Shown: positions 1 to 64,000 of the stretch, one piece after another
Layout: each line of letters opens with the position of its first letter
How positions within the stretch are numbered: the stretch's first letter is position 1
DNA from: Roseibacillus persicicus
GTDB lineage: Bacteria; Verrucomicrobiota; Verrucomicrobiia; Verrucomicrobiales; Akkermansiaceae
Assembly (NCBI RefSeq): GCF_014651675.1
Contig: NZ_BMXI01000003.1
Coordinates: forward strand, 195,604 to 259,603
Length of the DNA stretch: 64,000 bases
Direction: 5' to 3'
Notes under the pieces: model-generated
Database searches by the model: none
Seen by the model: the letters and a program-made list of their open reading frames with translations, nothing else
Told to the model about the DNA's origin: nothing
Program-made: the position numbers and the translations under genes

Positions 1-1
1 C

Positions 2-682
2 CGCATCTGGGAACCCAATCAAGAAGTGGAGGAACTATTCGATACTCAAAGCGATCCGTGGGAAGTCAAGAACCTCGCTCAGGATCCCGCTTTTGCCGAA
101 CAGTTGAAAACGATGCGTGAGGCCCTGGCCGGGCAAATGGCAACCATCGCCGATACCGGCATCATCCCCGAACCCATGTTCCCGGAACTGGCGAAGAGCC
201 AACCCATCGCCGCCTACGCCCACTCCCGAATTGAAGAGTGGCCCGACCTAATCGAGCTGGCCTTTACCGCCACCAAGCGCGACGAGACCCAGCTTCCGCT
301 CCTTATTGAGAAACTGGCTTCAAAGGATCCTTTGGAACGCTACTGGGCCTCGCAGGGCTGCCTCATCCTTGGCAAAAAGGCCGCGCCCGCCGAGGAAGCG
401 CTTCGAGTTCTCCTCGCTGACCCATCATCTGCCAACCGCGTCAGTGCCGCCCAGGCTCTGGTAGTCATGGACAAGCCTGCGGAGGCCTATGAACTTTTGC
501 TCACGGAGCTCAACAAGGAAGGGAACGAATACGCACAGCAAAATGTCGTCAATGTTCTGACCCAGCTCGATGCCCACGACAGAATCCCCGACGAATGGGT
601 CATCAAGTTTAGCAAAAAGAAGAAAGCCGGAGCCTACGTCAAACGCCTCGCCGAAATGCTAGCAGAAGAACGCGGGCTCTAA
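2..682 (+). CDS. Sulfatase C-terminal part with HEAT-like repeats (partial)
   Basis: The 5' end lies outside the window and the frame is open from base 2. The first visible residues include FDTQSDPWEVKNLA, which matches the conserved C-terminal end of the sulfatase/alkaline-phosphatase fold (usually LYDLxxDPxExxNLA). After it come about 200 residues of short alternating helices with Ala/Leu-rich repeats (LASKDPLERYWASQGCLILG, then ADPSSANRVSAAQALVVM), which look like HEAT repeats. Sulfatases with such a tail are common in Planctomycetes and Verrucomicrobia, where they are thought to act on sulfated polysaccharides in the periplasm or outside the cell. The catalytic half is not visible, so substrate and activity cannot be judged. 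Confidence 0.8.
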   Translation, partial: RIWEPNQEVEELFDTQSDPWEVKNLAQDPAFAEQLKTMREALAGQMATIADTGIIPEPMFPELAKSQPIAAYAHSRIEEWPDLIELAFTATKRDETQLPLLIEKLASKDPLERYWASQGCLILGKKAAPAEEALRVLLADPSSANRVSAAQALVVMDKPAEAYELLLTELNKEGNEYAQQNVVNVLTQLDAHDRIPDEWVIKFSKKKKAGAYVKRLAEMLAEERGL

Positions 683-772
683 GGACCAATCTTTGACCCG
701 AAGGCAAGGTCGGACTCGGCCCGAGAGAAACTGTCCCTTGCGCGCAGGCAAAACGGGTCGATAATCTGCGCG

Positions 773-1228
773 ATGAAAAATCAAGAGGACAGTTTGGCGG
801 AAATCACAGGAATTGGGACGGATGAAAAGCCCTCTGGAGCTTTTCTCCCCTATCCCACCTCCACTCTTTCACCATCCATCGTCCCGAATGACCTCACGTC
901 ATTCAAGTCGCGCGGGGTCTCCCAAGTCGAGCGCGACTTGCAGCAAAAGCTGGTAGAGATCCGCGAACAGTATGTCTCGGCCATTACCCACTTCAACTGG
1001 AACAAGTTGGCCTACGAAGCGGACATCAACTTCGAGCCCGTAGTGGGCCAGACCTATTACCTCTACGAAGCCCGAGGACGAAATCTCCTCTCGATGATAT
1101 CCCCTGACCAGTGGTTTCAGAAACACTTGGCTAGCTTGAGACTCAACTACGATCGCCAGTTCATCTTGGAGGAATTGGGCGAAGGAATCGAAGAGCGTGA
1201 GCTCTTTGGCACCACCGACGAGGCCTAG
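773..1228 (+). CDS. DUF2452 domain protein
   Basis: A 151-residue soluble protein with no signal peptide. The segment around residues 85-120 (FEPVVGQTYYLYEARGRNLL, then SMISPDQW) is the signature of the DUF2452 family, whose function is unknown. The N-terminal 45 residues are low-complexity and Pro/Ser/Thr rich. The start ATG at 773 has no clear Shine-Dalgarno. The gene converges with the membrane-protein gene at 1254, with only 25 bases between the stop codons. Confidence 0.75.
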   Translation: MKNQEDSLAEITGIGTDEKPSGAFLPYPTSTLSPSIVPNDLTSFKSRGVSQVERDLQQKLVEIREQYVSAITHFNWNKLAYEADINFEPVVGQTYYLYEARGRNLLSMISPDQWFQKHLASLRLNYDRQFILEELGEGIEERELFGTTDEA

Positions 1229-1253
1229 GCTCCAGCCCCGAGTGGCGCAGCCT

Positions 1254-2075
1254 CTAACAGAGGCGGATCATATCTTTTGCAAACTGCTTCCAGAGGAAAA
1301 AGAGACCTCTGACTGAATAGCGAAAATGTCCGTCGTTGGTTCGCTCGATAATTCCGTGCTGCAGATTGTGCTCAATCTGCACCCGCATCTCCTCTTCGAT
1401 TTCATCTTCCAGATTTTCGGGATCCGGGGTTGTTAGGTCGTCATGGGTGACCTTCATCTTCGCGAGAAAGCTCTGATGGTCCTGGAGCATCAGGTGGAAA
1501 CAATTGCGCTCACAGGGGACGTGCTTGCAGTGGAAGCCGGGAGGATTTTTCAGCGTGGGAGAAAAAGGAAAATTGGTAGTGCGAAAGATGCGCCCGTCTT
1601 CAGCGCGGGACGTGATTGCCAAGAAGGCGAAGGCCACATTGTCTTGCTCACACAGACAAACGGTGGCGACAGCTCTTTCTTCCGGGTTCCAATGCAGGCG
1701 GAAGTACTGCTCCATCCCAGCCCACTTCCAGGCCGAGTCCCCGACATGCTCGAAGTGCGCATCGGACATCGCGGCTAGGGCCCGCGAAGCATTGGGAAAA
1801 AACTCATCCTCCGGTGGATCGCGATGTTGCAATTGATTGTCGATCGGCAATCGCATTTTTCGAACCCGGGTCAGCAACTCAATCCATGGGAGAAAGAACC
1901 AACCCAACACGGCCAGCATCCCCGCCCAGATATTGTGAGTTAGGAAATAAAGCGCCAAAAACGAGGCTACCAGAAAGACCAAGGCCCCCAACTTACGGGT
2001 CCAGTTTTTGCGACAGGCACGAAATGCCGCCGCAAAGACGACCAATCCCACCACTACTAAAACTTCTCTTGCCAT
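1254..2075 (-). CDS. Membrane-anchored hypothetical protein
   Basis: A 273-residue protein that I do not recognise. Residues about 3-20 and 30-70 form two to three hydrophobic segments, followed by a basic stretch. The remaining 190 residues look soluble and contain a Cys/His-rich stretch (HCKHVPCERNCFHLML) near residues 180-195 and an acidic helix (ENLEDEIEEEMRVQIEHNL) near 225-240. The Cys/His stretch could bind a metal, but the spacing matches no zinc finger I know. It is divergent from the gamma-carbonic anhydrase gene, with 170 bases between the starts. Confidence 0.6.
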   Translation of the reverse strand: MAREVLVVVGLVVFAAAFRACRKNWTRKLGALVFLVASFLALYFLTHNIWAGMLAVLGWFFLPWIELLTRVRKMRLPIDNQLQHRDPPEDEFFPNASRALAAMSDAHFEHVGDSAWKWAGMEQYFRLHWNPEERAVATVCLCEQDNVAFAFLAITSRAEDGRIFRTTNFPFSPTLKNPPGFHCKHVPCERNCFHLMLQDHQSFLAKMKVTHDDLTTPDPENLEDEIEEEMRVQIEHNLQHGIIERTNDGHFRYSVRGLFFLWKQFAKDMIRLC

Positions 2076-2245
2076 ACTTTCACTCGTGGAACCTTCCCCC
2101 CGTGTCTACGAACCAAATTTGTGCCGAAATGCCTTCCCGTCTAGTAGTCATTTCAAATTTTTACCAACAGGGCGCAACTCCTTCCGCAGAGCCGGGCTCC
2201 GCAACCCAGCCTTGCATCTTTCCGACCGTATGGAAAAGGTAGGCC

Positions 2246-2770
2246 ATGGCCATCGAACCCTTTGACAACATTGAGCCCACTCTTGGCGAGGGAGCTTTTG
2301 TCGCGGACAGCGCAGACCTGATTGGCCGCGTCACTCTCGGCAAGCAGGCAAGCATTTGGTACAACGCCACTTTGCGCGGCGACATCAACGAAATCATTAT
2401 CGGCGACTATTCGAACGTGCAGGACAATGCCGTCCTCCACCTCTCCGACGACCTGCCTTGCGTAATTGGCAACCATGTCACGGTGGGGCACTCCGCCATC
2501 GTGCACGCCGCCACGGTCGAAGACGGAGTCCTCGTCGGCATGGGCTCCATTATCCTCGACGGTTCCGTCATTGGCGAAAATTCCATCGTGGGGGCTGGTG
2601 CTCTGGTGACCGGCAACACCATCGTGCCCCCCAACTCCCTGGTGCTGGGTTCCCCCGCCAAGGTCGTGCGCACCCTCACCCCCGAGGAACAGCGGGCAGG
2701 CCGGGATCTAGCCGAAAAATACGTGGCCCAGTCCCGAAAGTTTCTCGCCCGCGACGCCAATCCCTCCTAA
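2246..2770 (+). CDS. Gamma-carbonic anhydrase family protein
   Basis: A 174-residue left-handed beta-helix protein built of hexapeptide repeats. The family is homotrimeric and includes gamma-class carbonic anhydrases and YrdA/PaaY-like proteins, which hydrate CO2 or hydrolyse CoA thioesters. The three zinc ligands are visible as one His in AVLHLSDD and two in VGHSAIVHA, where they lie across the subunit interface. The usual turns LVGMGSIILDG and SPAKVVR near the C terminus are present. Length is typical. It is followed 21 bases later by the DUF151 gene and probably co-transcribed with it. Whether it is an active anhydrase cannot be decided, because the family has many inactive members. Confidence 0.9.
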   Translation: MAIEPFDNIEPTLGEGAFVADSADLIGRVTLGKQASIWYNATLRGDINEIIIGDYSNVQDNAVLHLSDDLPCVIGNHVTVGHSAIVHAATVEDGVLVGMGSIILDGSVIGENSIVGAGALVTGNTIVPPNSLVLGSPAKVVRTLTPEEQRAGRDLAEKYVAQSRKFLARDANPS

Positions 2771-2791
2771 GAAAGCCGCCCACCGCGCCCC

Positions 2792-3268
2792 ATGAAAGTC
2801 GAGCTCATCCAAGTCGAACCCATCGCCCTCCTTCCCACCCAGGCCGGCTGCGCCGTCTTTCTAGGCGACGGTAAGAAGTCCATTGTCTTCTACATCGAAC
2901 CCGCAATCGGCGCCTCCATCAACGCGGTTCTCTCGGGCCAGAAACCTCCCCGCCCGCTAACCCACGACCTATTTGTGCAGGTTCTCGGGGCTTTTGGAGC
3001 ACGAGTCACCCATGTCATCATCAGCAAGGTAGAGGACGAGATCTTCTACGCCCATCTCCATCTCTCGGCTGAAAATGAGATCATGGAGAAAAAGATCATC
3101 GACGCCGACGCCCGCCCCTCCGACTGCATCGCCCTGGCCGTGCGCCAAGAGGCCCCCATCATGTTCGTCAAATCCGTCTGGGACCAACAGCCCGACATGA
3201 CCCACGTATTGGAAGAGCTCCGCAACGAAGGCATGACCGACGAGGGTGGAGACGACATTCCTTTCTAA
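2792..3268 (+). CDS. Bifunctional nuclease family protein (DUF151)
   Basis: A 158-residue cytosolic protein of the DUF151/bifunctional nuclease family. The hallmark segments are IVFYIEPAIGASINAVLSG near residues 30-50, PRPLTHDLF near 52-60, YAHLHL near 88-93, and DARPSDCIALAVRQEAPIMF near 105-125. Plant homologues have RNase and DNase activity; the bacterial role is poorly known. An acidic tail (DEGGDDIPF) ends the protein. It lies 21 bases after the gamma-carbonic anhydrase gene on the same strand. Confidence 0.88.
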   Translation: MKVELIQVEPIALLPTQAGCAVFLGDGKKSIVFYIEPAIGASINAVLSGQKPPRPLTHDLFVQVLGAFGARVTHVIISKVEDEIFYAHLHLSAENEIMEKKIIDADARPSDCIALAVRQEAPIMFVKSVWDQQPDMTHVLEELRNEGMTDEGGDDIPF

Positions 3269-3351
3269 CATCTCAGAAAGAACCGTCCGCAAAACACCAC
3301 CCCGGACAATTATTCGGTCGAGTTCTTTCATGAATCTGAGAGGCTCCCCCC

Positions 3352-4020
3352 ATGCTCTCACTCGCATTCCTGCTCATCATCGTCATCGACCCTTTCGGGA
3401 ACATGATTGCAGTCAACGCAATGCTGAAAGATCTACCGCCCAGGACACGCCTCTTCGTGATTTTGCGCGAAAGCATCATCGCCTTCAGCCTACTCCTCAT
3501 GGCTGCCCTAGTGGGTAGCACCGTGCTTCAACTCCTTGGCCTCGACCGCTATTCTCTCAGCATTTCGGGAGGGATTGTCCTGTTCCTCATCGCCCTCGGC
3601 ATGCTCTTTCCCAACCGCAAGATCGGTGACGAATCGACCGACGGCATTCCTCTCATCGTTCCCATCGCCATGCCCCTCATCGCTGGCCCCAGTGCCATCT
3701 CGATGGTGATCCTCTTTGCCCAAAACCACCCCAAACCCGACGTCGTCCTCGCCGTTTTCCTTTCCTGCCTGGTCTCAACGTCCCTTCTGGCAGCCGGTAC
3801 CCGCATCTTTCAGTTTCTCGGAGTGCGAGGCTCAATGGCACTGGAACGACTAATGGGCATGCTCTTAATCCTCATCTCAGTTCAAATGATTCTCGATGGC
3901 ATCGACGAGTATCGCGAGATGCACCAGCAACCTGCCAATGCGGTCACACCGTCCATCTCGTCGACACAAGCCCCTCAAAATCAGCTTGATTCCCGAATCT
4001 TCGCCAAAGCGACTTTTTGA
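3352..4020 (+). CDS. MarC family integral membrane protein
   Basis: A 222-residue inner-membrane protein with about six hydrophobic segments. The first contains IVIDPFGNM, the typical MarC/YhgN signature, and a second signature PLIAGPSAISMVI lies near residue 110. The family was once linked to multiple antibiotic resistance, but its transport function is not established. The last 30 residues are polar and not conserved in the family. AGAGG about eight bases before ATG 3352 may be the ribosome binding site. Confidence 0.88.
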   Translation: MLSLAFLLIIVIDPFGNMIAVNAMLKDLPPRTRLFVILRESIIAFSLLLMAALVGSTVLQLLGLDRYSLSISGGIVLFLIALGMLFPNRKIGDESTDGIPLIVPIAMPLIAGPSAISMVILFAQNHPKPDVVLAVFLSCLVSTSLLAAGTRIFQFLGVRGSMALERLMGMLLILISVQMILDGIDEYREMHQQPANAVTPSISSTQAPQNQLDSRIFAKATF

Positions 4021-4113
4021 AAAAGGCAGAAACGCCGAGAGCGACACCGCACTACAAAATCGTGCAAAAAGTTCACTTGCGCGGCAAGAGTTTGGTTTTA
4101 CGGTTCATCTGTC

Positions 4114-5322
4114 ATGTCCAATCAATCGACTTCCGCGCTGCCGGGATACCTTGCCGAAGAAATTCTTCTCAATCCCGAAAAGCGGGAATTCCCTCCCTTT
4201 GACCTTTCCCGCCTTCTTGGAACTGTCTTCAAACCTACTCAAGGCTGCAAGGTCTGCATTCTTACTGATTTCGAAGACCCCAAGGACCTCATCAAAGACT
4301 TCGCCTTTCTCGGCGAAGAAGGGTTCGAGGTTCAAAAGAATGCCTACAAATATTTCTACGAAGGACTCAAGGAAGGAGTCCTCGACGAGCTCGGCATAAC
4401 CGGTGGCGAGATGTTCGCCTACCGCTACACCTACGGCTCCAATCTCGATATGGCCGATGAGGTCTGGGACACCGATGGCAACCAGCTCTCTTTGGATAAA
4501 GACATCTACTCGGTCTACGACATCGTCCTCTGCATCTCCACTTGGTCCGCCACTGCTCCCCTGACCGCCAAGTGCAAGGAGTTCAACTTCCGCGGAGCCA
4601 CCATGCACGGGATGAACGACGTCATCCTCAGCTCTGGACTGGCTGTCGATTACGAAGAGGTCTCGGCCGATGCGGAAAAGATCCGTCTCGCGATGACCAG
4701 GGCCGACTCCATCGAGATCGACTTTGAGCTGGAGGACGGAACCATTCTCACTGCGGACCTCGAGCTCGGAGGTCAGGAAGCGCAGAAGTCCCACGGTCTC
4801 TGCCAAGGCACCAAGCCCGACATTGCCAACCTCCCGGCAGGAGAAATCTATTACGTGCCCAAAAATGCCAACGGCAAGTTTCCCATGAAATATGAAGACG
4901 GCACCCTCGGAGTGCTCGACGTCGTCAATCGTGACGTCGTGAAGTCCACTCTCATTGAGGGGAATCAGGCTACCATCGACGAGCACAACGCGCGCCTCGC
5001 CGACGATCCGATGACAGGCACCTTGGGTGAGCTCGGCTTTGGCACCCAGGTCCTCCCCGTTTCCTATCAGGATATTCAGGATGAAAAGGTCCTCGGCACC
5101 TGCCATCTCGCCACCGGTCGCGACGACCATCTCGGCGGAGACATCGTGCCCGACATGTTCAAGAAGCACGAGAACTCGACCCACGACGATATCCTCTTTG
5201 CCCCGCACAAGACCCCCAACTTCAACGTCAAGGAGGTGCGCATGAATCGCGGCGATCAAAAGGAAGTCATCATCGAAAACTTCCGCCCCAGCCGCTTCAT
5301 CATCGACGCCATCGCGAGCTAG
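4114..5322 (+). CDS. M29-type metallopeptidase-like protein (aminopeptidase T / NicX fold)
   Basis: A 402-residue soluble protein. The C-terminal half carries the order of motifs expected for the M29 family, which covers thermophilic aminopeptidases and the 2,5-dihydroxypyridine dioxygenase NicX: LPAGEIYYVP near residue 247, GELGFGTQ near 306, GTCHLATGRDDHLGG near 328, and HDDILF near 358. The Glu, His and His-x-Asp residues would bind the metal. The N-terminal 200 residues are more divergent. It stands alone, followed by a strong terminator at 5349. Peptidase versus ring-cleaving dioxygenase cannot be told from motifs. Confidence 0.65.
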   Translation: MSNQSTSALPGYLAEEILLNPEKREFPPFDLSRLLGTVFKPTQGCKVCILTDFEDPKDLIKDFAFLGEEGFEVQKNAYKYFYEGLKEGVLDELGITGGEMFAYRYTYGSNLDMADEVWDTDGNQLSLDKDIYSVYDIVLCISTWSATAPLTAKCKEFNFRGATMHGMNDVILSSGLAVDYEEVSADAEKIRLAMTRADSIEIDFELEDGTILTADLELGGQEAQKSHGLCQGTKPDIANLPAGEIYYVPKNANGKFPMKYEDGTLGVLDVVNRDVVKSTLIEGNQATIDEHNARLADDPMTGTLGELGFGTQVLPVSYQDIQDEKVLGTCHLATGRDDHLGGDIVPDMFKKHENSTHDDILFAPHKTPNFNVKEVRMNRGDQKEVIIENFRPSRFIIDAIAS

Positions 5323-5348
5323 TTCTAACGAAGATTTCTCAAACAATA

Positions 5349-5388
5349 GAGGGCACCAAGGACTCGGAGTTTTTGGTGCTCTTTTTAT
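5349..5388 (+). terminator. Rho-independent terminator of the M29-type gene
   Basis: GAGGGCACCAA (5349-5359) pairs with TTGGTGCTCTT (5373-5383) through 11 bp with two G-U pairs. The loop is 13 bases and a T-rich run follows. Confidence 0.85.
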
Positions 5389-5460
5389 TCCAACTGCTCA
5401 GTTTGTGCGCCGCAGTCCTTCCCGATTGTCACCGCAAGCCATTTCACCAAAATTCCTATT

Positions 5461-5844
5461 ATGTCTGAAACTCGCTTTCACAAAGTCCAACTCGACGAAC
5501 TGCCCGAGGTTGAATGCTGCTGCGGCACAACGCGCCGCGGCTTTGCCGACCTGCCCGATGCCCCCGCCTCGATTCATCTCTTGAAGGTCAAGGACGAGCC
5601 CACTTCTCACTATCATCAGAAGACTGCGGAAATTTATCTCATCCTGGAGGGGGAAGGATTTTTGGAACTCGATGGCGAGATGATTCCGGTCAAGCCCCTC
5701 TCATCCGTGCTCATCAAGCCCGGTTGTCGCCACCGCGCGGTGGGCCAGATGACCCTCGTTAACATCCCTGTCCCCAAGCACGACGACAACGACTTCTTCT
5801 ACGAGGACGATGCCGTGAAGGATGGCGAAGTTCCTGTCCACTAA
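5461..5844 (+). CDS. Cupin domain protein
   Basis: A 127-residue single-domain cupin. Motif 1 is visible as SHYHQKTAEIYLILEGEG (residues about 48-66), giving the two His and the Glu that usually bind a metal. Motif 2 is KPGCRHRAVG near residues 96-105, with the last His ligand. The gene ends only eight bases before the methyltransferase gene at 5853, so the two are very likely one transcript. In that context it may act in the same thiol-histidine chemistry, but that is inference; cupins have very varied functions. Confidence 0.85.
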   Translation: MSETRFHKVQLDELPEVECCCGTTRRGFADLPDAPASIHLLKVKDEPTSHYHQKTAEIYLILEGEGFLELDGEMIPVKPLSSVLIKPGCRHRAVGQMTLVNIPVPKHDDNDFFYEDDAVKDGEVPVH

Positions 5845-5852
5845 ACCATTTC

Positions 5853-6569
5853 ATGAACATCTACGAAACCGACAAGCTCCTCGCCGAGTATCTCCTCTTC
5901 CACTTCGCCCAACCCGAAGAAATCCTTCCCTGGGAGTTCGGACCCCGGGAAGCACTCGACTATCCGGTGCGCGTCGCCAATCACTTTTCCGAAGGACAGG
6001 TCGCCCGTGGCCTGGACGTCGGATGCGCGGTTGGTCGCTCCAGCTACGAGATGTCCCGTAGCTGTGAGGAAGTCATCGGCATCGATTTTTCCCACGCCTT
6101 TGTCGCCGCGGCGGAGGAGATGAAGTCGGGCTCGCGGACCATCCCGCGCTTGGAAGAGGCCCACCTCAATACCGAGCTCACCGTCACCTTGCCCGAGGGC
6201 TTGGAGACTTCGCGCTGCCACTTCGAGCAGGGCGACGCCATGAACTTGCGCGCCGACCTCGGCACCTTCGACCGGGTGCTGGCTGCCAATCTCATCTGCC
6301 GCTTGCCCGAGCCGCAGAAGTTCCTCGATCGCCTTCCCGAACTGGTCAATCCCGGTGGCGAAGTTGTGCTGGCCACCCCCTGCACCTGGTTGGAAGAATT
6401 CACCCCGCCCGGCAACTGGCCGACGGGTAGCACCGTTGAATGGTTGAAGGAAAAACTCGGGAAAGACTTCGAACTGTTAGAAGAAGTCAACGAACCCTTC
6501 CTCATCCGCGAAACCGCCCGCAAATTCCAGTGGACCGTTGCGCTAGTAACCAAGTGGAAGCGGCGCTAG
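5853..6569 (+). CDS. Putative 4-mercaptohistidine N1-methyltransferase (OvoA C-terminal type)
   Basis: A 238-residue S-adenosylmethionine-dependent methyltransferase. The start NIYETDKLLAEYLLFHF and the stretch PWEFGPREALDYPVRVA match the C-terminal domain of the ovothiol enzyme OvoA, which methylates the imidazole N1 of 4-mercaptohistidine. The SAM-binding loop is GLDVGCAVGRSSYEMS near residue 55, followed by EVIGIDFS, and a second motif FDRVLAANLICRLPEPQKFL lies near residue 140. In OvoA this domain is fused to the sulfoxide synthase; here it is a separate gene behind a cupin. No sulfoxide synthase is visible in the window. The SAM fold is certain, the substrate is inferred. Confidence 0.8.
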   Translation: MNIYETDKLLAEYLLFHFAQPEEILPWEFGPREALDYPVRVANHFSEGQVARGLDVGCAVGRSSYEMSRSCEEVIGIDFSHAFVAAAEEMKSGSRTIPRLEEAHLNTELTVTLPEGLETSRCHFEQGDAMNLRADLGTFDRVLAANLICRLPEPQKFLDRLPELVNPGGEVVLATPCTWLEEFTPPGNWPTGSTVEWLKEKLGKDFELLEEVNEPFLIRETARKFQWTVALVTKWKRR

Positions 6570-6582
6570 GCTGTCCCACCTT

Positions 6583-7377
6583 CTAACTGCCCGTGAGTTC
6601 GCGCCAAGCTTTGATCGAAGCCTGCAAGCTCGCCTTCTTGTCGCCTGGAACGTTGTAACATTGCAGACCCACCGGCCCCGTGTATCCAATCTTTTCAAGA
6701 GCGTTTAGCAAGCGCTCTTGAGGGAAGGTCCCTTGGTCGAGAGACCGAATAAGTGTCGCCCAATCTTTTCCATCCAAGTCCGCACCATTGGTACTCACTG
6801 AGAAAAGGCGCGGTCCAGCTTTCTCTATCGCCGCCTCCAAATCGTCGATGCTCTCACTGCGCATGAAGTGGCAGAGATTGAACATCACCCCCAAGTTCGG
6901 ATGATTCACTTCTTCAACCAACGCCAAGGCTTGATCCATTGTCGCGATGTCATCGCCGAAATGAGGATAGAGAGCGACTTTAATATTCAACTCGGCCGCC
7001 ATGGCAGCTGTTTTTCGAAGAGAATCGACTATCTCGGGAGACTTTTTCTTCACCGTCAATTCGATGAATCCCCCGTTGGCAAGTGGCTGCACCGCTTGAG
7101 GTTTCACCGGTTCATCCGTGGCCGGCATGTAGACACTGAGAACCTTCAGCCCGGCTTTTTCATAAACCTCCACTCGTTCGGCCAAGCCCTCGTCGCGACC
7201 ATAGATTTGGCTGATACCATCATAGCCCAACTCCTTGAGCAACTCGGCTTCTTTCTGGTGAGAGAGTTCCGGCAGCCCGTTGAAAAAGGCATAAAACTCG
7301 GGCGCAAATTCCTCCTTGCCCCATGCGGGTGAGAAGAGGGAAAGAAAAAGACTAAGGAGAAGGCAATGGATTTTCAT
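6583..7377 (-). CDS. Secreted sugar phosphate isomerase/epimerase-like TIM-barrel protein
   Basis: A 264-residue protein with an N-terminal signal peptide (KIHCLLLSLFLSLFSPAWG, cleavage probably near residue 20). The rest fits the AP-endonuclease-2/xylose-isomerase-like TIM barrel: ELGYDGISQIYG near residue 46, KVALYPHFGDDIATM near 135, HPNLGVMFNLCHFMR near 158, and a closing GYTGPVGLQCY near 232. His and Glu/Asp residues at strand ends would hold a divalent metal. PVC genomes carry many such exported barrels of unknown substrate, usually linked to sugar use. It converges with the methyltransferase gene, 13 bases between stop codons. Confidence 0.85.
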   Translation of the reverse strand: MKIHCLLLSLFLSLFSPAWGKEEFAPEFYAFFNGLPELSHQKEAELLKELGYDGISQIYGRDEGLAERVEVYEKAGLKVLSVYMPATDEPVKPQAVQPLANGGFIELTVKKKSPEIVDSLRKTAAMAAELNIKVALYPHFGDDIATMDQALALVEEVNHPNLGVMFNLCHFMRSESIDDLEAAIEKAGPRLFSVSTNGADLDGKDWATLIRSLDQGTFPQERLLNALEKIGYTGPVGLQCYNVPGDKKASLQASIKAWRELTGS

Positions 7378-7552
7378 TCAGCTAGGTAATGTCTCCTACC
7401 TATGAAAATGGACAAGCGAGTTCCAGTTTTTGCTTCTGGTATCTCCCGCCTTCTGGGAGACATCGTTTTCCGTCGCACAGGTTTTCGTCGTTGCGGGAAG
7501 AGTTCTTCGTCGTTCACCGCTAGAATACTGGCCATGCCTTCATGAACGGGCC

Positions 7553-7885
7553 CTAGTATCTGCGATAGCTGTCGCGACGGTCGTATCCGCGGCGGCCGTA
7601 GTGGTCGTCATAGCCACGGTCGCGATAGGGTGAGCGGTGGTGGACCGCATGAGCTCGCTCGGCTTTCTTACGTTTATCCTTTTCCTGAGCATAATGGTAA
7701 AGGGATAGACCTGCGATCCCAGCAGCGACCAAGGCTGTCGTTTTAGGGACATCGATTCCCCCGGATTGGTTGGGGTATCCTCCCCCACCATAGCCATTGT
7801 TGCTGTAGTAAGGATCACTTGCACAAGAAGCAAACAGGAGCGCCACACAGGCCAGACAGGTTGATTGAATCACTTTCGCCTTCAC
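7553..7885 (-). CDS. Small Gly/Tyr/Arg-rich lipoprotein
   Basis: A protein of about 110 residues with a lipoprotein signal (basic start, hydrophobic core, lipobox LFASC near residue 20). It continues with a Gly/Tyr/Asn-rich segment (YYSNNGYGGGGYPNQ), a hydrophobic stretch TTALVAAGIAGLSLYHYA, and a Tyr/Arg/His-rich tail ending DRRDSYRRY. The GTG at 7885 gives a normal positively charged signal start; a GTG at 7873 with GAAGG upstream is an alternative. A longer reading frame runs into menD and is unlikely. The tail suggests binding to something anionic such as cell wall or DNA, but the function is unknown. Confidence 0.65.
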   Translation of the reverse strand: MKAKVIQSTCLACVALLFASCASDPYYSNNGYGGGGYPNQSGGIDVPKTTALVAAGIAGLSLYHYAQEKDKRKKAERAHAVHHRSPYRDRGYDDHYGRRGYDRRDSYRRY

Positions 7886-7928
7886 AAACCAATGGACGGA
7901 GGCATTTCGGATTCTATTCGAAAAAAAT

Positions 7929-9452
7929 CTATCGCTTCCAATCAGCCCAAAAGGCCTCGGTCTGCTTCGCACTGGGGAACACCTCGACCACACTCGTGCC
8001 GGGTTCCAAGTTCTCGAGACAATCCACGTCCTCGCGACAGGAGATCTTGTGATAGGCCAGCCCCCACATCGCAGCCCATTGTTCCAGGATGCGACCGTGG
8101 GGAGTCGTCATCCAACCCCGCGCCGCCTCACTCATTCCACCCAAGCGCGGCAAGCGATCGAAAATGCGGCCTCCATCATTGTTCAAGACCACGAGAACAC
8201 GCTCCTCCTGGGCGACCTGACCTAACAAATAAGGTGCAGCCAAATCATACAGAGTGGTGACATCGCCGAAGAGCCCCCATGCCTTTCCTTCCTCCACGGT
8301 AGCTCCCAACCAGGCAGAAAGCTGTCCGTCGACTCCATTTGCTCCGCGACACGCGCGCACCAGAGTGACGGGGAACTCCCACTGGGCAAAATCGTTCCAT
8401 TCGCGAATGGGCAAGCTGTTGCCCAAGAACACCGAGTCCGCTTGCCCCGCATAGAGCGAGAGTTCGCGCACCAGTGCCGGCTCGGAATCGGGGTGAGCTT
8501 CCAACAGTTCATCGCACTGACTGTAACGACGGCGGCTGGCGGGAAAGTGCTCCAACACATCGCCCACCTCATCCACTTCGCCCAGCCCCTTGACCACCCG
8601 GGCAGGCTCTCCAACGATGACTTCACTCGCCCGCGCCAAACCCGAAAATCCAGAGCAGGTGATCGAAAAAACTTCGACCTCCGGCAAGTTCTCCAAGTCG
8701 CGCCAAAAGCGCCCCACCGGCACTTGGCCAATGCGCAAAACTTTCCCCGGTGGATTTGCCTTCAACAGACGGTCTCCATCAACCAATTGCAGTTCCCCCA
8801 GAGCCTCGCGCAAACCACTGGCCGCATCTGCCAAGACTGGAGCGCCAAGATTCTGGCAAAAATAAAACACCTCTTCCCGGTCCTGCTCGTCCAGCCCTCC
8901 AACCATGACAACAAGTCCCTTGAAAACGCCTTTCCGCAACCACTGGGCCAAGGGCGCGACATTGAAAGAGCTGCGATCCAGCATGAATTCCTCCAACAAT
9001 CCCGGCGCACCCAAATCCACATCCTCCTCCATCGGCAAGTTCAAGTGCAGAGGCCCTTTTCCTTCCCAAAAAGAGATCCGGCTCGCCGCATAGTCGCCAA
9101 AGATGCCCTCTTGCTCAATCGCTTGGGGAGCGCCCGTGCCCCGATAATGTTCCGGACGATCGGCGGAGATCACGACCAACGGCCGCTGCTGATAGAATGC
9201 CTCAATCACCGCAGGCAACAGCTCGGCTACGGCCGTGCCACTGGTGACAACCACTGCACAAGGCTCGCCCGTCACCATGGTTCGGCCGAGGGCAAAGAAG
9301 CCCGCGCCCCGCTCCTCGAAGTGCGAATAGACCTCGGCTCCCTCAATGCGGGAGATCCACTCCAGCACCGGCGCGTTGCGCGCGCCTCCACAGACCACAA
9401 ACTGCCGCACCCCTCGGGCGAGCAATTCTTCCAAATCCTTCGCTATCTCCAT
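7929..9452 (-). CDS. menD: 2-succinyl-5-enolpyruvyl-6-hydroxy-3-cyclohexene-1-carboxylate synthase
   Basis: A 507-residue thiamine-diphosphate enzyme of menaquinone synthesis that joins isochorismate and 2-oxoglutarate. The N-terminal pyrimidine-binding domain shows CGGARNAPV and YSHFEERGAGFFALG (residues about 20-52), which includes the catalytic Glu, then VVTSGTAVAELLPAVIEA. The C-terminal domain shows the thiamine-diphosphate motif starting GDVTTLYD and ending NNDGGRIF near residues 395-430. Start ATG 9452 is preferred over an in-frame TTG three codons upstream. No other men gene is near, so the pathway genes are dispersed. It indicates menaquinone-based respiration. Confidence 0.93.
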   Translation of the reverse strand: MEIAKDLEELLARGVRQFVVCGGARNAPVLEWISRIEGAEVYSHFEERGAGFFALGRTMVTGEPCAVVVTSGTAVAELLPAVIEAFYQQRPLVVISADRPEHYRGTGAPQAIEQEGIFGDYAASRISFWEGKGPLHLNLPMEEDVDLGAPGLLEEFMLDRSSFNVAPLAQWLRKGVFKGLVVMVGGLDEQDREEVFYFCQNLGAPVLADAASGLREALGELQLVDGDRLLKANPPGKVLRIGQVPVGRFWRDLENLPEVEVFSITCSGFSGLARASEVIVGEPARVVKGLGEVDEVGDVLEHFPASRRRYSQCDELLEAHPDSEPALVRELSLYAGQADSVFLGNSLPIREWNDFAQWEFPVTLVRACRGANGVDGQLSAWLGATVEEGKAWGLFGDVTTLYDLAAPYLLGQVAQEERVLVVLNNDGGRIFDRLPRLGGMSEAARGWMTTPHGRILEQWAAMWGLAYHKISCREDVDCLENLEPGTSVVEVFPSAKQTEAFWADWKR

Positions 9453-9593
9453 CGCGAGCAATCAATCACAGGCCGATGGGAATGCCGATGGGAAAGAATT
9501 GGAAAAGAGAAAAACGAAGGGGCCCCAACTCGTGGAAACCCGTCCTCCTTTCCAAGCCCTGCACGCCAGGCCTCTCCCACCGCAATGAATCGC

Positions 9594-10355
9594 TTACTCC
9601 TTTTCAGGCTTGGGAAGTTCGAGCAATTCGATTTTGCGAAACTCAATAGGCGCACTCTCGGCTTGCAGGGAAATCGTACCGCCCTCGAGAAGAGTGCCAT
9701 CATTTTTCTGAGGATATTGATACTCGAAGACTACCTCCCCATTCACGCGGTGGATGATCTGCTCGCTTCCATGGGCTTCAATCTCAACCGTCACCCACTG
9801 ATCTCCATGAAAAGTCTTCGAGCTGGAGGTGATGCAGTGATTCGTATCGACCTTCCCATTGAAGAAAATATGAGTTTCGGGAGTACAAACATTGGCTGTT
9901 GGACGATCCTTTTTCCCGTCGCCTCCCATCAACTGGACCTCAATGCTCAAGGGAAAGTCCTGATCCTTCTTCATGCTCTCGGCCGACTGGCCATGAATCA
10001 TCACCCCATTGTTGCGCCAAGCCCAACCGGGGCCTCCCGCGACCTGCTCGCCCACGAAACGGTATTCGACCCGCAATTTGTAATGAGAGTATTCACTCTC
10101 GTAGAACAAGTGCCCAAACATGGAGCCCCAATCCTCATACTCGTCGTAGCTGACCTTGAGCACGCCATCCTCCACCCGGAAGGTGTTTTTGGGATTTTCG
10201 CCCAGATCATACCCCTTGAACTTGGGAGTCCAGCCAGACAAATCCTTGCCGTTGAACAGGCTCTTCCACACCGGGCCCTCGGCCTCTTTCGCTTCTTCTC
10301 CCTGACAAAAAACGGCGCCACCCAAGACTAATGCGAATACTGTAATTGCTTTCAT
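9594..10355 (-). CDS. DUF1080 (3-keto-disaccharide hydrolase family) secreted protein
   Basis: A 253-residue protein with signal peptide (KAITVFALVLGGAVFCQG). SLFNGKDLSGWTPK near residue 34 is the classic DUF1080 opening, and the concanavalin-like beta-sandwich continues with NTFRVEDGVLKVSYDEYEDW, GPGWAWRNNGVMIHGQ and the closing PIEFRKIELLEL. Some members hydrolyse glycosidic bonds of 3-keto sugars; most are uncharacterised and PVC bacteria have dozens. The ATG at 10355 was chosen because the signal peptide starts there; the frame is open 41 codons further upstream, but that part looks non-coding. Confidence 0.88.
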   Translation of the reverse strand: MKAITVFALVLGGAVFCQGEEAKEAEGPVWKSLFNGKDLSGWTPKFKGYDLGENPKNTFRVEDGVLKVSYDEYEDWGSMFGHLFYESEYSHYKLRVEYRFVGEQVAGGPGWAWRNNGVMIHGQSAESMKKDQDFPLSIEVQLMGGDGKKDRPTANVCTPETHIFFNGKVDTNHCITSSSKTFHGDQWVTVEIEAHGSEQIIHRVNGEVVFEYQYPQKNDGTLLEGGTISLQAESAPIEFRKIELLELPKPEKE

Positions 10356-10414
10356 GATAAAAAGTTTACTGAAGCAGCAAGCGCCAACATGCAGTAAAAT
10401 TACGGGAAAAACTT

Positions 10415-11533
10415 CTATTGCCCTCGAGTCAACTTCAACTCCTTCAGCCAATCGCTCAAGTCTGGATCGAGATCCCAACCGAGCCGAACGGAGTGGATCG
10501 ACTCGGGCTGCACCTCGTTCAAGGGAATGATCCCCCGGGTCACCCAGCCAGAGACCACTCCGGCACTTTCGAAGGCAGTCATCTTGTTCAACGGCAGCTT
10601 GAAATTCTCATCAGTGGGAACCAAGCGCTTGCCTTCACTATCAATAAAGGAAACCAGAAAGTCCCCCTTGCCAGCTCGAAAAAGCTTCGATGTCGAGGAA
10701 TCGTAAGGCAGGAGGAAAAGGCGAAAGTGCAATTGCCCTCCGGTCTCTTGGAAAATGATTTCGCATTCCAGATCACTACCAGCGGTCGATAGGTCGCTCC
10801 GCCAGATCATGTAGGACTTATTCTCCTCCTGCGAAGCCGCTCCCGTGGATGAGCCATAACTGCCTCCGCGCCGGGTCGCCTCCGCGACCATCTCGTCTGC
10901 TCCTTGCGGAAAGGCTGGGAGCTCGCCGCTTTCGCTATCGCCTCCCAACTTGCTGGGATCGACCAAGGCATCCGCCCCACCTGCCCCCGCAGCCAGATTG
11001 CCACTTTCGTCCAATACTGCAGCCAACCCTTCGTCGTCCTCGGTTCCGGACTCAGGGCGATTCTCCTCCAGGTGGCCGAACTTCTCTTTCAGGAGTTTGT
11101 TGCGTTCTTCAGGGCTTTTTCCCTCCGCTCCCACCGACTCTGCTAGGGCCACACTCTTCTCCACCGCACCCTCTACCGCACCAGCGCCCGCTCCCCCCGG
11201 GCCAGCCTCGCTCGCTTCCTCATTCGCTGCCACTGCTTCCTCGACCGGCGGCTTTTTCGACTCGCCTTTCACGACGCTCTTCACCTTTTCCAAGAAAGTC
11301 TTCTTCTTGGGCTCGACCGATTCCGTGCCATCTCCCGGCACCCCTTCATCGACAAGTTCCTCATCCTTCCGATCGCTGCCCCAAATGAAGAAAACGACTC
11401 CCAGCAGCACCACCAGAGCCAGCAGCAAGCCGGTCATGATGGGCAAAATCCTCGTCACACACCCAGTGCAGCCAGCCAGCTTTGACTTCGGCTCATCTTC
11501 GGGATCGACATCGATTAGGGGCGGCTGTTCCAT
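10415..11533 (-). CDS. Single-pass membrane protein with long low-complexity linker
   Basis: A 372-residue protein I cannot assign. Residues 1-25 are polar and contain GCTGCV, residues about 29-51 form one transmembrane helix (LPIMTGLLLALVVLLGVVFF), and 55-240 is an acidic, Ala/Gly/Glu/Lys-rich disordered segment. The last 130 residues look folded (beta-rich, from KSYMIWRSDL to WLKELKLTRG). The folded part probably faces the periplasm. It is upstream of the DUF1080 gene on the same strand with a 59-base gap. Confidence 0.65.
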   Translation of the reverse strand: MEQPPLIDVDPEDEPKSKLAGCTGCVTRILPIMTGLLLALVVLLGVVFFIWGSDRKDEELVDEGVPGDGTESVEPKKKTFLEKVKSVVKGESKKPPVEEAVAANEEASEAGPGGAGAGAVEGAVEKSVALAESVGAEGKSPEERNKLLKEKFGHLEENRPESGTEDDEGLAAVLDESGNLAAGAGGADALVDPSKLGGDSESGELPAFPQGADEMVAEATRRGGSYGSSTGAASQEENKSYMIWRSDLSTAGSDLECEIIFQETGGQLHFRLFLLPYDSSTSKLFRAGKGDFLVSFIDSEGKRLVPTDENFKLPLNKMTAFESAGVVSGWVTRGIIPLNEVQPESIHSVRLGWDLDPDLSDWLKELKLTRGQ

Positions 11534-11575
11534 GTCCTTAAGTTAACTAAAGTTTTCTTCCTTTGGCAACGCTCC

Positions 11576-11974
11576 CTAGCCCTTGTGCTCAACTTCCACT
11601 GTCAGCGAGATACCGCCACGCGCCCCAAAGGCTCCGGTGATCTTCATCTCCGCCGGTTCGCAAACCGCGACCAAATCATCGAGGATGGTATTGATCACTT
11701 CCTCGTTAAAAGAGGCCGTGTTTCGCCAGGATGCCAGATAGAACTTGAGCGACTTGGTTTCCACACACCACTTTCCGGGACGGTAGCGAATCACAACGTG
11801 GGCGGAATCCGGTTGGCCGGTGACTGGACAAAGGGAAGAAAACTCGGGAGCATCGAGATGAATCCAATAGTTACGTCCCGGACGGCAATTCTCGAAGCGA
11901 TCCAGGATCTCGCGCGAGGGCTGGGTCGGAAGGGCGTTCTCGGATTTGCCGAGGAGTTTGGGTTCTGCTTTCAT
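11576..11974 (-). CDS. queF: NADPH-dependent 7-cyano-7-deazaguanine reductase
   Basis: A 132-residue unimodular QueF that reduces preQ0 to preQ1 in queuosine biosynthesis. The catalytic Cys and Asp are seen in SSLCPVTGQPD near residues 47-57, and the substrate/NADPH segment is ETKSLKFYLASWRN near residues 77-90. The normal motif after it is FHE; here it reads FNE (TTTAACGAG on the coding strand), so the family His is Asn while the Glu stays. The start ATG 11974 is chosen because family homology begins there; a longer frame to 12055 would overlap the divergent DUF1552 gene. No other queuosine gene is near. Confidence 0.88.
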   Translation of the reverse strand: MKAEPKLLGKSENALPTQPSREILDRFENCRPGRNYWIHLDAPEFSSLCPVTGQPDSAHVVIRYRPGKWCVETKSLKFYLASWRNTASFNEEVINTILDDLVAVCEPAEMKITGAFGARGGISLTVEVEHKG

Positions 11975-12040
11975 CTCGGGAAAAGCTAGCGCCGGGAAGC
12001 CTTTGAAAAAGCGAAAACCGAGCGAACGTAGTATACCCCG

Positions 12041-13357
12041 ATGAAACGCCGTCACTTTCTCCGCGACCTAGGTATCTCAACAGCCGCCTTGCCCTTCTTG
12101 AGCAGTCTGCCGAGCTTTGCGGAGACCGCCACCGTAGGGACCCGCAGACAACGTCTTCTCGTAGTCTTTTCACCCAACGGCACCATCCCCGATCTCTTCT
12201 GGCCCTCCAACGATGAGGCTGGAAAACTCCAGCTTTCCCCGATTCTCAAGCCGCTCGAAGCTTTCCGTGAACAGACGCTCGTGTTGCGCGGTATTTCCAA
12301 CCAAGTCCGCGGCGATGGCGACAGTCACATGCGCGGGATGTCCTGTCTACTGACCGGGGCGCCGCTCCTCACTGGCAACATTCGCGGTGGTGGCGGCAAT
12401 CCGGCGGGCTGGGCTTCCTCCATCTCCATCGACCAGGAGATTAAGAACTTTTTACAATCACAAAAAGACACCCGCACCCGCTTCGGCTCCCTGGAGGTCG
12501 GTGTGGCGGTCCCCGATCGGGCCGATCCTTGGACCCGGATGTGTTACGCCGGTTCCAATCAACCAGTCGCCCCCCTCAATGATCCTGAGGAAATGCTCTC
12601 GAAACTCTACGGCAGCTCCAAGGACACCAAGACCTACGCGTCCCTCTTGGATGACTTGGGTGAGGACTTCAAGAAGGTCGCCAAGGGCCTCAGCTCCGAA
12701 GACCGGGCCCTTCTGGAACGCCATCTGACCCTCGTTCGCCAGATGGAGCAGGAAATGAAGGCGGCGGCCCAGAGCGAAGACCTGGTCCATCCCGAGCCAG
12801 AGATCGATCCCCACATCGAGCTCGTGAATGACAACACCCCTCAGATCGCACGAATGCAGATGGACCTCCTGGTCAACGCCATGGCCAATGATATGGCCCG
12901 CGTGGGCACGCTGCAGTTCATGCGCTCGGTGGGTCAAGCGAGGATGAACTGGCTTGGAATCGAAGATGGCCACCACTCCCTCTCCCACGAACCCGATGGC
13001 AACAATGATGCTCGTGAGAAGTTGGTTAAGATTAATACCTGGTTCGCCGAACAGGTGGCTTACCTCGCCGGCAAGCTTCGCGAGACGCCTGAACCCGATG
13101 GCTCGGGCAACATGCTGGACAATACCACCATCATGTGGGTCAACGAGTTGGGTAAAGGCAACAATCACACCTTGGACGACATTCCCTTCGTCCTCATCGG
13201 CGGGGGTGCAGGCTTTCAGGGCAACCGGATGGTGCAGATGGATGGCAAGATGCCGCACAATCGCCTCCTTCTCAGCCTTGCTCATTCCTTCGGGCATCGC
13301 CTCGAAAGCTTTGGCGACCGGAAGCTCAGCTCCGGTGGTCCCCTTCTCTTATCCTAA
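12041..13357 (+). CDS. DUF1552 protein, Tat-exported
   Basis: A 438-residue protein with a twin-arginine signal (KRRHFLRDLGISTAALPFL) typical of PVC DUF1552 proteins. The body has the family sequence PNGTIPDLFWP near residue 49, HMRGMSCLLTGAP near 97, a long central part, and DNTTIMWVNELGKGNNHT near 362, which resembles the metal-binding end of sulfatase/alkaline-phosphatase folds and of DUF1501. Family members usually pair with cytochrome/DUF1592 genes; none is adjacent here. It is divergent from queF with 66 bases between start codons and ends at the shared terminator at 13391. Confidence 0.88.
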   Translation: MKRRHFLRDLGISTAALPFLSSLPSFAETATVGTRRQRLLVVFSPNGTIPDLFWPSNDEAGKLQLSPILKPLEAFREQTLVLRGISNQVRGDGDSHMRGMSCLLTGAPLLTGNIRGGGGNPAGWASSISIDQEIKNFLQSQKDTRTRFGSLEVGVAVPDRADPWTRMCYAGSNQPVAPLNDPEEMLSKLYGSSKDTKTYASLLDDLGEDFKKVAKGLSSEDRALLERHLTLVRQMEQEMKAAAQSEDLVHPEPEIDPHIELVNDNTPQIARMQMDLLVNAMANDMARVGTLQFMRSVGQARMNWLGIEDGHHSLSHEPDGNNDAREKLVKINTWFAEQVAYLAGKLRETPEPDGSGNMLDNTTIMWVNELGKGNNHTLDDIPFVLIGGGAGFQGNRMVQMDGKMPHNRLLLSLAHSFGHRLESFGDRKLSSGGPLLLS

Positions 13358-13390
13358 TCGTTTGGTCTCGGCCCTTTGCCTCACAAACGA

Positions 13391-13419
13391 AAAAAGCCCT
13401 CCGGAAAGGAGGGCTTTTT
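13391..13419. terminator. Bidirectional rho-independent terminator
   Basis: AAAAAGCCCTCC (13391-13402), loop GGAAA, GGAGGGCTTTTT (13408-13419): a perfect 12-bp stem. It lies between the convergent DUF1552 and PEP-CTERM genes and has runs of T on both strands, so it can serve both. Confidence 0.92.
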
Positions 13420-13447
13420 CATGAAAAGTCTATCTCTTGACCTACAC

Positions 13448-13945
13448 CTAGCGGCGGCGGCGAAGCAAAGCTACCGCTCCGATGAGGCCGAGCAAGGTTG
13501 TGGAAGGCTCAGGCACCTTCGTGTCGATTGCGTCGAAGCTTACCGACTGAATACCACCGCTCACGCCAGCATCGAAGCTGACCGTGCCACCATAGTTGTC
13601 GATTGGCACGTAAGTCGGCTCATCGCCTTGAGGAACTCCGACGAATGAAACCATCACATTTTCGACCGGCGTAGCAGCGAAAAAGTTGATGGTAATGGTC
13701 TTGGTCTCGTCGAACTCGATGGCAGGAACGCCATAATTGTCGTCAACGACGGCCGAAAGGTCTTTCTCCGCTACTCCAAACCCAACATTGCCGAAACCGG
13801 GAACATTGATGATGAGCTGGTCGCCATCAGCACCGCTCAAGGTGACGGAGCCATCCAATTCCAAGCCGGTGAAATCGAGTGAAAATGCGCTGGAGGAAAC
13901 AACTCCAGCGGAAAGGGCGGCAAGGGTGAGAAATGTGAACTTCAT
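13448..13945 (-). CDS. PEP-CTERM sorting domain protein
   Basis: A 165-residue secreted protein with a signal peptide (KFTFLTLAALSAGVVSSSAFS) and a C-terminal PEP-CTERM cassette: VPEPSTTLLGLIGAVALLRR then RR, that is the PEP motif, one hydrophobic helix and a run of Arg. In Verrucomicrobia such proteins are thought to be cleaved and anchored or secreted by an exosortase, often into extracellular polysaccharide. The mature part is about 120 residues of beta-rich, acidic sequence without a recognised fold. No exosortase gene is in the window. Confidence 0.9.
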   Translation of the reverse strand: MKFTFLTLAALSAGVVSSSAFSLDFTGLELDGSVTLSGADGDQLIINVPGFGNVGFGVAEKDLSAVVDDNYGVPAIEFDETKTITINFFAATPVENVMVSFVGVPQGDEPTYVPIDNYGGTVSFDAGVSGGIQSVSFDAIDTKVPEPSTTLLGLIGAVALLRRRR

Positions 13946-14037
13946 TGAAAAATGCGGGTGAACATCAATAGGTTACTCCTTTTGAGAGACCGAGGCAACA
14001 TTATTTTGTCATACATTGAACGGAACAAAAAGAGCCT

Positions 14038-14073
14038 CTCCGGAAGACCGGAAGAGGCTCTTTGCAAAATTCA
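14038..14073. terminator. Terminator of the helical lipoprotein gene
   Basis: AAAGAGCCTCT then CCGG pairs with CCGG then AGAGGCTCTTT, with one bulged A and loop AAGA. It stands 14 bases past the stop at 14087 on the minus strand. Confidence 0.8.
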
Positions 14074-14086
14074 ATCGTTGCGCGGG

Positions 14087-14587
14087 TTACTCGGCGTTAT
14101 CTTCAACCTTTTCGCCAGCTTTCTCGAGCTGCTCTCCTGCCTTCTTGAGTGCATTGCCGGTAGCATCCTTCACGCTATCAACCGCGTTCCCAGCAGCGGC
14201 CTTGGCCTCTTCAACCTTTTCGTTGGCAGCAGCCTTGGAGTTTTCAACCGCTTCGTTCACGGAGTTTTTCGCCTCCTCTACGGCTTCAGCAGCGCCTTCA
14301 GTGGTGTTCTCGATAGCTTCGCTAGCGGCCTTCTTGGCTTCCTCAGCTTTAGCAGCCGCGTTTTCGTTCGCTTCTTCGACAGACTCGGAAACTTTGGCTC
14401 CGACGTTCTTGGCGGCTTCGGCAGCTTCGGCGGCTTTGTCGCCACCCTTTTCCAGTGCATCTGCAGTCGCATCCGCGCCTTTTTCTACTGCGTCACCGGC
14501 TTTCTCCACGCCTTCCGCAGCCTTGTCACATGAGGTGAGGGTCAGTCCAGTTGCTACAATTGCGGTCAAGTATCCTAATTTTTTCAT
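14087..14587 (-). CDS. Alanine/glutamate/lysine-rich helical lipoprotein
   Basis: A 166-residue protein with lipoprotein signal KKLGYLTAIVATGLTLTSC; the Cys is residue 20 or 21. The mature part is a continuous amphipathic helix of Ala, Glu, Lys, Asn and Val without Pro or aromatic residues, in 11-residue-like periods such as EKAGDAVEKGADA and ENSKAAANEKVEEAKAAA. This resembles group-3 LEA/apolipoprotein-like proteins, which are linked to envelope or desiccation stress. I infer a structural role in the envelope. Its own terminator follows at 14073. Confidence 0.8.
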   Translation of the reverse strand: MKKLGYLTAIVATGLTLTSCDKAAEGVEKAGDAVEKGADATADALEKGGDKAAEAAEAAKNVGAKVSESVEEANENAAAKAEEAKKAASEAIENTTEGAAEAVEEAKNSVNEAVENSKAAANEKVEEAKAAAGNAVDSVKDATGNALKKAGEQLEKAGEKVEDNAE

Positions 14588-14719
14588 AATTTTCTAGTGG
14601 TTGTTTAGCTCCAGCAGTCGTTCCCACGAGAGCGTTTCCACGCCTTTCGACAACGAGTGAAGCACGAAAGCCACATTTTTCAAACCTTTCGGGGCTCGAT
14701 CGAGTGACTCGTTGCGTTC

Positions 14720-14905
14720 ATGATCAGCAACATCAGTACCGATTCCATCCAATGCCCCTCCTGTTGGGAAAGCTTCGAAATCGTAGTCCCCCCGATTTCC
14801 GAATGCCCCTGCGAATTTGACTATGATTGCGAAGTTTGCTGCCGTCCCTTCCGAGTCATTTGTGATTCCTCTGGGCAAGCCACCGCTCTGAGTTTGGGCG
14901 AATGA
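14720..14905 (+). CDS. CPXCG-motif cysteine-rich protein
   Basis: A 61-residue protein with the Cys_rich_CPXCG pattern: IQCPSCWE near residue 10-17, ECPCEFDYDCEVCCRPF near residues 28-44. Here the first motif reads CPSCW rather than CPYCG. The Cys residues probably bind one zinc ion. The family is small, cytosolic and of unknown function. The stop overlaps the start of the glycosyltransferase gene (ATGA at 14902-14905), so the two genes are translationally coupled. Confidence 0.82.
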   Translation: MISNISTDSIQCPSCWESFEIVVPPISECPCEFDYDCEVCCRPFRVICDSSGQATALSLGE

Positions 14906-15912
14906 CGAATCTGCCGGCCCAGATAACGGTGGTGATGGCCGTGCGAAATGCAGCTGCCACCTTGCGCGATGCAGTCGATTCGATACTCCACCAAACGCTC
15001 GCGCCCGCAGAGGTCATCCTCGTGCTCAATGGCTGTACGGACGAGAGTCAGTCCATTGCGGATGACCTGGCAGAGGGCAACAAACGGATTCGGCTGGAAA
15101 AGACGGATTCAACGGGCGGAGTCGCCGCCGCAGCCCGGCTGGGTTGCGCGCTGGCGAAATCCCCCCTGCTCGCGCGTATGGACGCTGATGATCTCTCTCA
15201 TCCCGAGCGCCTCGAGTGGCAATATGCCGCCCTTCGAGAGAACGAGGCGGATTTGGTGACCTGTCGGGTGGAGGCCCTCAATTCCCAAGGCGCTGGACTC
15301 GACCGGTTCATCGACTGGGCGAATTCGCTCGCCGAGCCTGAGGATTTTCGCCGGGAACGTTTTGTGGAGTCGCCCGTCATTCAGCCGGGTGTCTTGATGT
15401 CGAGAGAAGCCTATCAACGGGCGGGTGGTTATCGCGTGGAGGATGGCCCTGAGGACTACGACCTCTGGCTGCGGATGCTGGCAGACGGGGCGTGCTTCGT
15501 GCAAGCGCCCGGGGCTCGCTTGCAATGGCGTGATTCCGCGACCCGGTTGACCCGCAGCCACGATGATTACAGCGAGCAGCGGATGACCGCGACGAAAGCC
15601 CGCTACTTGGCCCGGTTGGAAAAGGTCCGGAACAACGGAGTCGCCATCGCGGGGAGCGGCCCCATTGGCCGTCGGCTGGCCGGCTTGCTCCTCGCGGAAG
15701 GAGTTCAGGTGCACGGATTCTACGATGTCGCGCCCAAGAAAATCGGCAAAACCGCCCTCGGACTTCCCATCTGGGCGGCAGGTGATCTGTTGGCCAAAAT
15801 CAACTCCCCCGTTCTCCTCGGATGCGTGGGCCGGGGAGGGCGCGCCCGGGTGCGAAGCCTGGCCACGACGGCAGGGTATCGCGAAGGCGACGATTTTTTT
15901 GCCTGCTGCTAG
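14902..15912 (+). CDS. Family 2 glycosyltransferase with C-terminal nucleotide-binding-like domain
   Basis: A 336-residue protein. Residues about 5-225 are a GT-A glycosyltransferase: ITVVMAVRNAAATLRDAVDS near the start, ARMDADDLSHPERLEWQ with the metal-binding DAD near residue 93, and the acceptor-side segment GPEDYDLWLRML near 187. From residue 245 there is a second fold starting NGVAIAGSGPIGRRLAGLLL, which has the Gly-x-Gly-x-x-Gly loop of Rossmann proteins, followed by VHGFYDVAPKKIGK and a beta/alpha end. That part resembles the small nucleotide-binding domains of sugar-acyltransferases. No membrane segment is seen. Sugar donor and product are unknown. Confidence 0.85.
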   Translation: MTNLPAQITVVMAVRNAAATLRDAVDSILHQTLAPAEVILVLNGCTDESQSIADDLAEGNKRIRLEKTDSTGGVAAAARLGCALAKSPLLARMDADDLSHPERLEWQYAALRENEADLVTCRVEALNSQGAGLDRFIDWANSLAEPEDFRRERFVESPVIQPGVLMSREAYQRAGGYRVEDGPEDYDLWLRMLADGACFVQAPGARLQWRDSATRLTRSHDDYSEQRMTATKARYLARLEKVRNNGVAIAGSGPIGRRLAGLLLAEGVQVHGFYDVAPKKIGKTALGLPIWAAGDLLAKINSPVLLGCVGRGGRARVRSLATTAGYREGDDFFACC

Positions 15913-15960
15913 TGCGCTAGGGTTGAGATATCGGCGGGCTTTGTGTTAACTCCGCGCCAC

Positions 15961-16668
15961 ATGGGCAGAGCATTTGAATATCGGAGAGCTTCCAAGGAAG
16001 CGCGTTGGGACAAAATGTCGAAAATTTTCCCCAAATTGGGACGCACCATCACGATGGCCGCCAAGGAAGGTGGCCCCGACCCCGCATCCAACCCGAAGCT
16101 CCGCGCCGCCATCGCGACTGCCAAGGCGGAGAACATGCCCAAGGACAACGTCAAAAAGGCCATCGAACGCGCCGAGGGCAAGGACGCGGCTGACTACCAG
16201 GAGGTCAACTACGAGGGCAAAGGTCCCCACGGCGTGCTTCTCTGGGTCGAGTGCGCGACCGACAACAACACCCGCACCTTTTCCAACGTCCGCACCATTT
16301 TCAACAAGAACGAAGGCCAGCTTCTGGAATCCGGCGCACTGGGCTTCATGTTCAATCGCAAGGCCGTTTTCCAATTTGAAAAAGGCGAACACAACCTCGA
16401 AGAGATCGAGCTGGAGCTCATCGACGCCGGCTTGGAGGAGATGGAAGTGAACGAAGAGACCGTCTACGTCTATGGCGAGTTCGAGTCCTTTGGTTCTCTG
16501 GCCAAGAAAATCGAGGAGCTCGGCATCGAGACCACCAAGGGCAACCTCCAACGCATCCCCTCCACTCCCGTCGAGTTCACCGAAGAGCAAATCGAAGAAA
16601 TCGAGCCTCTCATCGACAAACTGGAAGACGACGAAGACGTGCAGGCCGTGTATACCAACATCGCCTAA
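15961..16668 (+). CDS. yebC: YebC/PmpR family protein
   Basis: A 235-residue cytosolic protein of the YebC/TACO1 family. The start [19 protein letters not shown], the [20 protein letters not shown] segment near residue 42 and [19 protein letters not shown] near residue 81 are diagnostic. Homologues were described as transcription regulators and more recently as translation factors that help ribosomes through proline stretches. Start ATG 15961 fits the family N terminus. It stands alone and ends before a palindromic repeat pair at 16711. Confidence 0.93.
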
Positions 16669-16710
16669 GAGACCCCGTCTGAAAAATGCCAAGTGAGCGT
16701 TCATGACGCT

Positions 16711-16781
16711 TGTGGAGTGGACGTCTCGTCCACTCATCTGGATTAACGGACTGACGGGTGGACGAGACGTCCACCCCACTC
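16711..16781. repeat. REP-like palindrome pair, GTGGACG family
   Basis: Two short hairpins in inverted orientation: AGTGGACG-TCT-CGTCCACT at 16716-16734 and GGGTGGACG-AGA-CGTCCACCC at 16756-16776, separated by 21 bases. The right unit, read on the minus strand, repeats the left. It lies between the convergent yebC and PmoA-like genes. No protein is encoded. It looks like a REP/BIME element. Confidence 0.75.
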
Positions 16782-16866
16782 GCGCGATGTCTTCAGGGAA
16801 AAAATCTTTGGCGATTCTCCTCTCCTTATTCAGACAACCCTTTAAGCGCGTTGGGTCGACGCAGAC

Positions 16867-17793
16867 TTACCAGTTCTTCCAAAGGCCCTCGAGAGCCGCC
16901 CCATCGGCCTTTCCGGCGGAAAGAACCAGGCGGTAGCGCTGGGTGAAGGACTTCCCTTCTGCCAAGGTAAAGTCGCCGATCTCGGGCTGGTCCTTCAGCC
17001 CCTCGAAGTCGTGCTGGCCAAAGGGATTGGCCGCTAACAAGCCATAATCCCTAGCGTGCCACCAGGTCGGATGGCGCAGATTGTCGCGGTGATCCATCAG
17101 CGCCACCACCAGAGACTCCCCCGCCGAATCCGGCCCGTGGAAAGCGACCCACTTGGAGCGCTTGCCCCAACAATCCCCATCGGTGCGCCCCTCGGAATCA
17201 AGAATCTTCCCTTCCCCCACCTCCCCCTTCATTCGCAGCGTCGGAGTCACCCGAATGGCGAACGTTCCCTCCTTGGTATCACCAAAGACGGCCTCTTCGA
17301 CCGCGCTCAAGGCACAGCTCACGTCCACCAGCCAAGTCTCTTTCTCAAAATGAAAGCGATACTTCCGCTCCTCGGTCAACACCACCTTCTCGCCAGCCTG
17401 CCACTCCAATTCAACCGTTAGGTTGGCCTCATCCACCCCATCAACGCTTTGGGACGAACTGTGGGTCACCCCTTTGTGGACGATTCGATTTTCCTTCCCG
17501 TGCCAGAAGTCATGACCATTGACGTCCCCATGCGCCATCCAGAAAGAAACATGGTGGGGATGGTCCTTTTCCTCCCCAGTCGTCCCCTCCCCCAAGGGGT
17601 AGTGACGCGTCACATTGGTTCCGGTCGGCCCGACCAAGGGATAGATACACGGCACGCGCTGGTCCCCCCGGTAGACCGCGACCACCTCCCCGTCGTGAAG
17701 CACCGAAACGGTCTTGCCCTCAGCCTTCAAAGACACCTCCCCGTGAACCCAACCCACTAGCGCCCCACTCATCAAAAACCACCATTTCTTCAT
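16867..17793 (-). CDS. PmoA-like (DUF6807) secreted protein
   Basis: A 308-residue protein with signal peptide (KKWWFLMSGALVGWVHG). The domain seen in many PVC and Bacteroidetes proteins as PmoA or DUF6807 is marked by PCIYPLVGPTGTNVTRHYPLG near residue 46, DHPHHVSFWMAHGDVNGHDFW near 75, and HPTWWHARDYGLLAANPFG near 243. Despite the name it is not methane monooxygenase; the conserved His pairs suggest sugar or metal binding. Start ATG 17793 is chosen over 17802 because AGGA stands eight bases upstream. Confidence 0.85.
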   Translation of the reverse strand: MKKWWFLMSGALVGWVHGEVSLKAEGKTVSVLHDGEVVAVYRGDQRVPCIYPLVGPTGTNVTRHYPLGEGTTGEEKDHPHHVSFWMAHGDVNGHDFWHGKENRIVHKGVTHSSSQSVDGVDEANLTVELEWQAGEKVVLTEERKYRFHFEKETWLVDVSCALSAVEEAVFGDTKEGTFAIRVTPTLRMKGEVGEGKILDSEGRTDGDCWGKRSKWVAFHGPDSAGESLVVALMDHRDNLRHPTWWHARDYGLLAANPFGQHDFEGLKDQPEIGDFTLAEGKSFTQRYRLVLSAGKADGAALEGLWKNW

Positions 17794-18247
17794 ATTCTTC
17801 ATCCTGCAAAACAAACTACGAGAACAGAAAGACTCAAATTTCGAATCCGCGCATTACCTCAATTGGGTAAAATCCACCAAGTGATGGGAGGGGATGAGAA
17901 CACCTCAAGGAGCACAGGCGTCCCGCCTGTGAGTGGGTTGACTTCCGAGTCGCGTGAAGTTTCGGAGAGTGGGAGAGCTTTCGAAGCGTTAGGGTTCACA
18001 GGCGAGACGCCTGTGCTCCTTGCCAACCTGCGAGATTCTTCAAAACGCGGTCGAACTTGGCCTCGCCGAACGTCACAATCCGCGGGACCATTACAGACAG
18101 CCTTTGTTCGTTCTCATCCTGCGTCTTCGCGAGCGCTTTCCTAAAAGTCTTTGCCACTGACGAGTGCTACTTTTTCACTCGCCCCGAATTGTCAGTCCTT
18201 TCTTTCGACTTGAAGGCGCTGGGATTCTCCGCACACTTCTCTCAATC
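17794..18247. other. Divergent intergenic region, 454 bases
   Basis: It separates the divergent PmoA-like and CNNM/CorC genes. It contains the palindromic repeat pair at 17907-18021; apart from this I see no gene or clear promoter. Reading frames here are short and cross the repeat. Confidence 0.6.
17907..18021. repeat. REP/BIME-like element, GGAGCACAGGCG family, copy A
   Basis: Left unit AAGGAGCACAGGCGTCCCGC at 17907-17926 continues to 17932, with a CACAGGCG/CGCCTGTG hairpin. The right unit at about 17991-18021 is its inverted copy, with ACAGGCGAGACGCCTGT inside. About 60 bases of unrelated sequence lie between. Two other copies are at 44034-44148 and 44329-44445. Confidence 0.85.
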
Positions 18248-19405
18248 ATGTTCCCATACGAAGTGGCGGCCATCGCCGCTCCTAACCTCGATGCCGATGC
18301 CACTGGTTCGTGGACGGTTTTGATCATTTATTTCAGCCTCGCGATTGGGGTTTCATTTTTCTGTTCAGTTTGGGAAGCGGTCATCCTGAGTATCTCCACG
18401 CCCTACGTTGCGAACCTGAAAAAGAAGCAGCCCAAGGTGGGAGCCCGCATCGAGAATTTGAAGCAGCGCATTGGTCGCCCTCTTACCTCCATCCTGACCC
18501 TGAACACGATTTCCCACACCGTCGGCGCGATGGGAGTCGCCGCGCAAGTCTCGGCCCTCGGTGGCGGCAAGTGGGATGCGGTCGCCGGAGCCCTCATGAC
18601 GCTGGCGATCCTGATTGCCTCGGAAATCATTCCAAAAAATCTGGGTGCTCGCTACTGGAGGGCTTGGGCACCGTGGGTCAGCTTTTGCCTAGAGTGGCTC
18701 ACCCGGCTGATGACGCCGGTGGTTTGGTTCATCGAGCTCTTTAGCAAAGGTCACCACGACGAGGCCACCTTTAGCCGCGACGAGTTGAAGGTGATGGCCG
18801 AACTTGGCACCCGCCAGGGCAAGCTTAAGGAAGGTGAATCGCGGATTCTCGACAACCTCTTGCGTTTGGGCGAAATCTCCGTTCGGGAAGTGATGACCCC
18901 CCGGATCGTGGTCTTTGCATTGCCGGAGAACACCATGATTCAGCACTACCTCGACCATCACAACGAGTCCCCTTTCTCTCGCATCCCTGTTTACAACAAA
19001 AACCGCGATGACGTGACAGGCTTCGTCCTCAAGCACGACATTCTCCTCGCTGCCGCCCGAGATCAATTCGACCTTCCGCTCAGTGATTTGAAACGTGAGA
19101 TTCCTGCTCTTCCGGAAGACACCAAACTTACCGACGCCTTCGAGTTTCTCGTCGCGGATCGCAATCACCTCGCCACCGTCTTGGACGAATACGGCGGGCT
19201 CAGCGGGCTGGTGACCATGGAAGACGTGGTCGAAACTTTGCTCGGACTCGAGATTGTTGATGAGGTCGATACCCGGGACGACATGCAGGAATTCGCCCGC
19301 AAGCTCTGGAAGACCCGCGCCCAGAAGATGGGCTTGGAATTGGACGAACCGAAGACTGAAGAGTTGGCTACCGAAACAGAGCCGAACTCCAAGCAAGCGG
19401 GCTAG
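18248..19405 (+). CDS. CNNM/CorC (hemolysin C) family membrane protein
   Basis: A 385-residue protein. Residues 20-190 are the CNNM transmembrane domain with three to four helices (FSLAIGVSFFCSVWEAVIL; LTLNTISHTVGAMGVAAQ; TLAILIASEIIPKNLGARYW). Residues about 215-345 are a CBS pair: EISVREVMTPRIVVFALPEN, then LDEYGGLSGLVTMEDVVETLLG. These proteins are magnesium/cobalt efflux or transport factors. The C-terminal CorC_HlyC domain is lacking, as the protein ends soon after the second CBS motif with an acidic tail. Start ATG 18248 follows the divergent region; a frame upstream to 18164 exists but lacks homology. Confidence 0.85.
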   Translation: MFPYEVAAIAAPNLDADATGSWTVLIIYFSLAIGVSFFCSVWEAVILSISTPYVANLKKKQPKVGARIENLKQRIGRPLTSILTLNTISHTVGAMGVAAQVSALGGGKWDAVAGALMTLAILIASEIIPKNLGARYWRAWAPWVSFCLEWLTRLMTPVVWFIELFSKGHHDEATFSRDELKVMAELGTRQGKLKEGESRILDNLLRLGEISVREVMTPRIVVFALPENTMIQHYLDHHNESPFSRIPVYNKNRDDVTGFVLKHDILLAAARDQFDLPLSDLKREIPALPEDTKLTDAFEFLVADRNHLATVLDEYGGLSGLVTMEDVVETLLGLEIVDEVDTRDDMQEFARKLWKTRAQKMGLELDEPKTEELATETEPNSKQAG

Positions 19406-19421
19406 GGTGATTGGGTGATTT

Positions 19422-19494
19422 TGGCCGCTAAAAGGCGCGAAGACTGCGCAAAAACTTAAGGGTTTGCGATTCTTGTGCCTCTTTGTGGCTAAAG
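19422..19494. repeat. Degenerate inverted repeat after the CNNM/CorC gene
   Basis: GGCCGCTAAAAGGCGCGAAG near 19423-19442 is partly inverted in CTTGTGCCTCTTTGTGGCTA at 19472-19491. Matches are imperfect. It resembles the start and end of a decayed palindromic repeat and lies in the 226-base gap before the sigma-factor gene, which otherwise shows nothing. Confidence 0.4.
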
Positions 19495-19631
19495 GGGACG
19501 TTTCAAGTCCATGCAGCGAAACATCGACCTGATCGGAGGCAGCCAAAGATTGGAAAAGTCAAAAAACTCCGGAATAGACTTGGGTTCAGGCCCTCTCATG
19601 GGAGAGAACACTACTCAACCCCACTGTCCCG

Positions 19632-20165
19632 ATGAACGAATTTGAAGAACTGGTCGACGCCCATTATCAGGCGCTCTACCGCTTTGGCTACTCGTTGGCC
19701 AAGACTCCCGAGCGCGCGTCCGACCTTGTGCAGCAGACTTTCGTAAAGTGGGCCGAGAAAGGCCACCAGCTCGAAGACCGCTCCAAGGCCAAGACTTGGC
19801 TCTTCACCACTCTCTATCGCGAGCACCTCTCGCAAGCGCGCCGGTCGACCAAGTTCCCGGAGCGCGATTTGGAAGAGGCTGAGTTTCAGCTCCCCTCCAA
19901 CCAACCAGACGCCGACCGGCAACTGGATGCCAAGCGGGCAGTAGGTCTGCTGGCCGAGCTGGATGAAACCTTCCGCGCCCCACTCACTCTCTTTTTCCTC
20001 CAGGAACACAGTTACAAGGAAATCGCCGAAACCCTCGACATCCCGATCGGCACTGTCATGTCCCGCATCTCGCGCGGAAAGAAACAACTGCGAGAACTGA
20101 TGGAAACCGCCCAAGACCCCGCTACTAGAAACGTAGTTGAATTCAAACAGAAAGGAGCCCTCTAA
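19632..20165 (+). CDS. ECF-type RNA polymerase sigma factor
   Basis: A 177-residue sigma-70 family protein. Region 2 is seen as EELVDAHYQALYRFGYSLA through DLVQQTFVKWAE and KTWLFTTLYREH (residues 4-62), and region 4 as FRAPLTLFFLQEHSYKEIAE and DIPIGTVMSRISRGKKQLRE (residues about 115-155). A linker with many charged residues joins them. It directs RNA polymerase to a dedicated promoter set. The stop codon precedes the next gene by one base (TAA then G then ATG), so that downstream membrane protein is its likely anti-sigma partner. Confidence 0.93.
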   Translation: MNEFEELVDAHYQALYRFGYSLAKTPERASDLVQQTFVKWAEKGHQLEDRSKAKTWLFTTLYREHLSQARRSTKFPERDLEEAEFQLPSNQPDADRQLDAKRAVGLLAELDETFRAPLTLFFLQEHSYKEIAETLDIPIGTVMSRISRGKKQLRELMETAQDPATRNVVEFKQKGAL

Positions 20166-20166
20166 G

Positions 20167-21090
20167 ATGGACCACACCCAAGCCAAACTCATTCTCTCCA
20201 GCTTCCGACCCAACGGCTCTGACCTCCATGATCCAGCCTTTGCGGAAGCTCTTGCTCTCGCCGCAGAGGACAAGGAGCTCGGTCAATGGCTGGCCAACGA
20301 GCGCGCCCAAGACATGGCCTTTGCCGACAGCTTGGCCGATTTCCCGATTCCGGAAAGCCTGCGCGAAAGCCTCTTTGAGGCCCTTGCCACCGCTTACGAT
20401 TCCCCGGGATACAATCAATTCGATCACGATTTCGCGGGAGCACTCGCTGGACTGGAGCCTCCATCCAATTTGCGCGGCGACATTCTGGCTGCGATGGAGA
20501 TTGAGCAAAAGGTCACCACTCTCCCACCCGCCTCCAATGCTCGCAAGCGACGCAAGTCGCTCTTCAGCCTCCCGGCCATCGGCGGGGCTGCGGCGGCGGG
20601 CATCGTGGCGGCCCTAGTCTGGACCAGCTTGCTGAAACCTTCGGATCCCGATATCACGGTAGCCTCCATCACCCCGCATGCGGTGCAGGTGGAAGCCATC
20701 AACTTCCTCAACGGCAACTTCAGCCTCGACCGCCGCGATCCAAAGCAAGAATCGCTCTATCAATTCTTGGCCAGCAACGAGCTCCCCAGTCCCAACATCC
20801 TCCCCGTTGGCCTGCAGGAAGCGGATGGAATCGGCTGCAAGCGCCTCGACTTCAATAACAAGCCGGCTTCCCTGATTTGCTATCGGCAAAGCCCCGATCA
20901 ACCAACCGTGCACCTACTCGTCTTCCAGCGTTCCGACATCGAGGGTGACTTGCCCGAAATGGCCCAAGCCCGCAAGAGCTGCAGCCACTGCACCCGCTCC
21001 GGTTGGTCGATTGCGAGCTGGCGCGATGAGGACAAGGCCTTCTTCTTGTTAGGCAAAATGGAACCCGACCAATTGGCCGCGGTCTTCTAA
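20167..21090 (+). CDS. Putative anti-sigma factor, single-pass membrane protein
   Basis: A 307-residue protein. Residues 1-125 are soluble with helical, Asp/Leu-rich segments, one transmembrane helix follows near 138-158 (PAIGGAAAAGIVAALVWTSL), and the last 145 residues would be periplasmic. The position one base after the ECF gene and the topology point to an anti-sigma factor. A zinc-binding HxxxCxxC motif is absent from the N-terminal part, but CSHC occurs in the periplasmic part near residue 275. The tail GWSIASWRDEDKAFFLLGKM looks conserved-type but I do not know the family. It ends before a terminator at 21136. Confidence 0.7.
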   Translation: MDHTQAKLILSSFRPNGSDLHDPAFAEALALAAEDKELGQWLANERAQDMAFADSLADFPIPESLRESLFEALATAYDSPGYNQFDHDFAGALAGLEPPSNLRGDILAAMEIEQKVTTLPPASNARKRRKSLFSLPAIGGAAAAGIVAALVWTSLLKPSDPDITVASITPHAVQVEAINFLNGNFSLDRRDPKQESLYQFLASNELPSPNILPVGLQEADGIGCKRLDFNNKPASLICYRQSPDQPTVHLLVFQRSDIEGDLPEMAQARKSCSHCTRSGWSIASWRDEDKAFFLLGKMEPDQLAAVF

Positions 21091-21135
21091 TCTCTTACTG
21101 GACTGGATAAGCTCCCTCCTTCCGCGAGGGAGCGA

Positions 21136-21170
21136 AAAAAAAGCTCGCCTGCAAACCAGGCGAGCTTTTT
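21136..21170. terminator. Bidirectional rho-independent terminator
   Basis: AAAAAGCTCGCCTG, loop CAAAC, CAGGCGAGCTTTTT. It stands between the convergent anti-sigma and DUF697 genes with T runs on both strands. Confidence 0.92.
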
Positions 21171-21186
21171 CGGTTGAAGTTCTCTC

Positions 21187-21807
21187 CTAAAGCTTTTCTA
21201 AAAGCTTCGCTTTCTTGCTCTCAAACTCCTCTTCGGTCAGCACCTCGGCATCACGAAGCTCCTTGAGTTTCTCCAGATTGCGATAGGTCTCCTTTGTGAC
21301 CTTGGGGTCGACCTCTTTTTCCAACGATTTGACGAAGGATTTTCCTTGTTCCAAGGCCTTCTCATAGAGCCCCTTGGCATCATCCAAATCGAAAGACAAA
21401 AAATTGCGGTCATTGCGGAAATGATGGAGCGCGACCTGGCAAACCGCATAGGTCGAAGCCGCTGACATTGCCGACATGGAGAGCCCGCCAATCACCGTGC
21501 CCACGCCCGGAACGCCCTTGATCAAGCTGGCGCCCAGACGGGCAAAGGTGCCTCCAGTGAGGGCCGTGACAAAGCGCTTCCCGCCATCGCTGCTGTAGTC
21601 GATTCCTTGCTCTTCCGCGAGCTTCTGCAGCGCATCGATCTGGATGGCAGTCACTGCCGCGATGTCGAAGAGCGGAATCGGAATCAGTCCCGCCCCCATC
21701 GCCCACAAGACGTGAGCCCGCACGATGCGATCCGTGTTCTCCCGCGTGCCCTCCACGACAATCATTTTGCCCTCGTCGTGCTTATCTTTTGAATCTGACT
21801 TCCCCAT
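21187..21807 (-). CDS. DUF697 domain protein with C-terminal SHOCT domain
   Basis: A 206-residue protein. Residues about 25-135 form the DUF697 region (IVRAHVLWAMGAGLIPIPLF, then DIAAVTAIQIDALQKLAE and GASLIKGVPGVGTVIGG), which has hydrophobic helices and is found in membrane-associated proteins. The last 35 residues, starting NLEKLKELRDAEVLTEEEFE, match a SHOCT oligomerisation domain (LxxLxxLxxxGxITxEEF type). AAGGAG stands just before ATG 21807, one of the few strong ribosome binding sites here. The function is unknown. Confidence 0.85.
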   Translation of the reverse strand: MGKSDSKDKHDEGKMIVVEGTRENTDRIVRAHVLWAMGAGLIPIPLFDIAAVTAIQIDALQKLAEEQGIDYSSDGGKRFVTALTGGTFARLGASLIKGVPGVGTVIGGLSMSAMSAASTYAVCQVALHHFRNDRNFLSFDLDDAKGLYEKALEQGKSFVKSLEKEVDPKVTKETYRNLEKLKELRDAEVLTEEEFESKKAKLLEKL

Positions 21808-21924
21808 AGCTCCTTCTTTATAGAGAAATCGTTCTCTCCCGCGATTACAAATCGTAAGGAGGATTCTATCTGGGGTGCGGAACTCGCACTGATAGCCTTC
21901 GTCGTTGGCCTAACTCATTCCTGG

Positions 21925-22344
21925 CTAGTTGTCGCGCCGTCTCACGAATTGCTTCATATGGACCTCGGCTTCCCCGGCAATTCTTTTCATCTCCTCAAGT
22001 TGCTTCTCGTAATCGCTCACCTCCACCAGGTCAGCCATCTTTGTCTGTAAAAAAGTATGGTAGTCCGGCGCGCAGGAGCCACACAGCCACCGGTTCGCGA
22101 CGTTCCCCTCTGCCGACGGGGTTAGAAATTCAGGGCCGCCAGTACAGGGAGAACCGCCGCAGAAGTCACACTCCGCATTCTTCGCTTCCTTGAAAAAATC
22201 CGCAATCGAAGAGCTCTGCCTGGCGAGACAATCATCACACATCACCACAGACTCGCCAGTCCCACCGAAGCAAACATGATTGCCGGCGGGACTCTTGCCA
22301 CACTGACTACAAAAATTTCCCGGGAGAGCGGAATCTGAATTCAC
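21925..22344 (-). CDS. Multi-zinc-ribbon protein, overlaps rpiB
   Basis: A 139-residue Cys-rich protein. Cys pairs are CSQC (residues about 12-15), CDDC (37-40), CDFC (58-61) and CGSC (87-90), plus single Cys between, so two zinc-binding units are likely. A charged helical tail (YEKQLEEMKRIAGEAEVHMK) ends it. It resembles small zinc-ribbon proteins of the McsA/ClpX C4 type, but I cannot name the family. The GTG start overlaps the rpiB stop by four bases (GTGA), implying translational coupling. Confidence 0.7.
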   Translation of the reverse strand: MNSDSALPGNFCSQCGKSPAGNHVCFGGTGESVVMCDDCLARQSSSIADFFKEAKNAECDFCGGSPCTGGPEFLTPSAEGNVANRWLCGSCAPDYHTFLQTKMADLVEVSDYEKQLEEMKRIAGEAEVHMKQFVRRRDN

Positions 22345-22799
22345 GATTCCAAACTGGCACGTCCGGCACCACCATTTTTGATTTTATTGATACGGGTCAG
22401 ATGGCGTCCTCCCTCGAACTCGGATTCCAGCCACATATCCACAATCGCAAGGGCCAGCTTCGGCTCCACGACTCTGCCGCCCAGGGCAATCACATTGGCG
22501 TTATTGTGCTTCTTGGTCATCTCGGCGCTCCAGAGGTCCCAGCACAGTCCGCACCGAACTCCATCGGCCTTGTTCGCCACGATTGCCTCTCCATTGCCGC
22601 TCCCTCCAAAGACAATTCCCAAGTCATTCTTCCCCAGCCCAACACTCTCCGCCGCAGGTCCGACATAGTCCGGATAGTCCACCGCCTGCTCGCTATCGGT
22701 CCCGAAGTCTTCAACCTCATGACCTTTGGCGAGAAGGTGTTTCTTGACCTCTTCTTTCAAGAGATATCCGGCATGGTCTGTTCCTAGGGCAATTCGCAT
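22341..22799 (-). CDS. rpiB: Ribose-5-phosphate isomerase B
   Basis: A 152-residue RpiB/LacAB-family sugar phosphate isomerase interconverting ribulose 5-phosphate and ribose 5-phosphate. The start RIALGTDHAGYLLKEEVKKH, the GTDSEQAVDYPDYV segment near residue 42, VFGGSGNGEAIVANKADGVR near 66 and HNNANVIALGGRVV near 98 are all family marks. The GGSGNGE form lacks the Cys of Escherichia coli RpiB and uses the Glu, as in the mycobacterial type. ATG 22799 fits the family start; a longer frame to 22856 does not. It is followed by the overlapping zinc-ribbon gene. Confidence 0.92.
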   Translation of the reverse strand: MRIALGTDHAGYLLKEEVKKHLLAKGHEVEDFGTDSEQAVDYPDYVGPAAESVGLGKNDLGIVFGGSGNGEAIVANKADGVRCGLCWDLWSAEMTKKHNNANVIALGGRVVEPKLALAIVDMWLESEFEGGRHLTRINKIKNGGAGRASLES

Positions 22800-22976
22800 G
22801 AGTGATTCGACAACGATTCCATCCCAATCGTTGCGACGAACGAGAGGGCGGCCCAAGGCTTACCCCTCAAGGAAACCCCGTCAACCTTCGATGCCCGGCT
22901 GTTCGACCGGAGTGCGGGTTCTGCAGAAATTGCCGATGGGAATTTGAGCGGGAGGCGTTAGTTTCAATGAAGTTTG

Positions 22977-25900
22977 ATGCGTGTTCTGTTGCTACTTTCT
23001 TTTCTCTCGGGCCTGGCTCTTGCCGTTGATGAAGAGGTATCGGGCGGTCGGATCATCCAATCCTTCGAAGGTGATGGCTTTGGCGACTGGACTACAACGG
23101 GCGAGGGATTCGGGCTCGGGCCTTGCGTCGATCTGCCTGCGGAGGTCAATGGAACCGCACGAGAATATTGTGAGGAATCCTTTGCCTGCTCGGCGGTGGG
23201 TGGCGTGGCAGCCTTCGGCGAGCTCAAGTCACCTGAAATTATCCTACAAGAACCCTATGTGAGCTTTCGCTTGGGCGGCAGCATGAACGGGGTGGGGCTG
23301 GAGATGTGGCTCGGTGACGACCTGCTCCGCTCGGCCACTCCCCAGGGCAGTCTCACGCTCCGTCGGGTGACTTGGGATGTGAGGGAATGGATGGGAAAGG
23401 CCGTCACCTTCCGCATCTATGACAACAGCGAGTTCGATTTCGTGGTCGCCGATCATCTGGTGGCCCACGTCGCCGCGAATCCCCTTTTCCCCAATGCCAC
23501 GCGTGATGGCACGACCTTCGAGCCAGGGCTCATAAGCTCCCCGGCCAAGCCCGGCATGCTCATTCCCGAAGGAACCACAGCCTCGGTTTTTGCCAATCAC
23601 GAGGAGCAAAACGTGACTTCGCCAACAGCCCTTACGGTGGCGGAAGATGGTAAGATATATGTGGCGGAGACCAACCGCTTCCGCTTCGGCGTCGAGGACA
23701 ATCGCGACCGGCTCTTCTGGGTGATGGATGACATCGCCGCGACCACCGTGGAGGACAGGCAGCGGATGCATGAGAAATGGCAGCACGAGGTCCCGCTGGA
23801 ATCTCTCACTGCCAAGAGCGAGGTGGTTCGGCTTTTGCAGGATCAGGACGGCGATGGCCGGGCGGAAGTGAGCACCATCTTTGCCGATGGATTCGACGAC
23901 CTGTTAGACGGAACGGCTGCGGGGGTGATGGCTTATGAGGGGGTGATCTACTTCGCATGTATCCCGGACATTTACGCCCTCTCCGATCTGGATGGAGACG
24001 GCCGCGTTGGTGAGGACGAGCGCTTGTCTCTGGCGAGCGGGTTTGGGCTGCGGGTGTCGCTTTCCGGACATGACTTGAACGGCTTCGCGCTCGGTCCCGA
24101 TGGACGAATCTATGGCACGGTGGGAGACCGGGCGATGAACGTGACGACTGAAGAAGGCGTGAACTATGCGCTCACCGACCAGGGGGCGGTCTTTCGATTC
24201 GATCCCGATGGTTCGAACTTCGAAGTCATTCACGCCGGCTTACGCAACCCCAAGGAAGTCGCCTTCAATGAAGTCGGGGATGCTTTCACGGTGGATAACA
24301 ACGCCGACATGGGCGACTCGGCCCGTCTGGTTTACCTCGTGGAAGGCGCGGATTCCGGCTGGCGCTCGGACCATCAGACCCTCCACTCCTTTCACCGCCA
24401 AATCGGTCTAACAGAACGCCCCCCCAATCGCTGGATGGACGAGCGGATGTGGGACTTGGCAAATGCGGAACAGCCCGCATGGATGATGCCGCCCATTGCC
24501 CACTTGTCGAATGGTCCCTCCGGCCTTGTCTTTGCCCCTGCCACCGCATTGGGTGGGCTGGTTGCGAATCAGTTTCTTCTTTGCGACTACAAGGGCGGGC
24601 CCTCCGCATCGGGGATTCATTCGTTCGCGGTGGAGCCTGTGGGGGCATCCTATCAGATGGTGAGTGCGGGCAAGTTCGCATGGGGGGTCGGTGCGACGGA
24701 TATCGATTTTGGCTACGATGGCACAGCCTTCCTCACGGACTTCGGGACCGGATGGCAGTCCGCTCCCCAGGGCCAGGTGTTGGCTTTCAAGCCAGATTCC
24801 CCCCATCCCCAAGCGGAGGAAGTCGCGGAACTGATGCGGGAAGGTTTCCATCACCGGAACGAGGCAGAACTTGCCTCCCTGCTCTCCCACCCCGACATGA
24901 GGGTCCGCCTGCGAGCCCAAATCGCACTTGCGGAGAAGCCGAAGGCCTTGCCCGCATTCTATGCCGAACTGCACCTGCGCGATGAGCTCCTGGATCTGCC
25001 TGCGGAAAACCTCCTTCTCCCCCGACTCGACTACGGCGATGAATTGAGAGAGGACAACACCCCGGTAGCGCGATTGCATGCCGTCTGGGGCTTGTCGATG
25101 CTCGCTCGCAAGAACAAGGATCCCTACGCGACCGCCGCCTTGTTAGGCCTTTTGCAAAGTCCCGATGCCGAGCTGCGCGCTCAAGCCGCAAAGGGATTGG
25201 GTGAAGCTCCGGTCAAAGACCCTGCCCGACTGATTGCCGCCCTGCGCGATCCCTCGGATCGGGTCAGTTTCTTCGCCGCTCTTTCCTTGGGCCGCTTGGG
25301 AACTCCGGAGGCTTTCGACCCTCTCCTCAACCTCGCGCTCCATGCCTCAGACGCGAATGACCCCTACCTCCGCCATGCCGCGGTGGTCGGCCTGACCGGG
25401 TGTGCCAGCGATCAGGACCTGCTGTCGCTCTCGGGTCACGCCCTGCCCGGAATGCGTTTGCCAGCCCTCTTGGCGCTGCAGAGGAAGGGTCACGTGGGCA
25501 CCAACCGCTTCTTGTTCGATCACACCCCCGCGATTCGTCACGAGGCGATCCGTATCATCCACGACACCCCCATCGAGGCTGCCCGTCCGGCGCTGATGAC
25601 AGTAGTCGATGAGTTGTTGGAAAAGGAGAATTCGCAAGTTCCCCCGCTCATCTGGCGGAGACTGATTCATTCGGCCTTTCGCCTGGCGGGTCAGGAAAAT
25701 GCGGAACGTCTCTTGACTATTGCCGGCACGACGAAAGTTCCTTTGCCTGAACGCCAGGAAGCCCTGCGACTGCTTTTGCAATGGTCCAACCCTCATCCCG
25801 TGGATCAGTCACTGGGCCGATATGTCCCCATGCGCCCGCGACCCGAGAGAGAAATAAAGGATCTTATCGAGAAGAAGCTCACACCTTTGCTCCAGCACGA

Positions 25901-27569
25901 CAGCCCGGTTCTCAACGCGGCCATCGCCTTGGTCGCCCACTACGAAGTCGCTCCAAGCGACCTGCAGAATGACGAACTTCTCGCCCTGATTGAAGGTCCG
26001 CTTATCCCGGCCAAGGCTCGCTCGACCGCACTCGCTCTTTTGGAAAGAGACGAGACCTTCTCCCTCACTCCCCTGCTGATTAAGATTCTAGAACTGGAGG
26101 ATCAGGATCGTGCCCCGGTGGCGTTGAAGTTGGATGCCATCGACCTCCTGACGGAACGCAAACCGGAGACCTCCTTCCCGTTTCTCAGCCAGGCCCTCAC
26201 CCATGAAGATCCAGCCTATCGCCAGGGAGCGGCCGTGCGGCTGGCAACCCATCCTCATCCGGAGGTTCCACTTCTATTGGTCTCCTACTTCGACCGCTTG
26301 CGCGAGCAGGACAATCCAGATCACACTATCGAGCTGGAGATGACTCTCGCCGCAAAGGTCAGCGCCCACCACGCTCCTCTCGACGCCTTGACGGCATACC
26401 AAGAGTCTCTGGACGACGACCCGCTGACCCCATATCTCGCGAGTCTCTACGGAGGCGATCCCGAGCGCGGTGCCGCCCTCTTCGCCAGTCACCCCACCGC
26501 GCAATGCGCCCGCTGCCATACTGGTGATGCGCGAGTGGACGGCAACGGAATGGCCGGCCCCCACCTCGCAGGAATTGGCAACAAGTCGCGCCGCTCCCTG
26601 CTGGAATCCCTCGTTCTGCCGTCCGCCACCATCGCGCCGGGCTTTGCTCCCATCTCCCTGACTCTCAACAACGGAGAATCCCTCTCCGGCCCTTTGCTCG
26701 AGGCGACCGACACCCACATCGATCTGATGGTGGAGGGTCAGGCTTGGCGCGTTCTGCGGACGGACATCGCGGAAGCCTCCGAACCCATTTCTCCCATGCC
26801 GGCAATGGCTTCTCTTTTACAAAAAGAAGAGATTCGCGACCTTGTGGCCTATCTAACAACCCTAAAGAAGATGCCTTCGCGGAAAAATCCGCTTGCCCAA
26901 GAGCCCAAACGCTATCATCCCTTTTCCGCACCGAATCTTTTTGAAATGGCCGACGAAACTACCCCAACGCCCGCACCTGCCGAGACCGCTTCCACTCCTG
27001 CCGCTGCACAAAGCGCACCCGAGGGCATCGATGCCACGGTATGGGAGATGGGGAAGACCCAGTACAACACCTTCTGCTTCGCCTGCCACCAGCCGGATGG
27101 AAACGGCGTTCCCGGTGCCTTCCCCCCTCTCGCCGAGTCCGAGTGGGTCAATGGCCCGGTAGAAAACCTGATTCGCATCCAGCTCAGAGGTCTCCAAGGT
27201 GAGATCGAGGTGAAAGGCGTGACCTACAACAGCATGATGGCGCCCATGGCCACCCAGACTGACGAGCAAATCGCAGCTGTTCTCACCTACGTCCGCAATT
27301 CCTTCGGCAACAGCGCTCCAGCAGTCACTCCCGAGATGGTGGCCGAACTTCGCAGCGAAGAGGGCCAACCCATGCTCACGGTAGCCGATCTGGCCGACCC
27401 CAATAGCGCGCCTCAGGAAACAACCTCTTCAGAGCCAGCGACCGCAGTCCTCGGCGAGATGCCAAAGGGCCAGACCTACATGACGTTCCCCTACACCCCG
27501 TTCGCCATCTTCTTCGTAGTGTTGGTTGCAGCGGCAACGGCGAAGCTGATGTTCGGTAAGAGCCAGTAA
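22977..27569 (+). CDS. Giant PVC beta-propeller/HEAT/di-cytochrome c membrane protein
   Basis: A 1530-residue protein with signal peptide (RVLLLLSFLSGLALA). Residues about 25-165 are a beta-sandwich beginning IIQSFEGDGFGDWTTTGEG. Residues about 190-600 are the membrane-bound dehydrogenase/propeller domain (TVAEDGKIYVAETNRFRFG; GLRNPKEVAFNEVGDAFTVD), known from PVC bacteria. Residues 620-1150 contain HEAT repeats. A heme-c motif CARCH at about 1177 starts the PVC heme-binding domain, and a second, CFACH at about 1367, starts a class I cytochrome c. One transmembrane helix (FPYTPFAIFFVVLVAAATA) ends the protein. It is probably a periplasmic electron-transfer dehydrogenase; the substrate is unknown. 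ATG 22977 is preferred over TTG 22974. Confidence 0.88.
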   Translation: MRVLLLLSFLSGLALAVDEEVSGGRIIQSFEGDGFGDWTTTGEGFGLGPCVDLPAEVNGTAREYCEESFACSAVGGVAAFGELKSPEIILQEPYVSFRLGGSMNGVGLEMWLGDDLLRSATPQGSLTLRRVTWDVREWMGKAVTFRIYDNSEFDFVVADHLVAHVAANPLFPNATRDGTTFEPGLISSPAKPGMLIPEGTTASVFANHEEQNVTSPTALTVAEDGKIYVAETNRFRFGVEDNRDRLFWVMDDIAATTVEDRQRMHEKWQHEVPLESLTAKSEVVRLLQDQDGDGRAEVSTIFADGFDDLLDGTAAGVMAYEGVIYFACIPDIYALSDLDGDGRVGEDERLSLASGFGLRVSLSGHDLNGFALGPDGRIYGTVGDRAMNVTTEEGVNYALTDQGAVFRFDPDGSNFEVIHAGLRNPKEVAFNEVGDAFTVDNNADMGDSARLVYLVEGADSGWRSDHQTLHSFHRQIGLTERPPNRWMDERMWDLANAEQPAWMMPPIAHLSNGPSGLVFAPATALGGLVANQFLLCDYKGGPSASGIHSFAVEPVGASYQMVSAGKFAWGVGATDIDFGYDGTAFLTDFGTGWQSAPQGQVLAFKPDSPHPQAEEVAELMREGFHHRNEAELASLLSHPDMRVRLRAQIALAEKPKALPAFYAELHLRDELLDLPAENLLLPRLDYGDELREDNTPVARLHAVWGLSMLARKNKDPYATAALLGLLQSPDAELRAQAAKGLGEAPVKDPARLIAALRDPSDRVSFFAALSLGRLGTPEAFDPLLNLALHASDANDPYLRHAAVVGLTGCASDQDLLSLSGHALPGMRLPALLALQRKGHVGTNRFLFDHTPAIRHEAIRIIHDTPIEAARPALMTVVDELLEKENSQVPPLIWRRLIHSAFRLAGQENAERLLTIAGTTKVPLPERQEALRLLLQWSNPHPVDQSLGRYVPMRPRPEREIKDLIEKKLTPLLQHDSPVLNAAIALVAHYEVAPSDLQNDELLALIEGPLIPAKARSTALALLERDETFSLTPLLIKILELEDQDRAPVALKLDAIDLLTERKPETSFPFLSQALTHEDPAYRQGAAVRLATHPHPEVPLLLVSYFDRLREQDNPDHTIELEMTLAAKVSAHHAPLDALTAYQESLDDDPLTPYLASLYGGDPERGAALFASHPTAQCARCHTGDARVDGNGMAGPHLAGIGNKSRRSLLESLVLPSATIAPGFAPISLTLNNGESLSGPLLEATDTHIDLMVEGQAWRVLRTDIAEASEPISPMPAMASLLQKEEIRDLVAYLTTLKKMPSRKNPLAQEPKRYHPFSAPNLFEMADETTPTPAPAETASTPAAAQSAPEGIDATVWEMGKTQYNTFCFACHQPDGNGVPGAFPPLAESEWVNGPVENLIRIQLRGLQGEIEVKGVTYNSMMAPMATQTDEQIAAVLTYVRNSFGNSAPAVTPEMVAELRSEEGQPMLTVADLADPNSAPQETTSSEPATAVLGEMPKGQTYMTFPYTPFAIFFVVLVAAATAKLMFGKSQ

Positions 27570-27640
27570 TCGGGGAAAGACCGAACACTCGCTCGGAACC
27601 AGCCGCGAACGGACTGCCCGAAACACTTTTTCCACCAAAC

Positions 27641-27675
27641 AAAAAACCCCGAATCGACTCGATTCGGGGTTTTTC
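27641..27675. terminator. Bidirectional rho-independent terminator
   Basis: AAAAACCCCGAATCG, loop ACT, CGATTCGGGGTTTTT: a perfect stem with T runs on both strands, between the convergent cytochrome and L,D-transpeptidase genes. Confidence 0.93.
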
Positions 27676-27703
27676 TTTTGAAAATTGAGAGGGTGGCTGG
27701 GAA

Positions 27704-28327
27704 TTACTCCACAATCACAGGAGTTCCAATTGGCGTGTTCTCAAAGAAAATCTTCGCCATCTTGTCCGGCATCCGAACGCAACCATGGGAGGCAGCATAT
27801 CCGGGCAAGAATCCGGTGTGCATGCCAATTCCGCCATTGAAGCGCATGAAGTTGGGCATGGGAGCACGCTCGAATACCTCACCAGGACCCGCGCGGTGTT
27901 TGCGGGTATCCGCATCATCGTTCACAATCTCTCCCGTGGCGACATTGCGAATCACACCATAGAGCGACGATTTGTGGTCCGGGCTCTTCTGGGTCACCTT
28001 GAAGCTGCCCTTGGGCGTACGGCGACCTTCGATGCCAGTGGAGACTGGAGAGACCCCGACCAGCTGGTTGCCCTTGTAATAGTAGGCCCGCTGCTCGGCG
28101 AGATTGATGCGAATTTTGGGTGAACCCTGCACTCCGTCACCATCCCAGAAGGAAGAGGACTCGTTGGGATTGGCAGAACCGTCGTAGCCAGTCGAAGTGC
28201 GGATACCAGCCAAATAGCCGGTCTGACCACCGATAGCGGTGCTCGCACCGGGCCCGTCAACAGGAGCGCATGCCACGAAGGCAAACGAGGAAAGCACTGC
28301 GGTGAGGAGGAAAAGTCTATTTTTCAT
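27704..28327 (-). CDS. L,D-transpeptidase family lipoprotein
   Basis: A 207-residue protein with lipoprotein signal (KNRLFLLTAVLSSFAFVAC, Cys about 20). The YkuD domain starts near residue 70 with PKIRINLAEQRAYYYKGNQL, continues with GRRTPKGSFKVTQKSPDHKS, and ends with the catalytic motif HTGFLPGYAASHGCVRMP, in which His, Cys and Arg are the active-site residues. Such enzymes make 3-3 peptidoglycan cross-links or attach lipoproteins. About 50 residues of Gly/Ser-rich linker separate the anchor from the domain. It faces the periplasm. Confidence 0.92.
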   Translation of the reverse strand: MKNRLFLLTAVLSSFAFVACAPVDGPGASTAIGGQTGYLAGIRTSTGYDGSANPNESSSFWDGDGVQGSPKIRINLAEQRAYYYKGNQLVGVSPVSTGIEGRRTPKGSFKVTQKSPDHKSSLYGVIRNVATGEIVNDDADTRKHRAGPGEVFERAPMPNFMRFNGGIGMHTGFLPGYAASHGCVRMPDKMAKIFFENTPIGTPVIVE

Positions 28328-28438
28328 GTATTAAAGAGGGCGGGGTAAGAATACTGCAACTTTGCAGGTATGCAACCGACACTTGCGCGGACGGAAAATC
28401 ATGCTACTTCCCTCTCCACTACAACTAAAAAAATTCAT

Positions 28439-28702
28439 ATGCCCAATTACGACTATCGCTGCCAAACCTGCGGCCACACCTTCGAGGTCTTTCAGAAGAT
28501 GAGCGATGAGAAGCTCACCGATTGTCCCATCGAGAACTGCGAGGGACCGATCAAAAGACTCCTCGGAACGGGTGGCGGCATCATCTTCAAAGGCGGAGGG
28601 TTCTACGAAACCGACTACCGCTCCAAGTCTTATACCGATGGAGCCAAGAAGGACAAAGCGGCCAGCGAGCCCAAAAAGGAGTCCAAGCCCAAGTCGGACT
28701 AG
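28439..28702 (+). CDS. FmdB family zinc-ribbon protein
   Basis: An 87-residue protein. The start PNYDYRCQTCGHTFEVFQKM and the second half DCPIENCEGPIKRLLGTGGG form the FmdB zinc ribbon with CxxC and CxxxxC pairs. Residues 55-87 are a Lys/Ser/Glu tail typical of the family. It is a putative regulator or adaptor of unknown partner. The ATG at 28439 gives the normal family start. It converges with the DUF2339 gene, with 22 bases between. Confidence 0.88.
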   Translation: MPNYDYRCQTCGHTFEVFQKMSDEKLTDCPIENCEGPIKRLLGTGGGIIFKGGGFYETDYRSKSYTDGAKKDKAASEPKKESKPKSD

Positions 28703-28724
28703 GGACTGAACGCTCACACGAGCT

Positions 28725-31604
28725 TCAAATCCCCTTCTCGATACCATCGTCCTTTTGCTCCTCATCCCCTCCTGATCTTCCCCAATCAAGGTCACCGTCC
28801 CCCAGCCGCTGGTGGAAACGGTTATACAAATAGCCGATACCTACTAGCAGGGCACCGGTGACCCCAAAGGCCACGATGCGCCAGAAGCTGTCCTGAATAT
28901 CGACCCGGAACAGGCGCACCACCGTGATCGCCAACCCTCCCAAGGCGATCAAGCGATAGCCACGGAGACCAAACCAAAATCCTGCCACGAGCAGCGCAAC
29001 CGCCGCAACCGCCCAACTGGCCGTCATCCCACTGACTACCGCAGGCGACATCCCCAAGCCCACCATAGCGGTCACGAGGGCCCCGCTCCCCCACAGAAGG
29101 GATGCCACTTTAGGCTGAGCCAGAGGAGACTTTCCTTCCCCCCTCGCCAACCAGACTCCGTTGGCCGCCAACAAAACGAAAAACAGGACGACCACCCAGG
29201 GGAAAGAAGGATGGGACCATTGCCCGGGAAGCTTGAGCAAAGCCATCACCGCCGCCACCAAGCCTAGCCAGGAGAGACTGTCGGCCCGAAGAAGCCGCCA
29301 ACCGACCAGAATCACGGTAGACAACAGAAGAGTCACCACCGGCAAAGCCACCCCGCTGAAAACACCAACCAGAAACGCCCAAAGGGCCACCGCGACGGTC
29401 ACGGTGCGAAACCCGTCGGCAACATTCTCCAAAGCCGCTTCCTCCTCCGGATTACGCCATCCCCAAAACCACCAAACCAGCGCCAGCAGCAAGGTGATCA
29501 AGATGGTGGGCTCGAAGCGCGGGATCCAACCAGACTGGGTTAGAAACCAAATCGAAACTCCCGCGGACAACAGAGCCACTCCCCGCATGGAGAGAAAGTG
29601 GAAGACACTCCCCAACACATGATACCCCAATGCCAATCCAACAAAAACGACCGGGAACCATTGGCCGCCGACCGCTTCTTCCGTCAGAAGCCCCACCGCA
29701 AACAATGAGGCCACCAACACTGCCAGCCCACCCATCAAGTGCCGCGGCTTTTCGGAACGCCCGATCCATGCGTAAAAAGCCCACGCGAGAGGTAGCCAAA
29801 GTAGAACTTGAGAACTCACCGCCTGCCCTGCCAAGTATCGGGAACGCAGAACGAACAGAGTGCCAATCAACAGCAGGAATGAGGTCCACTCCGCATCCTT
29901 CAAGCGCAAGGGCCAAAGTTGCAACAAAGCGATAATACCAAAAACCAGTGGAATAACGATGGATGAAGAAGATGGGTTCTGCCAACAGGCAACATCCAAC
30001 ACCTCCAGGGCGACAAGCGTCGCTCCAAAGACCCCTGCCACGCGCCGCACCACGTCCTCTCCCAGCAAGACTCGATATCCCACCAACAGTGCCTGCACCA
30101 CTACGAGATACAAGAGAAGCAATCCACGCCCGTCCCACCAATTCAACCCGGCCACCGGACTCGAGTCAGACCAAAGCAAAAACCATCCCACCAACGCTGC
30201 CAAAGCCGCACCCACCTCAAAGACCACCCTCGAACGAGTGCGCGCCAGCCACAGCAAACCAGCCGCTTGACCCAAAAGAGAAAACGCCCGCACCGGCCCC
30301 TCAAAACGCGCAACAAGGAAGAGAGCCAGCAAGACCATAGCCTTGGCCCACAAAGTCTGCCAAAGCCCCTCCCCCTCGTCTCGGCGCCACCAACAACCTG
30401 CGAGAAACAGAAGAGCGGCAAAGCTGAGATAGAAGAGCTGAAAGTCGAAACCCCGCGTCCAAGTCACCACTGCCCCCGAGAGCAAACCCACCGCCGTCAC
30501 CAGAGTCACTCCATACTTCGCCTTCCTCTCCCCCTCTGACCACCGCCAGGATAGAGCAGCCAGAGGAAGAATGGTCAGCGTCAGAATCACACTCTGGGCG
30601 ACCCAATGGGAAGGCCCCTTGTCGGGTCCGTAGGTAAAAGTGGCCAGAACCGCCAAACCCAATCCGCTGCCAAAGACCGCTCCCCACAACCCCGACCACC
30701 AACTCCGCCAGGCAAACAACCCCGTGCCAGCCAGAGCCAAGACCATCAGCGCGATCAATGATACCGAACCCAGCCCCTCGGCCGCCGCGAACGAACAAGT
30801 GACATAACCTAAAACGAGAGCCAACCCAAAGATGGCCTCCCGCTCTTTCCACAAGGCCCAAGCGATGGTCAGAACCAAGGCAACCGTTTGCGCAATGGTT
30901 CCCAGCAAAGGCGAGTCGATCACCTTCGTTGCGGGCAAGCCGTAGGCGGCGTAGGCGGCGACATACAGCAACGCCAAGCCTCCCGCCGACAACGCCCTTC
31001 CAAATCCCTGGAGCTTGCGCTCGAACCAGCAGCCGGTAGCAAACACCGCAAGTGCCACTGCTATCAGCTCTAACAAGCGAACCCACGGGACGGTATTTTT
31101 GTTCACATAAAGTCCCAGAAAAACAGCGGCAATGACCCCGAAGGCCAGTCCCAGGCGAGTGCTCCACCATGCCATCGGATTCGCCCCCTCTTCATCCGGA
31201 GCAGGCGGCTTCAGCCCCATCCGCTCCAACCACACAAGCAAAGGCGAAGGCCCCAAAGGAACAGGAACGGCTCGCTCAGGCTCCTGACTCTCATCCCCTG
31301 GGACGGGACGCACCGTCGGCGGAAGAGCAGGCGGGACCGCCGCAACAACTTTCCCCGAGAGAGAATCAGCTGAAGGCGGGACCACCTGCCCCTCTTTCGC
31401 AGGAAAAGTCGGAGTCGTGTCTGGCCGGACCATCTCCTTCTCTGCGGGCCTGTTGGATTGAGCCTCCGCGCCTTTATTATTCGGCCGGTTTTCCAGCCGA
31501 TAGAGACGCTCTTCCAGCTCCCCGACCCGGGCTCGCAGATTGAACAGCGTGACCAATGAGACAAAAAGAAAGGCCAATCCCCCCAGGATCCAGATTATCT
31601 CCAT
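28725..31604 (-). CDS. DUF2339 polytopic membrane protein
   Basis: A 959-residue inner-membrane protein. Residues 1-20 are hydrophobic, followed by a short coiled coil (FNLRARVGELEERLYRLENR), a Pro-rich linker to about residue 145, and then more than 20 hydrophobic helices to about residue 935, with a charged tail. This layout is the DUF2339 family; the opening of the helical part is MAWWSTRLGLAFGVIAAVFL. Function is unknown; size and topology suggest a transporter or membrane scaffold. It is divergent from the cardiolipin synthase gene. Confidence 0.85.
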   Translation of the reverse strand: MEIIWILGGLAFLFVSLVTLFNLRARVGELEERLYRLENRPNNKGAEAQSNRPAEKEMVRPDTTPTFPAKEGQVVPPSADSLSGKVVAAVPPALPPTVRPVPGDESQEPERAVPVPLGPSPLLVWLERMGLKPPAPDEEGANPMAWWSTRLGLAFGVIAAVFLGLYVNKNTVPWVRLLELIAVALAVFATGCWFERKLQGFGRALSAGGLALLYVAAYAAYGLPATKVIDSPLLGTIAQTVALVLTIAWALWKEREAIFGLALVLGYVTCSFAAAEGLGSVSLIALMVLALAGTGLFAWRSWWSGLWGAVFGSGLGLAVLATFTYGPDKGPSHWVAQSVILTLTILPLAALSWRWSEGERKAKYGVTLVTAVGLLSGAVVTWTRGFDFQLFYLSFAALLFLAGCWWRRDEGEGLWQTLWAKAMVLLALFLVARFEGPVRAFSLLGQAAGLLWLARTRSRVVFEVGAALAALVGWFLLWSDSSPVAGLNWWDGRGLLLLYLVVVQALLVGYRVLLGEDVVRRVAGVFGATLVALEVLDVACWQNPSSSSIVIPLVFGIIALLQLWPLRLKDAEWTSFLLLIGTLFVLRSRYLAGQAVSSQVLLWLPLAWAFYAWIGRSEKPRHLMGGLAVLVASLFAVGLLTEEAVGGQWFPVVFVGLALGYHVLGSVFHFLSMRGVALLSAGVSIWFLTQSGWIPRFEPTILITLLLALVWWFWGWRNPEEEAALENVADGFRTVTVAVALWAFLVGVFSGVALPVVTLLLSTVILVGWRLLRADSLSWLGLVAAVMALLKLPGQWSHPSFPWVVVLFFVLLAANGVWLARGEGKSPLAQPKVASLLWGSGALVTAMVGLGMSPAVVSGMTASWAVAAVALLVAGFWFGLRGYRLIALGGLAITVVRLFRVDIQDSFWRIVAFGVTGALLVGIGYLYNRFHQRLGDGDLDWGRSGGDEEQKDDGIEKGI

Positions 31605-31720
31605 TCCAGCATCTCATCAGAACCGGTCCCAGCTGTCGAAGCCTATTCGCTAGGTCCGCAATCCTCGGGCAATGATGAACAAGACTTGTTATTTTGCAAA
31701 GAAGGCGGACTCTTTGTTCC

Positions 31721-33142
31721 GTGGATATCCCTCAACCGATTCTCTTCCTTGGCATTGTTGTGCTGCACCTGATTGGTGCCGCTCATGTTCTCCATGCATT
31801 GTTCCGGGTGAGAACCCCCAGCGCCACCATCGCATGGATGATTGCCCTAGTGACCTTCCCGTGGGTGGCGGTGCCACTCTATTGGGTCTTCGGACGCAAT
31901 ACCTTGGTGGGCTACGTGCAGGCCCGGAAGTCGGACAACGAACTTCTCAACCTTCAGGTCAACGCGCTGGAAACCTCCATCAAGCCCCACCGCATTGACC
32001 CCGATGGCCCGTTCTTGACCACCGCAGTCCGCATCGGCGGCATCCCCGTGACCAGAGGTAACGATGCCGATTTGCTCATCGATGGCGAAGAAATCTTTGC
32101 TCAGATCTTCAACTCTATTGCCAAGGCCAAGGACTACCTGCTGATCCACTTTTACATCATCAAGAGCGATCGCGTGGGGACCCGGTTTAAAGAAGCTCTG
32201 ATCGAAAGAGCGCAGGCAGGCGTTCGCGTCCACTTCCTATTCGACGAGTTGGGTTCTCACAAACTGCCTAACAGCTATCTCGAAGACCTGCAGAAGGCGG
32301 GGGTGGAATGTTTTGCCTTCGGCCGCACCCGCAAGTGGTGGTCACGCCTGCAGTTGAACTTCCGCAATCACCGCAAGATCATCGTGATTGATGGCAATGA
32401 TGCCTTCATCGGCGGCGTCAATGTGGGCGATGAATACCTCGGACGCGACGAGAACTTTGGCCAATGGCGCGACACCCACCTCAGGCTGCAGGGTCCGGCG
32501 GTGCAAGCGGTTCAGATGGTCTTTCTGGAAGACTGGTATTGGGCCACCCACCAAATCCCCGATCTGGATTGGAACTGCAAGCACGAGAAAGAGGATGCCT
32601 CCGTCGCGATCGTACCCACTGGCCCCTCCGACGAGCGCCCTTCCTTTCAGTTGCTGGTCGCGGAAGCGGCCAATACCGCCCGCTCCAAACTCTGGATTGC
32701 CTCGCCCTATTTCGTCCCCGATGACGGCATTCTAACAGCGCTGCAAACCGCTGCCCTGCGGGGGGTGGATGTGCGTATTCTGTTGCCGGAAAAGCCCGAC
32801 CACCTTCTGGTCTGGCTATCCTCCTTCACCTACTATCGCCAGACTTTGCCCTATGGCATCAGGCTGTTCCGCTATTCGGAAGGCTTCATGCATCAAAAGG
32901 CCTTCTTGATCGACAACAAGGTCGCGGCAGTCGGCACAGGCAATCTGGACAATCGGTCGCTGCGTTTGAACTTCGAGATTACCGCCATCCTCACCGCCCA
33001 GGAACATGTGTATGAGGTGGCCGGAATGTTCAATGAGGACTTCGACCGCGCCCGTGAGGTCGACCGGGATGAGTTTTTGGAAAAGCCTCTCCCGTTCCGT
33101 TTGGCTGCCAAGCTGGCCCGCCTACTGGCTCCCATCCAATAG
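31721..33142 (+). CDS. cls: Cardiolipin synthase (phospholipase D superfamily)
   Basis: A 473-residue membrane protein that condenses phosphatidylglycerol to cardiolipin. Two N-terminal helices (residues about 5-25 and 37-57, AWMIALVTFPWVAVPLYWVF) precede two HKD domains. The first is FRNHRKIIVIDGNDAFIGG and the second HQKAFLIDNKVAAVGTGNLD; both contain His-x-Lys-x4-Asp. The end DRAREVDRDEFLEKPLPFRL is typical. The start is probably GTG 31721; a TTG at 31694 gives a charged extension before the first helix and is less likely. The last 21 bases overlap the convergent small lipoprotein gene. Confidence 0.92.
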   Translation: MDIPQPILFLGIVVLHLIGAAHVLHALFRVRTPSATIAWMIALVTFPWVAVPLYWVFGRNTLVGYVQARKSDNELLNLQVNALETSIKPHRIDPDGPFLTTAVRIGGIPVTRGNDADLLIDGEEIFAQIFNSIAKAKDYLLIHFYIIKSDRVGTRFKEALIERAQAGVRVHFLFDELGSHKLPNSYLEDLQKAGVECFAFGRTRKWWSRLQLNFRNHRKIIVIDGNDAFIGGVNVGDEYLGRDENFGQWRDTHLRLQGPAVQAVQMVFLEDWYWATHQIPDLDWNCKHEKEDASVAIVPTGPSDERPSFQLLVAEAANTARSKLWIASPYFVPDDGILTALQTAALRGVDVRILLPEKPDHLLVWLSSFTYYRQTLPYGIRLFRYSEGFMHQKAFLIDNKVAAVGTGNLDNRSLRLNFEITAILTAQEHVYEVAGMFNEDFDRAREVDRDEFLEKPLPFRLAAKLARLLAPIQ

Positions 33143-33316
33143 GCCTTCCGCCGATGGTTCGAAGACGTCGAACACATCCGAGCGCTCACCAATCGGAGAG
33201 GAACTCCACGGCAGATGGTCTACCAGCCCGCCTGAACCATCCGGAACCGACGAGTCAAAAAAACAACAGCCGCTCAGAGAAAGAACGGCTGCAAGAGAGA
33301 ACAAAAGGGTCGGCAT
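33122..33316 (-). CDS. Tiny lipoprotein, second of an LPW-motif pair
   Basis: A 64-residue protein with a clear lipoprotein signal, PTLLFSLAAVLSLSGC, Cys near residue 17. The mature part is about 47 residues and contains DHLPWSSSPIGE. The start ATG directly abuts the TAG stop of the upstream small lipoprotein gene, so the two are coupled. The 3' end overlaps the cardiolipin synthase gene on the other strand by 21 bases. Function is unknown; both proteins share a DxLPW core, see the next entry. Confidence 0.65.
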   Translation of the reverse strand: MPTLLFSLAAVLSLSGCCFFDSSVPDGSGGLVDHLPWSSSPIGERSDVFDVFEPSAEGLLDGSQ

Positions 33317-33496
33317 CTAGCGGCGTTGGAAACCTCCAAGCATCCCCTGACCTTCGCCTTCCTGCATCCCGTTCCAAGGAAGATCGCTTTCATCAGATTC
33401 GGGCAGAACAACCTTGCGTTCCTGCTCCATCGCGCAGCTGGCGAGAGAGGCGAAGAGGACGGGAAGAGCGAGCCAAAGAGCGTATTTCAACTTCAT
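33317..33496 (-). CDS. Tiny lipoprotein, first of an LPW-motif pair
   Basis: A 59-residue protein with lipoprotein signal KLKYALWLALPVLFASLASC, Cys near residue 21. The mature part is about 40 residues and contains ESDLPWNGMQEGEGQGMLGG. The Cys, a short spacer and the DLPW core recur in the following gene, so the two may be paralogues. ATG 33496 starts at the signal; the open frame to 33616 has no further protein character. Function is unknown. Confidence 0.7.
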   Translation of the reverse strand: MKLKYALWLALPVLFASLASCAMEQERKVVLPESDESDLPWNGMQEGEGQGMLGGFQRR

Positions 33497-33621
33497 GGAG
33501 GAAAGTCTAATCCCAATGCGTGATCTGGCAAGCCCGTCTTGCGGACCCTCCTCCCCACTTTTTCCCGAGCGAAAACAGGTCTGAAAATCCCCGCGCCATC
33601 CTTGATCAGTCCGCATAATAA

Positions 33622-33648
33622 AGCCCCGGGAGACTGGCTCCCGGGGCT
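33622..33648 (-). terminator. Terminator of the TlpA-like gene
   Basis: AGCCCCGGGAG, loop ACTGG, CTCCCGGGGCT: a perfect 11-bp stem. On the minus strand it is followed by TTATTAT, moderately T-rich, 30 bases past the stop of the TlpA-like gene. Confidence 0.8.
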
Positions 33649-33677
33649 GCTATAACCAGACAATTGACGAAGCGACT

Positions 33678-34784
33678 CTACTCGGAAGCAGCCTTCTTCT
33701 CTGCGGCTTGCTTTCTCATGGCGTCGGTCAAAGCCTTGCGAAATTCCATGATGGTTTGAGGCTCATCGGTATCGAAACTTGCCACAAAGGCTTCGTTAAT
33801 TTCCACCGGCAAACGTTCATCCACACCCAGAAGCTTTTTCGCAGCGGCTTGGGCCTTTTCCTTATCACCCAAAGCAAAATGCATATGCGCAATGATGGGG
33901 TAATCAAAGACACTTGCAGAAGATCCTTGCTCCAAAACCTTAATAATCGTCTCCCGCAAGCTCGCAGGAATCTCTTCTTCAGAGGACTCGAGCTTCATCG
34001 CCAAATTGCGTGCGCTCATCGCTCCCTGACGGCTCTCGGAAGAGCTGGAGATCAGCTTCTCAACCTCGCCCCACTCTTTTTTAGTAGTCGCCAGGTCAAT
34101 CATCATGGCGTCCAGATAAGGGGCATCTGGTGAAAGCTCCTTCACTTTCTCGAGAGCAGCTTGCATCCCCGCAACGTCCTCTTGGCCAGCTGCCGTTTGA
34201 AAAGCCTTCACCGCTTCGCTCATCGCCGCCTTATTCGCTTCCTCGTCTCTGATTGCTTTCACCGCCGCAGTCTCTTGGTCACCGCCCGCCAGCAGAGCCA
34301 CAATCAAGTCTTCCTTCAATCCCGCCGGGTGGGTGGAGAAGAGAAGTTTGCCATTTTTGACCACAAAGGCGTGTGGAATCCCCCGAACACCCGCAGGCTT
34401 TAGCCAACTCTCCTCAAAGGCACCTCCTTTACCGACATAAGCAACGGGATAGGACATGCCCTCGCCCTTTTTCTCCACGAACTTGGCAGCCTTGTCCTTG
34501 CCATCCTCCCAAACATTCATTCCATAGATATTGAGACCCTGTTCGTGGTACTTATCGAACAATTCATCCACGTGGGGAATGACCGCGATACAAGGACCAC
34601 ACCAAGTCGCCCAACACTCAAAGATATAGACCTCATCGGATTTCCAATCTGTAGGAGCTTCGCCCTGTACGAATTCAGCTTGAGCCAAGGCCTCGATCGC
34701 CACTTTGTCCCCGGGCGCCAGTGCCATTGCGGGAAAAGCCATTCCGAGGGACAACAAAACAAGTTTCGAAAGATGTTTTTTCAT
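33678..34784 (-). CDS. TlpA-like thioredoxin-fold protein with long helical C terminus
   Basis: A 368-residue exported protein with signal peptide (KKHLSKLVLLSLGMAFPAMA). The thioredoxin domain spans about residues 25-170: YIFECWATWCGPCIAVIPHV contains the CxxC redox motif, and GVRGIPHAFVVKNGKLLF the cis-Pro. Residues 175-368 are helical and TPR-like (QAALEKVKELSPDAPYLDAM; DKEKAQAAAKKLL). It probably reduces or forms disulfides in the periplasm, with the helical part binding a partner. GAGGGG stands just before the ATG. Confidence 0.85.
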   Translation of the reverse strand: MKKHLSKLVLLSLGMAFPAMALAPGDKVAIEALAQAEFVQGEAPTDWKSDEVYIFECWATWCGPCIAVIPHVDELFDKYHEQGLNIYGMNVWEDGKDKAAKFVEKKGEGMSYPVAYVGKGGAFEESWLKPAGVRGIPHAFVVKNGKLLFSTHPAGLKEDLIVALLAGGDQETAAVKAIRDEEANKAAMSEAVKAFQTAAGQEDVAGMQAALEKVKELSPDAPYLDAMMIDLATTKKEWGEVEKLISSSSESRQGAMSARNLAMKLESSEEEIPASLRETIIKVLEQGSSASVFDYPIIAHMHFALGDKEKAQAAAKKLLGVDERLPVEINEAFVASFDTDEPQTIMEFRKALTDAMRKQAAEKKAASE

Positions 34785-35098
34785 TTCCCCTCAAGCTTAA
34801 GCACATAAAAAAACCAACTCCATCATTAAACCTTTTCGACTTGGCTTTTCCAAATTGAGACAAACCTAAGTGCCTCAATTTTAAACCCATAACTCGGGCA
34901 AAATTTTCAAATAGACACACCACGGCCCCCGCTCTGCCAGGCTTCCTGAAAAGGGTCGAAAATGCTCAAGAACCCCGGGTCACCGGACAATGACCGTACT
35001 GAACACCAATTGGCTAAGGCCTTCCCTTCCGGCCCTAGTCCGAACAGAACTCTTTCGAAAGGAAAGTCTGAACGAATAAATGCTCAGCCGGCCACTTT
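34785..35098. other. Intergenic region without visible features
   Basis: A 314-base stretch between the TlpA-like gene and the 3' end of the AraC-type gene. It is somewhat AT-rich at 34800-34920 and probably holds the promoter of the TlpA-like gene, but I see no clear gene, repeat or terminator. Confidence 0.4.
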
Positions 35099-36046
35099 TC
35101 AGGACTCGATGGAGCTGGGTGCCCCCGGGACGGTCTCCGGAGACCCGGCAACGGACTTCCGGTAGACGCTGGGACTGGTGCCGTAGACTTGGCCAAAGGC
35201 TCGCGAAAATGCGGTGAAGGATCCGAAGCCCGATTGCTCGGCCACCTCGCGAACACTCAGCGAACTATCGCGCAAAAGTCGGGTCGCCTGCATCAGACGA
35301 ACGGAGCGCACGAAGTGACCCAAGGAAACTCCCGCCCCTTCGCGGAATTGCTCGCGCAAGTAGCTGCCGGACACCCCGAGGTAGTCGGCAAGCGCCTTCA
35401 CGGAGAGGTCTTCTTTCAGGTTCGCCTCCACTCGTTCACGGATTTTGCGCACCAGGTCGCTTTCTTGCCCCAGAGACTGCAAACGCTCACCGGAAGCCAA
35501 CTCCAGAAGAATCTCCCCCAGAATCCGTGAAGACTCCAGAGCGCCCTGAGGTCCATTCGCCTCTTTCCAGACTTTCAAGAACCGGTCCAATTTCGCGAGC
35601 AATTCCTCCGACAAGTGCCGGGGAGAATCACGCAACTCTTGGATTTCAGGCCAAAAGGCGAGAGGGAGGTCAAAGGTGACGAAAAGCCAGGAAAAACGGT
35701 CCGCCAACTCCGCATAGTAGTGCGCCTGGTGGGGAAACATAACGAGAGCTTCACTCGGAGCCAGATTCCAGAGACTGGTTTCCACTCCCACCTGACCAGC
35801 CCCTTCCAGAGCAATCAACAAGACGAACCGGCGATGCTGGTCGTAGCGCTTGGAATTGGTGGAGATTGCACCCCAGCCATCTTCTTCCGTCTGCTTGCTT
35901 CGCAAAAAGCAAAGCACCTCGTTAGGGAGGATGAGCTCACTCCAGTCCTTGCCCGCAAAGTAGTTCTCGGGCTCTCCGAGGCTTTGCGCTAACTCGCCAA
36001 TGCTTTCCAAACTCGATGTGTGTGTGTCCAATGCCTCGACAGTCAA
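35099..36046 (-). CDS. AraC family transcriptional regulator
   Basis: A 315-residue protein. The C-terminal 100 residues hold the two helix-turn-helix units: LSVKALADYLGVSGSYLREQ, then SVREVAEQSGFGSFTAFSRA, with the usual ending FGQVYGTSPSVYRK. Residues about 40-180 fit a cupin-like effector domain (SEALVMFPHQAHYYAELADR). The start is uncertain: TTG 36046 is used as the most upstream codon in a plausible frame. It lies 36 bases after nagB on the same strand, so it may regulate amino-sugar use. The effector is unknown. Confidence 0.85.
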   Translation of the reverse strand: MTVEALDTHTSSLESIGELAQSLGEPENYFAGKDWSELILPNEVLCFLRSKQTEEDGWGAISTNSKRYDQHRRFVLLIALEGAGQVGVETSLWNLAPSEALVMFPHQAHYYAELADRFSWLFVTFDLPLAFWPEIQELRDSPRHLSEELLAKLDRFLKVWKEANGPQGALESSRILGEILLELASGERLQSLGQESDLVRKIRERVEANLKEDLSVKALADYLGVSGSYLREQFREGAGVSLGHFVRSVRLMQATRLLRDSSLSVREVAEQSGFGSFTAFSRAFGQVYGTSPSVYRKSVAGSPETVPGAPSSIES

Positions 36047-36082
36047 CCGATCTCTGGGCGCTTTTGCAAGATTTTCAATAGT

Positions 36083-36829
36083 CTACCCCTGACTCGCCTC
36101 CTCATCGATGAGAATCCGGACGTTGCCATGAGTCTGCAAAAAGCTCGCCGGCACCTCCGCTGTCACCGGTCCTTGCAGAGCTTTTTGCAGTATTCCAGCC
36201 TTCCCCGCCCCCCAGGCCATCAGGACAATCCGCTTCGCTTCCAAGATCGTGCCAATCCCCATAGTTAGAGCCGCCAACGGGACCTTTTCCAACGTTCCAA
36301 ACTGTTTGACCGCATCCCGCCGCGTGCGCTCATCGAGCTCAATACGCCGCGTCCTGGAGTCCACCGGCGACCCGGGCTCGTTGAATCCAATGTGCCCGTT
36401 CCCACCAATCCCGAGGAGCTGCCAATCCAGCCCCCCTTTTTCTACAATTTTTTCTTCATAAGCTCGGCAAGCCTCCTCCGCATTCTGATAGATCCCCGGA
36501 AGGAGATGACTTTCCCGAGCATCAATGTGAGCGTATAACTGTTGCTGCATGAAAGAATCATAGCTCTCGGGATGCTCCGGCGGTAACCCTTCGTATTCGT
36601 CGAGATTGAAGCCCTCCATTTGAGCGAAAGAGAGGCCTTCCTCGCGATGGCGACGCACCAATTCCCGATAGAACGGGAGGGGAGTCGACCCCGTTGCCAG
36701 TCCCAGATTGACCGAATCCTTTTTGCGCAACAAGGCCTCCACCTCATCCGCTGCAGCTGCCGACGCCTCTTCCCGTGTCGGAAAGACATCGATTTGTAAG
36801 CCTGATCGTTCGATTTTAGATGATTGCAT
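36083..36829 (-). CDS. nagB: Glucosamine-6-phosphate deaminase
   Basis: A 248-residue enzyme converting glucosamine 6-phosphate to fructose 6-phosphate and ammonia. Phosphate-loop segment LGLATGSTPLPFYRELVRRH lies near residue 43, GFNLDEYEGLPPEHPESYDS near 74 carries the catalytic Asp, and LLGIGGNGHIGFNEPGSPVD near 136 the His and Glu of the ring-opening step. Length fits the family. GGGAGAAAGTG just before ATG 36829 gives a good ribosome binding site. It sits between two AraC-type regulator genes on the same strand, which suggests control by an amino sugar. Confidence 0.93.
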   Translation of the reverse strand: MQSSKIERSGLQIDVFPTREEASAAAADEVEALLRKKDSVNLGLATGSTPLPFYRELVRRHREEGLSFAQMEGFNLDEYEGLPPEHPESYDSFMQQQLYAHIDARESHLLPGIYQNAEEACRAYEEKIVEKGGLDWQLLGIGGNGHIGFNEPGSPVDSRTRRIELDERTRRDAVKQFGTLEKVPLAALTMGIGTILEAKRIVLMAWGAGKAGILQKALQGPVTAEVPASFLQTHGNVRILIDEEASQG

Positions 36830-36959
36830 CACTTTCTCCCCATCGGTCTTAAAGAGAGCAGAACTACCGGACAATCGAAAAGTTTTCTTATTTGCCAAGT
36901 TGACATTTTCGACACGCGATCGCGAATTTGGAAGCGAAGGACAGGTGGAGAAAGCCGGC

Positions 36960-37724
36960 CTAGGGCTCGATGCCACGCCACCAGCCGCCGAACTCTGCCC
37001 GATACTTTCCAGGCGGCATCCCAACCGTGGACTTGAACTGCCGGGAAAAGGCCGATTGCTCGCTGTATCCACAATCCAAGGAGATCTCAGCCAGGCTCTT
37101 ATCGGTTTCCACCAGGAGCCGGGAGCCATACTCAACCCGCAGCTTTCGCACGAATCCGTTGAGGCTCAGCCCGAAAACACGCTTCAACCGGCGCTCGAAC
37201 TGCTCCTCGCTCAGCCCCGCCCGGCAAGCTAGCTCCTTCCTGCTCAGATCCTCCGCGAATCGCTGTTCGATCTCAGTCACGACCTCGGCAAGCTCCCGAT
37301 AATTCATCTCCTGGCCCGATGGCAGGCGCAGATCCTGCGAAACCGAGGCAATGCCCAGCAATGCCCCCTCGCGGTCATGAATCGGCACTTTGCTGGCGAG
37401 GAACCATCCCAATCCCCCACCCCGCAACGGCACCAACTCCAAGCGCTCTTGAAAGCCCCTTCCGGTCGCCAGCACCTCCTCATCCTGGGAACGATAGTGA
37501 TCCGCTAAAACCTTGGGAAAAAGGTCCTCCGCCCGTTTGCCCACCACCGTCCAGCGCGACCCCAGACCCACCCGCTCCGCAAACGCATCGTTGGCCGACA
37601 TATAGACCCGGTCCCGATTTTTCAGGCAAAAGACAATATCAGGCAAAGCGCTGAAAAGGCGTTCGGTCAGGGTCGAGTCCTCCATCCGCTCCAAGAACTC
37701 ATCCCGCATCTCCCGAGGTGTCAT
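36960..37724 (-). CDS. PAS-domain AraC family regulator
   Basis: A 254-residue protein. Residues about 18-135 are a PAS domain (LFSALPDIVFCLKNRDRVYM; GRGFQERLELVPLRGGGLGW; GALLGIASVSQDLRLPSG). Residues 150-250 hold the AraC helix-turn-helix pair (LSRKELACRAGLSEEQFERR; SLAEISLDCGYSEQSAFSRQ). Start ATG 37724 is chosen because the PAS domain starts soon after; an upstream frame to 37805 exists. The gene precedes nagB (130-base gap) and is divergent from putA, about 100 bases away, so it could regulate either. Confidence 0.85.
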   Translation of the reverse strand: MTPREMRDEFLERMEDSTLTERLFSALPDIVFCLKNRDRVYMSANDAFAERVGLGSRWTVVGKRAEDLFPKVLADHYRSQDEEVLATGRGFQERLELVPLRGGGLGWFLASKVPIHDREGALLGIASVSQDLRLPSGQEMNYRELAEVVTEIEQRFAEDLSRKELACRAGLSEEQFERRLKRVFGLSLNGFVRKLRVEYGSRLLVETDKSLAEISLDCGYSEQSAFSRQFKSTVGMPPGKYRAEFGGWWRGIEP

Positions 37725-37825
37725 CGGCAGCGACGATAGGCCAAAGCCCGCAAGCCCGCAAAGCCTTTGACCCGAAACCCCATCTACCCTCCCCAAACGG
37801 GTCAAGACGCGCGGTATACATTACA

Positions 37826-40800
37826 ATGATGACAATGCAGGAATCACCCGAGATGGCAGCCGCGACCGACTCTCTAGCCCAGGAAGCGATCACTCTGGCA
37901 GCAAAACTTCTGAGCCAATCTCTGGAATCCGAGACTGCGGAAGAAAAGAAAGACGCCGTCAAGCTCGCCGCCATGATGGAAGACCCAGCCGGCAAAGAGC
38001 TCACCTTCCATTTGACCGACCGCATTCTGCGCGCTCCCGAACCCAAGCGAGCAGCCCAGCTCTTCCGCGCCCTGCTCCAGAGCTACGGTGCCCCGCGATA
38101 TCTCAGCGGACCCGACCGACTCCTGATGAAGCTCGGATCCGAAGTCTCCCGCTTTCTCCCCACCGTCGTGATGCCCGCCATCACCGAACGCCTGCGCCGC
38201 GAGTCCCGTAAAGTGATCCTCCCCGCCGAAGAAAAAGAACTCACGCTTCATATTGAACGGCGAAAAGTCGAACAGGCTCAAGTGAACCTCAACCTACTGG
38301 GGGAAGCGGTCCTGAGCGAGGAAGAAGCGAACAAGCGACTGGAGCAAAACCTTTCCGCCCTTTTGGAAAAGACCACCAACTATCTCTCGGTCAAACTTTC
38401 CGCCCTCTTTTCCCAAATCAATCTAACCGCATACGAGGACACCCGTCGGGAACTCTCCGCGCGACTGCGTCTTCTCTATCAGGCTGCACAAACCCAACAG
38501 CCGCCAGCCTTTGTCAACTTGGACATGGAGGAATACCGCGACCTCCACCTCACTCTGGACGTCTTTCGAGAAGTTCTCGCCGAGCCTGAATTCTTCAAGC
38601 TTCGGGCGGGCATCGTCCTTCAGGCCTACCTCCCCGACGCCTTCCCCCTCCAGCAGGAACTGACCGAGTGGGCCAAGAAGCGCGTGGACAAAGGAGGAGC
38701 CCCCATCAAGGTCCGTCTCGTCAAAGGCGCGAACCTGGCGATGGAAAAGGTAGACGCCGAACTGCATCACTGGGAACTCGCCCCCTATGACAACAAGGCT
38801 GATGTGGACGCCAACTACAAGCGCATGCTCCACTACGCCTGCAAGCCGGAGAACGCCCGCGCAGTCAATCTCGGGGTCGCTTCGCACAACCTCTTTGACC
38901 TGTCCTACGCAATGGTTCTGCGGAAGAAAAACGCAGTCGAGAACGCCGTTGAGATTGAAATGTTAGAAGGCATGGCCGCCCCCCAGGCCCGAGCGGTTCT
39001 CGCGGAAGCAGGCAAGGTTCTCTTCTACTGCCCCGCGGTCAACGATGTCGACTTCGAGGCCGCCATTGCCTACCTGATCCGGCGTCTGGACGAGAACACC
39101 ACCGACGGCAACTTCCTCCGTGACCTCTTCGAGATCGCTCCCGGCAATCAGGCATGGGAAAAACAAAAACAGCTCTTCCTCACCGCATGCGCCGAACAAG
39201 ACCTTGCACCCAAGGGTCCGCGCCGACGACAGAATCGATCCGAGGAAAAGCTCGCTATCCAAGAGGGACCTTTCGCCAACTGTCCCGATACCGACTTCTC
39301 TCTCCCCGCCAACCGAGAGTGGCTCGCTTGGAACCTGGAGCCGGCAATCCCCGTTCTGGACACCGCCTTGCGGAGCGCCGCTGACGTGGAAGAGGCACTC
39401 CTCGCCGCCACCTCTTCTCCGTGGCCCCAGACCTCACAAAGCGAGAGGGCGCGACTCCTTCGGCAAGCGGCGGTGGAACTGGGCAACAGCCGGGGCCAGC
39501 TGATCGCGATCATGAACAAAGAGGCTAAGAAGGCCCCGGCGGAAGGCGATGTGGAGGTATCCGAAGCCATCGACTTCGCCAACTACTACGCACACAGTTT
39601 CTCCGACCCGGCTTGGCAAGACGGCCTCGCGCATGAGGCCATCGGCCCCGTGGTCATCACTCCCCCCTGGAACTTCCCTTGCGCGATTCCCTGCGGTGGC
39701 ATCCTCGCGGCCCTCGCGGCCGGGAACCCCGTCATCATCAAGCCCGCCCCAGAGGTCATTGCCACCGCCCGCGTGATGGTAGACGCCCTCTGGCGGGCCG
39801 GCATCCCGCGCGACGCCCTTCAGTTTCTGCCACTTCCCGACAATGAGATCGGACAATCCCTCATCACCGATCCACGGGTCGCAGCAGTCATCCTCACCGG
39901 CTCCTCGCTCACCGCCGACCTCTTTCTCGGATGGCGTCCCGACCTAAGGCTCTTTGCCGAAACCTCGGGCAAAAACTCCCTCGTCATCACCTCCGCGGCA
40001 GACCCAGACCTCGCTATCAAAGACCTCGTAAAGTCGGCCTTTGGTCACTCCGGTCAGAAGTGCTCGGCCGCTTCCATCGCGCTCGTTGAACGCTCGTTGT
40101 TAGAAAAAACTTCCTTTCTGACCCGACTCAAAGACGCCACCGAATCCCTCAAGGTTGGTCCTGCCACCGACCCGGCATCCATCGTCACTCCGCTCGTGCA
40201 GGAACCTTCGCCTGACCTCCTACGCGGATTGACTCAACTCGACGAAGGGGAGAGTTGGCTCGTCGAACCAAAAGTCGATGAGAACGACCCCTGTCTCTGG
40301 TCCCCCGGAATCCGCACGGGGGTGAAGGCCGGCTCCTGGATCCACCGCAGCGAGTTGTTCGGACCTGTGCTCGCCATCATTCCATTCGATACCCTCGAAG
40401 AAGCCGTCACCATCCAGAACGATACCGGCTTCGGACTCACCGGCGGTATCCACTCCCTCGACCCGGTGGAAATTGCCTCCTGGCGGGAAAAGGTCGAAGT
40501 CGGCAACGCCTACCTCAACCGCTCCATCACCGGTGCCATCGTCCAGCGCCAGCCCTTCGGCGGTTGGAAGAACTCATCTCTGGGCCCGGGGGGGAAAGCC
40601 GGCGGACCCAACTACGTCAGCCAATTCATCACCCCTCGTTCACCCTCCCTGCCCAAGCTCGGCTCCCAACCTGCGCCAGAAGTCACCACCTTGATCGAGG
40701 CCCTTTCAACGAACCTTTCTCCCGAAGAGCACAACACCTTACAAATCGCTGCACGCAATGGCAGCTATTGGATGGAAAAGGAATTTAGCCAGGAGCACGA

Positions 40801-41221
40801 CCCCTCGGCCTTGAAACCTGAGAGCAATCAATTCCGCTATCGGCCGGTCGACGGAGCCACTCTTCGCTTGCATCAGGATAGCGACCTCATGGACCTTGCG
40901 ATCTCCGCGGTAATGGCCCGGCTTGCCGGAGTCGAGCTCACCATCAGCAGCGGCGAACAGCTTCCGCAGGACCTTGCCAAAGCTGCTGATTCCCTGGGTC
41001 TTCGCTCTCTACAAGAGTCCGATAGCGAACTCAGCGATCGTCTGACAGCTCATCCCCTTGCAAGCCTCCGCACCCCGGGTATCCCCAGCACACACCTACA
41101 CGGTCGCAACCACCATCAACCAGTCACCGCCCATGCACGGTTGGAACTGCTTCCCTACTTCTTGGAGCAATCTCTTTCTCAAACCCTCCACCGACATGGC
41201 CGAGTGGAAGAAGAACTTTGA
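37826..41221 (+). CDS. putA: Bifunctional proline dehydrogenase / delta-1-pyrroline-5-carboxylate dehydrogenase
   Basis: A 1131-residue enzyme oxidising proline to glutamate in two steps. The proline dehydrogenase barrel spans about residues 60-470, with VNLDMEEYRDLHLTLDVF near 230 and KVRLVKGANLAMEKVDAE near 295. The aldehyde dehydrogenase part spans 510-960: VVITPPWNFPCAIPCGGILA near 610, catalytic Glu at about 712 (FAETSGKN) and Cys at about 746 (SGQKCSAAS). About 170 further residues end the protein. No DNA-binding domain is seen at the N terminus, so regulation is by other proteins. Three in-frame ATG codons (37826, 37829, 37835) compete; TATACATTACAAT stands directly upstream and may be a promoter -10 region. 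Confidence 0.92.
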   Translation: MMTMQESPEMAAATDSLAQEAITLAAKLLSQSLESETAEEKKDAVKLAAMMEDPAGKELTFHLTDRILRAPEPKRAAQLFRALLQSYGAPRYLSGPDRLLMKLGSEVSRFLPTVVMPAITERLRRESRKVILPAEEKELTLHIERRKVEQAQVNLNLLGEAVLSEEEANKRLEQNLSALLEKTTNYLSVKLSALFSQINLTAYEDTRRELSARLRLLYQAAQTQQPPAFVNLDMEEYRDLHLTLDVFREVLAEPEFFKLRAGIVLQAYLPDAFPLQQELTEWAKKRVDKGGAPIKVRLVKGANLAMEKVDAELHHWELAPYDNKADVDANYKRMLHYACKPENARAVNLGVASHNLFDLSYAMVLRKKNAVENAVEIEMLEGMAAPQARAVLAEAGKVLFYCPAVNDVDFEAAIAYLIRRLDENTTDGNFLRDLFEIAPGNQAWEKQKQLFLTACAEQDLAPKGPRRRQNRSEEKLAIQEGPFANCPDTDFSLPANREWLAWNLEPAIPVLDTALRSAADVEEALLAATSSPWPQTSQSERARLLRQAAVELGNSRGQLIAIMNKEAKKAPAEGDVEVSEAIDFANYYAHSFSDPAWQDGLAHEAIGPVVITPPWNFPCAIPCGGILAALAAGNPVIIKPAPEVIATARVMVDALWRAGIPRDALQFLPLPDNEIGQSLITDPRVAAVILTGSSLTADLFLGWRPDLRLFAETSGKNSLVITSAADPDLAIKDLVKSAFGHSGQKCSAASIALVERSLLEKTSFLTRLKDATESLKVGPATDPASIVTPLVQEPSPDLLRGLTQLDEGESWLVEPKVDENDPCLWSPGIRTGVKAGSWIHRSELFGPVLAIIPFDTLEEAVTIQNDTGFGLTGGIHSLDPVEIASWREKVEVGNAYLNRSITGAIVQRQPFGGWKNSSLGPGGKAGGPNYVSQFITPRSPSLPKLGSQPAPEVTTLIEALSTNLSPEEHNTLQIAARNGSYWMEKEFSQEHDPSALKPESNQFRYRPVDGATLRLHQDSDLMDLAISAVMARLAGVELTISSGEQLPQDLAKAADSLGLRSLQESDSELSDRLTAHPLASLRTPGIPSTHLHGRNHHQPVTAHARLELLPYFLEQSLSQTLHRHGRVEEEL

Positions 41222-41310
41222 GAAAACCACGGGCAACAAAGAGATCTCGAGAGTGCAAACTTGCTGAGAACCCGAAAGATTCCGAACCGAAACTGAGGTC
41301 AGGAAAGAAA

Positions 41311-41392
41311 TACCAGCGATGGGAATCGAACCCATACTTCCGAAGAAACGCGATTTTGAATCGCGCGCGTCTACCAATTCCGCCACGCTGGC
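41311..41392 (-). tRNA. tRNA-Leu (anticodon CAA)
   Basis: On the minus strand the acceptor GCCAGCG pairs with CGCTGGT, the D-arm is GGCGGAATTGGTAGACGC, and the anticodon arm CGCGA-TTCAAAA-TCGCG reads CAA, decoding TTG. The variable arm is the long one of class II tRNAs, and the T-arm contains GGTTCGATTCC. CCA is not encoded. It lies between putA and the bactofilin gene. Confidence 0.93.
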
Positions 41393-41550
41393 TTTTCGTG
41401 TGGGCGCGGAGCATATGCCTGTCGCCCGCCATCTGACAAGACTCTTTCCGCGAACTTTTTCAGAATTGACGACAGCAAGCCGCAATCGACCAAAGCGATT
41501 CGCCAAGCCTGAATAACATTCTCAGTAGGGAGTTACCTCTTTACGAGCAG

Positions 41551-42231
41551 ATGCATAGCCCCTTAGAAAAGGGCATGGGAAAAAATCCTGGCAACGGTGG
41601 TGGTATGGGCGGCTCTCTCCGGAGCTCCCTCTCGAAATTTACAGGACGGGTCACCGTGAAGGCTCCAGAGACGAAGGAGGCTTCTGCGGGAGGCTCTTTG
41701 ATGTCCACTCCCAAGCCCTCCCCGGCTGCGCCCGCCCCACAAGCTGCGGCCCCCACTCCGGCTCCAGCTTCGCAGGCAGCCTCCCAACCTTCCGTTCGGC
41801 CAGCCGCGCCAACTACATCAGCTCCCGCAGCCCAACAAAGGGTTGATCCCAAGCCCGCGCCAAGCCCCTCGCCAGCAGCACAAGCTCCAATGAATACCCA
41901 GGGAGGCAACAAGCTCGCGCAAGATGTTGTCATCGACGGCAAGCTCAAGTTCGTTGATCGACTTGTTTTCAATGGCCGCTTAAAGGGCGAAATCACCTCG
42001 GAAGGAGCCCTCGCGCTCCAAGCCCAATCCCTGGTAGAAGCTACCATCACGGTGAAGACCGTGGTTATCGAAGGAAAAGTGGTCGGCAACGTCATGGCGA
42101 CGGAATCCGCCCGCCTGCTACCGAGCGCAGTCCTGATTGGCAACATCACGACTCCCAGTCTCACCGTCGATTCCGGCGCAACCTTCCAAGGTCAAGCGAC
42201 CATCGGCAAGCCCACTCTCGCAAGCAAGTAA
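41551..42231 (+). CDS. Bactofilin with Ala/Pro-rich N-terminal region
   Basis: A 226-residue polymer-forming cytoskeletal protein. Residues 1-120 are disordered and rich in Pro, Ala, Ser and Gln. The bactofilin beta-helix core spans about residues 125-215: DVVIDGKLKFVDRLVFNGRL, then GEITSEGALALQAQSLVEAT and GKVVGNVMATESARLLPSAV. Such proteins form membrane-associated filaments that organise cell shape or envelope synthesis. The long N-terminal region exceeds the usual bactofilin tail. Confidence 0.88.
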   Translation: MHSPLEKGMGKNPGNGGGMGGSLRSSLSKFTGRVTVKAPETKEASAGGSLMSTPKPSPAAPAPQAAAPTPAPASQAASQPSVRPAAPTTSAPAAQQRVDPKPAPSPSPAAQAPMNTQGGNKLAQDVVIDGKLKFVDRLVFNGRLKGEITSEGALALQAQSLVEATITVKTVVIEGKVVGNVMATESARLLPSAVLIGNITTPSLTVDSGATFQGQATIGKPTLASK

Positions 42232-42275
42232 AGGCCTCCGAAAGGCCTTCCTGCCAAGAGACGCTTGGGACGCTT

Positions 42276-43964
42276 TTACTTTACTCCGGTGACGACCTTG
42301 ATGTGATCCGCGATCGCATCCGCCATCTTCGCGTCCCCCTTTTTGCGCAGCCAGGCTTCATAGGCGACGAGGACTTCGACATCGTTCGCATAGTCGACCA
42401 TCGCGATTTTGAATTTCTCAGCAGCCTCCTCTTGCTCCCCACGACGAGCGAGATGCAGGGCGAACTCCATCGGCGGCAGGGCCAAACTCAAGGGAGGAAA
42501 AACCCCCTTGGGCGGCTCGCGTTCATCGACCGCCGACTGATACCAAAAGTCCGCCATACTTGAACCTTTCTCCCCCGCTTTGGCATTAATCAGCTCCGCC
42601 TTGGCCAACATCCACTCCACCTTCAGAGCATTCCGCGTCCGCTCCCAGCTCTGCCGGCTGCTCCCCTTGGCCACCACGGAAGACACCTGATCCAACAATC
42701 CATCACTAGCAGCCAAGGCATTGAGATACTTTTCCCCCGCATCGAGCACCTTGGTCGAGATCGCATTGCGAGCGGCAAGAGCATGACGCCAAGCCTCCCA
42801 CCCGATGACGGAAGGAGTCTCCGTCGCGAGCTTCTGGCCCTCCTCTTTCTTCGGCAGAAAAGCGAGACCCTTCTGATAGTCTCCCGGCGCTCCCCGCGCC
42901 AACGCCAAACGGGAACCCAAGGTCCGCCCTTCCCACAAAACAAGAGTGGCCCCCGGAGAATAGAGACGGTCGCTCGCCAGCGGCAGATTCGCCAATTCTC
43001 TGGCGATCGCAAAGGCCCCTTCATAGTCGTTGAGGCTGCGCAAGACGTTGGCCAATGAGAGTTTGGCTCGAATCACGTTCGGGCAGTCGTAGTATTTCAC
43101 CCCATCTTCAGCCATGATCTTCTCGTAGAGATCAATCGCGGTTGAAAACTCCTTCTTCGCCAGGAGCAGGTTGCCCGCACGCTTTTCGAAGTGACCGAGA
43201 AGCTCGCGATAGGTGGGAAAATCAGGAGCCAACTTGGCAAGACGCCGCACACGGGGCAGCACCTTTTTGCGCAGCTCGCCTGTAGGATCAGGATGCTCGG
43301 TCTGCAAGGCAACCCAGAACGATAGCGCCATCTGGCTGTCATTGTTATTGATGAGAATATCTTCCACCTCAGCCAAAGCTTCCCGCTGACCGGGACCAGG
43401 CCCCAAGAGGTCATCGTAGCCATCTCTTTTCATAAAAGAGGCCATCAGCTTGAGCTGCAAATTGTTAGGATAGTCCTTGGAAACTGCTTCAAAGATTTCC
43501 GGGGCACGGCCTTTTTGGTCGGAAAAAAGAAAAGCCAGCGCTTCCGCCTGACCGCGCTCGGAAGCAGTCCCTTTCCCCTGGCCGACCAAGTCCAACATGC
43601 GCTCGACCGCCGCCAGACGATGCTCCGCAACCTCGCTATTCGGATTGGCCAAAGAAAGAGCCAAGCCCCAATACGCCATCACACATTCCGGATCCTTCTT
43701 CACCGCTTCCACAAAATGGCGGTAGGCCTCGAAATCCCACCCTCCATGAACGAGGGCCATCCCTTGAGTGACATGCTTTTGCACCTCCTTGGAATTGGCA
43801 CTGACAGCCGGGTCAAACGAGATCAACTCGGGATACCAGCGGGGCGGTTTCAGCTTGGCGACTGAAGGTTGAATAACAGACTCGACTTGAAACTCGGTGG
43901 CAGGCGTGTCCTGAGCAGCAAGTGAAGCCCAGCCCAAGGTGAACAGCAGGCAGAAAAGGCGCAT
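42276..43964 (-). CDS. Exported TPR-repeat protein
   Basis: A 562-residue protein with signal peptide (RLFCLLFTLGWASLAAQ). The mature part is built of tetratricopeptide-like helices: HVTQGMALVHGGWDFEAYRH, FVEAVKKDPECVMAYWGLAL, RAKLSLANVLRSLNDYEGAF. This resembles the PVC family of proteins with about 550 residues annotated as TPR or hypothetical. It is probably a periplasmic scaffold. The frame is open to 44318 upstream, but that part crosses a palindromic repeat, so ATG 43964 at the signal peptide is the likely start. Confidence 0.85.
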   Translation of the reverse strand: MRLFCLLFTLGWASLAAQDTPATEFQVESVIQPSVAKLKPPRWYPELISFDPAVSANSKEVQKHVTQGMALVHGGWDFEAYRHFVEAVKKDPECVMAYWGLALSLANPNSEVAEHRLAAVERMLDLVGQGKGTASERGQAEALAFLFSDQKGRAPEIFEAVSKDYPNNLQLKLMASFMKRDGYDDLLGPGPGQREALAEVEDILINNNDSQMALSFWVALQTEHPDPTGELRKKVLPRVRRLAKLAPDFPTYRELLGHFEKRAGNLLLAKKEFSTAIDLYEKIMAEDGVKYYDCPNVIRAKLSLANVLRSLNDYEGAFAIARELANLPLASDRLYSPGATLVLWEGRTLGSRLALARGAPGDYQKGLAFLPKKEEGQKLATETPSVIGWEAWRHALAARNAISTKVLDAGEKYLNALAASDGLLDQVSSVVAKGSSRQSWERTRNALKVEWMLAKAELINAKAGEKGSSMADFWYQSAVDEREPPKGVFPPLSLALPPMEFALHLARRGEQEEAAEKFKIAMVDYANDVEVLVAYEAWLRKKGDAKMADAIADHIKVVTGVK

Positions 43965-44033
43965 GCCAGAACTCTCAAACCCCGATCCCCATCGAGCAAG
44001 GTCTTTCCGCGCCAATTCGCAGTGAACAAACCC

Positions 44034-44148
44034 AAGGAGCACGGGCGTCCCGCCTGTGAACCCCATCGCCTCAACGGCGCGTTCCCATTCAATCAACCTT
44101 CCCGCTTCCCAATCATTCCATTCGCTGGCGGGACGCCTACGCTCCTTG
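44034..44148. repeat. REP/BIME-like element, GGAGCACAGGCG family, copy B (degenerate)
   Basis: Left unit AAGGAGCACGGGCGTCCCGC begins at 44034, and the inverted right unit GGCGGGACGCCTACGCTCCT lies at 44127-44146. Both arms carry point changes relative to copies A and C, so the hairpins are weakened. Confidence 0.75.
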
Positions 44149-44328
44149 AATACTCTCATCATCTCCCGTCCTCTTCGCTTTTCCAAATCAAACCCCTCCC
44201 GCGCCACCACCCGGACAAAGACAGTTTCCGCTCGCCCTCGCTCTTCGACGGCTAGGGCAATTTGCCTGGCAATATCTTTGGCTGCTTCAAAGACCACCTT
44301 CGAATCATCGAACGCCATCTCCTCTCTT

Positions 44329-44445
44329 CAAGGAGCACAGGCGTCCCGCCTGTGAAAGTGACAATGGGGAAAGTTGAGGGCAGTTTGGATAAGGAAAGTA
44401 CCGTTGGGGCGGCAGGGTTCACAGGCGGGACGCCTGTGCTCCTTG
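44329..44445. repeat. REP/BIME-like element, GGAGCACAGGCG family, copy C
   Basis: Left unit CAAGGAGCACAGGCGTCCCG starts at 44329 and runs to 44356; the inverted right unit at 44416-44445 contains ACAGGCGGGACGCCTGTGCT. Both arms are near-perfect hairpins (CACAGGCG/CGCCTGTG). Read as protein, this family yields STGVPPV and TGGTPVLL. Confidence 0.85.
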
Positions 44446-44561
44446 ACGAAAGAACACCCAAACTTCCTCCTCCCCGTCGCAATTGAACAATTACGATTCC
44501 AAATCCCTCTGCTGGACAAAAGAAAGGAAGGTCGTAGCCTTTCGGGCAGTAAATTATAGCA

Positions 44562-45704
44562 ATGTCTGACAATCCTTCTTCCGACACCCCGAACAGTGAC
44601 TCAACTGTTACTCCTTTTCCGACCGGAAATCCCGTCGCCTCCGAGCCCACTCCGGCCGTGACCACTCCCGAACCTACCGACGCCTCGGTTTCCAACAACT
44701 CCTCCAATGCGGACCTGCCCGAGGATGATGTGGCAGCCATCAACCAGTTGGGATACACCTACAAAAAGCTGAAAGCCGAACTTGGAAAAGTCATCATCGG
44801 ACAAGAGGAAGTCGTCGAACAGCTCTCCATTTCTCTCTTCGCCGGTGGCCACTCCCTGTTGATGGGGGTGCCCGGATTGGCAAAAACTTTGCTCGTCTCT
44901 TCGGTGGCCGAAACCTTTGACCTCAGCTTCTCCCGCATCCAGTTCACTCCCGACCTGATGCCTGCCGACATTACCGGAACCGACATCATTCAAGAATCCG
45001 GAGTCGGCGGTAAGCGCGAGTTCGAGTTCATCAAAGGACCCGTCTTCGCCAACATCGTCCTCGCTGACGAAATCAACCGCGCTCCTGCCAAAACCCAGTC
45101 CGCAATGCTGGAGGCGATGCAGGAAAAGAAAGTCACCGTCCTTGGCAAGACCTACACTCTCGAAAAGCCCTTCTTCGTTCTCGCCACCCAGAACCCCATC
45201 GAGCAGGAGGGCACCTATCCGCTTCCCGAAGCCCAGCTCGACCGCTTCATGTTCCTCATCGAACTGGACTACCCCACCGCGGCGGAAGAAGGCCGCATCG
45301 CGCGCGAGACTACCGGCAAGGCTCCCGAAAAGCTTTCCCACTTGCTCAACGGCGACCAAATCCAAGCTTACCAAAAGCTGGTCCGCCGCGTGCCTGTTCC
45401 CGATCACATCTACGACGACGCGGTCACCCTCGTGCGCCGCACCCGCCCCAATACGCCCGATGCTCCCGCTTGGATTAGCGAGCTGATTGGTTGGGGTTCC
45501 GGCCCGCGTGCGATCCAGAACTTGATTCTCGCCTCCAAGGCCCGCGCCGCTCTGCATGGCAGCTACATGGTGCGCCGCGAAGACCTTCTCGCCGTGGCCG
45601 CTCCCGTTCTGACCCACCGCGTGATCCCGAACTTTGCCGCTGAGTCCCAGGGAATGACTTCGAAGAAAATCGTGGCGAGATTGCTGGAAGAACTCGACGA
45701 GTAA
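44562..45704 (+). CDS. MoxR family AAA+ ATPase
   Basis: A 380-residue cytosolic ATPase. Residues 1-60 are Pro/Thr/Ser-rich and disordered. The AAA core has Walker A GVPGLAKT near residue 107, Walker B IVLADEINRAPAKTQSAMLE near residue 167 and sensor LATQNPIEQEGTYPLPEAQL near 207. MoxR ATPases act as chaperones for VWA-domain partners. Its stop abuts the DUF58 start, and the BatA-type gene follows after an inserted element, giving the known MoxR-DUF58-VWA order. It may act in metal or envelope complex assembly. Confidence 0.92.
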   Translation: MSDNPSSDTPNSDSTVTPFPTGNPVASEPTPAVTTPEPTDASVSNNSSNADLPEDDVAAINQLGYTYKKLKAELGKVIIGQEEVVEQLSISLFAGGHSLLMGVPGLAKTLLVSSVAETFDLSFSRIQFTPDLMPADITGTDIIQESGVGGKREFEFIKGPVFANIVLADEINRAPAKTQSAMLEAMQEKKVTVLGKTYTLEKPFFVLATQNPIEQEGTYPLPEAQLDRFMFLIELDYPTAAEEGRIARETTGKAPEKLSHLLNGDQIQAYQKLVRRVPVPDHIYDDAVTLVRRTRPNTPDAPAWISELIGWGSGPRAIQNLILASKARAALHGSYMVRREDLLAVAAPVLTHRVIPNFAAESQGMTSKKIVARLLEELDE

Positions 45705-46586
45705 ATGCACGACTTCATCGACCACAATCTTCTCGCCCGCCTCTCGGCCCTCCCGCTGGAAAGCCGGCAGGCGATGATTGGCAGCGTGGCGGGAAAGCAC
45801 CGCTCGCCCCATCGCGGCTCCTCGGTCGAATTCGCCGAGTATCGCAAGTATGTCCCCGGCGACGATACCCGTCGCCTGGATTGGAAAGCCTTTGCCCGCT
45901 CGGACCGCTTTTACATCAAGGAGTTCGAGGCCGACACCAACCTGCGCGCCTACTTCGTGGTCGATTCCTCGGGCTCGATGAACTTTGCCAGCGGTGAGAC
46001 GGATACCAAGATTCAATATGCGCGCCGCATCGCCGCTTCGCTCTCCTATCTGTTAGTGAAGCAAGGGGACGCCGCCGGGCTCTCGGTCTGCAACGACAAG
46101 ATTCACCTCGAGATCCCTCCATCGCGTTCCGCCTCCCAACTGCAGCACATCTTCAACTCGCTGGGTGAGCTGGAGCCAAAGGGCGAGACCGGACTCGTGG
46201 AAGCCCTCCACACCGTGGCGGAAAAGATCAAGCAACGCGCCCTCGTGGTCATTCTCTCCGATCTCTTCTGCGATCCCGAAGAGCTTGGCGACGCTTTGCA
46301 ACACCTGCGCTATCGCAAACACGACATCGCCATCTTCCACCTGTTAGACAGGCAGGAGATCGACTTTGCCTTCGACCGTCCCCATCGCTTCGTCGACCTC
46401 GAGGACAATTCCACCCTCGTCGCCGAGCCCAACCTCATCGTCGACGAGTATCACGCCGCCCTCAACGAATACCTCACCAAAGTCGAAGCCAAAGCCCACG
46501 ACGCCCAAGCCGACTATCAGCGAATCGTCACCGATCAAGACTACGAGGCCATCCTTTCCGACTTCCTCACCAACCGACTGAGGTGA
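45705..46586 (+). CDS. DUF58 domain protein
   Basis: A 293-residue protein of the DUF58/VWA-like family. The core GSSVEFAEYRKYVPGDDTRR, then LDWKAFARSDRFYIKEFEAD near residues 38-75 is the family hallmark, and AYFVVDSSGSMNFASGETDT near 82 contains the DxSxS metal-ion site of VWA domains. It lacks transmembrane segments. The ATG follows the MoxR stop directly (TAAATG), so the two are coupled. The four-helix-bundle element begins 31 bases after its stop. Confidence 0.9.
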   Translation: MHDFIDHNLLARLSALPLESRQAMIGSVAGKHRSPHRGSSVEFAEYRKYVPGDDTRRLDWKAFARSDRFYIKEFEADTNLRAYFVVDSSGSMNFASGETDTKIQYARRIAASLSYLLVKQGDAAGLSVCNDKIHLEIPPSRSASQLQHIFNSLGELEPKGETGLVEALHTVAEKIKQRALVVILSDLFCDPEELGDALQHLRYRKHDIAIFHLLDRQEIDFAFDRPHRFVDLEDNSTLVAEPNLIVDEYHAALNEYLTKVEAKAHDAQADYQRIVTDQDYEAILSDFLTNRLR

Positions 46587-46617
46587 TTCGAAGGATTGGT
46601 GGAGAAGAGAAAGCTCA

Positions 46618-46655
46618 TGAGGCCTTGAAAAACCGAATGTTCAAAAACTCAAAAA
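46618..46655 (+). repeat. Left inverted repeat of the IVP element
   Basis: 38 bases, AT-rich, perfectly inverted at 47101-47138. It ends six bases before the start codon of the enclosed gene, so the stem can hide the region upstream of the start. Confidence 0.95.
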
Positions 46656-46661
46656 TCAAAA

Positions 46662-47030
46662 TTGATGGCGAAGGGAACACAGTACGAGCTGCAAGAGCGA
46701 ACCTATCAGTTCGCGGTTTCGGTTCGTCGTGTTCTTTCAGAAGAGGACCTGCCTCCGGTTTGTTGGGAGGATTCCAAGCAACTTCTTCGTTCGTCCGGTT
46801 CGGTAGGAGCGAATTATATCGAGGCCAACGACTCACTTTCTCAGCGGGACAAAATCTATCGCATGCGTGTCGCCCGAAAAGAGGCTTCCGAGTCCCGCCA
46901 CTGGGCCCGCCTTCTCTCTCAAACCCTTCCCGCCTCTCTTCGCGACGAGATGGCAACCATCGAAGACGAAGCCGATCAACTTGCCCGCATCCTCACAACC
47001 ATTGTCAAAAAACTCCCACCCGCCGAATAG
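46662..47030 (+). CDS. Four-helix-bundle protein (23S rRNA IVP / S23 family)
   Basis: A 122-residue all-helical protein of the family first found in intervening sequences of Leptospira 23S rRNA and related in fold to the Avd protein of diversity-generating retroelements. Family marks are LQERTYQFAVSVRRVLSEED near the N terminus, LLRSSGSVGANYIEANDSLS near residues 40-60, and RMRVARKEASESRHWARLLS near 67-88, ahead of a last helix with DEADQLARILTTIVKKL. No ribosome binding site is clear; the upstream region lies in the inverted repeat. The molecular function of the family is not settled; nucleic-acid binding is suspected. Confidence 0.92.
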   Translation: MMAKGTQYELQERTYQFAVSVRRVLSEEDLPPVCWEDSKQLLRSSGSVGANYIEANDSLSQRDKIYRMRVARKEASESRHWARLLSQTLPASLRDEMATIEDEADQLARILTTIVKKLPPAE

Positions 47031-47100
47031 CGCGACCTCAAGCCCTCTCCAATCCTTGCCCCACCATTCCGTCTCCACACCCTACAACACCCCTCTTTGG

Positions 47101-47138
47101 TTTTTGAGTTTTTGAACATTCGGTTTTTCAAGGCCTCA
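47101..47138 (-). repeat. Right inverted repeat of the IVP element
   Basis: Exact reverse complement of 46618-46655. It begins 70 bases after the stop of the four-helix-bundle gene and ends 37 bases before the BatA-type start codon. Confidence 0.95.
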
Positions 47139-47175
47139 CCAGCCCGCCGCCCTCCTTTCGACCACGAACAATAGC

Positions 47176-49173
47176 ATGTCCTTCCTTCAACCAGCCCTCC
47201 TTTGGGGACTCCTTGCCGTCTCCCTGCCCATCATCATTCACCTCCTCAACCGGAGAAGGCACCGCACCGTCAAGTGGGCGGCGATGGACTTTCTACTTAA
47301 GGCGACGCGGGAGTCGCGGGGTAAGAAGAAGCTGAAGCACATCCTCATTCTCACCTGTCGTGCCTTGGCGGTGGCGGCTTTGGTCTTTGCCATCGCCCGC
47401 CCCCTGTTAGGTGGCTTCCTGGGATTCGGAGCCAGTGTGGATACCGTGGTGCTCATTTTGGATCGCTCGGCTTCCATGGAGCGAACCGAAGCCGATGGTC
47501 AACCGAGCAAGCGCGAGCTCGTGCTGCAACAAGTGGCCGATGCAATGAGCGAACTGGAGACCGCGCGACTCGTTCTGTTAGACTCCGCCACCGGCGAAAT
47601 GTCGGAGGTGCCTTCGCCGGAGATTTTGCCCGAGCTTTCCACGACCAAGCCTACCGATACCGCCGCGGACTTGCCCAGCCTCCTTGCCACCACCTTCGAT
47701 TACCTGCGCGCGGCTCAACCCGGACGGACCGAGATCTGGTTGGCGACCGATTTGCAATTGGCCAACTGGCGCACCGACGATTCCCGCTGGCCGGCCTTTG
47801 CGCAAACTCTCAATGACCTGCCTTCGCCAACTTCCCTGCGGATTCTCGCTTTGCCGGAAACTCCCCGCGACAACCGCAGCATCCGCTTGCTGTCTTCCCG
47901 CCGGGGCGAAAAGGAATTGACCCTGGAACTGGAGCTCTCCCGCGACGAGTCCACGGGCGGAGCAACCGTTCCCGTGACCATCAATCTCAATGGCGCTCCG
48001 ACCACCGACACCGTCACGGTAGAGGGACAGAACCTACGCTTCAGCCGCACCCTGCCCCTTCCCAATGCGGAGGCCAAGGGTTGGGGACGGGTTTCCCTGC
48101 CGCCCGATCCCAACGTGCGCGACAACCACCTCTACTTTACCTACGGCGAACAGCAGCCTTTGCTCACCACCCTCGTTCACGATGGCACTTTGCCGAATGA
48201 CGCCATGGCAGCTCTCACGCGCGCAGTGGCTCCTCCGGGACTGGACACTTTTCAAATCGAGAAGCTGGAACTCGCGGGCCCCAATCCGGACGTAGCCTCG
48301 CTCGACCTGAGCAAGAGCGCGCTTCTCATTTGGACCGCCCCCTTGCCCACCGACACCGCCGCCGTCATCGTACGCAGTTATTTGGAAAGTGGCGGACAGG
48401 TGCTTTTCCTGCCAAACGAGACCGATCCCGACGCCACCTTTGCCACCCTCGCTTGGGAACCGATTCAGACTGCTCCCGCAGGAAAATTCTTCATCGCCAG
48501 CGACAATTGGCGCCGCGACGAAGGCCCCTTCCGCGACGGTCAGGATGGAACGCCCCTGCCCGTGGACCAACTCCGTAGCATCAAGCGACTCCCGCTCGCT
48601 TCCTCCACCGACGCCATCCCGTTGGCCAGCTGGGATGATGGCTCACCGCTTCTGGTGCGCAAGGTCTTGGGCCAAGGCACCGCGCACTTGCTCACCACTT
48701 TGCCGGACTACACTTGGTCCGACTTGGAGCAGACCGCGCTTCACCTTGTTTTGGTTCAACGCTTGTTAGAAGCCGGAGCGCAGCGGCTCGATGAAAACAG
48801 CCAGTCAGCCGGTCAAGCGACCACCACCAGTGCCAGCCTCATTGACTCCGCTCTGAACGATGCCAACTACCCCTACTCGGCGGGTATCTATCGCGATGAC
48901 AATGGCGACTCCGGCCTCATTGCGCTCAATCTTCCCGCATCCGAGATCACCTTGGACAAACTCGATTCCGGCGAAATCGAAAAGACCCTTCTTCCCGACA
49001 CCAAGGTCAGCTTCTTCGAGCAAAAGACCGAAGCCGACAGCAGCTTGTTGCAGGAAATCTGGAGACCCTTCCTCCTCGCCATGCTGCTCTTCCTCCTCGC
49101 GGAAGCCATCTTGACCCTCAACAAAAAGCCCGCAACCAAGAGCGAGGCCAAGAGCAAGAAGGCCACTGCATAA
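47176..49173 (+). CDS. BatA-type membrane protein with VWA domain
   Basis: A 665-residue protein. The N-terminal BatA domain is seen as FLQPALLWGLLAVSLPIIIH near residue 3 and HILILTCRALAVAALVFAIA near 56, giving two transmembrane helices. A VWA domain follows (VVLILDRSASMERTEADGQP near residue 94, with the DxSxS site). Residues 280-640 are beta-rich and include a glutamine-amidotransferase-like stretch. One last helix (FLLAMLLFLLAEAILTL) and a Lys-rich tail end it. It is the partner of the MoxR and DUF58 genes, from which it is separated by the IVP element. Confidence 0.88.
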   Translation: MSFLQPALLWGLLAVSLPIIIHLLNRRRHRTVKWAAMDFLLKATRESRGKKKLKHILILTCRALAVAALVFAIARPLLGGFLGFGASVDTVVLILDRSASMERTEADGQPSKRELVLQQVADAMSELETARLVLLDSATGEMSEVPSPEILPELSTTKPTDTAADLPSLLATTFDYLRAAQPGRTEIWLATDLQLANWRTDDSRWPAFAQTLNDLPSPTSLRILALPETPRDNRSIRLLSSRRGEKELTLELELSRDESTGGATVPVTINLNGAPTTDTVTVEGQNLRFSRTLPLPNAEAKGWGRVSLPPDPNVRDNHLYFTYGEQQPLLTTLVHDGTLPNDAMAALTRAVAPPGLDTFQIEKLELAGPNPDVASLDLSKSALLIWTAPLPTDTAAVIVRSYLESGGQVLFLPNETDPDATFATLAWEPIQTAPAGKFFIASDNWRRDEGPFRDGQDGTPLPVDQLRSIKRLPLASSTDAIPLASWDDGSPLLVRKVLGQGTAHLLTTLPDYTWSDLEQTALHLVLVQRLLEAGAQRLDENSQSAGQATTTSASLIDSALNDANYPYSAGIYRDDNGDSGLIALNLPASEITLDKLDSGEIEKTLLPDTKVSFFEQKTEADSSLLQEIWRPFLLAMLLFLLAEAILTLNKKPATKSEAKSKKATA

Positions 49174-49330
49174 CTTCCCGCACTTTGCACGGAGCACAGG
49201 CACTTTGCCACGCATTCTGCATCTATCCACGCCTCACCGCATTTTCCGCGGGAGGCGTTTTTCTTTGTAGCTACAAGGATTTCTCTCCAAAAAAGTAAAT
49301 TGGCCGACGACCTGCAATTAAAAGTTCGTC

Positions 49331-49903
49331 ATGAAACTCCAACACTATCTTTACACTGCCGGTATCGCTCTCGCGCTCCCAACTGCTGCGCAAGACAAAG
49401 TTGAACCCGCCGCAACCACCGCCCCCACTACCAACCCCGACTCGAAAGCAGTCACTGAAGGACGGGTCGGCTATGTCTACACTGAGGAATCCGAAACCAT
49501 GGAAGAACGCGTCGCTCGTCTCGAGAAAGAGGTGGAGGAACGCGAAGCAAAGTTGAAGTCCCTTCTCAAGGAACTCGACGAAGCAAAAGAGACAGTCGAA
49601 ACAACCAAGGAGACGGCCGAGGGAAATGCCAACCACGCCCGTGACCTCATTGAGGCAGAAAGCGAGCTGCTCACCAAACGTCTCGAGCGTCTTTCGGACT
49701 CAATCAAAAATCTGCAGAAGCACCACACCGAAAGAGCCTACAAAAAGTTAGAGGACTCGGGAAGCTTCTCCTACGACGACAAAATGACCTTCGTCCAAAA
49801 CTTTTTGGATTCGGCCAATACCAAGGTCGACAACTTCATCGAAAGCCTCTCTCTGGAAGAACCCAAGGAGTCCGTGGATGCCGTCGAAGAAAAAGCTCAC
49901 TAA
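49331..49903 (+). CDS. Exported coiled-coil protein
   Basis: A 190-residue protein with signal peptide (KLQHYLYTAGIALALPTAAQ). The mature part has a Thr/Ala-rich start and then a coiled coil of more than 90 residues (ETMEERVARLEKEVEEREAK; ETVETTKETAEGNANHARDL), ending with helices around DNFIESLSLEEPKESVDAVE. I do not recognise a family. It is followed 45 bases later by a DUF1328 gene. Confidence 0.75.
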   Translation: MKLQHYLYTAGIALALPTAAQDKVEPAATTAPTTNPDSKAVTEGRVGYVYTEESETMEERVARLEKEVEEREAKLKSLLKELDEAKETVETTKETAEGNANHARDLIEAESELLTKRLERLSDSIKNLQKHHTERAYKKLEDSGSFSYDDKMTFVQNFLDSANTKVDNFIESLSLEEPKESVDAVEEKAH

Positions 49904-49948
49904 AACTCTCACCCCAAACAACCAACTAACCAATAACCAACTAAAATT

Positions 49949-50107
49949 ATGTTACACTATGCAATCATCTGTCTCGTTATCGCTCTTATCGCAGCCGTAC
50001 TCGGTGCAACTGGAGTGATGTCCTTCGCCCTCAACGCAGCCTATATCCTCGGCATCATTGCGGTCATCCTCTTCATCGTTCACGCGGTGACTGGAAAGAG
50101 AGCTTAA
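49949..50107 (+). CDS. DUF1328 (YtjA-like) small membrane protein
   Basis: A 52-residue protein: two hydrophobic helices, HYAIICLVIALIAAVLGATG and NAAYILGIIAVILFIVHAVT, joined by a short turn, ending GKRA. This matches the DUF1328/YtjA family of small inner-membrane proteins of unknown role, often linked to stress. A terminator follows 34 bases downstream. Confidence 0.88.
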   Translation: MLHYAIICLVIALIAAVLGATGVMSFALNAAYILGIIAVILFIVHAVTGKRA

Positions 50108-50141
50108 CGGCCCAGTTTTCTCCCTGTCCCCCCAGAGAGTT

Positions 50142-50175
50142 AAAAGTCCGGAGCGTTCGCGCTCCGGACTTTTTT
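50142..50175. terminator. Rho-independent terminator after the DUF1328 gene
   Basis: AAAAGTCCGGAGCG, loop TTCG, CGCTCCGGACTTTT plus further T: a 14-bp perfect stem with a stable UUCG loop. Confidence 0.95.
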
Positions 50176-50234
50176 GTCTTCATGGAAGCGGGAGAAAGTC
50201 TCGACTCTTGAGCGCCAACTTTTAGCCTCGCCGC

Positions 50235-50723
50235 ATGAACGAAGGCGCGAACCTCAGCCACCTCTCCGAGTCGGACCAACCCCGCATGGTCGACGTCAGC
50301 CAGAAGGCAGTCACCACCCGCACGGCGGTTGCTACCTGCGTCGTGCGGCTGGGATCTGAGCTGCTAGGCTCGATGAGTGATGGCGAGCTTAAAAACAAGA
50401 AAGGCCCCGTTCTCCACACCGCCATCCTGGCCGGGATTCAGAGTACCAAGCTGACCTCCCAACTGATTCCTCTCTGCCATCCGCTCCCGCTGGACTCGTC
50501 TCAAGTCGAGATTGCTCCGCTGGACTCGCATAGCCTATTAGTCACCTGCACCGCACGCACAACAGGAAAGACCGGGGTCGAGATGGAAGCGCTCACCGGA
50601 GCATCGGTAGCGGCCCTCACTCTCTACGATATGTGTAAATCAGCCAATCCCGCCATCGTCATCAGCGACCTCAAACTCGCCAAGAAGACCGGCGGCAAGT
50701 CCGACTACCTTTCCCCAGCCTAA
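50235..50723 (+). CDS. moaC: Cyclic pyranopterin monophosphate synthase
   Basis: A 162-residue enzyme of molybdenum cofactor synthesis that converts the MoaA product to cyclic pyranopterin phosphate. The start LSHLSESDQPRMVDVSQKAV, the substrate segment KLTSQLIPLCHPLPLDSSQV near residue 75, TGVEMEALTGASVAALTLYD near 115, and the catalytic Lys region SDLKLAKKTGGKSDY near 145 are complete. It starts the cluster moaC, mobA-moaD, moaE, with seven bases before the next gene. Confidence 0.93.
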   Translation: MNEGANLSHLSESDQPRMVDVSQKAVTTRTAVATCVVRLGSELLGSMSDGELKNKKGPVLHTAILAGIQSTKLTSQLIPLCHPLPLDSSQVEIAPLDSHSLLVTCTARTTGKTGVEMEALTGASVAALTLYDMCKSANPAIVISDLKLAKKTGGKSDYLSPA

Positions 50724-50730
50724 CAAAATC

Positions 50731-51564
50731 ATGAGCCCCTCTTTTCCCGTCAAAGCCCTCCTCCTCATTGGAGGAAAATCCCGTCGCATGGGTCGCGACA
50801 AGGCGTCCTTAGTGTTTGAAGGCAAAAGCTTGTTAGACCGCACCCTCGAGGTCGTCACTCCGCACATTGGCGACGTTTATCTTTCGGTCGCCCATGACGA
50901 CGAACGCTCTTTTTCCCAGCCAGTGATTGCCGACCTCAGTCCGGATCCGGGCCCGCTGGGAGGCTTGCAAGCGGCCTTCGCCAAAGACCCCGATACCGCC
51001 TGGCTCGTGATCGCGTGCGACCTCCCTCTCTTTGACGAGGCCACCCTCCTGCATCTGTTAGAGAATGCCGACCCCTCGCAAGCAGCCAGCTGCTTTCTCA
51101 ATCGTCTCGATGGTCGAGCGGAACCTCTCTGCACCCTCTACCAGCCCTCAGCAGCCAAACAATTGGCAGACTATCTCGCTGCGGATCGTCGTTGTGCGAG
51201 GAAGTTTCTGGAGTCCCTCTCGCCCCAGACCTTCCCTCTCCCGAATCCACTGGCACTCGACAACGCCAATCGACCCGAACAACTCAACGAACTCAAACTT
51301 CTCGCCGAGAACGGGATGGTTTCCAAAGAGGTCACGATTACTTACTTTGGCAAGCTGAGTGCGGAAGTCCCTGCGGCTGAGGAAAAGCTGACGACTACTG
51401 CAGCCACCTTGGCCGGTCTGTATGAAGAAGTGCGCATGAAGCATCATCTCAGCCTCGACCTCGATACCGTGAAGGCGGTGCTAGCGGACGAGTTTGTGGA
51501 TTGGTCCACCCCTCTACCCGAGGGAGGCCAAGTCGCCTTCCTCCCCCCCTTCGCCGGCGGTTAG
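50731..51564 (+). CDS. MobA-MoaD fusion: molybdenum cofactor guanylyltransferase with sulfur-carrier domain
   Basis: A 277-residue two-domain protein. Residues 1-190 are MobA-like: LLIGGKSRRMGRDKASLVFE is the nucleotide-binding loop, SPDPGPLGGLQAAF and VIACDLPLF the later motifs. Residues about 198-277 are a MoaD-type ubiquitin-like domain (EVTITYFGKLSAEVPAAEEK) ending in the diglycine tail AFLPPFAGG that is adenylated and thiocarboxylated in molybdopterin synthase. Both are normally separate proteins. It lies between moaC and moaE. Confidence 0.9.
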   Translation: MSPSFPVKALLLIGGKSRRMGRDKASLVFEGKSLLDRTLEVVTPHIGDVYLSVAHDDERSFSQPVIADLSPDPGPLGGLQAAFAKDPDTAWLVIACDLPLFDEATLLHLLENADPSQAASCFLNRLDGRAEPLCTLYQPSAAKQLADYLAADRRCARKFLESLSPQTFPLPNPLALDNANRPEQLNELKLLAENGMVSKEVTITYFGKLSAEVPAAEEKLTTTAATLAGLYEEVRMKHHLSLDLDTVKAVLADEFVDWSTPLPEGGQVAFLPPFAGG

Positions 51565-51977
51565 CGCTAGGGCCTCACCGGTAGGGCTGTTTTGATAAAA
51601 CAGCCGCGAATGGTCGGGGAAAGTCCCCAGGCTCACGCCCTTCGTCCGCGAGAGAACTTTTCGCACAACCCAGAACTCTCGCGGTCCTTTTATCAAGAGG
51701 ACCCTACCGATGGGGGATGAAGAGTGAGGGGTGAGGGCATTGGCGAATTGGTAGGTTGCACTTTTTGAATCGCAGTCCCACGCGTTCGAGCAAGCAAGCT
51801 TTGCTCTTCTCGGGCAGGTCAGAGAACGAACTCATCTCTCCCAAAGCGGCAGCAAGCGACGCGCACTCCAAAAGGTCACTCATTTCGCGCGGTCGCCAAG
51901 GAGCCTGCGAACTCCTTTTCCTCCCTCCCCCAGCTTCCTTCTGTTCAAAAAATCCTCCCTCCCATATAGCTGACCCC
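51565..51977. other. Intergenic region between mobA-moaD and moaE
   Basis: 413 bases. The first part carries the structured repeat pair at 51579-51709. The rest (51710-51977) shows nothing beyond short chance frames; moaE begins with its own ATG. Confidence 0.6.
51579..51709. repeat. REP/BIME-like element, CGGTAGGG family
   Basis: The left unit at 51579-51605 starts CGGTAGGG and holds the hairpin GGCTGTTTT-GAT-AAAACAGCC. The right unit at 51683-51709 ends CCCTACCG and holds GGTCCTTTT-ATC-AAGAGGACC. The two are imperfect inverted copies. A third stem, CGCGAGAG/CTCTCGCG, lies between them (51647-51683). Confidence 0.75.
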
Positions 51978-52385
51978 ATGTTCAGCATCACCACCCAACT
52001 CATCGATCCCGCGCCGCTCATTGCTGCGGTGGAATCTCCGTCTTCCGGAGCTTTGGTCGTCTTTGAGGGGCGGGTGAGGAACCATCACTTGGGCAAGGAC
52101 GTGATCGCGCTCAACTACACCTCGCATCCGACTTTAGCCCAATCCGAGGGCCAAAAACTGGTCGACGAAACCTTGGCGAAATTCCCCGATGTCGAGGCCA
52201 TCGCGGCAACTCACCGCACTGGGTATTTGAAGGTTGGAGAAAAGGCCGTGGCGATTGCGGTCAGCTCTCCCCACCGACCGGCGGCGTTTGCAGCTTGTGA
52301 TTATTTGGCCGCCCAATTGAAAAACCGTCTCCCCGTTTGGAAAGAAGAGCATTTTGCCGACGGAGAGGTTTCCTGGACCAAATAA
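51978..52385 (+). CDS. moaE: Molybdopterin synthase catalytic subunit
   Basis: A 135-residue protein that takes two sulfurs from MoaD to make molybdopterin. Visible motifs are ALVVFEGRVRNHHLGKDVIA near residue 23, THRTGYLKVGEKAVAIAVSS near residue 75, and KNRLPVWKEEHFADG near residue 114 with the active-site Lys. ATG 51978 gives the normal start; upstream frame to 51756 is not protein-like. Its sulfur carrier is the MoaD domain of the fusion protein upstream. Confidence 0.92.
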   Translation: MFSITTQLIDPAPLIAAVESPSSGALVVFEGRVRNHHLGKDVIALNYTSHPTLAQSEGQKLVDETLAKFPDVEAIAATHRTGYLKVGEKAVAIAVSSPHRPAAFAACDYLAAQLKNRLPVWKEEHFADGEVSWTK

Positions 52386-52509
52386 TTGGCAAAATTCCGC
52401 AAATAGCAGAGGTTGGTGGTGCAAGAACCGACCCGACCGGTCGTAACCCTAGAGTAGAGGTTCTCAATCTCCTTCTTGGAGGGACGCAGAACCCGACACC
52501 CGAATTGCT

Positions 52510-55404
52510 ATGCTTCGTCTGCCGCTCATTCTCACTTCCATCACCCTCGGCCTTCCCGCCGAGGGAAAAATCGATTTTGCCCAAGAGATCAATCCTCTCT
52601 TCGTCAAGCATTGCACCGCTTGCCATGGCGGGGTGAAGGAGGCTGGGGGGCTCTCGTTCATTTATCGGGAAAAAGCTCTCATCGCCGGAGAATCTGGCGA
52701 AATGGCGATCGTGCCCGGCAAGCCTGAGGAATCGGAACTGATGCGACGCATCACCCTCCCTGCCGATGACGACGAAATCATGCCGCAGGCCAAACACGGC
52801 CCACCCCTCGAAGCTCACGAAATCGATCTCTTTCGCCAGTGGATCTCCGAAGGCGCGGAATGGTCGGGCCACTGGTCCATGACCCCGGTCGAAGTGACGG
52901 AGCCTCCCCAAGTCGAATCCGACTGGGCACACACCACCATCGACAAGCACATTTTGGCCACTCTGGAAGCACGCGGATTGACCCCCAGCGAGCCCGCCAG
53001 TCGCCCCGAGTGGCTCCGCCGTGTGACCCTCGACCTCACCGGACTACTCCCCACCATGCAAGAACTGGGCGACTATCTTGCGGACGAATCTCCGGAGGCC
53101 GACGCCAAGGTGGTGGATCGACTTTTGGCCTCGCCTGCCTATTCGGAACGCTGGGCTTCTCTTTGGCTGGATTTGGCCCGCTATGCCGACTCGGAAGGCC
53201 TCGGCATTGACAATCGCCGCGACATCTATCCCTACCGAAATTGGGTGATTGAGGCTTTCGACAAAGACATGCCCTTTGACGAGTTCACCATCAAACAACT
53301 CGCGGGAGATCTTTTGCCCGAGCGCAGCCTCGATGACCTCGTCGCCACGGGATTCAATCGCCTAACAACCCAGAATAGCGAAGGAGGAACCGACGATGAA
53401 GAGTTCCGCGTGATGGCAGTCATGGACCGGGCCGCGACCACCTATAATACGTGGCAAGGCCTGACCATGGAGTGCGTGCAATGCCACTCCCATCCCTACG
53501 ACCCGATTCAACACGAGGAATACTTCCAGACCCTCGCCCTCTTCAACAACACGCGCGATGCCGACCGCAACGCCAACGAGGTCTCCATTCGCGTTCCCAA
53601 TGAGGAAAAGGAGAAGGAGAAAGTGCTGCAGACTTTCGACGCTCTCCAGAAGGCCGAGCAAGACTACCTTACGCTCACCAAGGAGATGGATAACGAATCC
53701 ACTTGGTATCCCCCCGTGGACAGTCACTTCACCACCCGGGGAAGTTCGCTGGTGGCGGAAACCCGCACCACAGAGGAAGGAACTCCCGACTTCTTCGCCA
53801 CCGGAACCCCCGGCGGCGGAGCACGCCACACGGTGGAATTTTCCTTGGGCAACGGGCCTCAGAATCCGCTCACGGTGCTCAAGCTCACAGTCCTGCCAGA
53901 GGATATCGAGACTGCGCGGCACATGGCCGAGGCTGGCTTTTCCTTGAAGAATGTTCAGTTGAGCCGCCTGAAGGAAGATGGCTCCGCCGAAAACATCCCC
54001 TTCCAGCATGTCTCCACCAGTGTGGCTCACAACCAAGGCTATGTGCGCGGCTTGATGGATCCGAGCAAGGGCAATGGTTGGTCAGTGACCACCAAGATGT
54101 TTCACCCCCATTGGGCAGCCCTGATTCTCAAGGAACCGCTCACCGACTACCAACCCGATGACCGGTTCCGCCTGGAACTGGTTCACAGCGGAGCCAAGGG
54201 CAATGAAAGCAGCGTGCCCATGGTGGTCAGGCGTTTTCAATTTGCCTTCAGCGACTTGCCTGACTGGATCAAGCAGGGCGCGAGTCCCGCCCGCATTGAT
54301 GCCTTCCGCAATGTTCAGAATCTCCAGAACAGCCTCGCCAAGGTCAAGGGTCCACGCACCCTCATCATGCACGATGTTGAGCCTGGCCTGGAAAGGGAGA
54401 TGCGACTCTTTATCAGGGGCAATTGGATGACCCGCGGCGAGGTCATCAAGCCCGGCACCCCCGACAACCTTCCTCCCATCAAGAGCGAGGAACCCGACCG
54501 TCTGGACTTTGCCAAATGGTTGGCCTCCAGCGAGAATCCCCTGACCGCGCGGGTCTGGGTCAACCGCTTGTGGCACCAGCTCTTTGGCTTGGGCTTGGTC
54601 GAGACCTTGGAGGACTTTGGCGCAGCCGGGATGCCCCCCAGCCACCCCGCTCTGTTAGATTACCTCGCCCACCAGTTCACGGAAGAACATCAGTGGAGCA
54701 CCAAGGAGATGCTGCGTGAAATCGCTCTCTCGGCCACCTACCGCCAAACTGCCGAAGTGAGCGCCGAGAAGCGCGAGCAGGACGCCCACAACATCTATCT
54801 CTCTTACGGCCCCCGCCAGCGCATGACGGCCGAGATGGTGCGCGATACCGCCCTGCAGGCCGCTGGCTTGCTGAGTGAAAAGCGCTTGGGCGGCATCACC
54901 TTCCCTCCCATCCCAGGCGGAGTCTGGAAGCCCTTCCAAAGTGGTGACAAGTGGAACACTGCCGCCCGTGGAAGCGACGACCGCTACCGACGCATGATCT
55001 ACACCTACATGAAGCGGGAGATCCCCTTCCCCGGCATGGCGACCTTCGATGCTCCTTCGCGCGAGTTCTGCAAGCAGCGTCGCATGGTCAGCAACACTCC
55101 CCTGCAAGCGCTCATGACCATGAATGATGAGGCCTTCTTCGAAGCGGCCCAAGCTTTTGCCAAGCGGGTCTTTCAAAAGGAGGGCCAGCTGCCAGAGCAG
55201 ATCTCACAGGCCTACCAACTCGCCACCACCGAGATCCCCGACGAGGAAACCATCTCGAAGCTTATGGAAGCTTATGAAACTTTTCTGAAAAACTATCAAA
55301 GCGAGCCCCAACTCGCGGCCGATATCAATGCCACTCCGGAGGAAGCGGCCCGCACATTGTTGTGCTCGGTCATCCTCAATCTCGACGAAACTCTCACCCG
55401 TTAG
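52510..55404 (+). CDS. PSCyt1/DUF1549/DUF1553 cytochrome protein
   Basis: A 964-residue exported protein of PVC bacteria. After a signal peptide, the PSCyt1 domain starts KIDFAQEINPLFVKHCTACH with one heme-c motif (CTACH at about 36-40). DUF1549 spans about residues 140-345 (RPEWLRRVTLDLTGLLPTMQ; ECVQCHSHPYDPIQHEEYF adds CVQCH, a second possible heme site). DUF1553 is the C-terminal 270 residues (NPLTARVWVNRLWHQLFGLG; RRMVSNTPLQALMTMNDEAF). Such proteins always pair with a DUF1501 protein; that gene follows after 12 bases. They probably oxidise a sugar in the periplasm. Confidence 0.92.
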   Translation: MLRLPLILTSITLGLPAEGKIDFAQEINPLFVKHCTACHGGVKEAGGLSFIYREKALIAGESGEMAIVPGKPEESELMRRITLPADDDEIMPQAKHGPPLEAHEIDLFRQWISEGAEWSGHWSMTPVEVTEPPQVESDWAHTTIDKHILATLEARGLTPSEPASRPEWLRRVTLDLTGLLPTMQELGDYLADESPEADAKVVDRLLASPAYSERWASLWLDLARYADSEGLGIDNRRDIYPYRNWVIEAFDKDMPFDEFTIKQLAGDLLPERSLDDLVATGFNRLTTQNSEGGTDDEEFRVMAVMDRAATTYNTWQGLTMECVQCHSHPYDPIQHEEYFQTLALFNNTRDADRNANEVSIRVPNEEKEKEKVLQTFDALQKAEQDYLTLTKEMDNESTWYPPVDSHFTTRGSSLVAETRTTEEGTPDFFATGTPGGGARHTVEFSLGNGPQNPLTVLKLTVLPEDIETARHMAEAGFSLKNVQLSRLKEDGSAENIPFQHVSTSVAHNQGYVRGLMDPSKGNGWSVTTKMFHPHWAALILKEPLTDYQPDDRFRLELVHSGAKGNESSVPMVVRRFQFAFSDLPDWIKQGASPARIDAFRNVQNLQNSLAKVKGPRTLIMHDVEPGLEREMRLFIRGNWMTRGEVIKPGTPDNLPPIKSEEPDRLDFAKWLASSENPLTARVWVNRLWHQLFGLGLVETLEDFGAAGMPPSHPALLDYLAHQFTEEHQWSTKEMLREIALSATYRQTAEVSAEKREQDAHNIYLSYGPRQRMTAEMVRDTALQAAGLLSEKRLGGITFPPIPGGVWKPFQSGDKWNTAARGSDDRYRRMIYTYMKREIPFPGMATFDAPSREFCKQRRMVSNTPLQALMTMNDEAFFEAAQAFAKRVFQKEGQLPEQISQAYQLATTEIPDEETISKLMEAYETFLKNYQSEPQLAADINATPEEAARTLLCSVILNLDETLTR

Positions 55405-55416
55405 ACCCACCCCGCC

Positions 55417-56904
55417 ATGAACCTCGAATCTCTTCTTCGCGAACAGAAACGCCAGCAGCTCACTTATCAAACCCGTCGCCACTTTCTCCGGGACGGCATG
55501 ACTGGATTGGGGGGACTCTGGCTGGCCACCCAAGGTCGCAGCTTGGGCCGGGCGCTCGATATTCAGCACAGTCAGACGAATCCCCTCGATTCCCTGCCCG
55601 CGCAATTTGCGCCCAAGGCCAAGCGCGTGATCTTCCTTCACATGGTGGGCGCCCCCTCCACCCTCGACCTCTTTCACTACAAGCCCGAGCTGGCTAAATA
55701 CAACGGGCAGGAGTGCCCCGCTTCTTTCCTGGAGGGCGAGCGCTTTGCCTTCATTCAAGGAGTTCCTCGCATGCTGGGACCGCAGTTCGACTTCAAGCAA
55801 TACGGCCAGTCGGGGGCCTATGTCTCCGACCAATTACCGCACCTCAGCAAGCATGTCGATGACCTCTGCTTCATCCACACCCTCAAGACCGACCAGTTCA
55901 ATCACGGTCCCGCCCAGCTGGTCATGCAGACCGGCAGCTCCGCGCTGGGACATGGTTCCATTGGCTCTTGGGCGACGTGGGGACTGGGCACCGAGAACGA
56001 AAATCTTCCGGGCTTCATGGTCCTGCTTTCCGGTGGCCGCCGCCCTCGCGCGGGCAACGCCCTCTGGTCCGCCGGTCATCTGCCCTCCGTCTATCAGGGG
56101 GTGCAATGTCGCTCGGTGGGCGAGCCAGTCCTCAACACCACCAATCCCCGCGGAGTCAGTCACCAGCTGCGGGGCCAGTCCATCCAGGCCATCAACGAGA
56201 TCAATCGAAAGTCTTATGCCGATATCGGCGACCCCGAGACCCTCACCCGAATTGCCCAATACGAGATGGCCTTCCGGATGCAAACATCTGTTCCCGAAGT
56301 GATGGATATCTCCAACGAGCCCGACCACATCCACGAGATGTATGGCACTCGTCCAGGGAAAGAATCTTTTGCCAACAACTGCTTGTTAGCCCGTCGTCTT
56401 TCCGAGTCCGGAGTGCGCTTTGTGCAGCTCTACGATTGGGGATGGGATTCCCATGGTGCCGGAAAGAACGAAGCGCTCAACCATGGCTTCCAGGACAAAT
56501 GCCGCTCAATCGACCAACCGGTCTCCGCACTTCTCACCGACCTGAAGCAGCGTGGACTCCTCGACGAGACTCTCGTCATCTGGGGAGGCGAGTTCGGCCG
56601 CACCCCGATGCAGGAGAACCGCGGCGGGGGCAAAATGGCCTTCATTGGCCGCGACCACAACCCGAACTCTGCGACCATCTGGATGGCGGGTGGCGGGGTG
56701 AAGCCCGGCATCAGCTACGGAGAGACCGACCTCTTTGGCTACAAGCCTTTGCCCGGCCAAGAGGTCCACGTGCGCGACTTCCACGCCACGGTCCTGAATC
56801 AACTCGGCTTCGACCACAAAAAGCTCTCGATCAACGCCAACGGACTCGATCAGAAGCTGACCGGAGTGAAGAAAGCCCGGGTGATTAAGGACATTCTGGC
56901 CTAA
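55417..56904 (+). CDS. DUF1501 family protein
   Basis: A 495-residue protein. The N-terminal TRRHFLRDGMTGLGGLWLAT near residue 20 is a twin-arginine-type signal. The sulfatase/phosphatase-like fold shows KRVIFLHMVGAPSTLDLFHY near 69, FVQLYDWGWDSHG near 333 and TLVIWGGEFGRTPMQENRGG near 386, with the Asp, His and Glu that could bind a metal. It is the obligate partner of the DUF1553 gene upstream (12-base gap). The substrate is unknown. Confidence 0.93.
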   Translation: MNLESLLREQKRQQLTYQTRRHFLRDGMTGLGGLWLATQGRSLGRALDIQHSQTNPLDSLPAQFAPKAKRVIFLHMVGAPSTLDLFHYKPELAKYNGQECPASFLEGERFAFIQGVPRMLGPQFDFKQYGQSGAYVSDQLPHLSKHVDDLCFIHTLKTDQFNHGPAQLVMQTGSSALGHGSIGSWATWGLGTENENLPGFMVLLSGGRRPRAGNALWSAGHLPSVYQGVQCRSVGEPVLNTTNPRGVSHQLRGQSIQAINEINRKSYADIGDPETLTRIAQYEMAFRMQTSVPEVMDISNEPDHIHEMYGTRPGKESFANNCLLARRLSESGVRFVQLYDWGWDSHGAGKNEALNHGFQDKCRSIDQPVSALLTDLKQRGLLDETLVIWGGEFGRTPMQENRGGGKMAFIGRDHNPNSATIWMAGGGVKPGISYGETDLFGYKPLPGQEVHVRDFHATVLNQLGFDHKKLSINANGLDQKLTGVKKARVIKDILA

Positions 56905-57218
56905 TAAGAAGTCTTCTCTTTCCTGGCGACAATCATTCCGAATTCCAATCCACAGAGAATACCGATAGAGCAAAAGGACTCGGCCATACAAAGTTAGGTG
57001 AGGGGGTTTTGGACTCAATCTTTGCCCTTTTACATTTTCACTTCCTTTTCCCTCCACGCTGCTCTTCTTCCAATTTTGGAAGCGGCGGTGCTCTCAAATG
57101 GGGACGTAATGGCTCGGTGAGCACGCCTCGCTACCATAGCATAATTCCGACTCCCGGTAGCCGAACTTTGGGGGCTACTCTAGACGGAAAAGATTTTCCC
57201 GTAGCAGTAGTGAATGAC
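56905..57218. other. Intergenic region without visible features
   Basis: A 314-base stretch between the DUF1501 and sulfatase genes, lower in GC than its left side. A frame open from 57009 joins the sulfatase but is not protein-like. No repeat or terminator stands out. Confidence 0.4.
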
Positions 57219-58691
57219 ATGAAAGAAATACTAATAACAACTCTGTTTGCTGGGATTCTTTCTGCGGCAAATGCTGAGAAAGAAAAACCCAATGTTCTGT
57301 TTATCCTGATTGACGATTTCGGCTGGCACGATGTCGGATACAATGGGAGTGAGTTTTACGAAACTCCACGGATCGACGAACTTGCGAAAACCTGGATGAG
57401 GTTTGACAATTGCTACACTCCAAGCCCGATGTGCTCGCCGACGCGCACGAGTGTTCTGACGGGGAAAAACCCCGCTCGCCATGGAGTCACACAGTGGTTG
57501 AAGGGGGCGGATTATTTCTTCAGCCGCGAAGGTGAAGAGCAAGTTGTCTATTGTCCCGGCCCACACTCCAGCGGTATCGAAGACTCTGAGATAACCTTGG
57601 GCGAAGCCTTTCAGGAGGCGAACTACGACACGGCTTTCTTTGGCAAATGGCACATGGGCAATCTCAAGGCAACCGGCGGACCTAATAATCATGGCTATGC
57701 TGTTCAAAAAGCTATTATCGAAGCCAATAGCTGCCGACTGTTTGATTGCGCGGGTTACTTCCCGAACAAGGCTAAAAAAGGGGATTGCTTCACCGATCTA
57801 CTCACTGATGAAGCCGTGGAGTTCGTGGCCGCAAAGCGTGACAACCCCTTTTATCTGCATCTCTGCTACTTTGCGATGCACGACCAAATTAAATCAAAAT
57901 CGGAGCTGCGTGAAAGATTCGAGAAGAAAGCGGAGAGATTAGGAATCCGTTCCGAGACTGCCCTCGACGATTATTCCCACCAGCCTCACAAGCTACATCA
58001 AGACAGCCCTGAATACGCTGGTGAGCTTTACAATCTAGATCGAAATATCGGTAGGCTGATTGATGCCTTGAAGGAAGCTGGCCAGTATGAAAAAACAATC
58101 ATCATATTTACCGGTGATAATGGCGGGCGCTCAACGGTGAACAAGCCGGACGCGACCTCCGTTATACCTTTACGTGGCGGCAAGACCTTTCTCTTCGAAG
58201 CCGGTTTGAGAACTCCTTTATTGATCCATTGGCCAGGTCATTCCCAAGTTAAACTTCGCACGAAAGAGCCCGTGAGCAGTATGGATTTCTATCCGTCGTT
58301 GTTGGAGATGGCAGGACTTGAAGCCAAACCGGATCAGCATGTCGACGGTGTTAGCTTGGTGCCACTATTTCAAGGCAAGCCGCTGCAACGTGATACGCTC
58401 TATTGGCACTTCCCGCATTATCAGGGCGAAGGTAGCTATCCCGCCAGCGCGATTCGTGTCGGTGACTTCAAGCTGATTTACAATTACCATCACAAGGACG
58501 TCCTCCTTTTCAACTTGGCCAACGACCCGAGGGAATCAAAGAACTTAGCTGCATCGATGCCGAAGAAAGCAAAGGCCTTGGAGGAAAAGTTGATGACTTA
58601 TCTTAAAGAAAATGGCGCTTACCTGCCGCAATCGCCAACCTTGCAGCAAAAGAGAAAGCGGCTTGGATCCAGGAAAAAAAGTGAAAACTGA
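57219..58691 (+). CDS. Sulfatase, arylsulfatase type
   Basis: A 490-residue exported sulfatase. Signal peptide is KEILITTLFAGILSAANA. Metal-site segment is KPNVLFILIDDFGWHDVGYN near residue 24, and the active-site signature is CSPTRTSVLTG with Cys at about 72, which a maturase would turn into formylglycine. KWHMGN near 144 and FTGDNGG near 302 follow, and LLFNLANDPRESKNLAASM near 430 ends the fold. The base composition is lower in GC than the neighbours and TTA, ATA and AAA codons are more common, so recent transfer is possible. The sulfated substrate is unknown. Confidence 0.92.
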   Translation: MKEILITTLFAGILSAANAEKEKPNVLFILIDDFGWHDVGYNGSEFYETPRIDELAKTWMRFDNCYTPSPMCSPTRTSVLTGKNPARHGVTQWLKGADYFFSREGEEQVVYCPGPHSSGIEDSEITLGEAFQEANYDTAFFGKWHMGNLKATGGPNNHGYAVQKAIIEANSCRLFDCAGYFPNKAKKGDCFTDLLTDEAVEFVAAKRDNPFYLHLCYFAMHDQIKSKSELRERFEKKAERLGIRSETALDDYSHQPHKLHQDSPEYAGELYNLDRNIGRLIDALKEAGQYEKTIIIFTGDNGGRSTVNKPDATSVIPLRGGKTFLFEAGLRTPLLIHWPGHSQVKLRTKEPVSSMDFYPSLLEMAGLEAKPDQHVDGVSLVPLFQGKPLQRDTLYWHFPHYQGEGSYPASAIRVGDFKLIYNYHHKDVLLFNLANDPRESKNLAASMPKKAKALEEKLMTYLKENGAYLPQSPTLQQKRKRLGSRKKSEN

Positions 58692-58793
58692 CGATAATGA
58701 AGTCGTCTCAGAAAACGGAGCAATATTGATGAAGCTTCGCCGAGGCCGTTGGCATGGCGGACGAGCCTTTCAATAGGAACGTTTAGGTTCTTC

Positions 58794-61700
58794 CTACTGC
58801 TTGACGCGACTGCGTAAAAAGAGGCGCTTGCTCGAGCGGGGAAGCAGTCCGTCTTTCGAAAGAGTCCACGTCCCCAAAAGCTCTCCTTGTGAACTCGCGG
58901 AGCGAGTGTCGAGGAGACCCGGAGGGTTGTCGAACCAGGTCTGCATATCGAAACTGTATTGCGGAGTAGCCGATTGCCCGGGAGAGAATGGCAGACGATA
59001 TTGCGCAACGAAATCATCTCCGCTTTGCCCAAGATCGAGCACCGCAGTCTCGACCCGACCCAACTGCCAACGGGGTCGGCTGACCTGGACAGTCGCTCCT
59101 TCGACCTCGTAGCCCCAAAATCGAAGCGGTCCCAAGTTGGCGGCAAAATCGAATAACAAGACCGTAGACCCAACCGTCACCTCTCCTTTTCCAGTGGTGG
59201 GATCAAGTTCCAATACGCACTCCAAGCGATTGTCGGCCAAATCCGCAATCGCCAGCACGGCGCTCGCGTCCGTGGCACCGGGGTAACTCGCGGAAAGCGA
59301 CAAGGTGGCCGGCTCCACCCAAACCGAGAAGCACTGCGCCGGATCGTTCACCGATCCTAACAACAGCGAAGCCGCCCCACCCGAAGGAAACTGCATGGTC
59401 CAAGTGAACCTCGCCACCTGATTGAGCCCCGAACTAAAGGGCAGGTAGTTGAAGCCACTCCCAGTCCCATCAGGAGCCAAGCTGTAGCCATTGTCCGCCC
59501 CACTGCCATCGGGAACCCCAATCTGATAGGCCGAGGCGGTGAGATTGGTGCGGGTGAAAAACTCATCGTCAGCCCGGAAATAACGAAAGTTCGAAACCTC
59601 GTGAGTCCCCTCCACAAGAGGAATGAGCCGGGCCAAAACCTCCGGCTCGCTAGCAGAAAGGTCCGTAGTCTCGTGAAGATCGGTGGCGAGATTGAAGAGC
59701 TCGTAGGTCGGGGGACGACCATCGTTCACCCGGTCACGAACCACTTTCCAGTCTCCCTGACGCACCGCCCGCCAACGCCGATTCAAGCCGTTACTGAACT
59801 CGCGAAAGCTCCAGTAATGATAGTCGCGGGGTTGGAGGTCGGCCTCGGTCCCGCCTTTCAAAACCGGTAGAATCGAGCGCCCCGTGATTTGTGTTGGGGT
59901 TGAGACTCCGGCCATATCGGCAAAGGTCGGCAAAAGATCGGCGAAGGTCCCAATCACCCCCGAGGTCGTATTGGGCGCAATCGTTCCGGGCCACCAGGCG
60001 ACGAAGGGAGACCGAATCCCGCCTTCATAAGTATCCTTCTTTTCCCCCCGCAAATCGGAGTAACCGGTCTTCAGGTGCTCGGGGGTCAAAAAGATGGCAC
60101 TATCCCCTGACTCGCCATTATCAGAGCTGAAGATGACGAGGGTATTGTCCTCGATCCCCAGTTCCACCAGCTTGTCGACAATGCGGCCGGTATCCCGATC
60201 CGTAACCGAGAGCATGGCGGCGTATGTGTGCGACTCGAAATCCGGATAACCCGGAGTGGTGGTCGACGCGCCAAAGGGCGAACCAGGATACAGCTCGTTG
60301 ATGAAAGTCTGATCGAGGTCGAAGGGATTGTAGACCAGTCCGTCCTCATCGCTCAATGCCTCCAAGGTCGCCGGGGGATAGTTGTGCGCATGCGGTGGAG
60401 TCCAGGCGCAATAGAGAAAGAAGGGCTGGTCCGCATTGTCCTCGATGAACTGCAGTCCCTCCGCCACCACCACATCGTGCGAGGCCACGTTGCCATGAGG
60501 ATCATCCCAATCCTGAATCGCGGTGTTGAAGTTCTCCGCCCCCGCAATGTAAAGCGAGTCGCCGGGCCCCAACTGGTCTTCGTTGAAGTAGATCTTCTGA
60601 TCGTTTTTCCAAAGGTATTTGGGATAGGCATCGTGGGCCTGCACCTGTCCCAGATAACCACAGAAGAAATCGAACCCCTGGTTCCACGGAGCGCCCGTGG
60701 TGGTCGGTCCTCCCATTCCCCACTTGCCCACACAGCCGGTGGTGTAGCCCGCCTGCTGAAGCACTTCCCCGATGGTAACCCGCTCGGCGGCGAGGGGCAC
60801 CTGGTAGCCAGTTCCGTCCCCATTGTTGAAGCGATCCTGCGAACGACGTGAGTCCTGCCCCGTCATCAAACAGGAGCGACAGGAGTGGCAAACTGGACTG
60901 GCGGTGTAGTAGTCGGTGAAAAGCAGGCCCTCGCTCGCCATGGTATCGATCCGGGGAGTCAGCAAAGTCTTTTGCCCATAGACCCCAATCTCCTGAACAT
61001 CGGCATCGTCGATCATAATGAAGATGATGTTTGGTCGCTCGGCGGGCAGATGAGTCCCATCGAAAGGGTCGAAGCCCAGGTTGATCTCGACGTCATCATT
61101 CACCCCATCGCTGTCGGTGTCGGCCAGCATGGGGTTGGTCCCCGTGTTGCCATTCGACACAAAGACCCCAGTCCCGGTTTCCACGCTATCCTGCAAATTG
61201 TCGTCGTCGCTGTCGGGGTCCAGGGGATCGGTGGGGCCGGCAATCTCGACGTCATCATCGAGGCCATCATCGTCGCTATCGCGCTTGTTCGGATCCGTGC
61301 CAGCAGTCTCCTCGGCCTCGTTGTCGACGCCATCGCCATCGGGATTCCCCGCGCCCACCTCATCCAAATCCCCAAAATTCAAAGTCTCCCAAAGATCGGC
61401 CAGCCCGTCTTCATCGTCGTCGGTGTTAGGATCGATCGTGAGCACCCGTCCGCTAATGAAGTGCCGGATATGTCGTGCGGTGGTGACGTTGTGATCATCC
61501 ACAGTGATGGAAATCCGCTGACCGGCCGTTCCCTCGTTGTGCCGGAAAAAGTCGGGGCTCACTCCTCCTGAACCATCCACAGATTCGTCGTAAGTCATCA
61601 GGAACCCGAAGCTGGAGTCCTCCCCTACAATGACGGGAGTATCGAACTGGAAAGTCACATACTGCCCATTGTTGATTGCCCCATCCAACGTGAAAGCCTC

Positions 61701-62123
61701 GGTGTGAATCGGTGTGACAGTGGTATCGACGTAATAGTCATCACCATCGGTCGAGAAGCTGTGTCCAGTCCCCGAGTCCCACGCCGCCTGCGACCCTTCG
61801 AAGATCCTCATCGTGAGGGTGTCGTTGGCAAAGGTCTGGTTGCCATTCTTGTGAACGGTGATGGCGGTGATCTCATAGCCCGACCCGAAGCCATCGGGCA
61901 GATTGAACAGCTGCCCACGAGCGTGATTGCCATCGCGGTCTTCGTCGAAAAGGTTGGTCCAAGTTCCCCCCGAATTATTGGAGGTCAAAATCTCACCAGA
62001 AGGAGCAGAGCCCGAAATCGTGACTGTCCCTCCCCAGGCCGTCGTCATGGAAGCGGCCAGAACGGCAAACAAGGAGCTCAGTTCGAATCGGCTCAGTTCG
62101 AATCGGAATGGGGGACGGGTCAT
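58794..62123 (-). CDS. Large sulfatase with N-terminal beta domain and calcium-type Asp repeats
   Basis: A 1109-residue exported protein. The N-terminal signal includes a tandem RFELSRFELS duplication. Residues about 33-240 form a beta-rich domain, then Asp-rich repeats at about 240-350 of thrombospondin type-3 style (DPNTDDDEDGLADLWE; NPDGDGVDNEAEE; DPNKRDSDDDGLDDDVE). The sulfatase domain starts RPNIIFIMIDDADVQEIGVY near residue 368, with the signature CHSCRSCLMTG from Cys about 412, which is CxSxR instead of CxPxR. KWGMGG and FSSDNGESG follow. The last 250 residues are a second beta domain. It probably attacks extracellular sulfated glycans. Confidence 0.9.
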   Translation of the reverse strand: MTRPPFRFELSRFELSSLFAVLAASMTTAWGGTVTISGSAPSGEILTSNNSGGTWTNLFDEDRDGNHARGQLFNLPDGFGSGYEITAITVHKNGNQTFANDTLTMRIFEGSQAAWDSGTGHSFSTDGDDYYVDTTVTPIHTEAFTLDGAINNGQYVTFQFDTPVIVGEDSSFGFLMTYDESVDGSGGVSPDFFRHNEGTAGQRISITVDDHNVTTARHIRHFISGRVLTIDPNTDDDEDGLADLWETLNFGDLDEVGAGNPDGDGVDNEAEETAGTDPNKRDSDDDGLDDDVEIAGPTDPLDPDSDDDNLQDSVETGTGVFVSNGNTGTNPMLADTDSDGVNDDVEINLGFDPFDGTHLPAERPNIIFIMIDDADVQEIGVYGQKTLLTPRIDTMASEGLLFTDYYTASPVCHSCRSCLMTGQDSRRSQDRFNNGDGTGYQVPLAAERVTIGEVLQQAGYTTGCVGKWGMGGPTTTGAPWNQGFDFFCGYLGQVQAHDAYPKYLWKNDQKIYFNEDQLGPGDSLYIAGAENFNTAIQDWDDPHGNVASHDVVVAEGLQFIEDNADQPFFLYCAWTPPHAHNYPPATLEALSDEDGLVYNPFDLDQTFINELYPGSPFGASTTTPGYPDFESHTYAAMLSVTDRDTGRIVDKLVELGIEDNTLVIFSSDNGESGDSAIFLTPEHLKTGYSDLRGEKKDTYEGGIRSPFVAWWPGTIAPNTTSGVIGTFADLLPTFADMAGVSTPTQITGRSILPVLKGGTEADLQPRDYHYWSFREFSNGLNRRWRAVRQGDWKVVRDRVNDGRPPTYELFNLATDLHETTDLSASEPEVLARLIPLVEGTHEVSNFRYFRADDEFFTRTNLTASAYQIGVPDGSGADNGYSLAPDGTGSGFNYLPFSSGLNQVARFTWTMQFPSGGAASLLLGSVNDPAQCFSVWVEPATLSLSASYPGATDASAVLAIADLADNRLECVLELDPTTGKGEVTVGSTVLLFDFAANLGPLRFWGYEVEGATVQVSRPRWQLGRVETAVLDLGQSGDDFVAQYRLPFSPGQSATPQYSFDMQTWFDNPPGLLDTRSASSQGELLGTWTLSKDGLLPRSSKRLFLRSRVKQ

Positions 62124-62361
62124 GGCTATAGTTGGGCTTCAGCGAGAGCTCACCTCCATCCTCGACATCAGGCCGCGACGGAAGGTCAGAAATCATCTCA
62201 AAATACACTTTCTCTCCTAGACGCTAATCGACTCGTCAGCGCACCAAAAGAAAACGCCGGCAGCCACCTAACCCCTCTTTGGGCTCAAAGCTCCCAGTCG
62301 CGAGCGGCTCCAGGCTTCACCTACCCTTTCTTTTCCCCGCGAAAGTGGTAGAATTGGCATT

Positions 62362-64000
62362 ATGCGCTGCCCGTGGTTTCGTCATTGCCAGTCCTGCTTT
62401 GTCGGGATGGTTTTGCTGACGCTGGTGGTCGGCGGCACGATCCTGTGGAAAGTCAATCAGCGCGGCTTCTCCGGAGAATGGGGCGAACGCCTGCAGGAGC
62501 AGCTGGATGCCTATGGCCTGCATGCGGAGTTTTCCTCGGTGCGACTCTCCTTTTCGCGCGGCCTGGTGGCCAAGGATCTGTCTATCTTCGCGGACGAGGA
62601 TCGGACCACTCTCCTCGCCTCCGCGGACCTTCTTTATCTCGATATTGATCGGGCCATCGCGCTGCGCGGACAGTGGCAAGTCCGTTCCGCCGAGTTCGAA
62701 AATGCCTACCTCCGGCTTCCCGATTCCTGTGCCCCGCATCACCTCAGCCAGCTCACGGGAAAGGCCAGCCTCAGCCGCGAAAATGGCTTTGCCATCACCG
62801 AGACAACCGGACGTCTCGGCCAACTGGACATCTCCCTCGATGCCAATTTGTTGGATTTTCAACTGCCCGGGGTTTCGGACGGGGGCGAAGAGGACAGCCT
62901 GCCGCTGGATGACTTCCTCGCCATGCTTCATCAGGAAATTGAGCACTGGAAGACCTCGGAAACCCTGCCCGCGCACTTGGCCTTGAAGGTGGAGGGCAGC
63001 CTGGCCAAGCCCAGCACCCTCGATGGCAGCTTCCGTTTCACTGCTCCCGTCATCTCCCGGCTGAACTACGAGATGCGCGACCTGAACCTCGCCGGACGCA
63101 TCAACCGCTCTTCCCTGCTCTTGGAGGAAGCCAACTTCAATGACGGCTCCGGCTCTTTCGCAGGAAACGGATTTTATAATTTCCTCAAGCGTCAGGCCAA
63201 CTTCGAGGTCGCCTCCAGTGCCAGCCTGAAGCGTCTGATGCGCACGGGTCTGGGCATCGACAAGTTGTCGCAACTGGAGTTCACCCAGCCCCCCTCAATC
63301 TCCGCCCGAGGTGAACTCTTGTTGCCCCCGGACTCCAGTCCAGAGCTCAGTCTAACAGGAGAAATCAATCTCAAAAAATTCCGTTTTCTCGACGGCGCGT
63401 GGGAGTCACTCACCTCCGACTTTTCCTTACAAAAGAACAACCTCTACCTGCGGGACCTCGTGCTCCAACACCCGGAAGGAAGTCTAACAGGGCAACTCTT
63501 GTTTCAAAACGAGAACGTCCGCTATCAGGCCCATTCCACTCTCCCTCCCCACCTCTTCGACCCCTTCATCGAACCGGATGGGGACATCCGAAAGACCTTG
63601 GATCGCGTCAAATTCGGAGACGACTCCGAAGTGGTGCTCGACTTGGCCGGCAGCATTCGACCCTCCAACCTCACCGACTGGTCGGCCTCGGGTCAGATTC
63701 GGCTCAAAAACTTTTCCTACAACGGAGTCCCCGCCAACTATGCGTCCTCCTCGTTCAACCTCACTCCTCTGCAGGCAATCTACACCCGGCCGGAGATCGA
63801 GTTCGACCTCACCTCCGACCGATCCTACCGCGCCTACGGCGGCCCCGAGCAAGCGGTGGTCCGGGCGGATTCGGTGAGCTATGACGACACGGAAAAGCTG
63901 ACCCGCATCGAGCACCTGCACGGCGTCTGTTGGGTGCCTCCCGTGCTGCGGCTTTTCATCCCCTCGGTTGCCGATTACCTGGAGCGCACTTACCGCACAT
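62362..64000 (+). CDS. AsmA/DUF3971-like large membrane-anchored protein (5' part)
   Basis: The frame is open from ATG 62362 to the window end (546 codons) and continues beyond it. Residues about 13-30 form one transmembrane helix (FVGMVLLTLVVGGTILWKV). After it comes a long repetitive beta-sheet region (GLHAEFSSVRLSFSRGLVAK; NLAGRINRSSLLLEEANFND; PELSLTGEINLKKFRFLDGA), typical of AsmA-like proteins that bridge the periplasm and carry lipids to the outer membrane. The exact family is not certain because the C terminus is missing. Confidence 0.8.
   Translation, partial: MRCPWFRHCQSCFVGMVLLTLVVGGTILWKVNQRGFSGEWGERLQEQLDAYGLHAEFSSVRLSFSRGLVAKDLSIFADEDRTTLLASADLLYLDIDRAIALRGQWQVRSAEFENAYLRLPDSCAPHHLSQLTGKASLSRENGFAITETTGRLGQLDISLDANLLDFQLPGVSDGGEEDSLPLDDFLAMLHQEIEHWKTSETLPAHLALKVEGSLAKPSTLDGSFRFTAPVISRLNYEMRDLNLAGRINRSSLLLEEANFNDGSGSFAGNGFYNFLKRQANFEVASSASLKRLMRTGLGIDKLSQLEFTQPPSISARGELLLPPDSSPELSLTGEINLKKFRFLDGAWESLTSDFSLQKNNLYLRDLVLQHPEGSLTGQLLFQNENVRYQAHSTLPPHLFDPFIEPDGDIRKTLDRVKFGDDSEVVLDLAGSIRPSNLTDWSASGQIRLKNFSYNGVPANYASSSFNLTPLQAIYTRPEIEFDLTSDRSYRAYGGPEQAVVRADSVSYDDTEKLTRIEHLHGVCWVPPVLRLFIPSVADYLERTYRT

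Follow-up and report, generated by a model that had tools for sequence, protein, structure and literature searches.

Why a gene of the IVP (S23, four-helix-bundle) family should stand between perfect inverted repeats, in the gap between two other protein-coding genes, is the question raised by a locus of Roseibacillus persicicus in the window analysed here, a stretch of DNA of 64 kb. Proteins of this family have a solved structure, are listed as CRISPR-associated and occur in rRNA insertions, yet to our knowledge no role has been assigned to them.

The two cores of the locus (Table 1) are perfect 38-nt inverted copies of each other, with six bases between the left repeat and the TTG start and the IVP gene in between, all exactly as given in the preliminary description. 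When perfect pairs of at least 16 nt with arms less than 1 kb apart are ranked, they form the longest inverted pair of the window, followed by pairs of 29 and 20 nt. The extended arms measure 48 nt, are 94% alike and score 40.5, compared to a maximum of 13.0 in 200 dinucleotide shuffles. Their repeat is of the 8-nt kind (identity of 0.50 at lag 8 and 0.37 at lag 7). As a separate observation, a different palindromic repeat (AAGGAGCACAGGCGTCCCGCCTGTGAA and variants), which is REP/BIME-like, occurs in several copies in the region 44039-44444; a perfect 29-nt inverted pair spanning 44328-44446 is among them.

Table 1. Features of the IVP locus and its flanking host genes (window positions).
Feature	Position	Strand	Remark
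Upstream host gene, DUF58 protein	45705..46586	+	flank for junction comparison
Left inverted arm, octad-like repeat, perfect core 46618-46655	46613..46660	+	solo copies elsewhere in genome
IVP/S23/four-helix-bundle gene, TTG 46662 or ATG 46665	46662..47030	+	PF05635, TIGR02436; dN/dS 0.22 against the G001 orthologue
Right inverted arm, perfect core 47101-47138	47096..47143	-	
Downstream host gene, BatA N-terminal domain protein	47176..49173	+	

The open reading frame between the arms matches PF05635 (1e-10; 42.2 bits against a cut-off of 33.8) and TIGR02436, 'four helix bundle protein' (3.4e-17; 62.6 bits against a cut-off of 24). It thus lies above the curated cut-off of the IVP/TIGR02436 family and also has the Q-R-S-N-E...E residues. 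Six positions are near-invariant (93-100%) in 112 IVPs and all present in the window protein: Q39, R42, S46, N50, E53 and E76, counted from ATG 46665. They could form a binding or active face, and a similar motif, GxxRxxxSxxxNxxE, has been published before (available part of PMC3936711). At an E-value of 0.001, PF05635 is the sole domain match, with no transposase domain and no HUH/Y1 transposase, and PADLOC found nothing. The structure predicted from this one sequence is helical with a mean pLDDT of 60, too weak for a fold search, while a sequence search of solved structures returned 2rld as the only match at an E-value of 0.1. Solved relatives of IVP are pentameric rings. The domain matches of the neighbouring genes (AAA_3/MoxR-type ATPase, DUF58 and BatA) agree with the MoxR-DUF58-BatA cluster recognised earlier.

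Similar arms are found around many other IVP genes. Loci were chosen regardless of their flanks: 29 from relatives via the window protein (L029-L057), 30 from 48 genomes of varied phyla, and 60 of the further places listed for these genomes, taken roughly in rank order with some near contig ends skipped. Together with the four of R. persicicus, 123 loci were given, 112 of which were usable, the rest running off the contig or having a broken frame. The sample of diverse genomes was drawn from the matches listed for an 18-nt A-rich stretch, mostly in unrelated AT-rich genomes, and is biased towards such genomes; PF05635 was found in 28 of the 48, and up to 19 matches occur per genome. At 78 of the 112 usable loci (22/29, 14/23 and 42/60 in the three sets) inverted arms beat all 100 dinucleotide shuffles, and 34 loci fail this test. 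The R. persicicus genome (5.28 Mb, 92 contigs) contains three further IVP genes above the cut-off, each with its own low-complexity, more or less periodic flanks. Two of these (L011 and L013) pass; the third (L012) is among the failures, with periodic flanks that match poorly and a score of 11 that is reached by 11 of 100 shuffles. Arms are also present in six of six loci on cyanobacterial plasmids, taken from 21 records without prior sight of their flanks, and in five of the ten usable loci of a gammaproteobacterial set (16 given), four of which score at least 14.

None of 19 usable HepT loci (30 given) from the same 48 genomes passes the arm test, only two of 400 random windows of 360 nt score at least 14, and four of 134 small open reading frames beat 40 shuffles, an IVP gene being one of these four. 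These three controls rule out a low-complexity artefact as the cause of the arms. In most loci tested, across several bacterial phyla, inverted arms go with the IVP gene family. One IVP locus among those of the relatives (L032, genome G022) was seen to lie amid several copies of a longer repeated segment, whose open frames share, for example, LSFLGFEIW and LKLIWKLARGNS.

The anatomy of the arms was derived from 75 IVP loci with a score of at least 14 that no shuffle equalled, leaving out three lower-scoring loci that also beat the shuffles. Arm identity peaks at lags 7 and 14 (0.60 and 0.59) and lies at 0.23-0.35 for all others, and the best lag is 7 in 56 loci and 8 in 12. The arms mostly share one orientation: on the strand reading towards the gene from either side, G exceeds C in 66 of the 75, with 10% C on the upstream side. 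The span from arm to arm is 434-560 nt for the middle half of the loci. An upstream flank compared to its own downstream flank scores a median of 18 (n = 42), compared to 9 against the downstream flank of another element in the same genome (n = 120; four at 14 or more). Such low crossed-pair scores rule out that the arms are a repeat spread over the genome and open to any gene. Each element has arms private to itself, built of degenerate repeats of 7 nt or sometimes 8 nt.

Like inverted arms were also observed around genes of a different family, GxxExxY (PF13366, PDDEXK_3; L315-L344 from the 48-genome survey), at 15 of 24 usable loci (30 given). Where these arms score at least 14 (n = 14), the best period is 10 in seven and 8 in five, with units such as ACGCAGAG or CACAGAGA. 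Besides IVP, then, another protein family goes with arms, and these have a period of their own.

In orthologous pairs, both arms of an element can change together while the IVP gene stays under purifying selection. The arms of the window element and of a relative's locus (L010 and L029) score 40.5 and 29.5 within the elements and only 9.5 and 10.5 between them; for another pair (L200 and L202) the values are 16.5 and 20.5 within and 7.5 and 9.5 between. In nine of nine IVP pairs dN/dS lies at 0.07-0.22, though members overlap between pairs and synonymous changes are saturated in some. A close pair (L233/L236) has kept its arms, and a counter-example to turnover is provided by L011 and its counterpart in Roseibacillus ishigakijimensis (L263, genome G093), which are 71% alike over 966 nt and have arms conserved between the genomes (13 and 23).

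What keeps the two arms alike might be sought in RNA. According to this explanation, the arms pair in a DUF58-IVP-BatA transcript and RNase III cuts the stem, which would separate the messages and gate translation of the IVP gene. Indeed, the RNA of the window stretch folds computationally into the full long stem that the preliminary description had foreseen (z of -6.1), and RNase III excises the intervening sequence of Coxiella 23S rRNA, as stated in the available part of PMC4990558. However, the arm mismatches of the 75 loci comprise 62 G-U against 81 A-C, plus 167 transversions, so changes that are neutral to pairing are not favoured. Because there is no excess of G-U over A-C, RNA pairing is not what keeps the arms alike, and selection on pairing, one of two causes suggested earlier for the perfect match, is rejected as the cause of the arms. 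Moreover, arms also occur alone, and on a Nostoc plasmid an IVP gene with arms is opposite in direction to both of its neighbours; since it runs against both, no operon message is separated there. RNA processing is thus an improbable account of the element, although RNase III cutting may occur as a side effect, because the RNA would fold into a stem.

A second explanation regards the arms as operators or terminators that IVP binds, thereby regulating its own or adjoining genes. It finds a basis in the position of the arms, which lie near start and stop codons in many loci: the median gap between arm and start codon is 8, 61 and 29 nt in three IVP sets, and that between stop codon and arm 9, 6 and 8 nt. 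Self-regulation, on the other hand, needs no mirrored downstream arm, and solo copies, one of them inside priA, are left unexplained. We consider this explanation very unlikely.

The host junction itself shows how the element is distributed among relatives. The DUF58 gene was found at 1e-90 in 69 of the family's 79 genomes; the junction was examined in the 30 for which loci were returned, one of which ran off the contig, leaving 29 scored. Four of them (G000, G001, G031 and G130) have an IVP gene between DUF58 and BatA, with gaps of 465-589 nt. In the other 25, including congeners of each filled genome, there is no IVP gene and the gap measures -4 to 94 nt, so that junctions without the gene, which the preliminary description proposed to look for, do exist. 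On a host tree of DUF58 and BatA, presence of the IVP gene requires four changes, three of which are forced. One clade (100/100) unites the four junction IVPs with two from other places, and the four alone form a clade in 16% of the bootstrap trees. No two of their arm pairs are the same; significance is reached by three, whereas the pair of G031 is weak, its 13.0 against a shuffle maximum of 14.0 not being significant. Recurrent arrival at the junction needs fewer clean losses than one old insertion. Both are possible, an old presence followed by many losses because the four share their clade with two others.

The extended arms of G130 (score 47.5) reach into both host genes, by 9 nt at the end of DUF58 and by 6 nt at the start of BatA. 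We attribute this overrun to the copying of one arm as DNA; since a near-inverted AAGCAC/ATGCTT is already present at the junction site in a congener (G145), the element may instead have inserted at a near-palindrome that occurs there naturally. No target-site duplication was found at the junction, the flanks of IVP-free junctions being too diverged for a clear comparison.

Evidence for dispersal is most direct in a single genome, G105, where two loci on different contigs (L230 and L239; C209 and C29) share 83% identity over positions -39 to +424, the gene itself measuring 390 nt. The match ends 34 nt past the gene (30 in the other), beyond which only short pieces of arm repeat match. Because the pair is alike over gene and arms only, the two travel together, and L045 and L057 from two genomes display the same pattern. 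The IVP gene and its arms thus disperse as a unit, with one clear same-genome pair, which bears out the earlier idea of a small mobile-type element. No recent jump of the window element itself was seen, its nearest IVPs outside the DUF58-BatA junction being about 41% identical. Elsewhere in R. persicicus, the flanks of L013 (C16) are 79-80% alike to those of L049 in G043; the arms differ and the IVP genes are unalignable as DNA. These are possibly two separate arrivals at one junction.

Arms also exist without the gene. In the R. persicicus genome, seven solo copies of the window arm are located on contigs without an IVP gene above the cut-off, so the inverted repeats that border the gene also turn up by themselves in this genome, as in REPtrons. 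Two of the solo arms form the ends of 113-nt direct repeats that flank an open reading frame of 742 amino acids (L167: 2947-3059 and 5403-5515; C1), these repeats starting one base ahead of the arm's inner end. Another lies, together with other low-complexity repeats, in frame inside priA (L007:348-2732, C4), whose profile matches are interrupted between residues of about 377 and 433. The preliminary description had held it against a mobile element if the arms formed a family standing alone and unconnected to IVP genes. The first part holds at seven places; the second does not, as inverted arms accompany most IVP loci tested. A strict scan of 400 kb of this genome for heptad arrays returned none at 80% identity at lags 7, 8 and 10 and one array at lag 12; because it is too strict for degenerate arms, we claim no density of solo arrays.

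It could be argued from such findings that heptad arrays are older repeats of the host and that IVP genes merely insert between inverted ones. Solo arrays and gene-less convergent pairs do exist, and many heptad arrays are described for Xanthomonas in the available part of PMC4692102. Yet the arms are private to each element rather than common to the genome, gene and arms were copied together in G105, and one junction holds four IVPs with four arm pairs, compared to only the short gaps of its IVP-free counterparts. A mere preference for existing arrays as targets is therefore unlikely.

The published heptameric repeats deserve closer comparison. According to the available part of PMC4692102, the unit is GGGAATC in Xanthomonas and GGGGA(C/T)T in Nostoc, copies are mostly intergenic, and two Xanthomonas genomes contain 70 and 75 convergent pairs. 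That part also calls their role unresolved as of 2015 and finds them generally unassociated with mobile elements; in Nostoc PCC 7120, such repeats are reported to be absent from the plasmids and inverted pairs to be few. The repeats thus share with the IVP arms a 7-nt unit, a mostly intergenic position and, in Xanthomonas, convergent pairs; in contrast, they are described there without any gene. Cyanobacterial STRR are grouped with them by description.

A search for three GGGAATC units in 369 genomes of a Vibrio's class hit one genome, that of a gammaproteobacterium (G515), with 19 matches. Its only IVP gene, which has a broken or shifted frame, is flanked by GGGAATC heptads that likewise converge. 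The ten matches listed out of these 19 fall at five other sites, comprising four gene-less convergent pairs and one single array. This IVP fails the automatic arm test (score of 8.5) because the frame used takes in the heptads, which were found by eye and by pattern. Another genome, flagged by the reversed control pattern (G303), has an IVP gene with 31-of-31 inverted arms of another heptad. IVP genes are present in 8 of the 38 other genomes of this search. It is thus common for an IVP gene to lack GGGAATC, which is what one would expect of elements that each have a private heptad. The IVP arms on plasmids of Nostoc and Calothrix are G-rich heptads of similar look to the published ones. It is possible that IVP genes are linked to the orphan heptameric repeats of Xanthomonas and Nostoc as their source.

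Among known systems, the rRNA intervening sequences (23S/16S, S23p ORF) have the same protein family and likewise a gene within inverted ends. That of Coxiella 23S rRNA measures 428 nt, close to the spans given above, and carries tandem heptamers before its ORF (available part of PMC4990558). Mobility of such sequences was already proposed in older work cited there, and intervening sequences scattered over CPR rRNA genes are reported in the available part of PMC11270868. Unlike these, the window element is situated between DUF58 and BatA genes instead of inside an rRNA gene, and the arms here are heptads or octads without a sign of selection on RNA pairing. Scanning 20 other IVP loci, several with flanks conserved across genomes, against Rfam gave no match at the gathering score. 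Given that IVP genes are abundant and that no known RNA family covers any of these 20 loci, rRNA appears to be only one of many places where the element lands, and the earlier suggestion of an element that has left rRNA is not borne out. The best reading is that rRNA intervening sequences are a special case of a class of small DNA elements.

REPtrons (TnpA-REP/RAYT) offer a close parallel in organisation: one small gene bordered by inverted repeats, whose cognate REP/BIME repeats are dispersed alone or as inverted pairs (available part of PMC8266576). They differ in that the IVP element has no HUH tyrosine transposase, that its arms are degenerate period-7 repeats and not GTAG-headed palindromes, and that IVP genes occur in several copies per genome, one of which was dispersed with its arms in G105. 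Unlike in an insertion sequence or the parent element of a MITE, no recognised transposase domain is found in the gene between the arms. The Avd protein of diversity-generating retroelements is reported to be homologous to PF05635 (available part of PMC10053308), and a CRISPR association of IVP is reported in the available parts of PMC3936711 and PMC10910872. On an Anabaena plasmid the order is cas6-IVP-cas4, with arms of which the right one overlaps the annotated cas4 start. The CRISPR association may reflect landing between cas genes, as on this plasmid. Among the matches listed from the open-licence literature, we found no report tying IVP genes outside rRNA to inverted heptad arms, which is not proof of novelty.

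Taken as a whole, the stretch 46613-47143 is probably a member of a widespread, REPtron-like class of small DNA elements, each an IVP gene within inverted arms of 7- or 8-nt repeats. We infer that the IVP protein, presumably as a ring, would recognise the heptad arms, and that the element would land in gaps between genes, rRNA genes included. By analogy to the RAYT gene and its REP/BIME repeats, it may shed gene-less derivatives, and the likeness of the two arms would be maintained at the DNA level, one serving as the model for the other through a template switch or gene conversion. A candidate for the strand-joining enzyme is the IVP protein, via its conserved polar residues, or else a host enzyme; we know of no catalytic domain in IVP proteins. 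A broader proposal, to which we give slightly less than even chances, is that IVP and arms constitute a new class of mobile element, present in at least four bacterial phyla, in which a putative IVP ring recognises and propagates 7-nt repeats. The heptads of Xanthomonas, Nostoc and other bacteria would then be its solo arms and gene-less pairs, and GxxExxY nucleases with arms of period 10 (or 8) would represent a second, parallel class.

If true, the link between IVP and its arms would explain why an IVP gene is found between cas genes and would give an origin to the heptameric repeats, for which the 2015 paper could name no settled role. The rRNA intervening sequences would become one landing site of a general DNA element, and both the role of IVP and the origin of the heptads would be testable by a simple DNA-binding assay.
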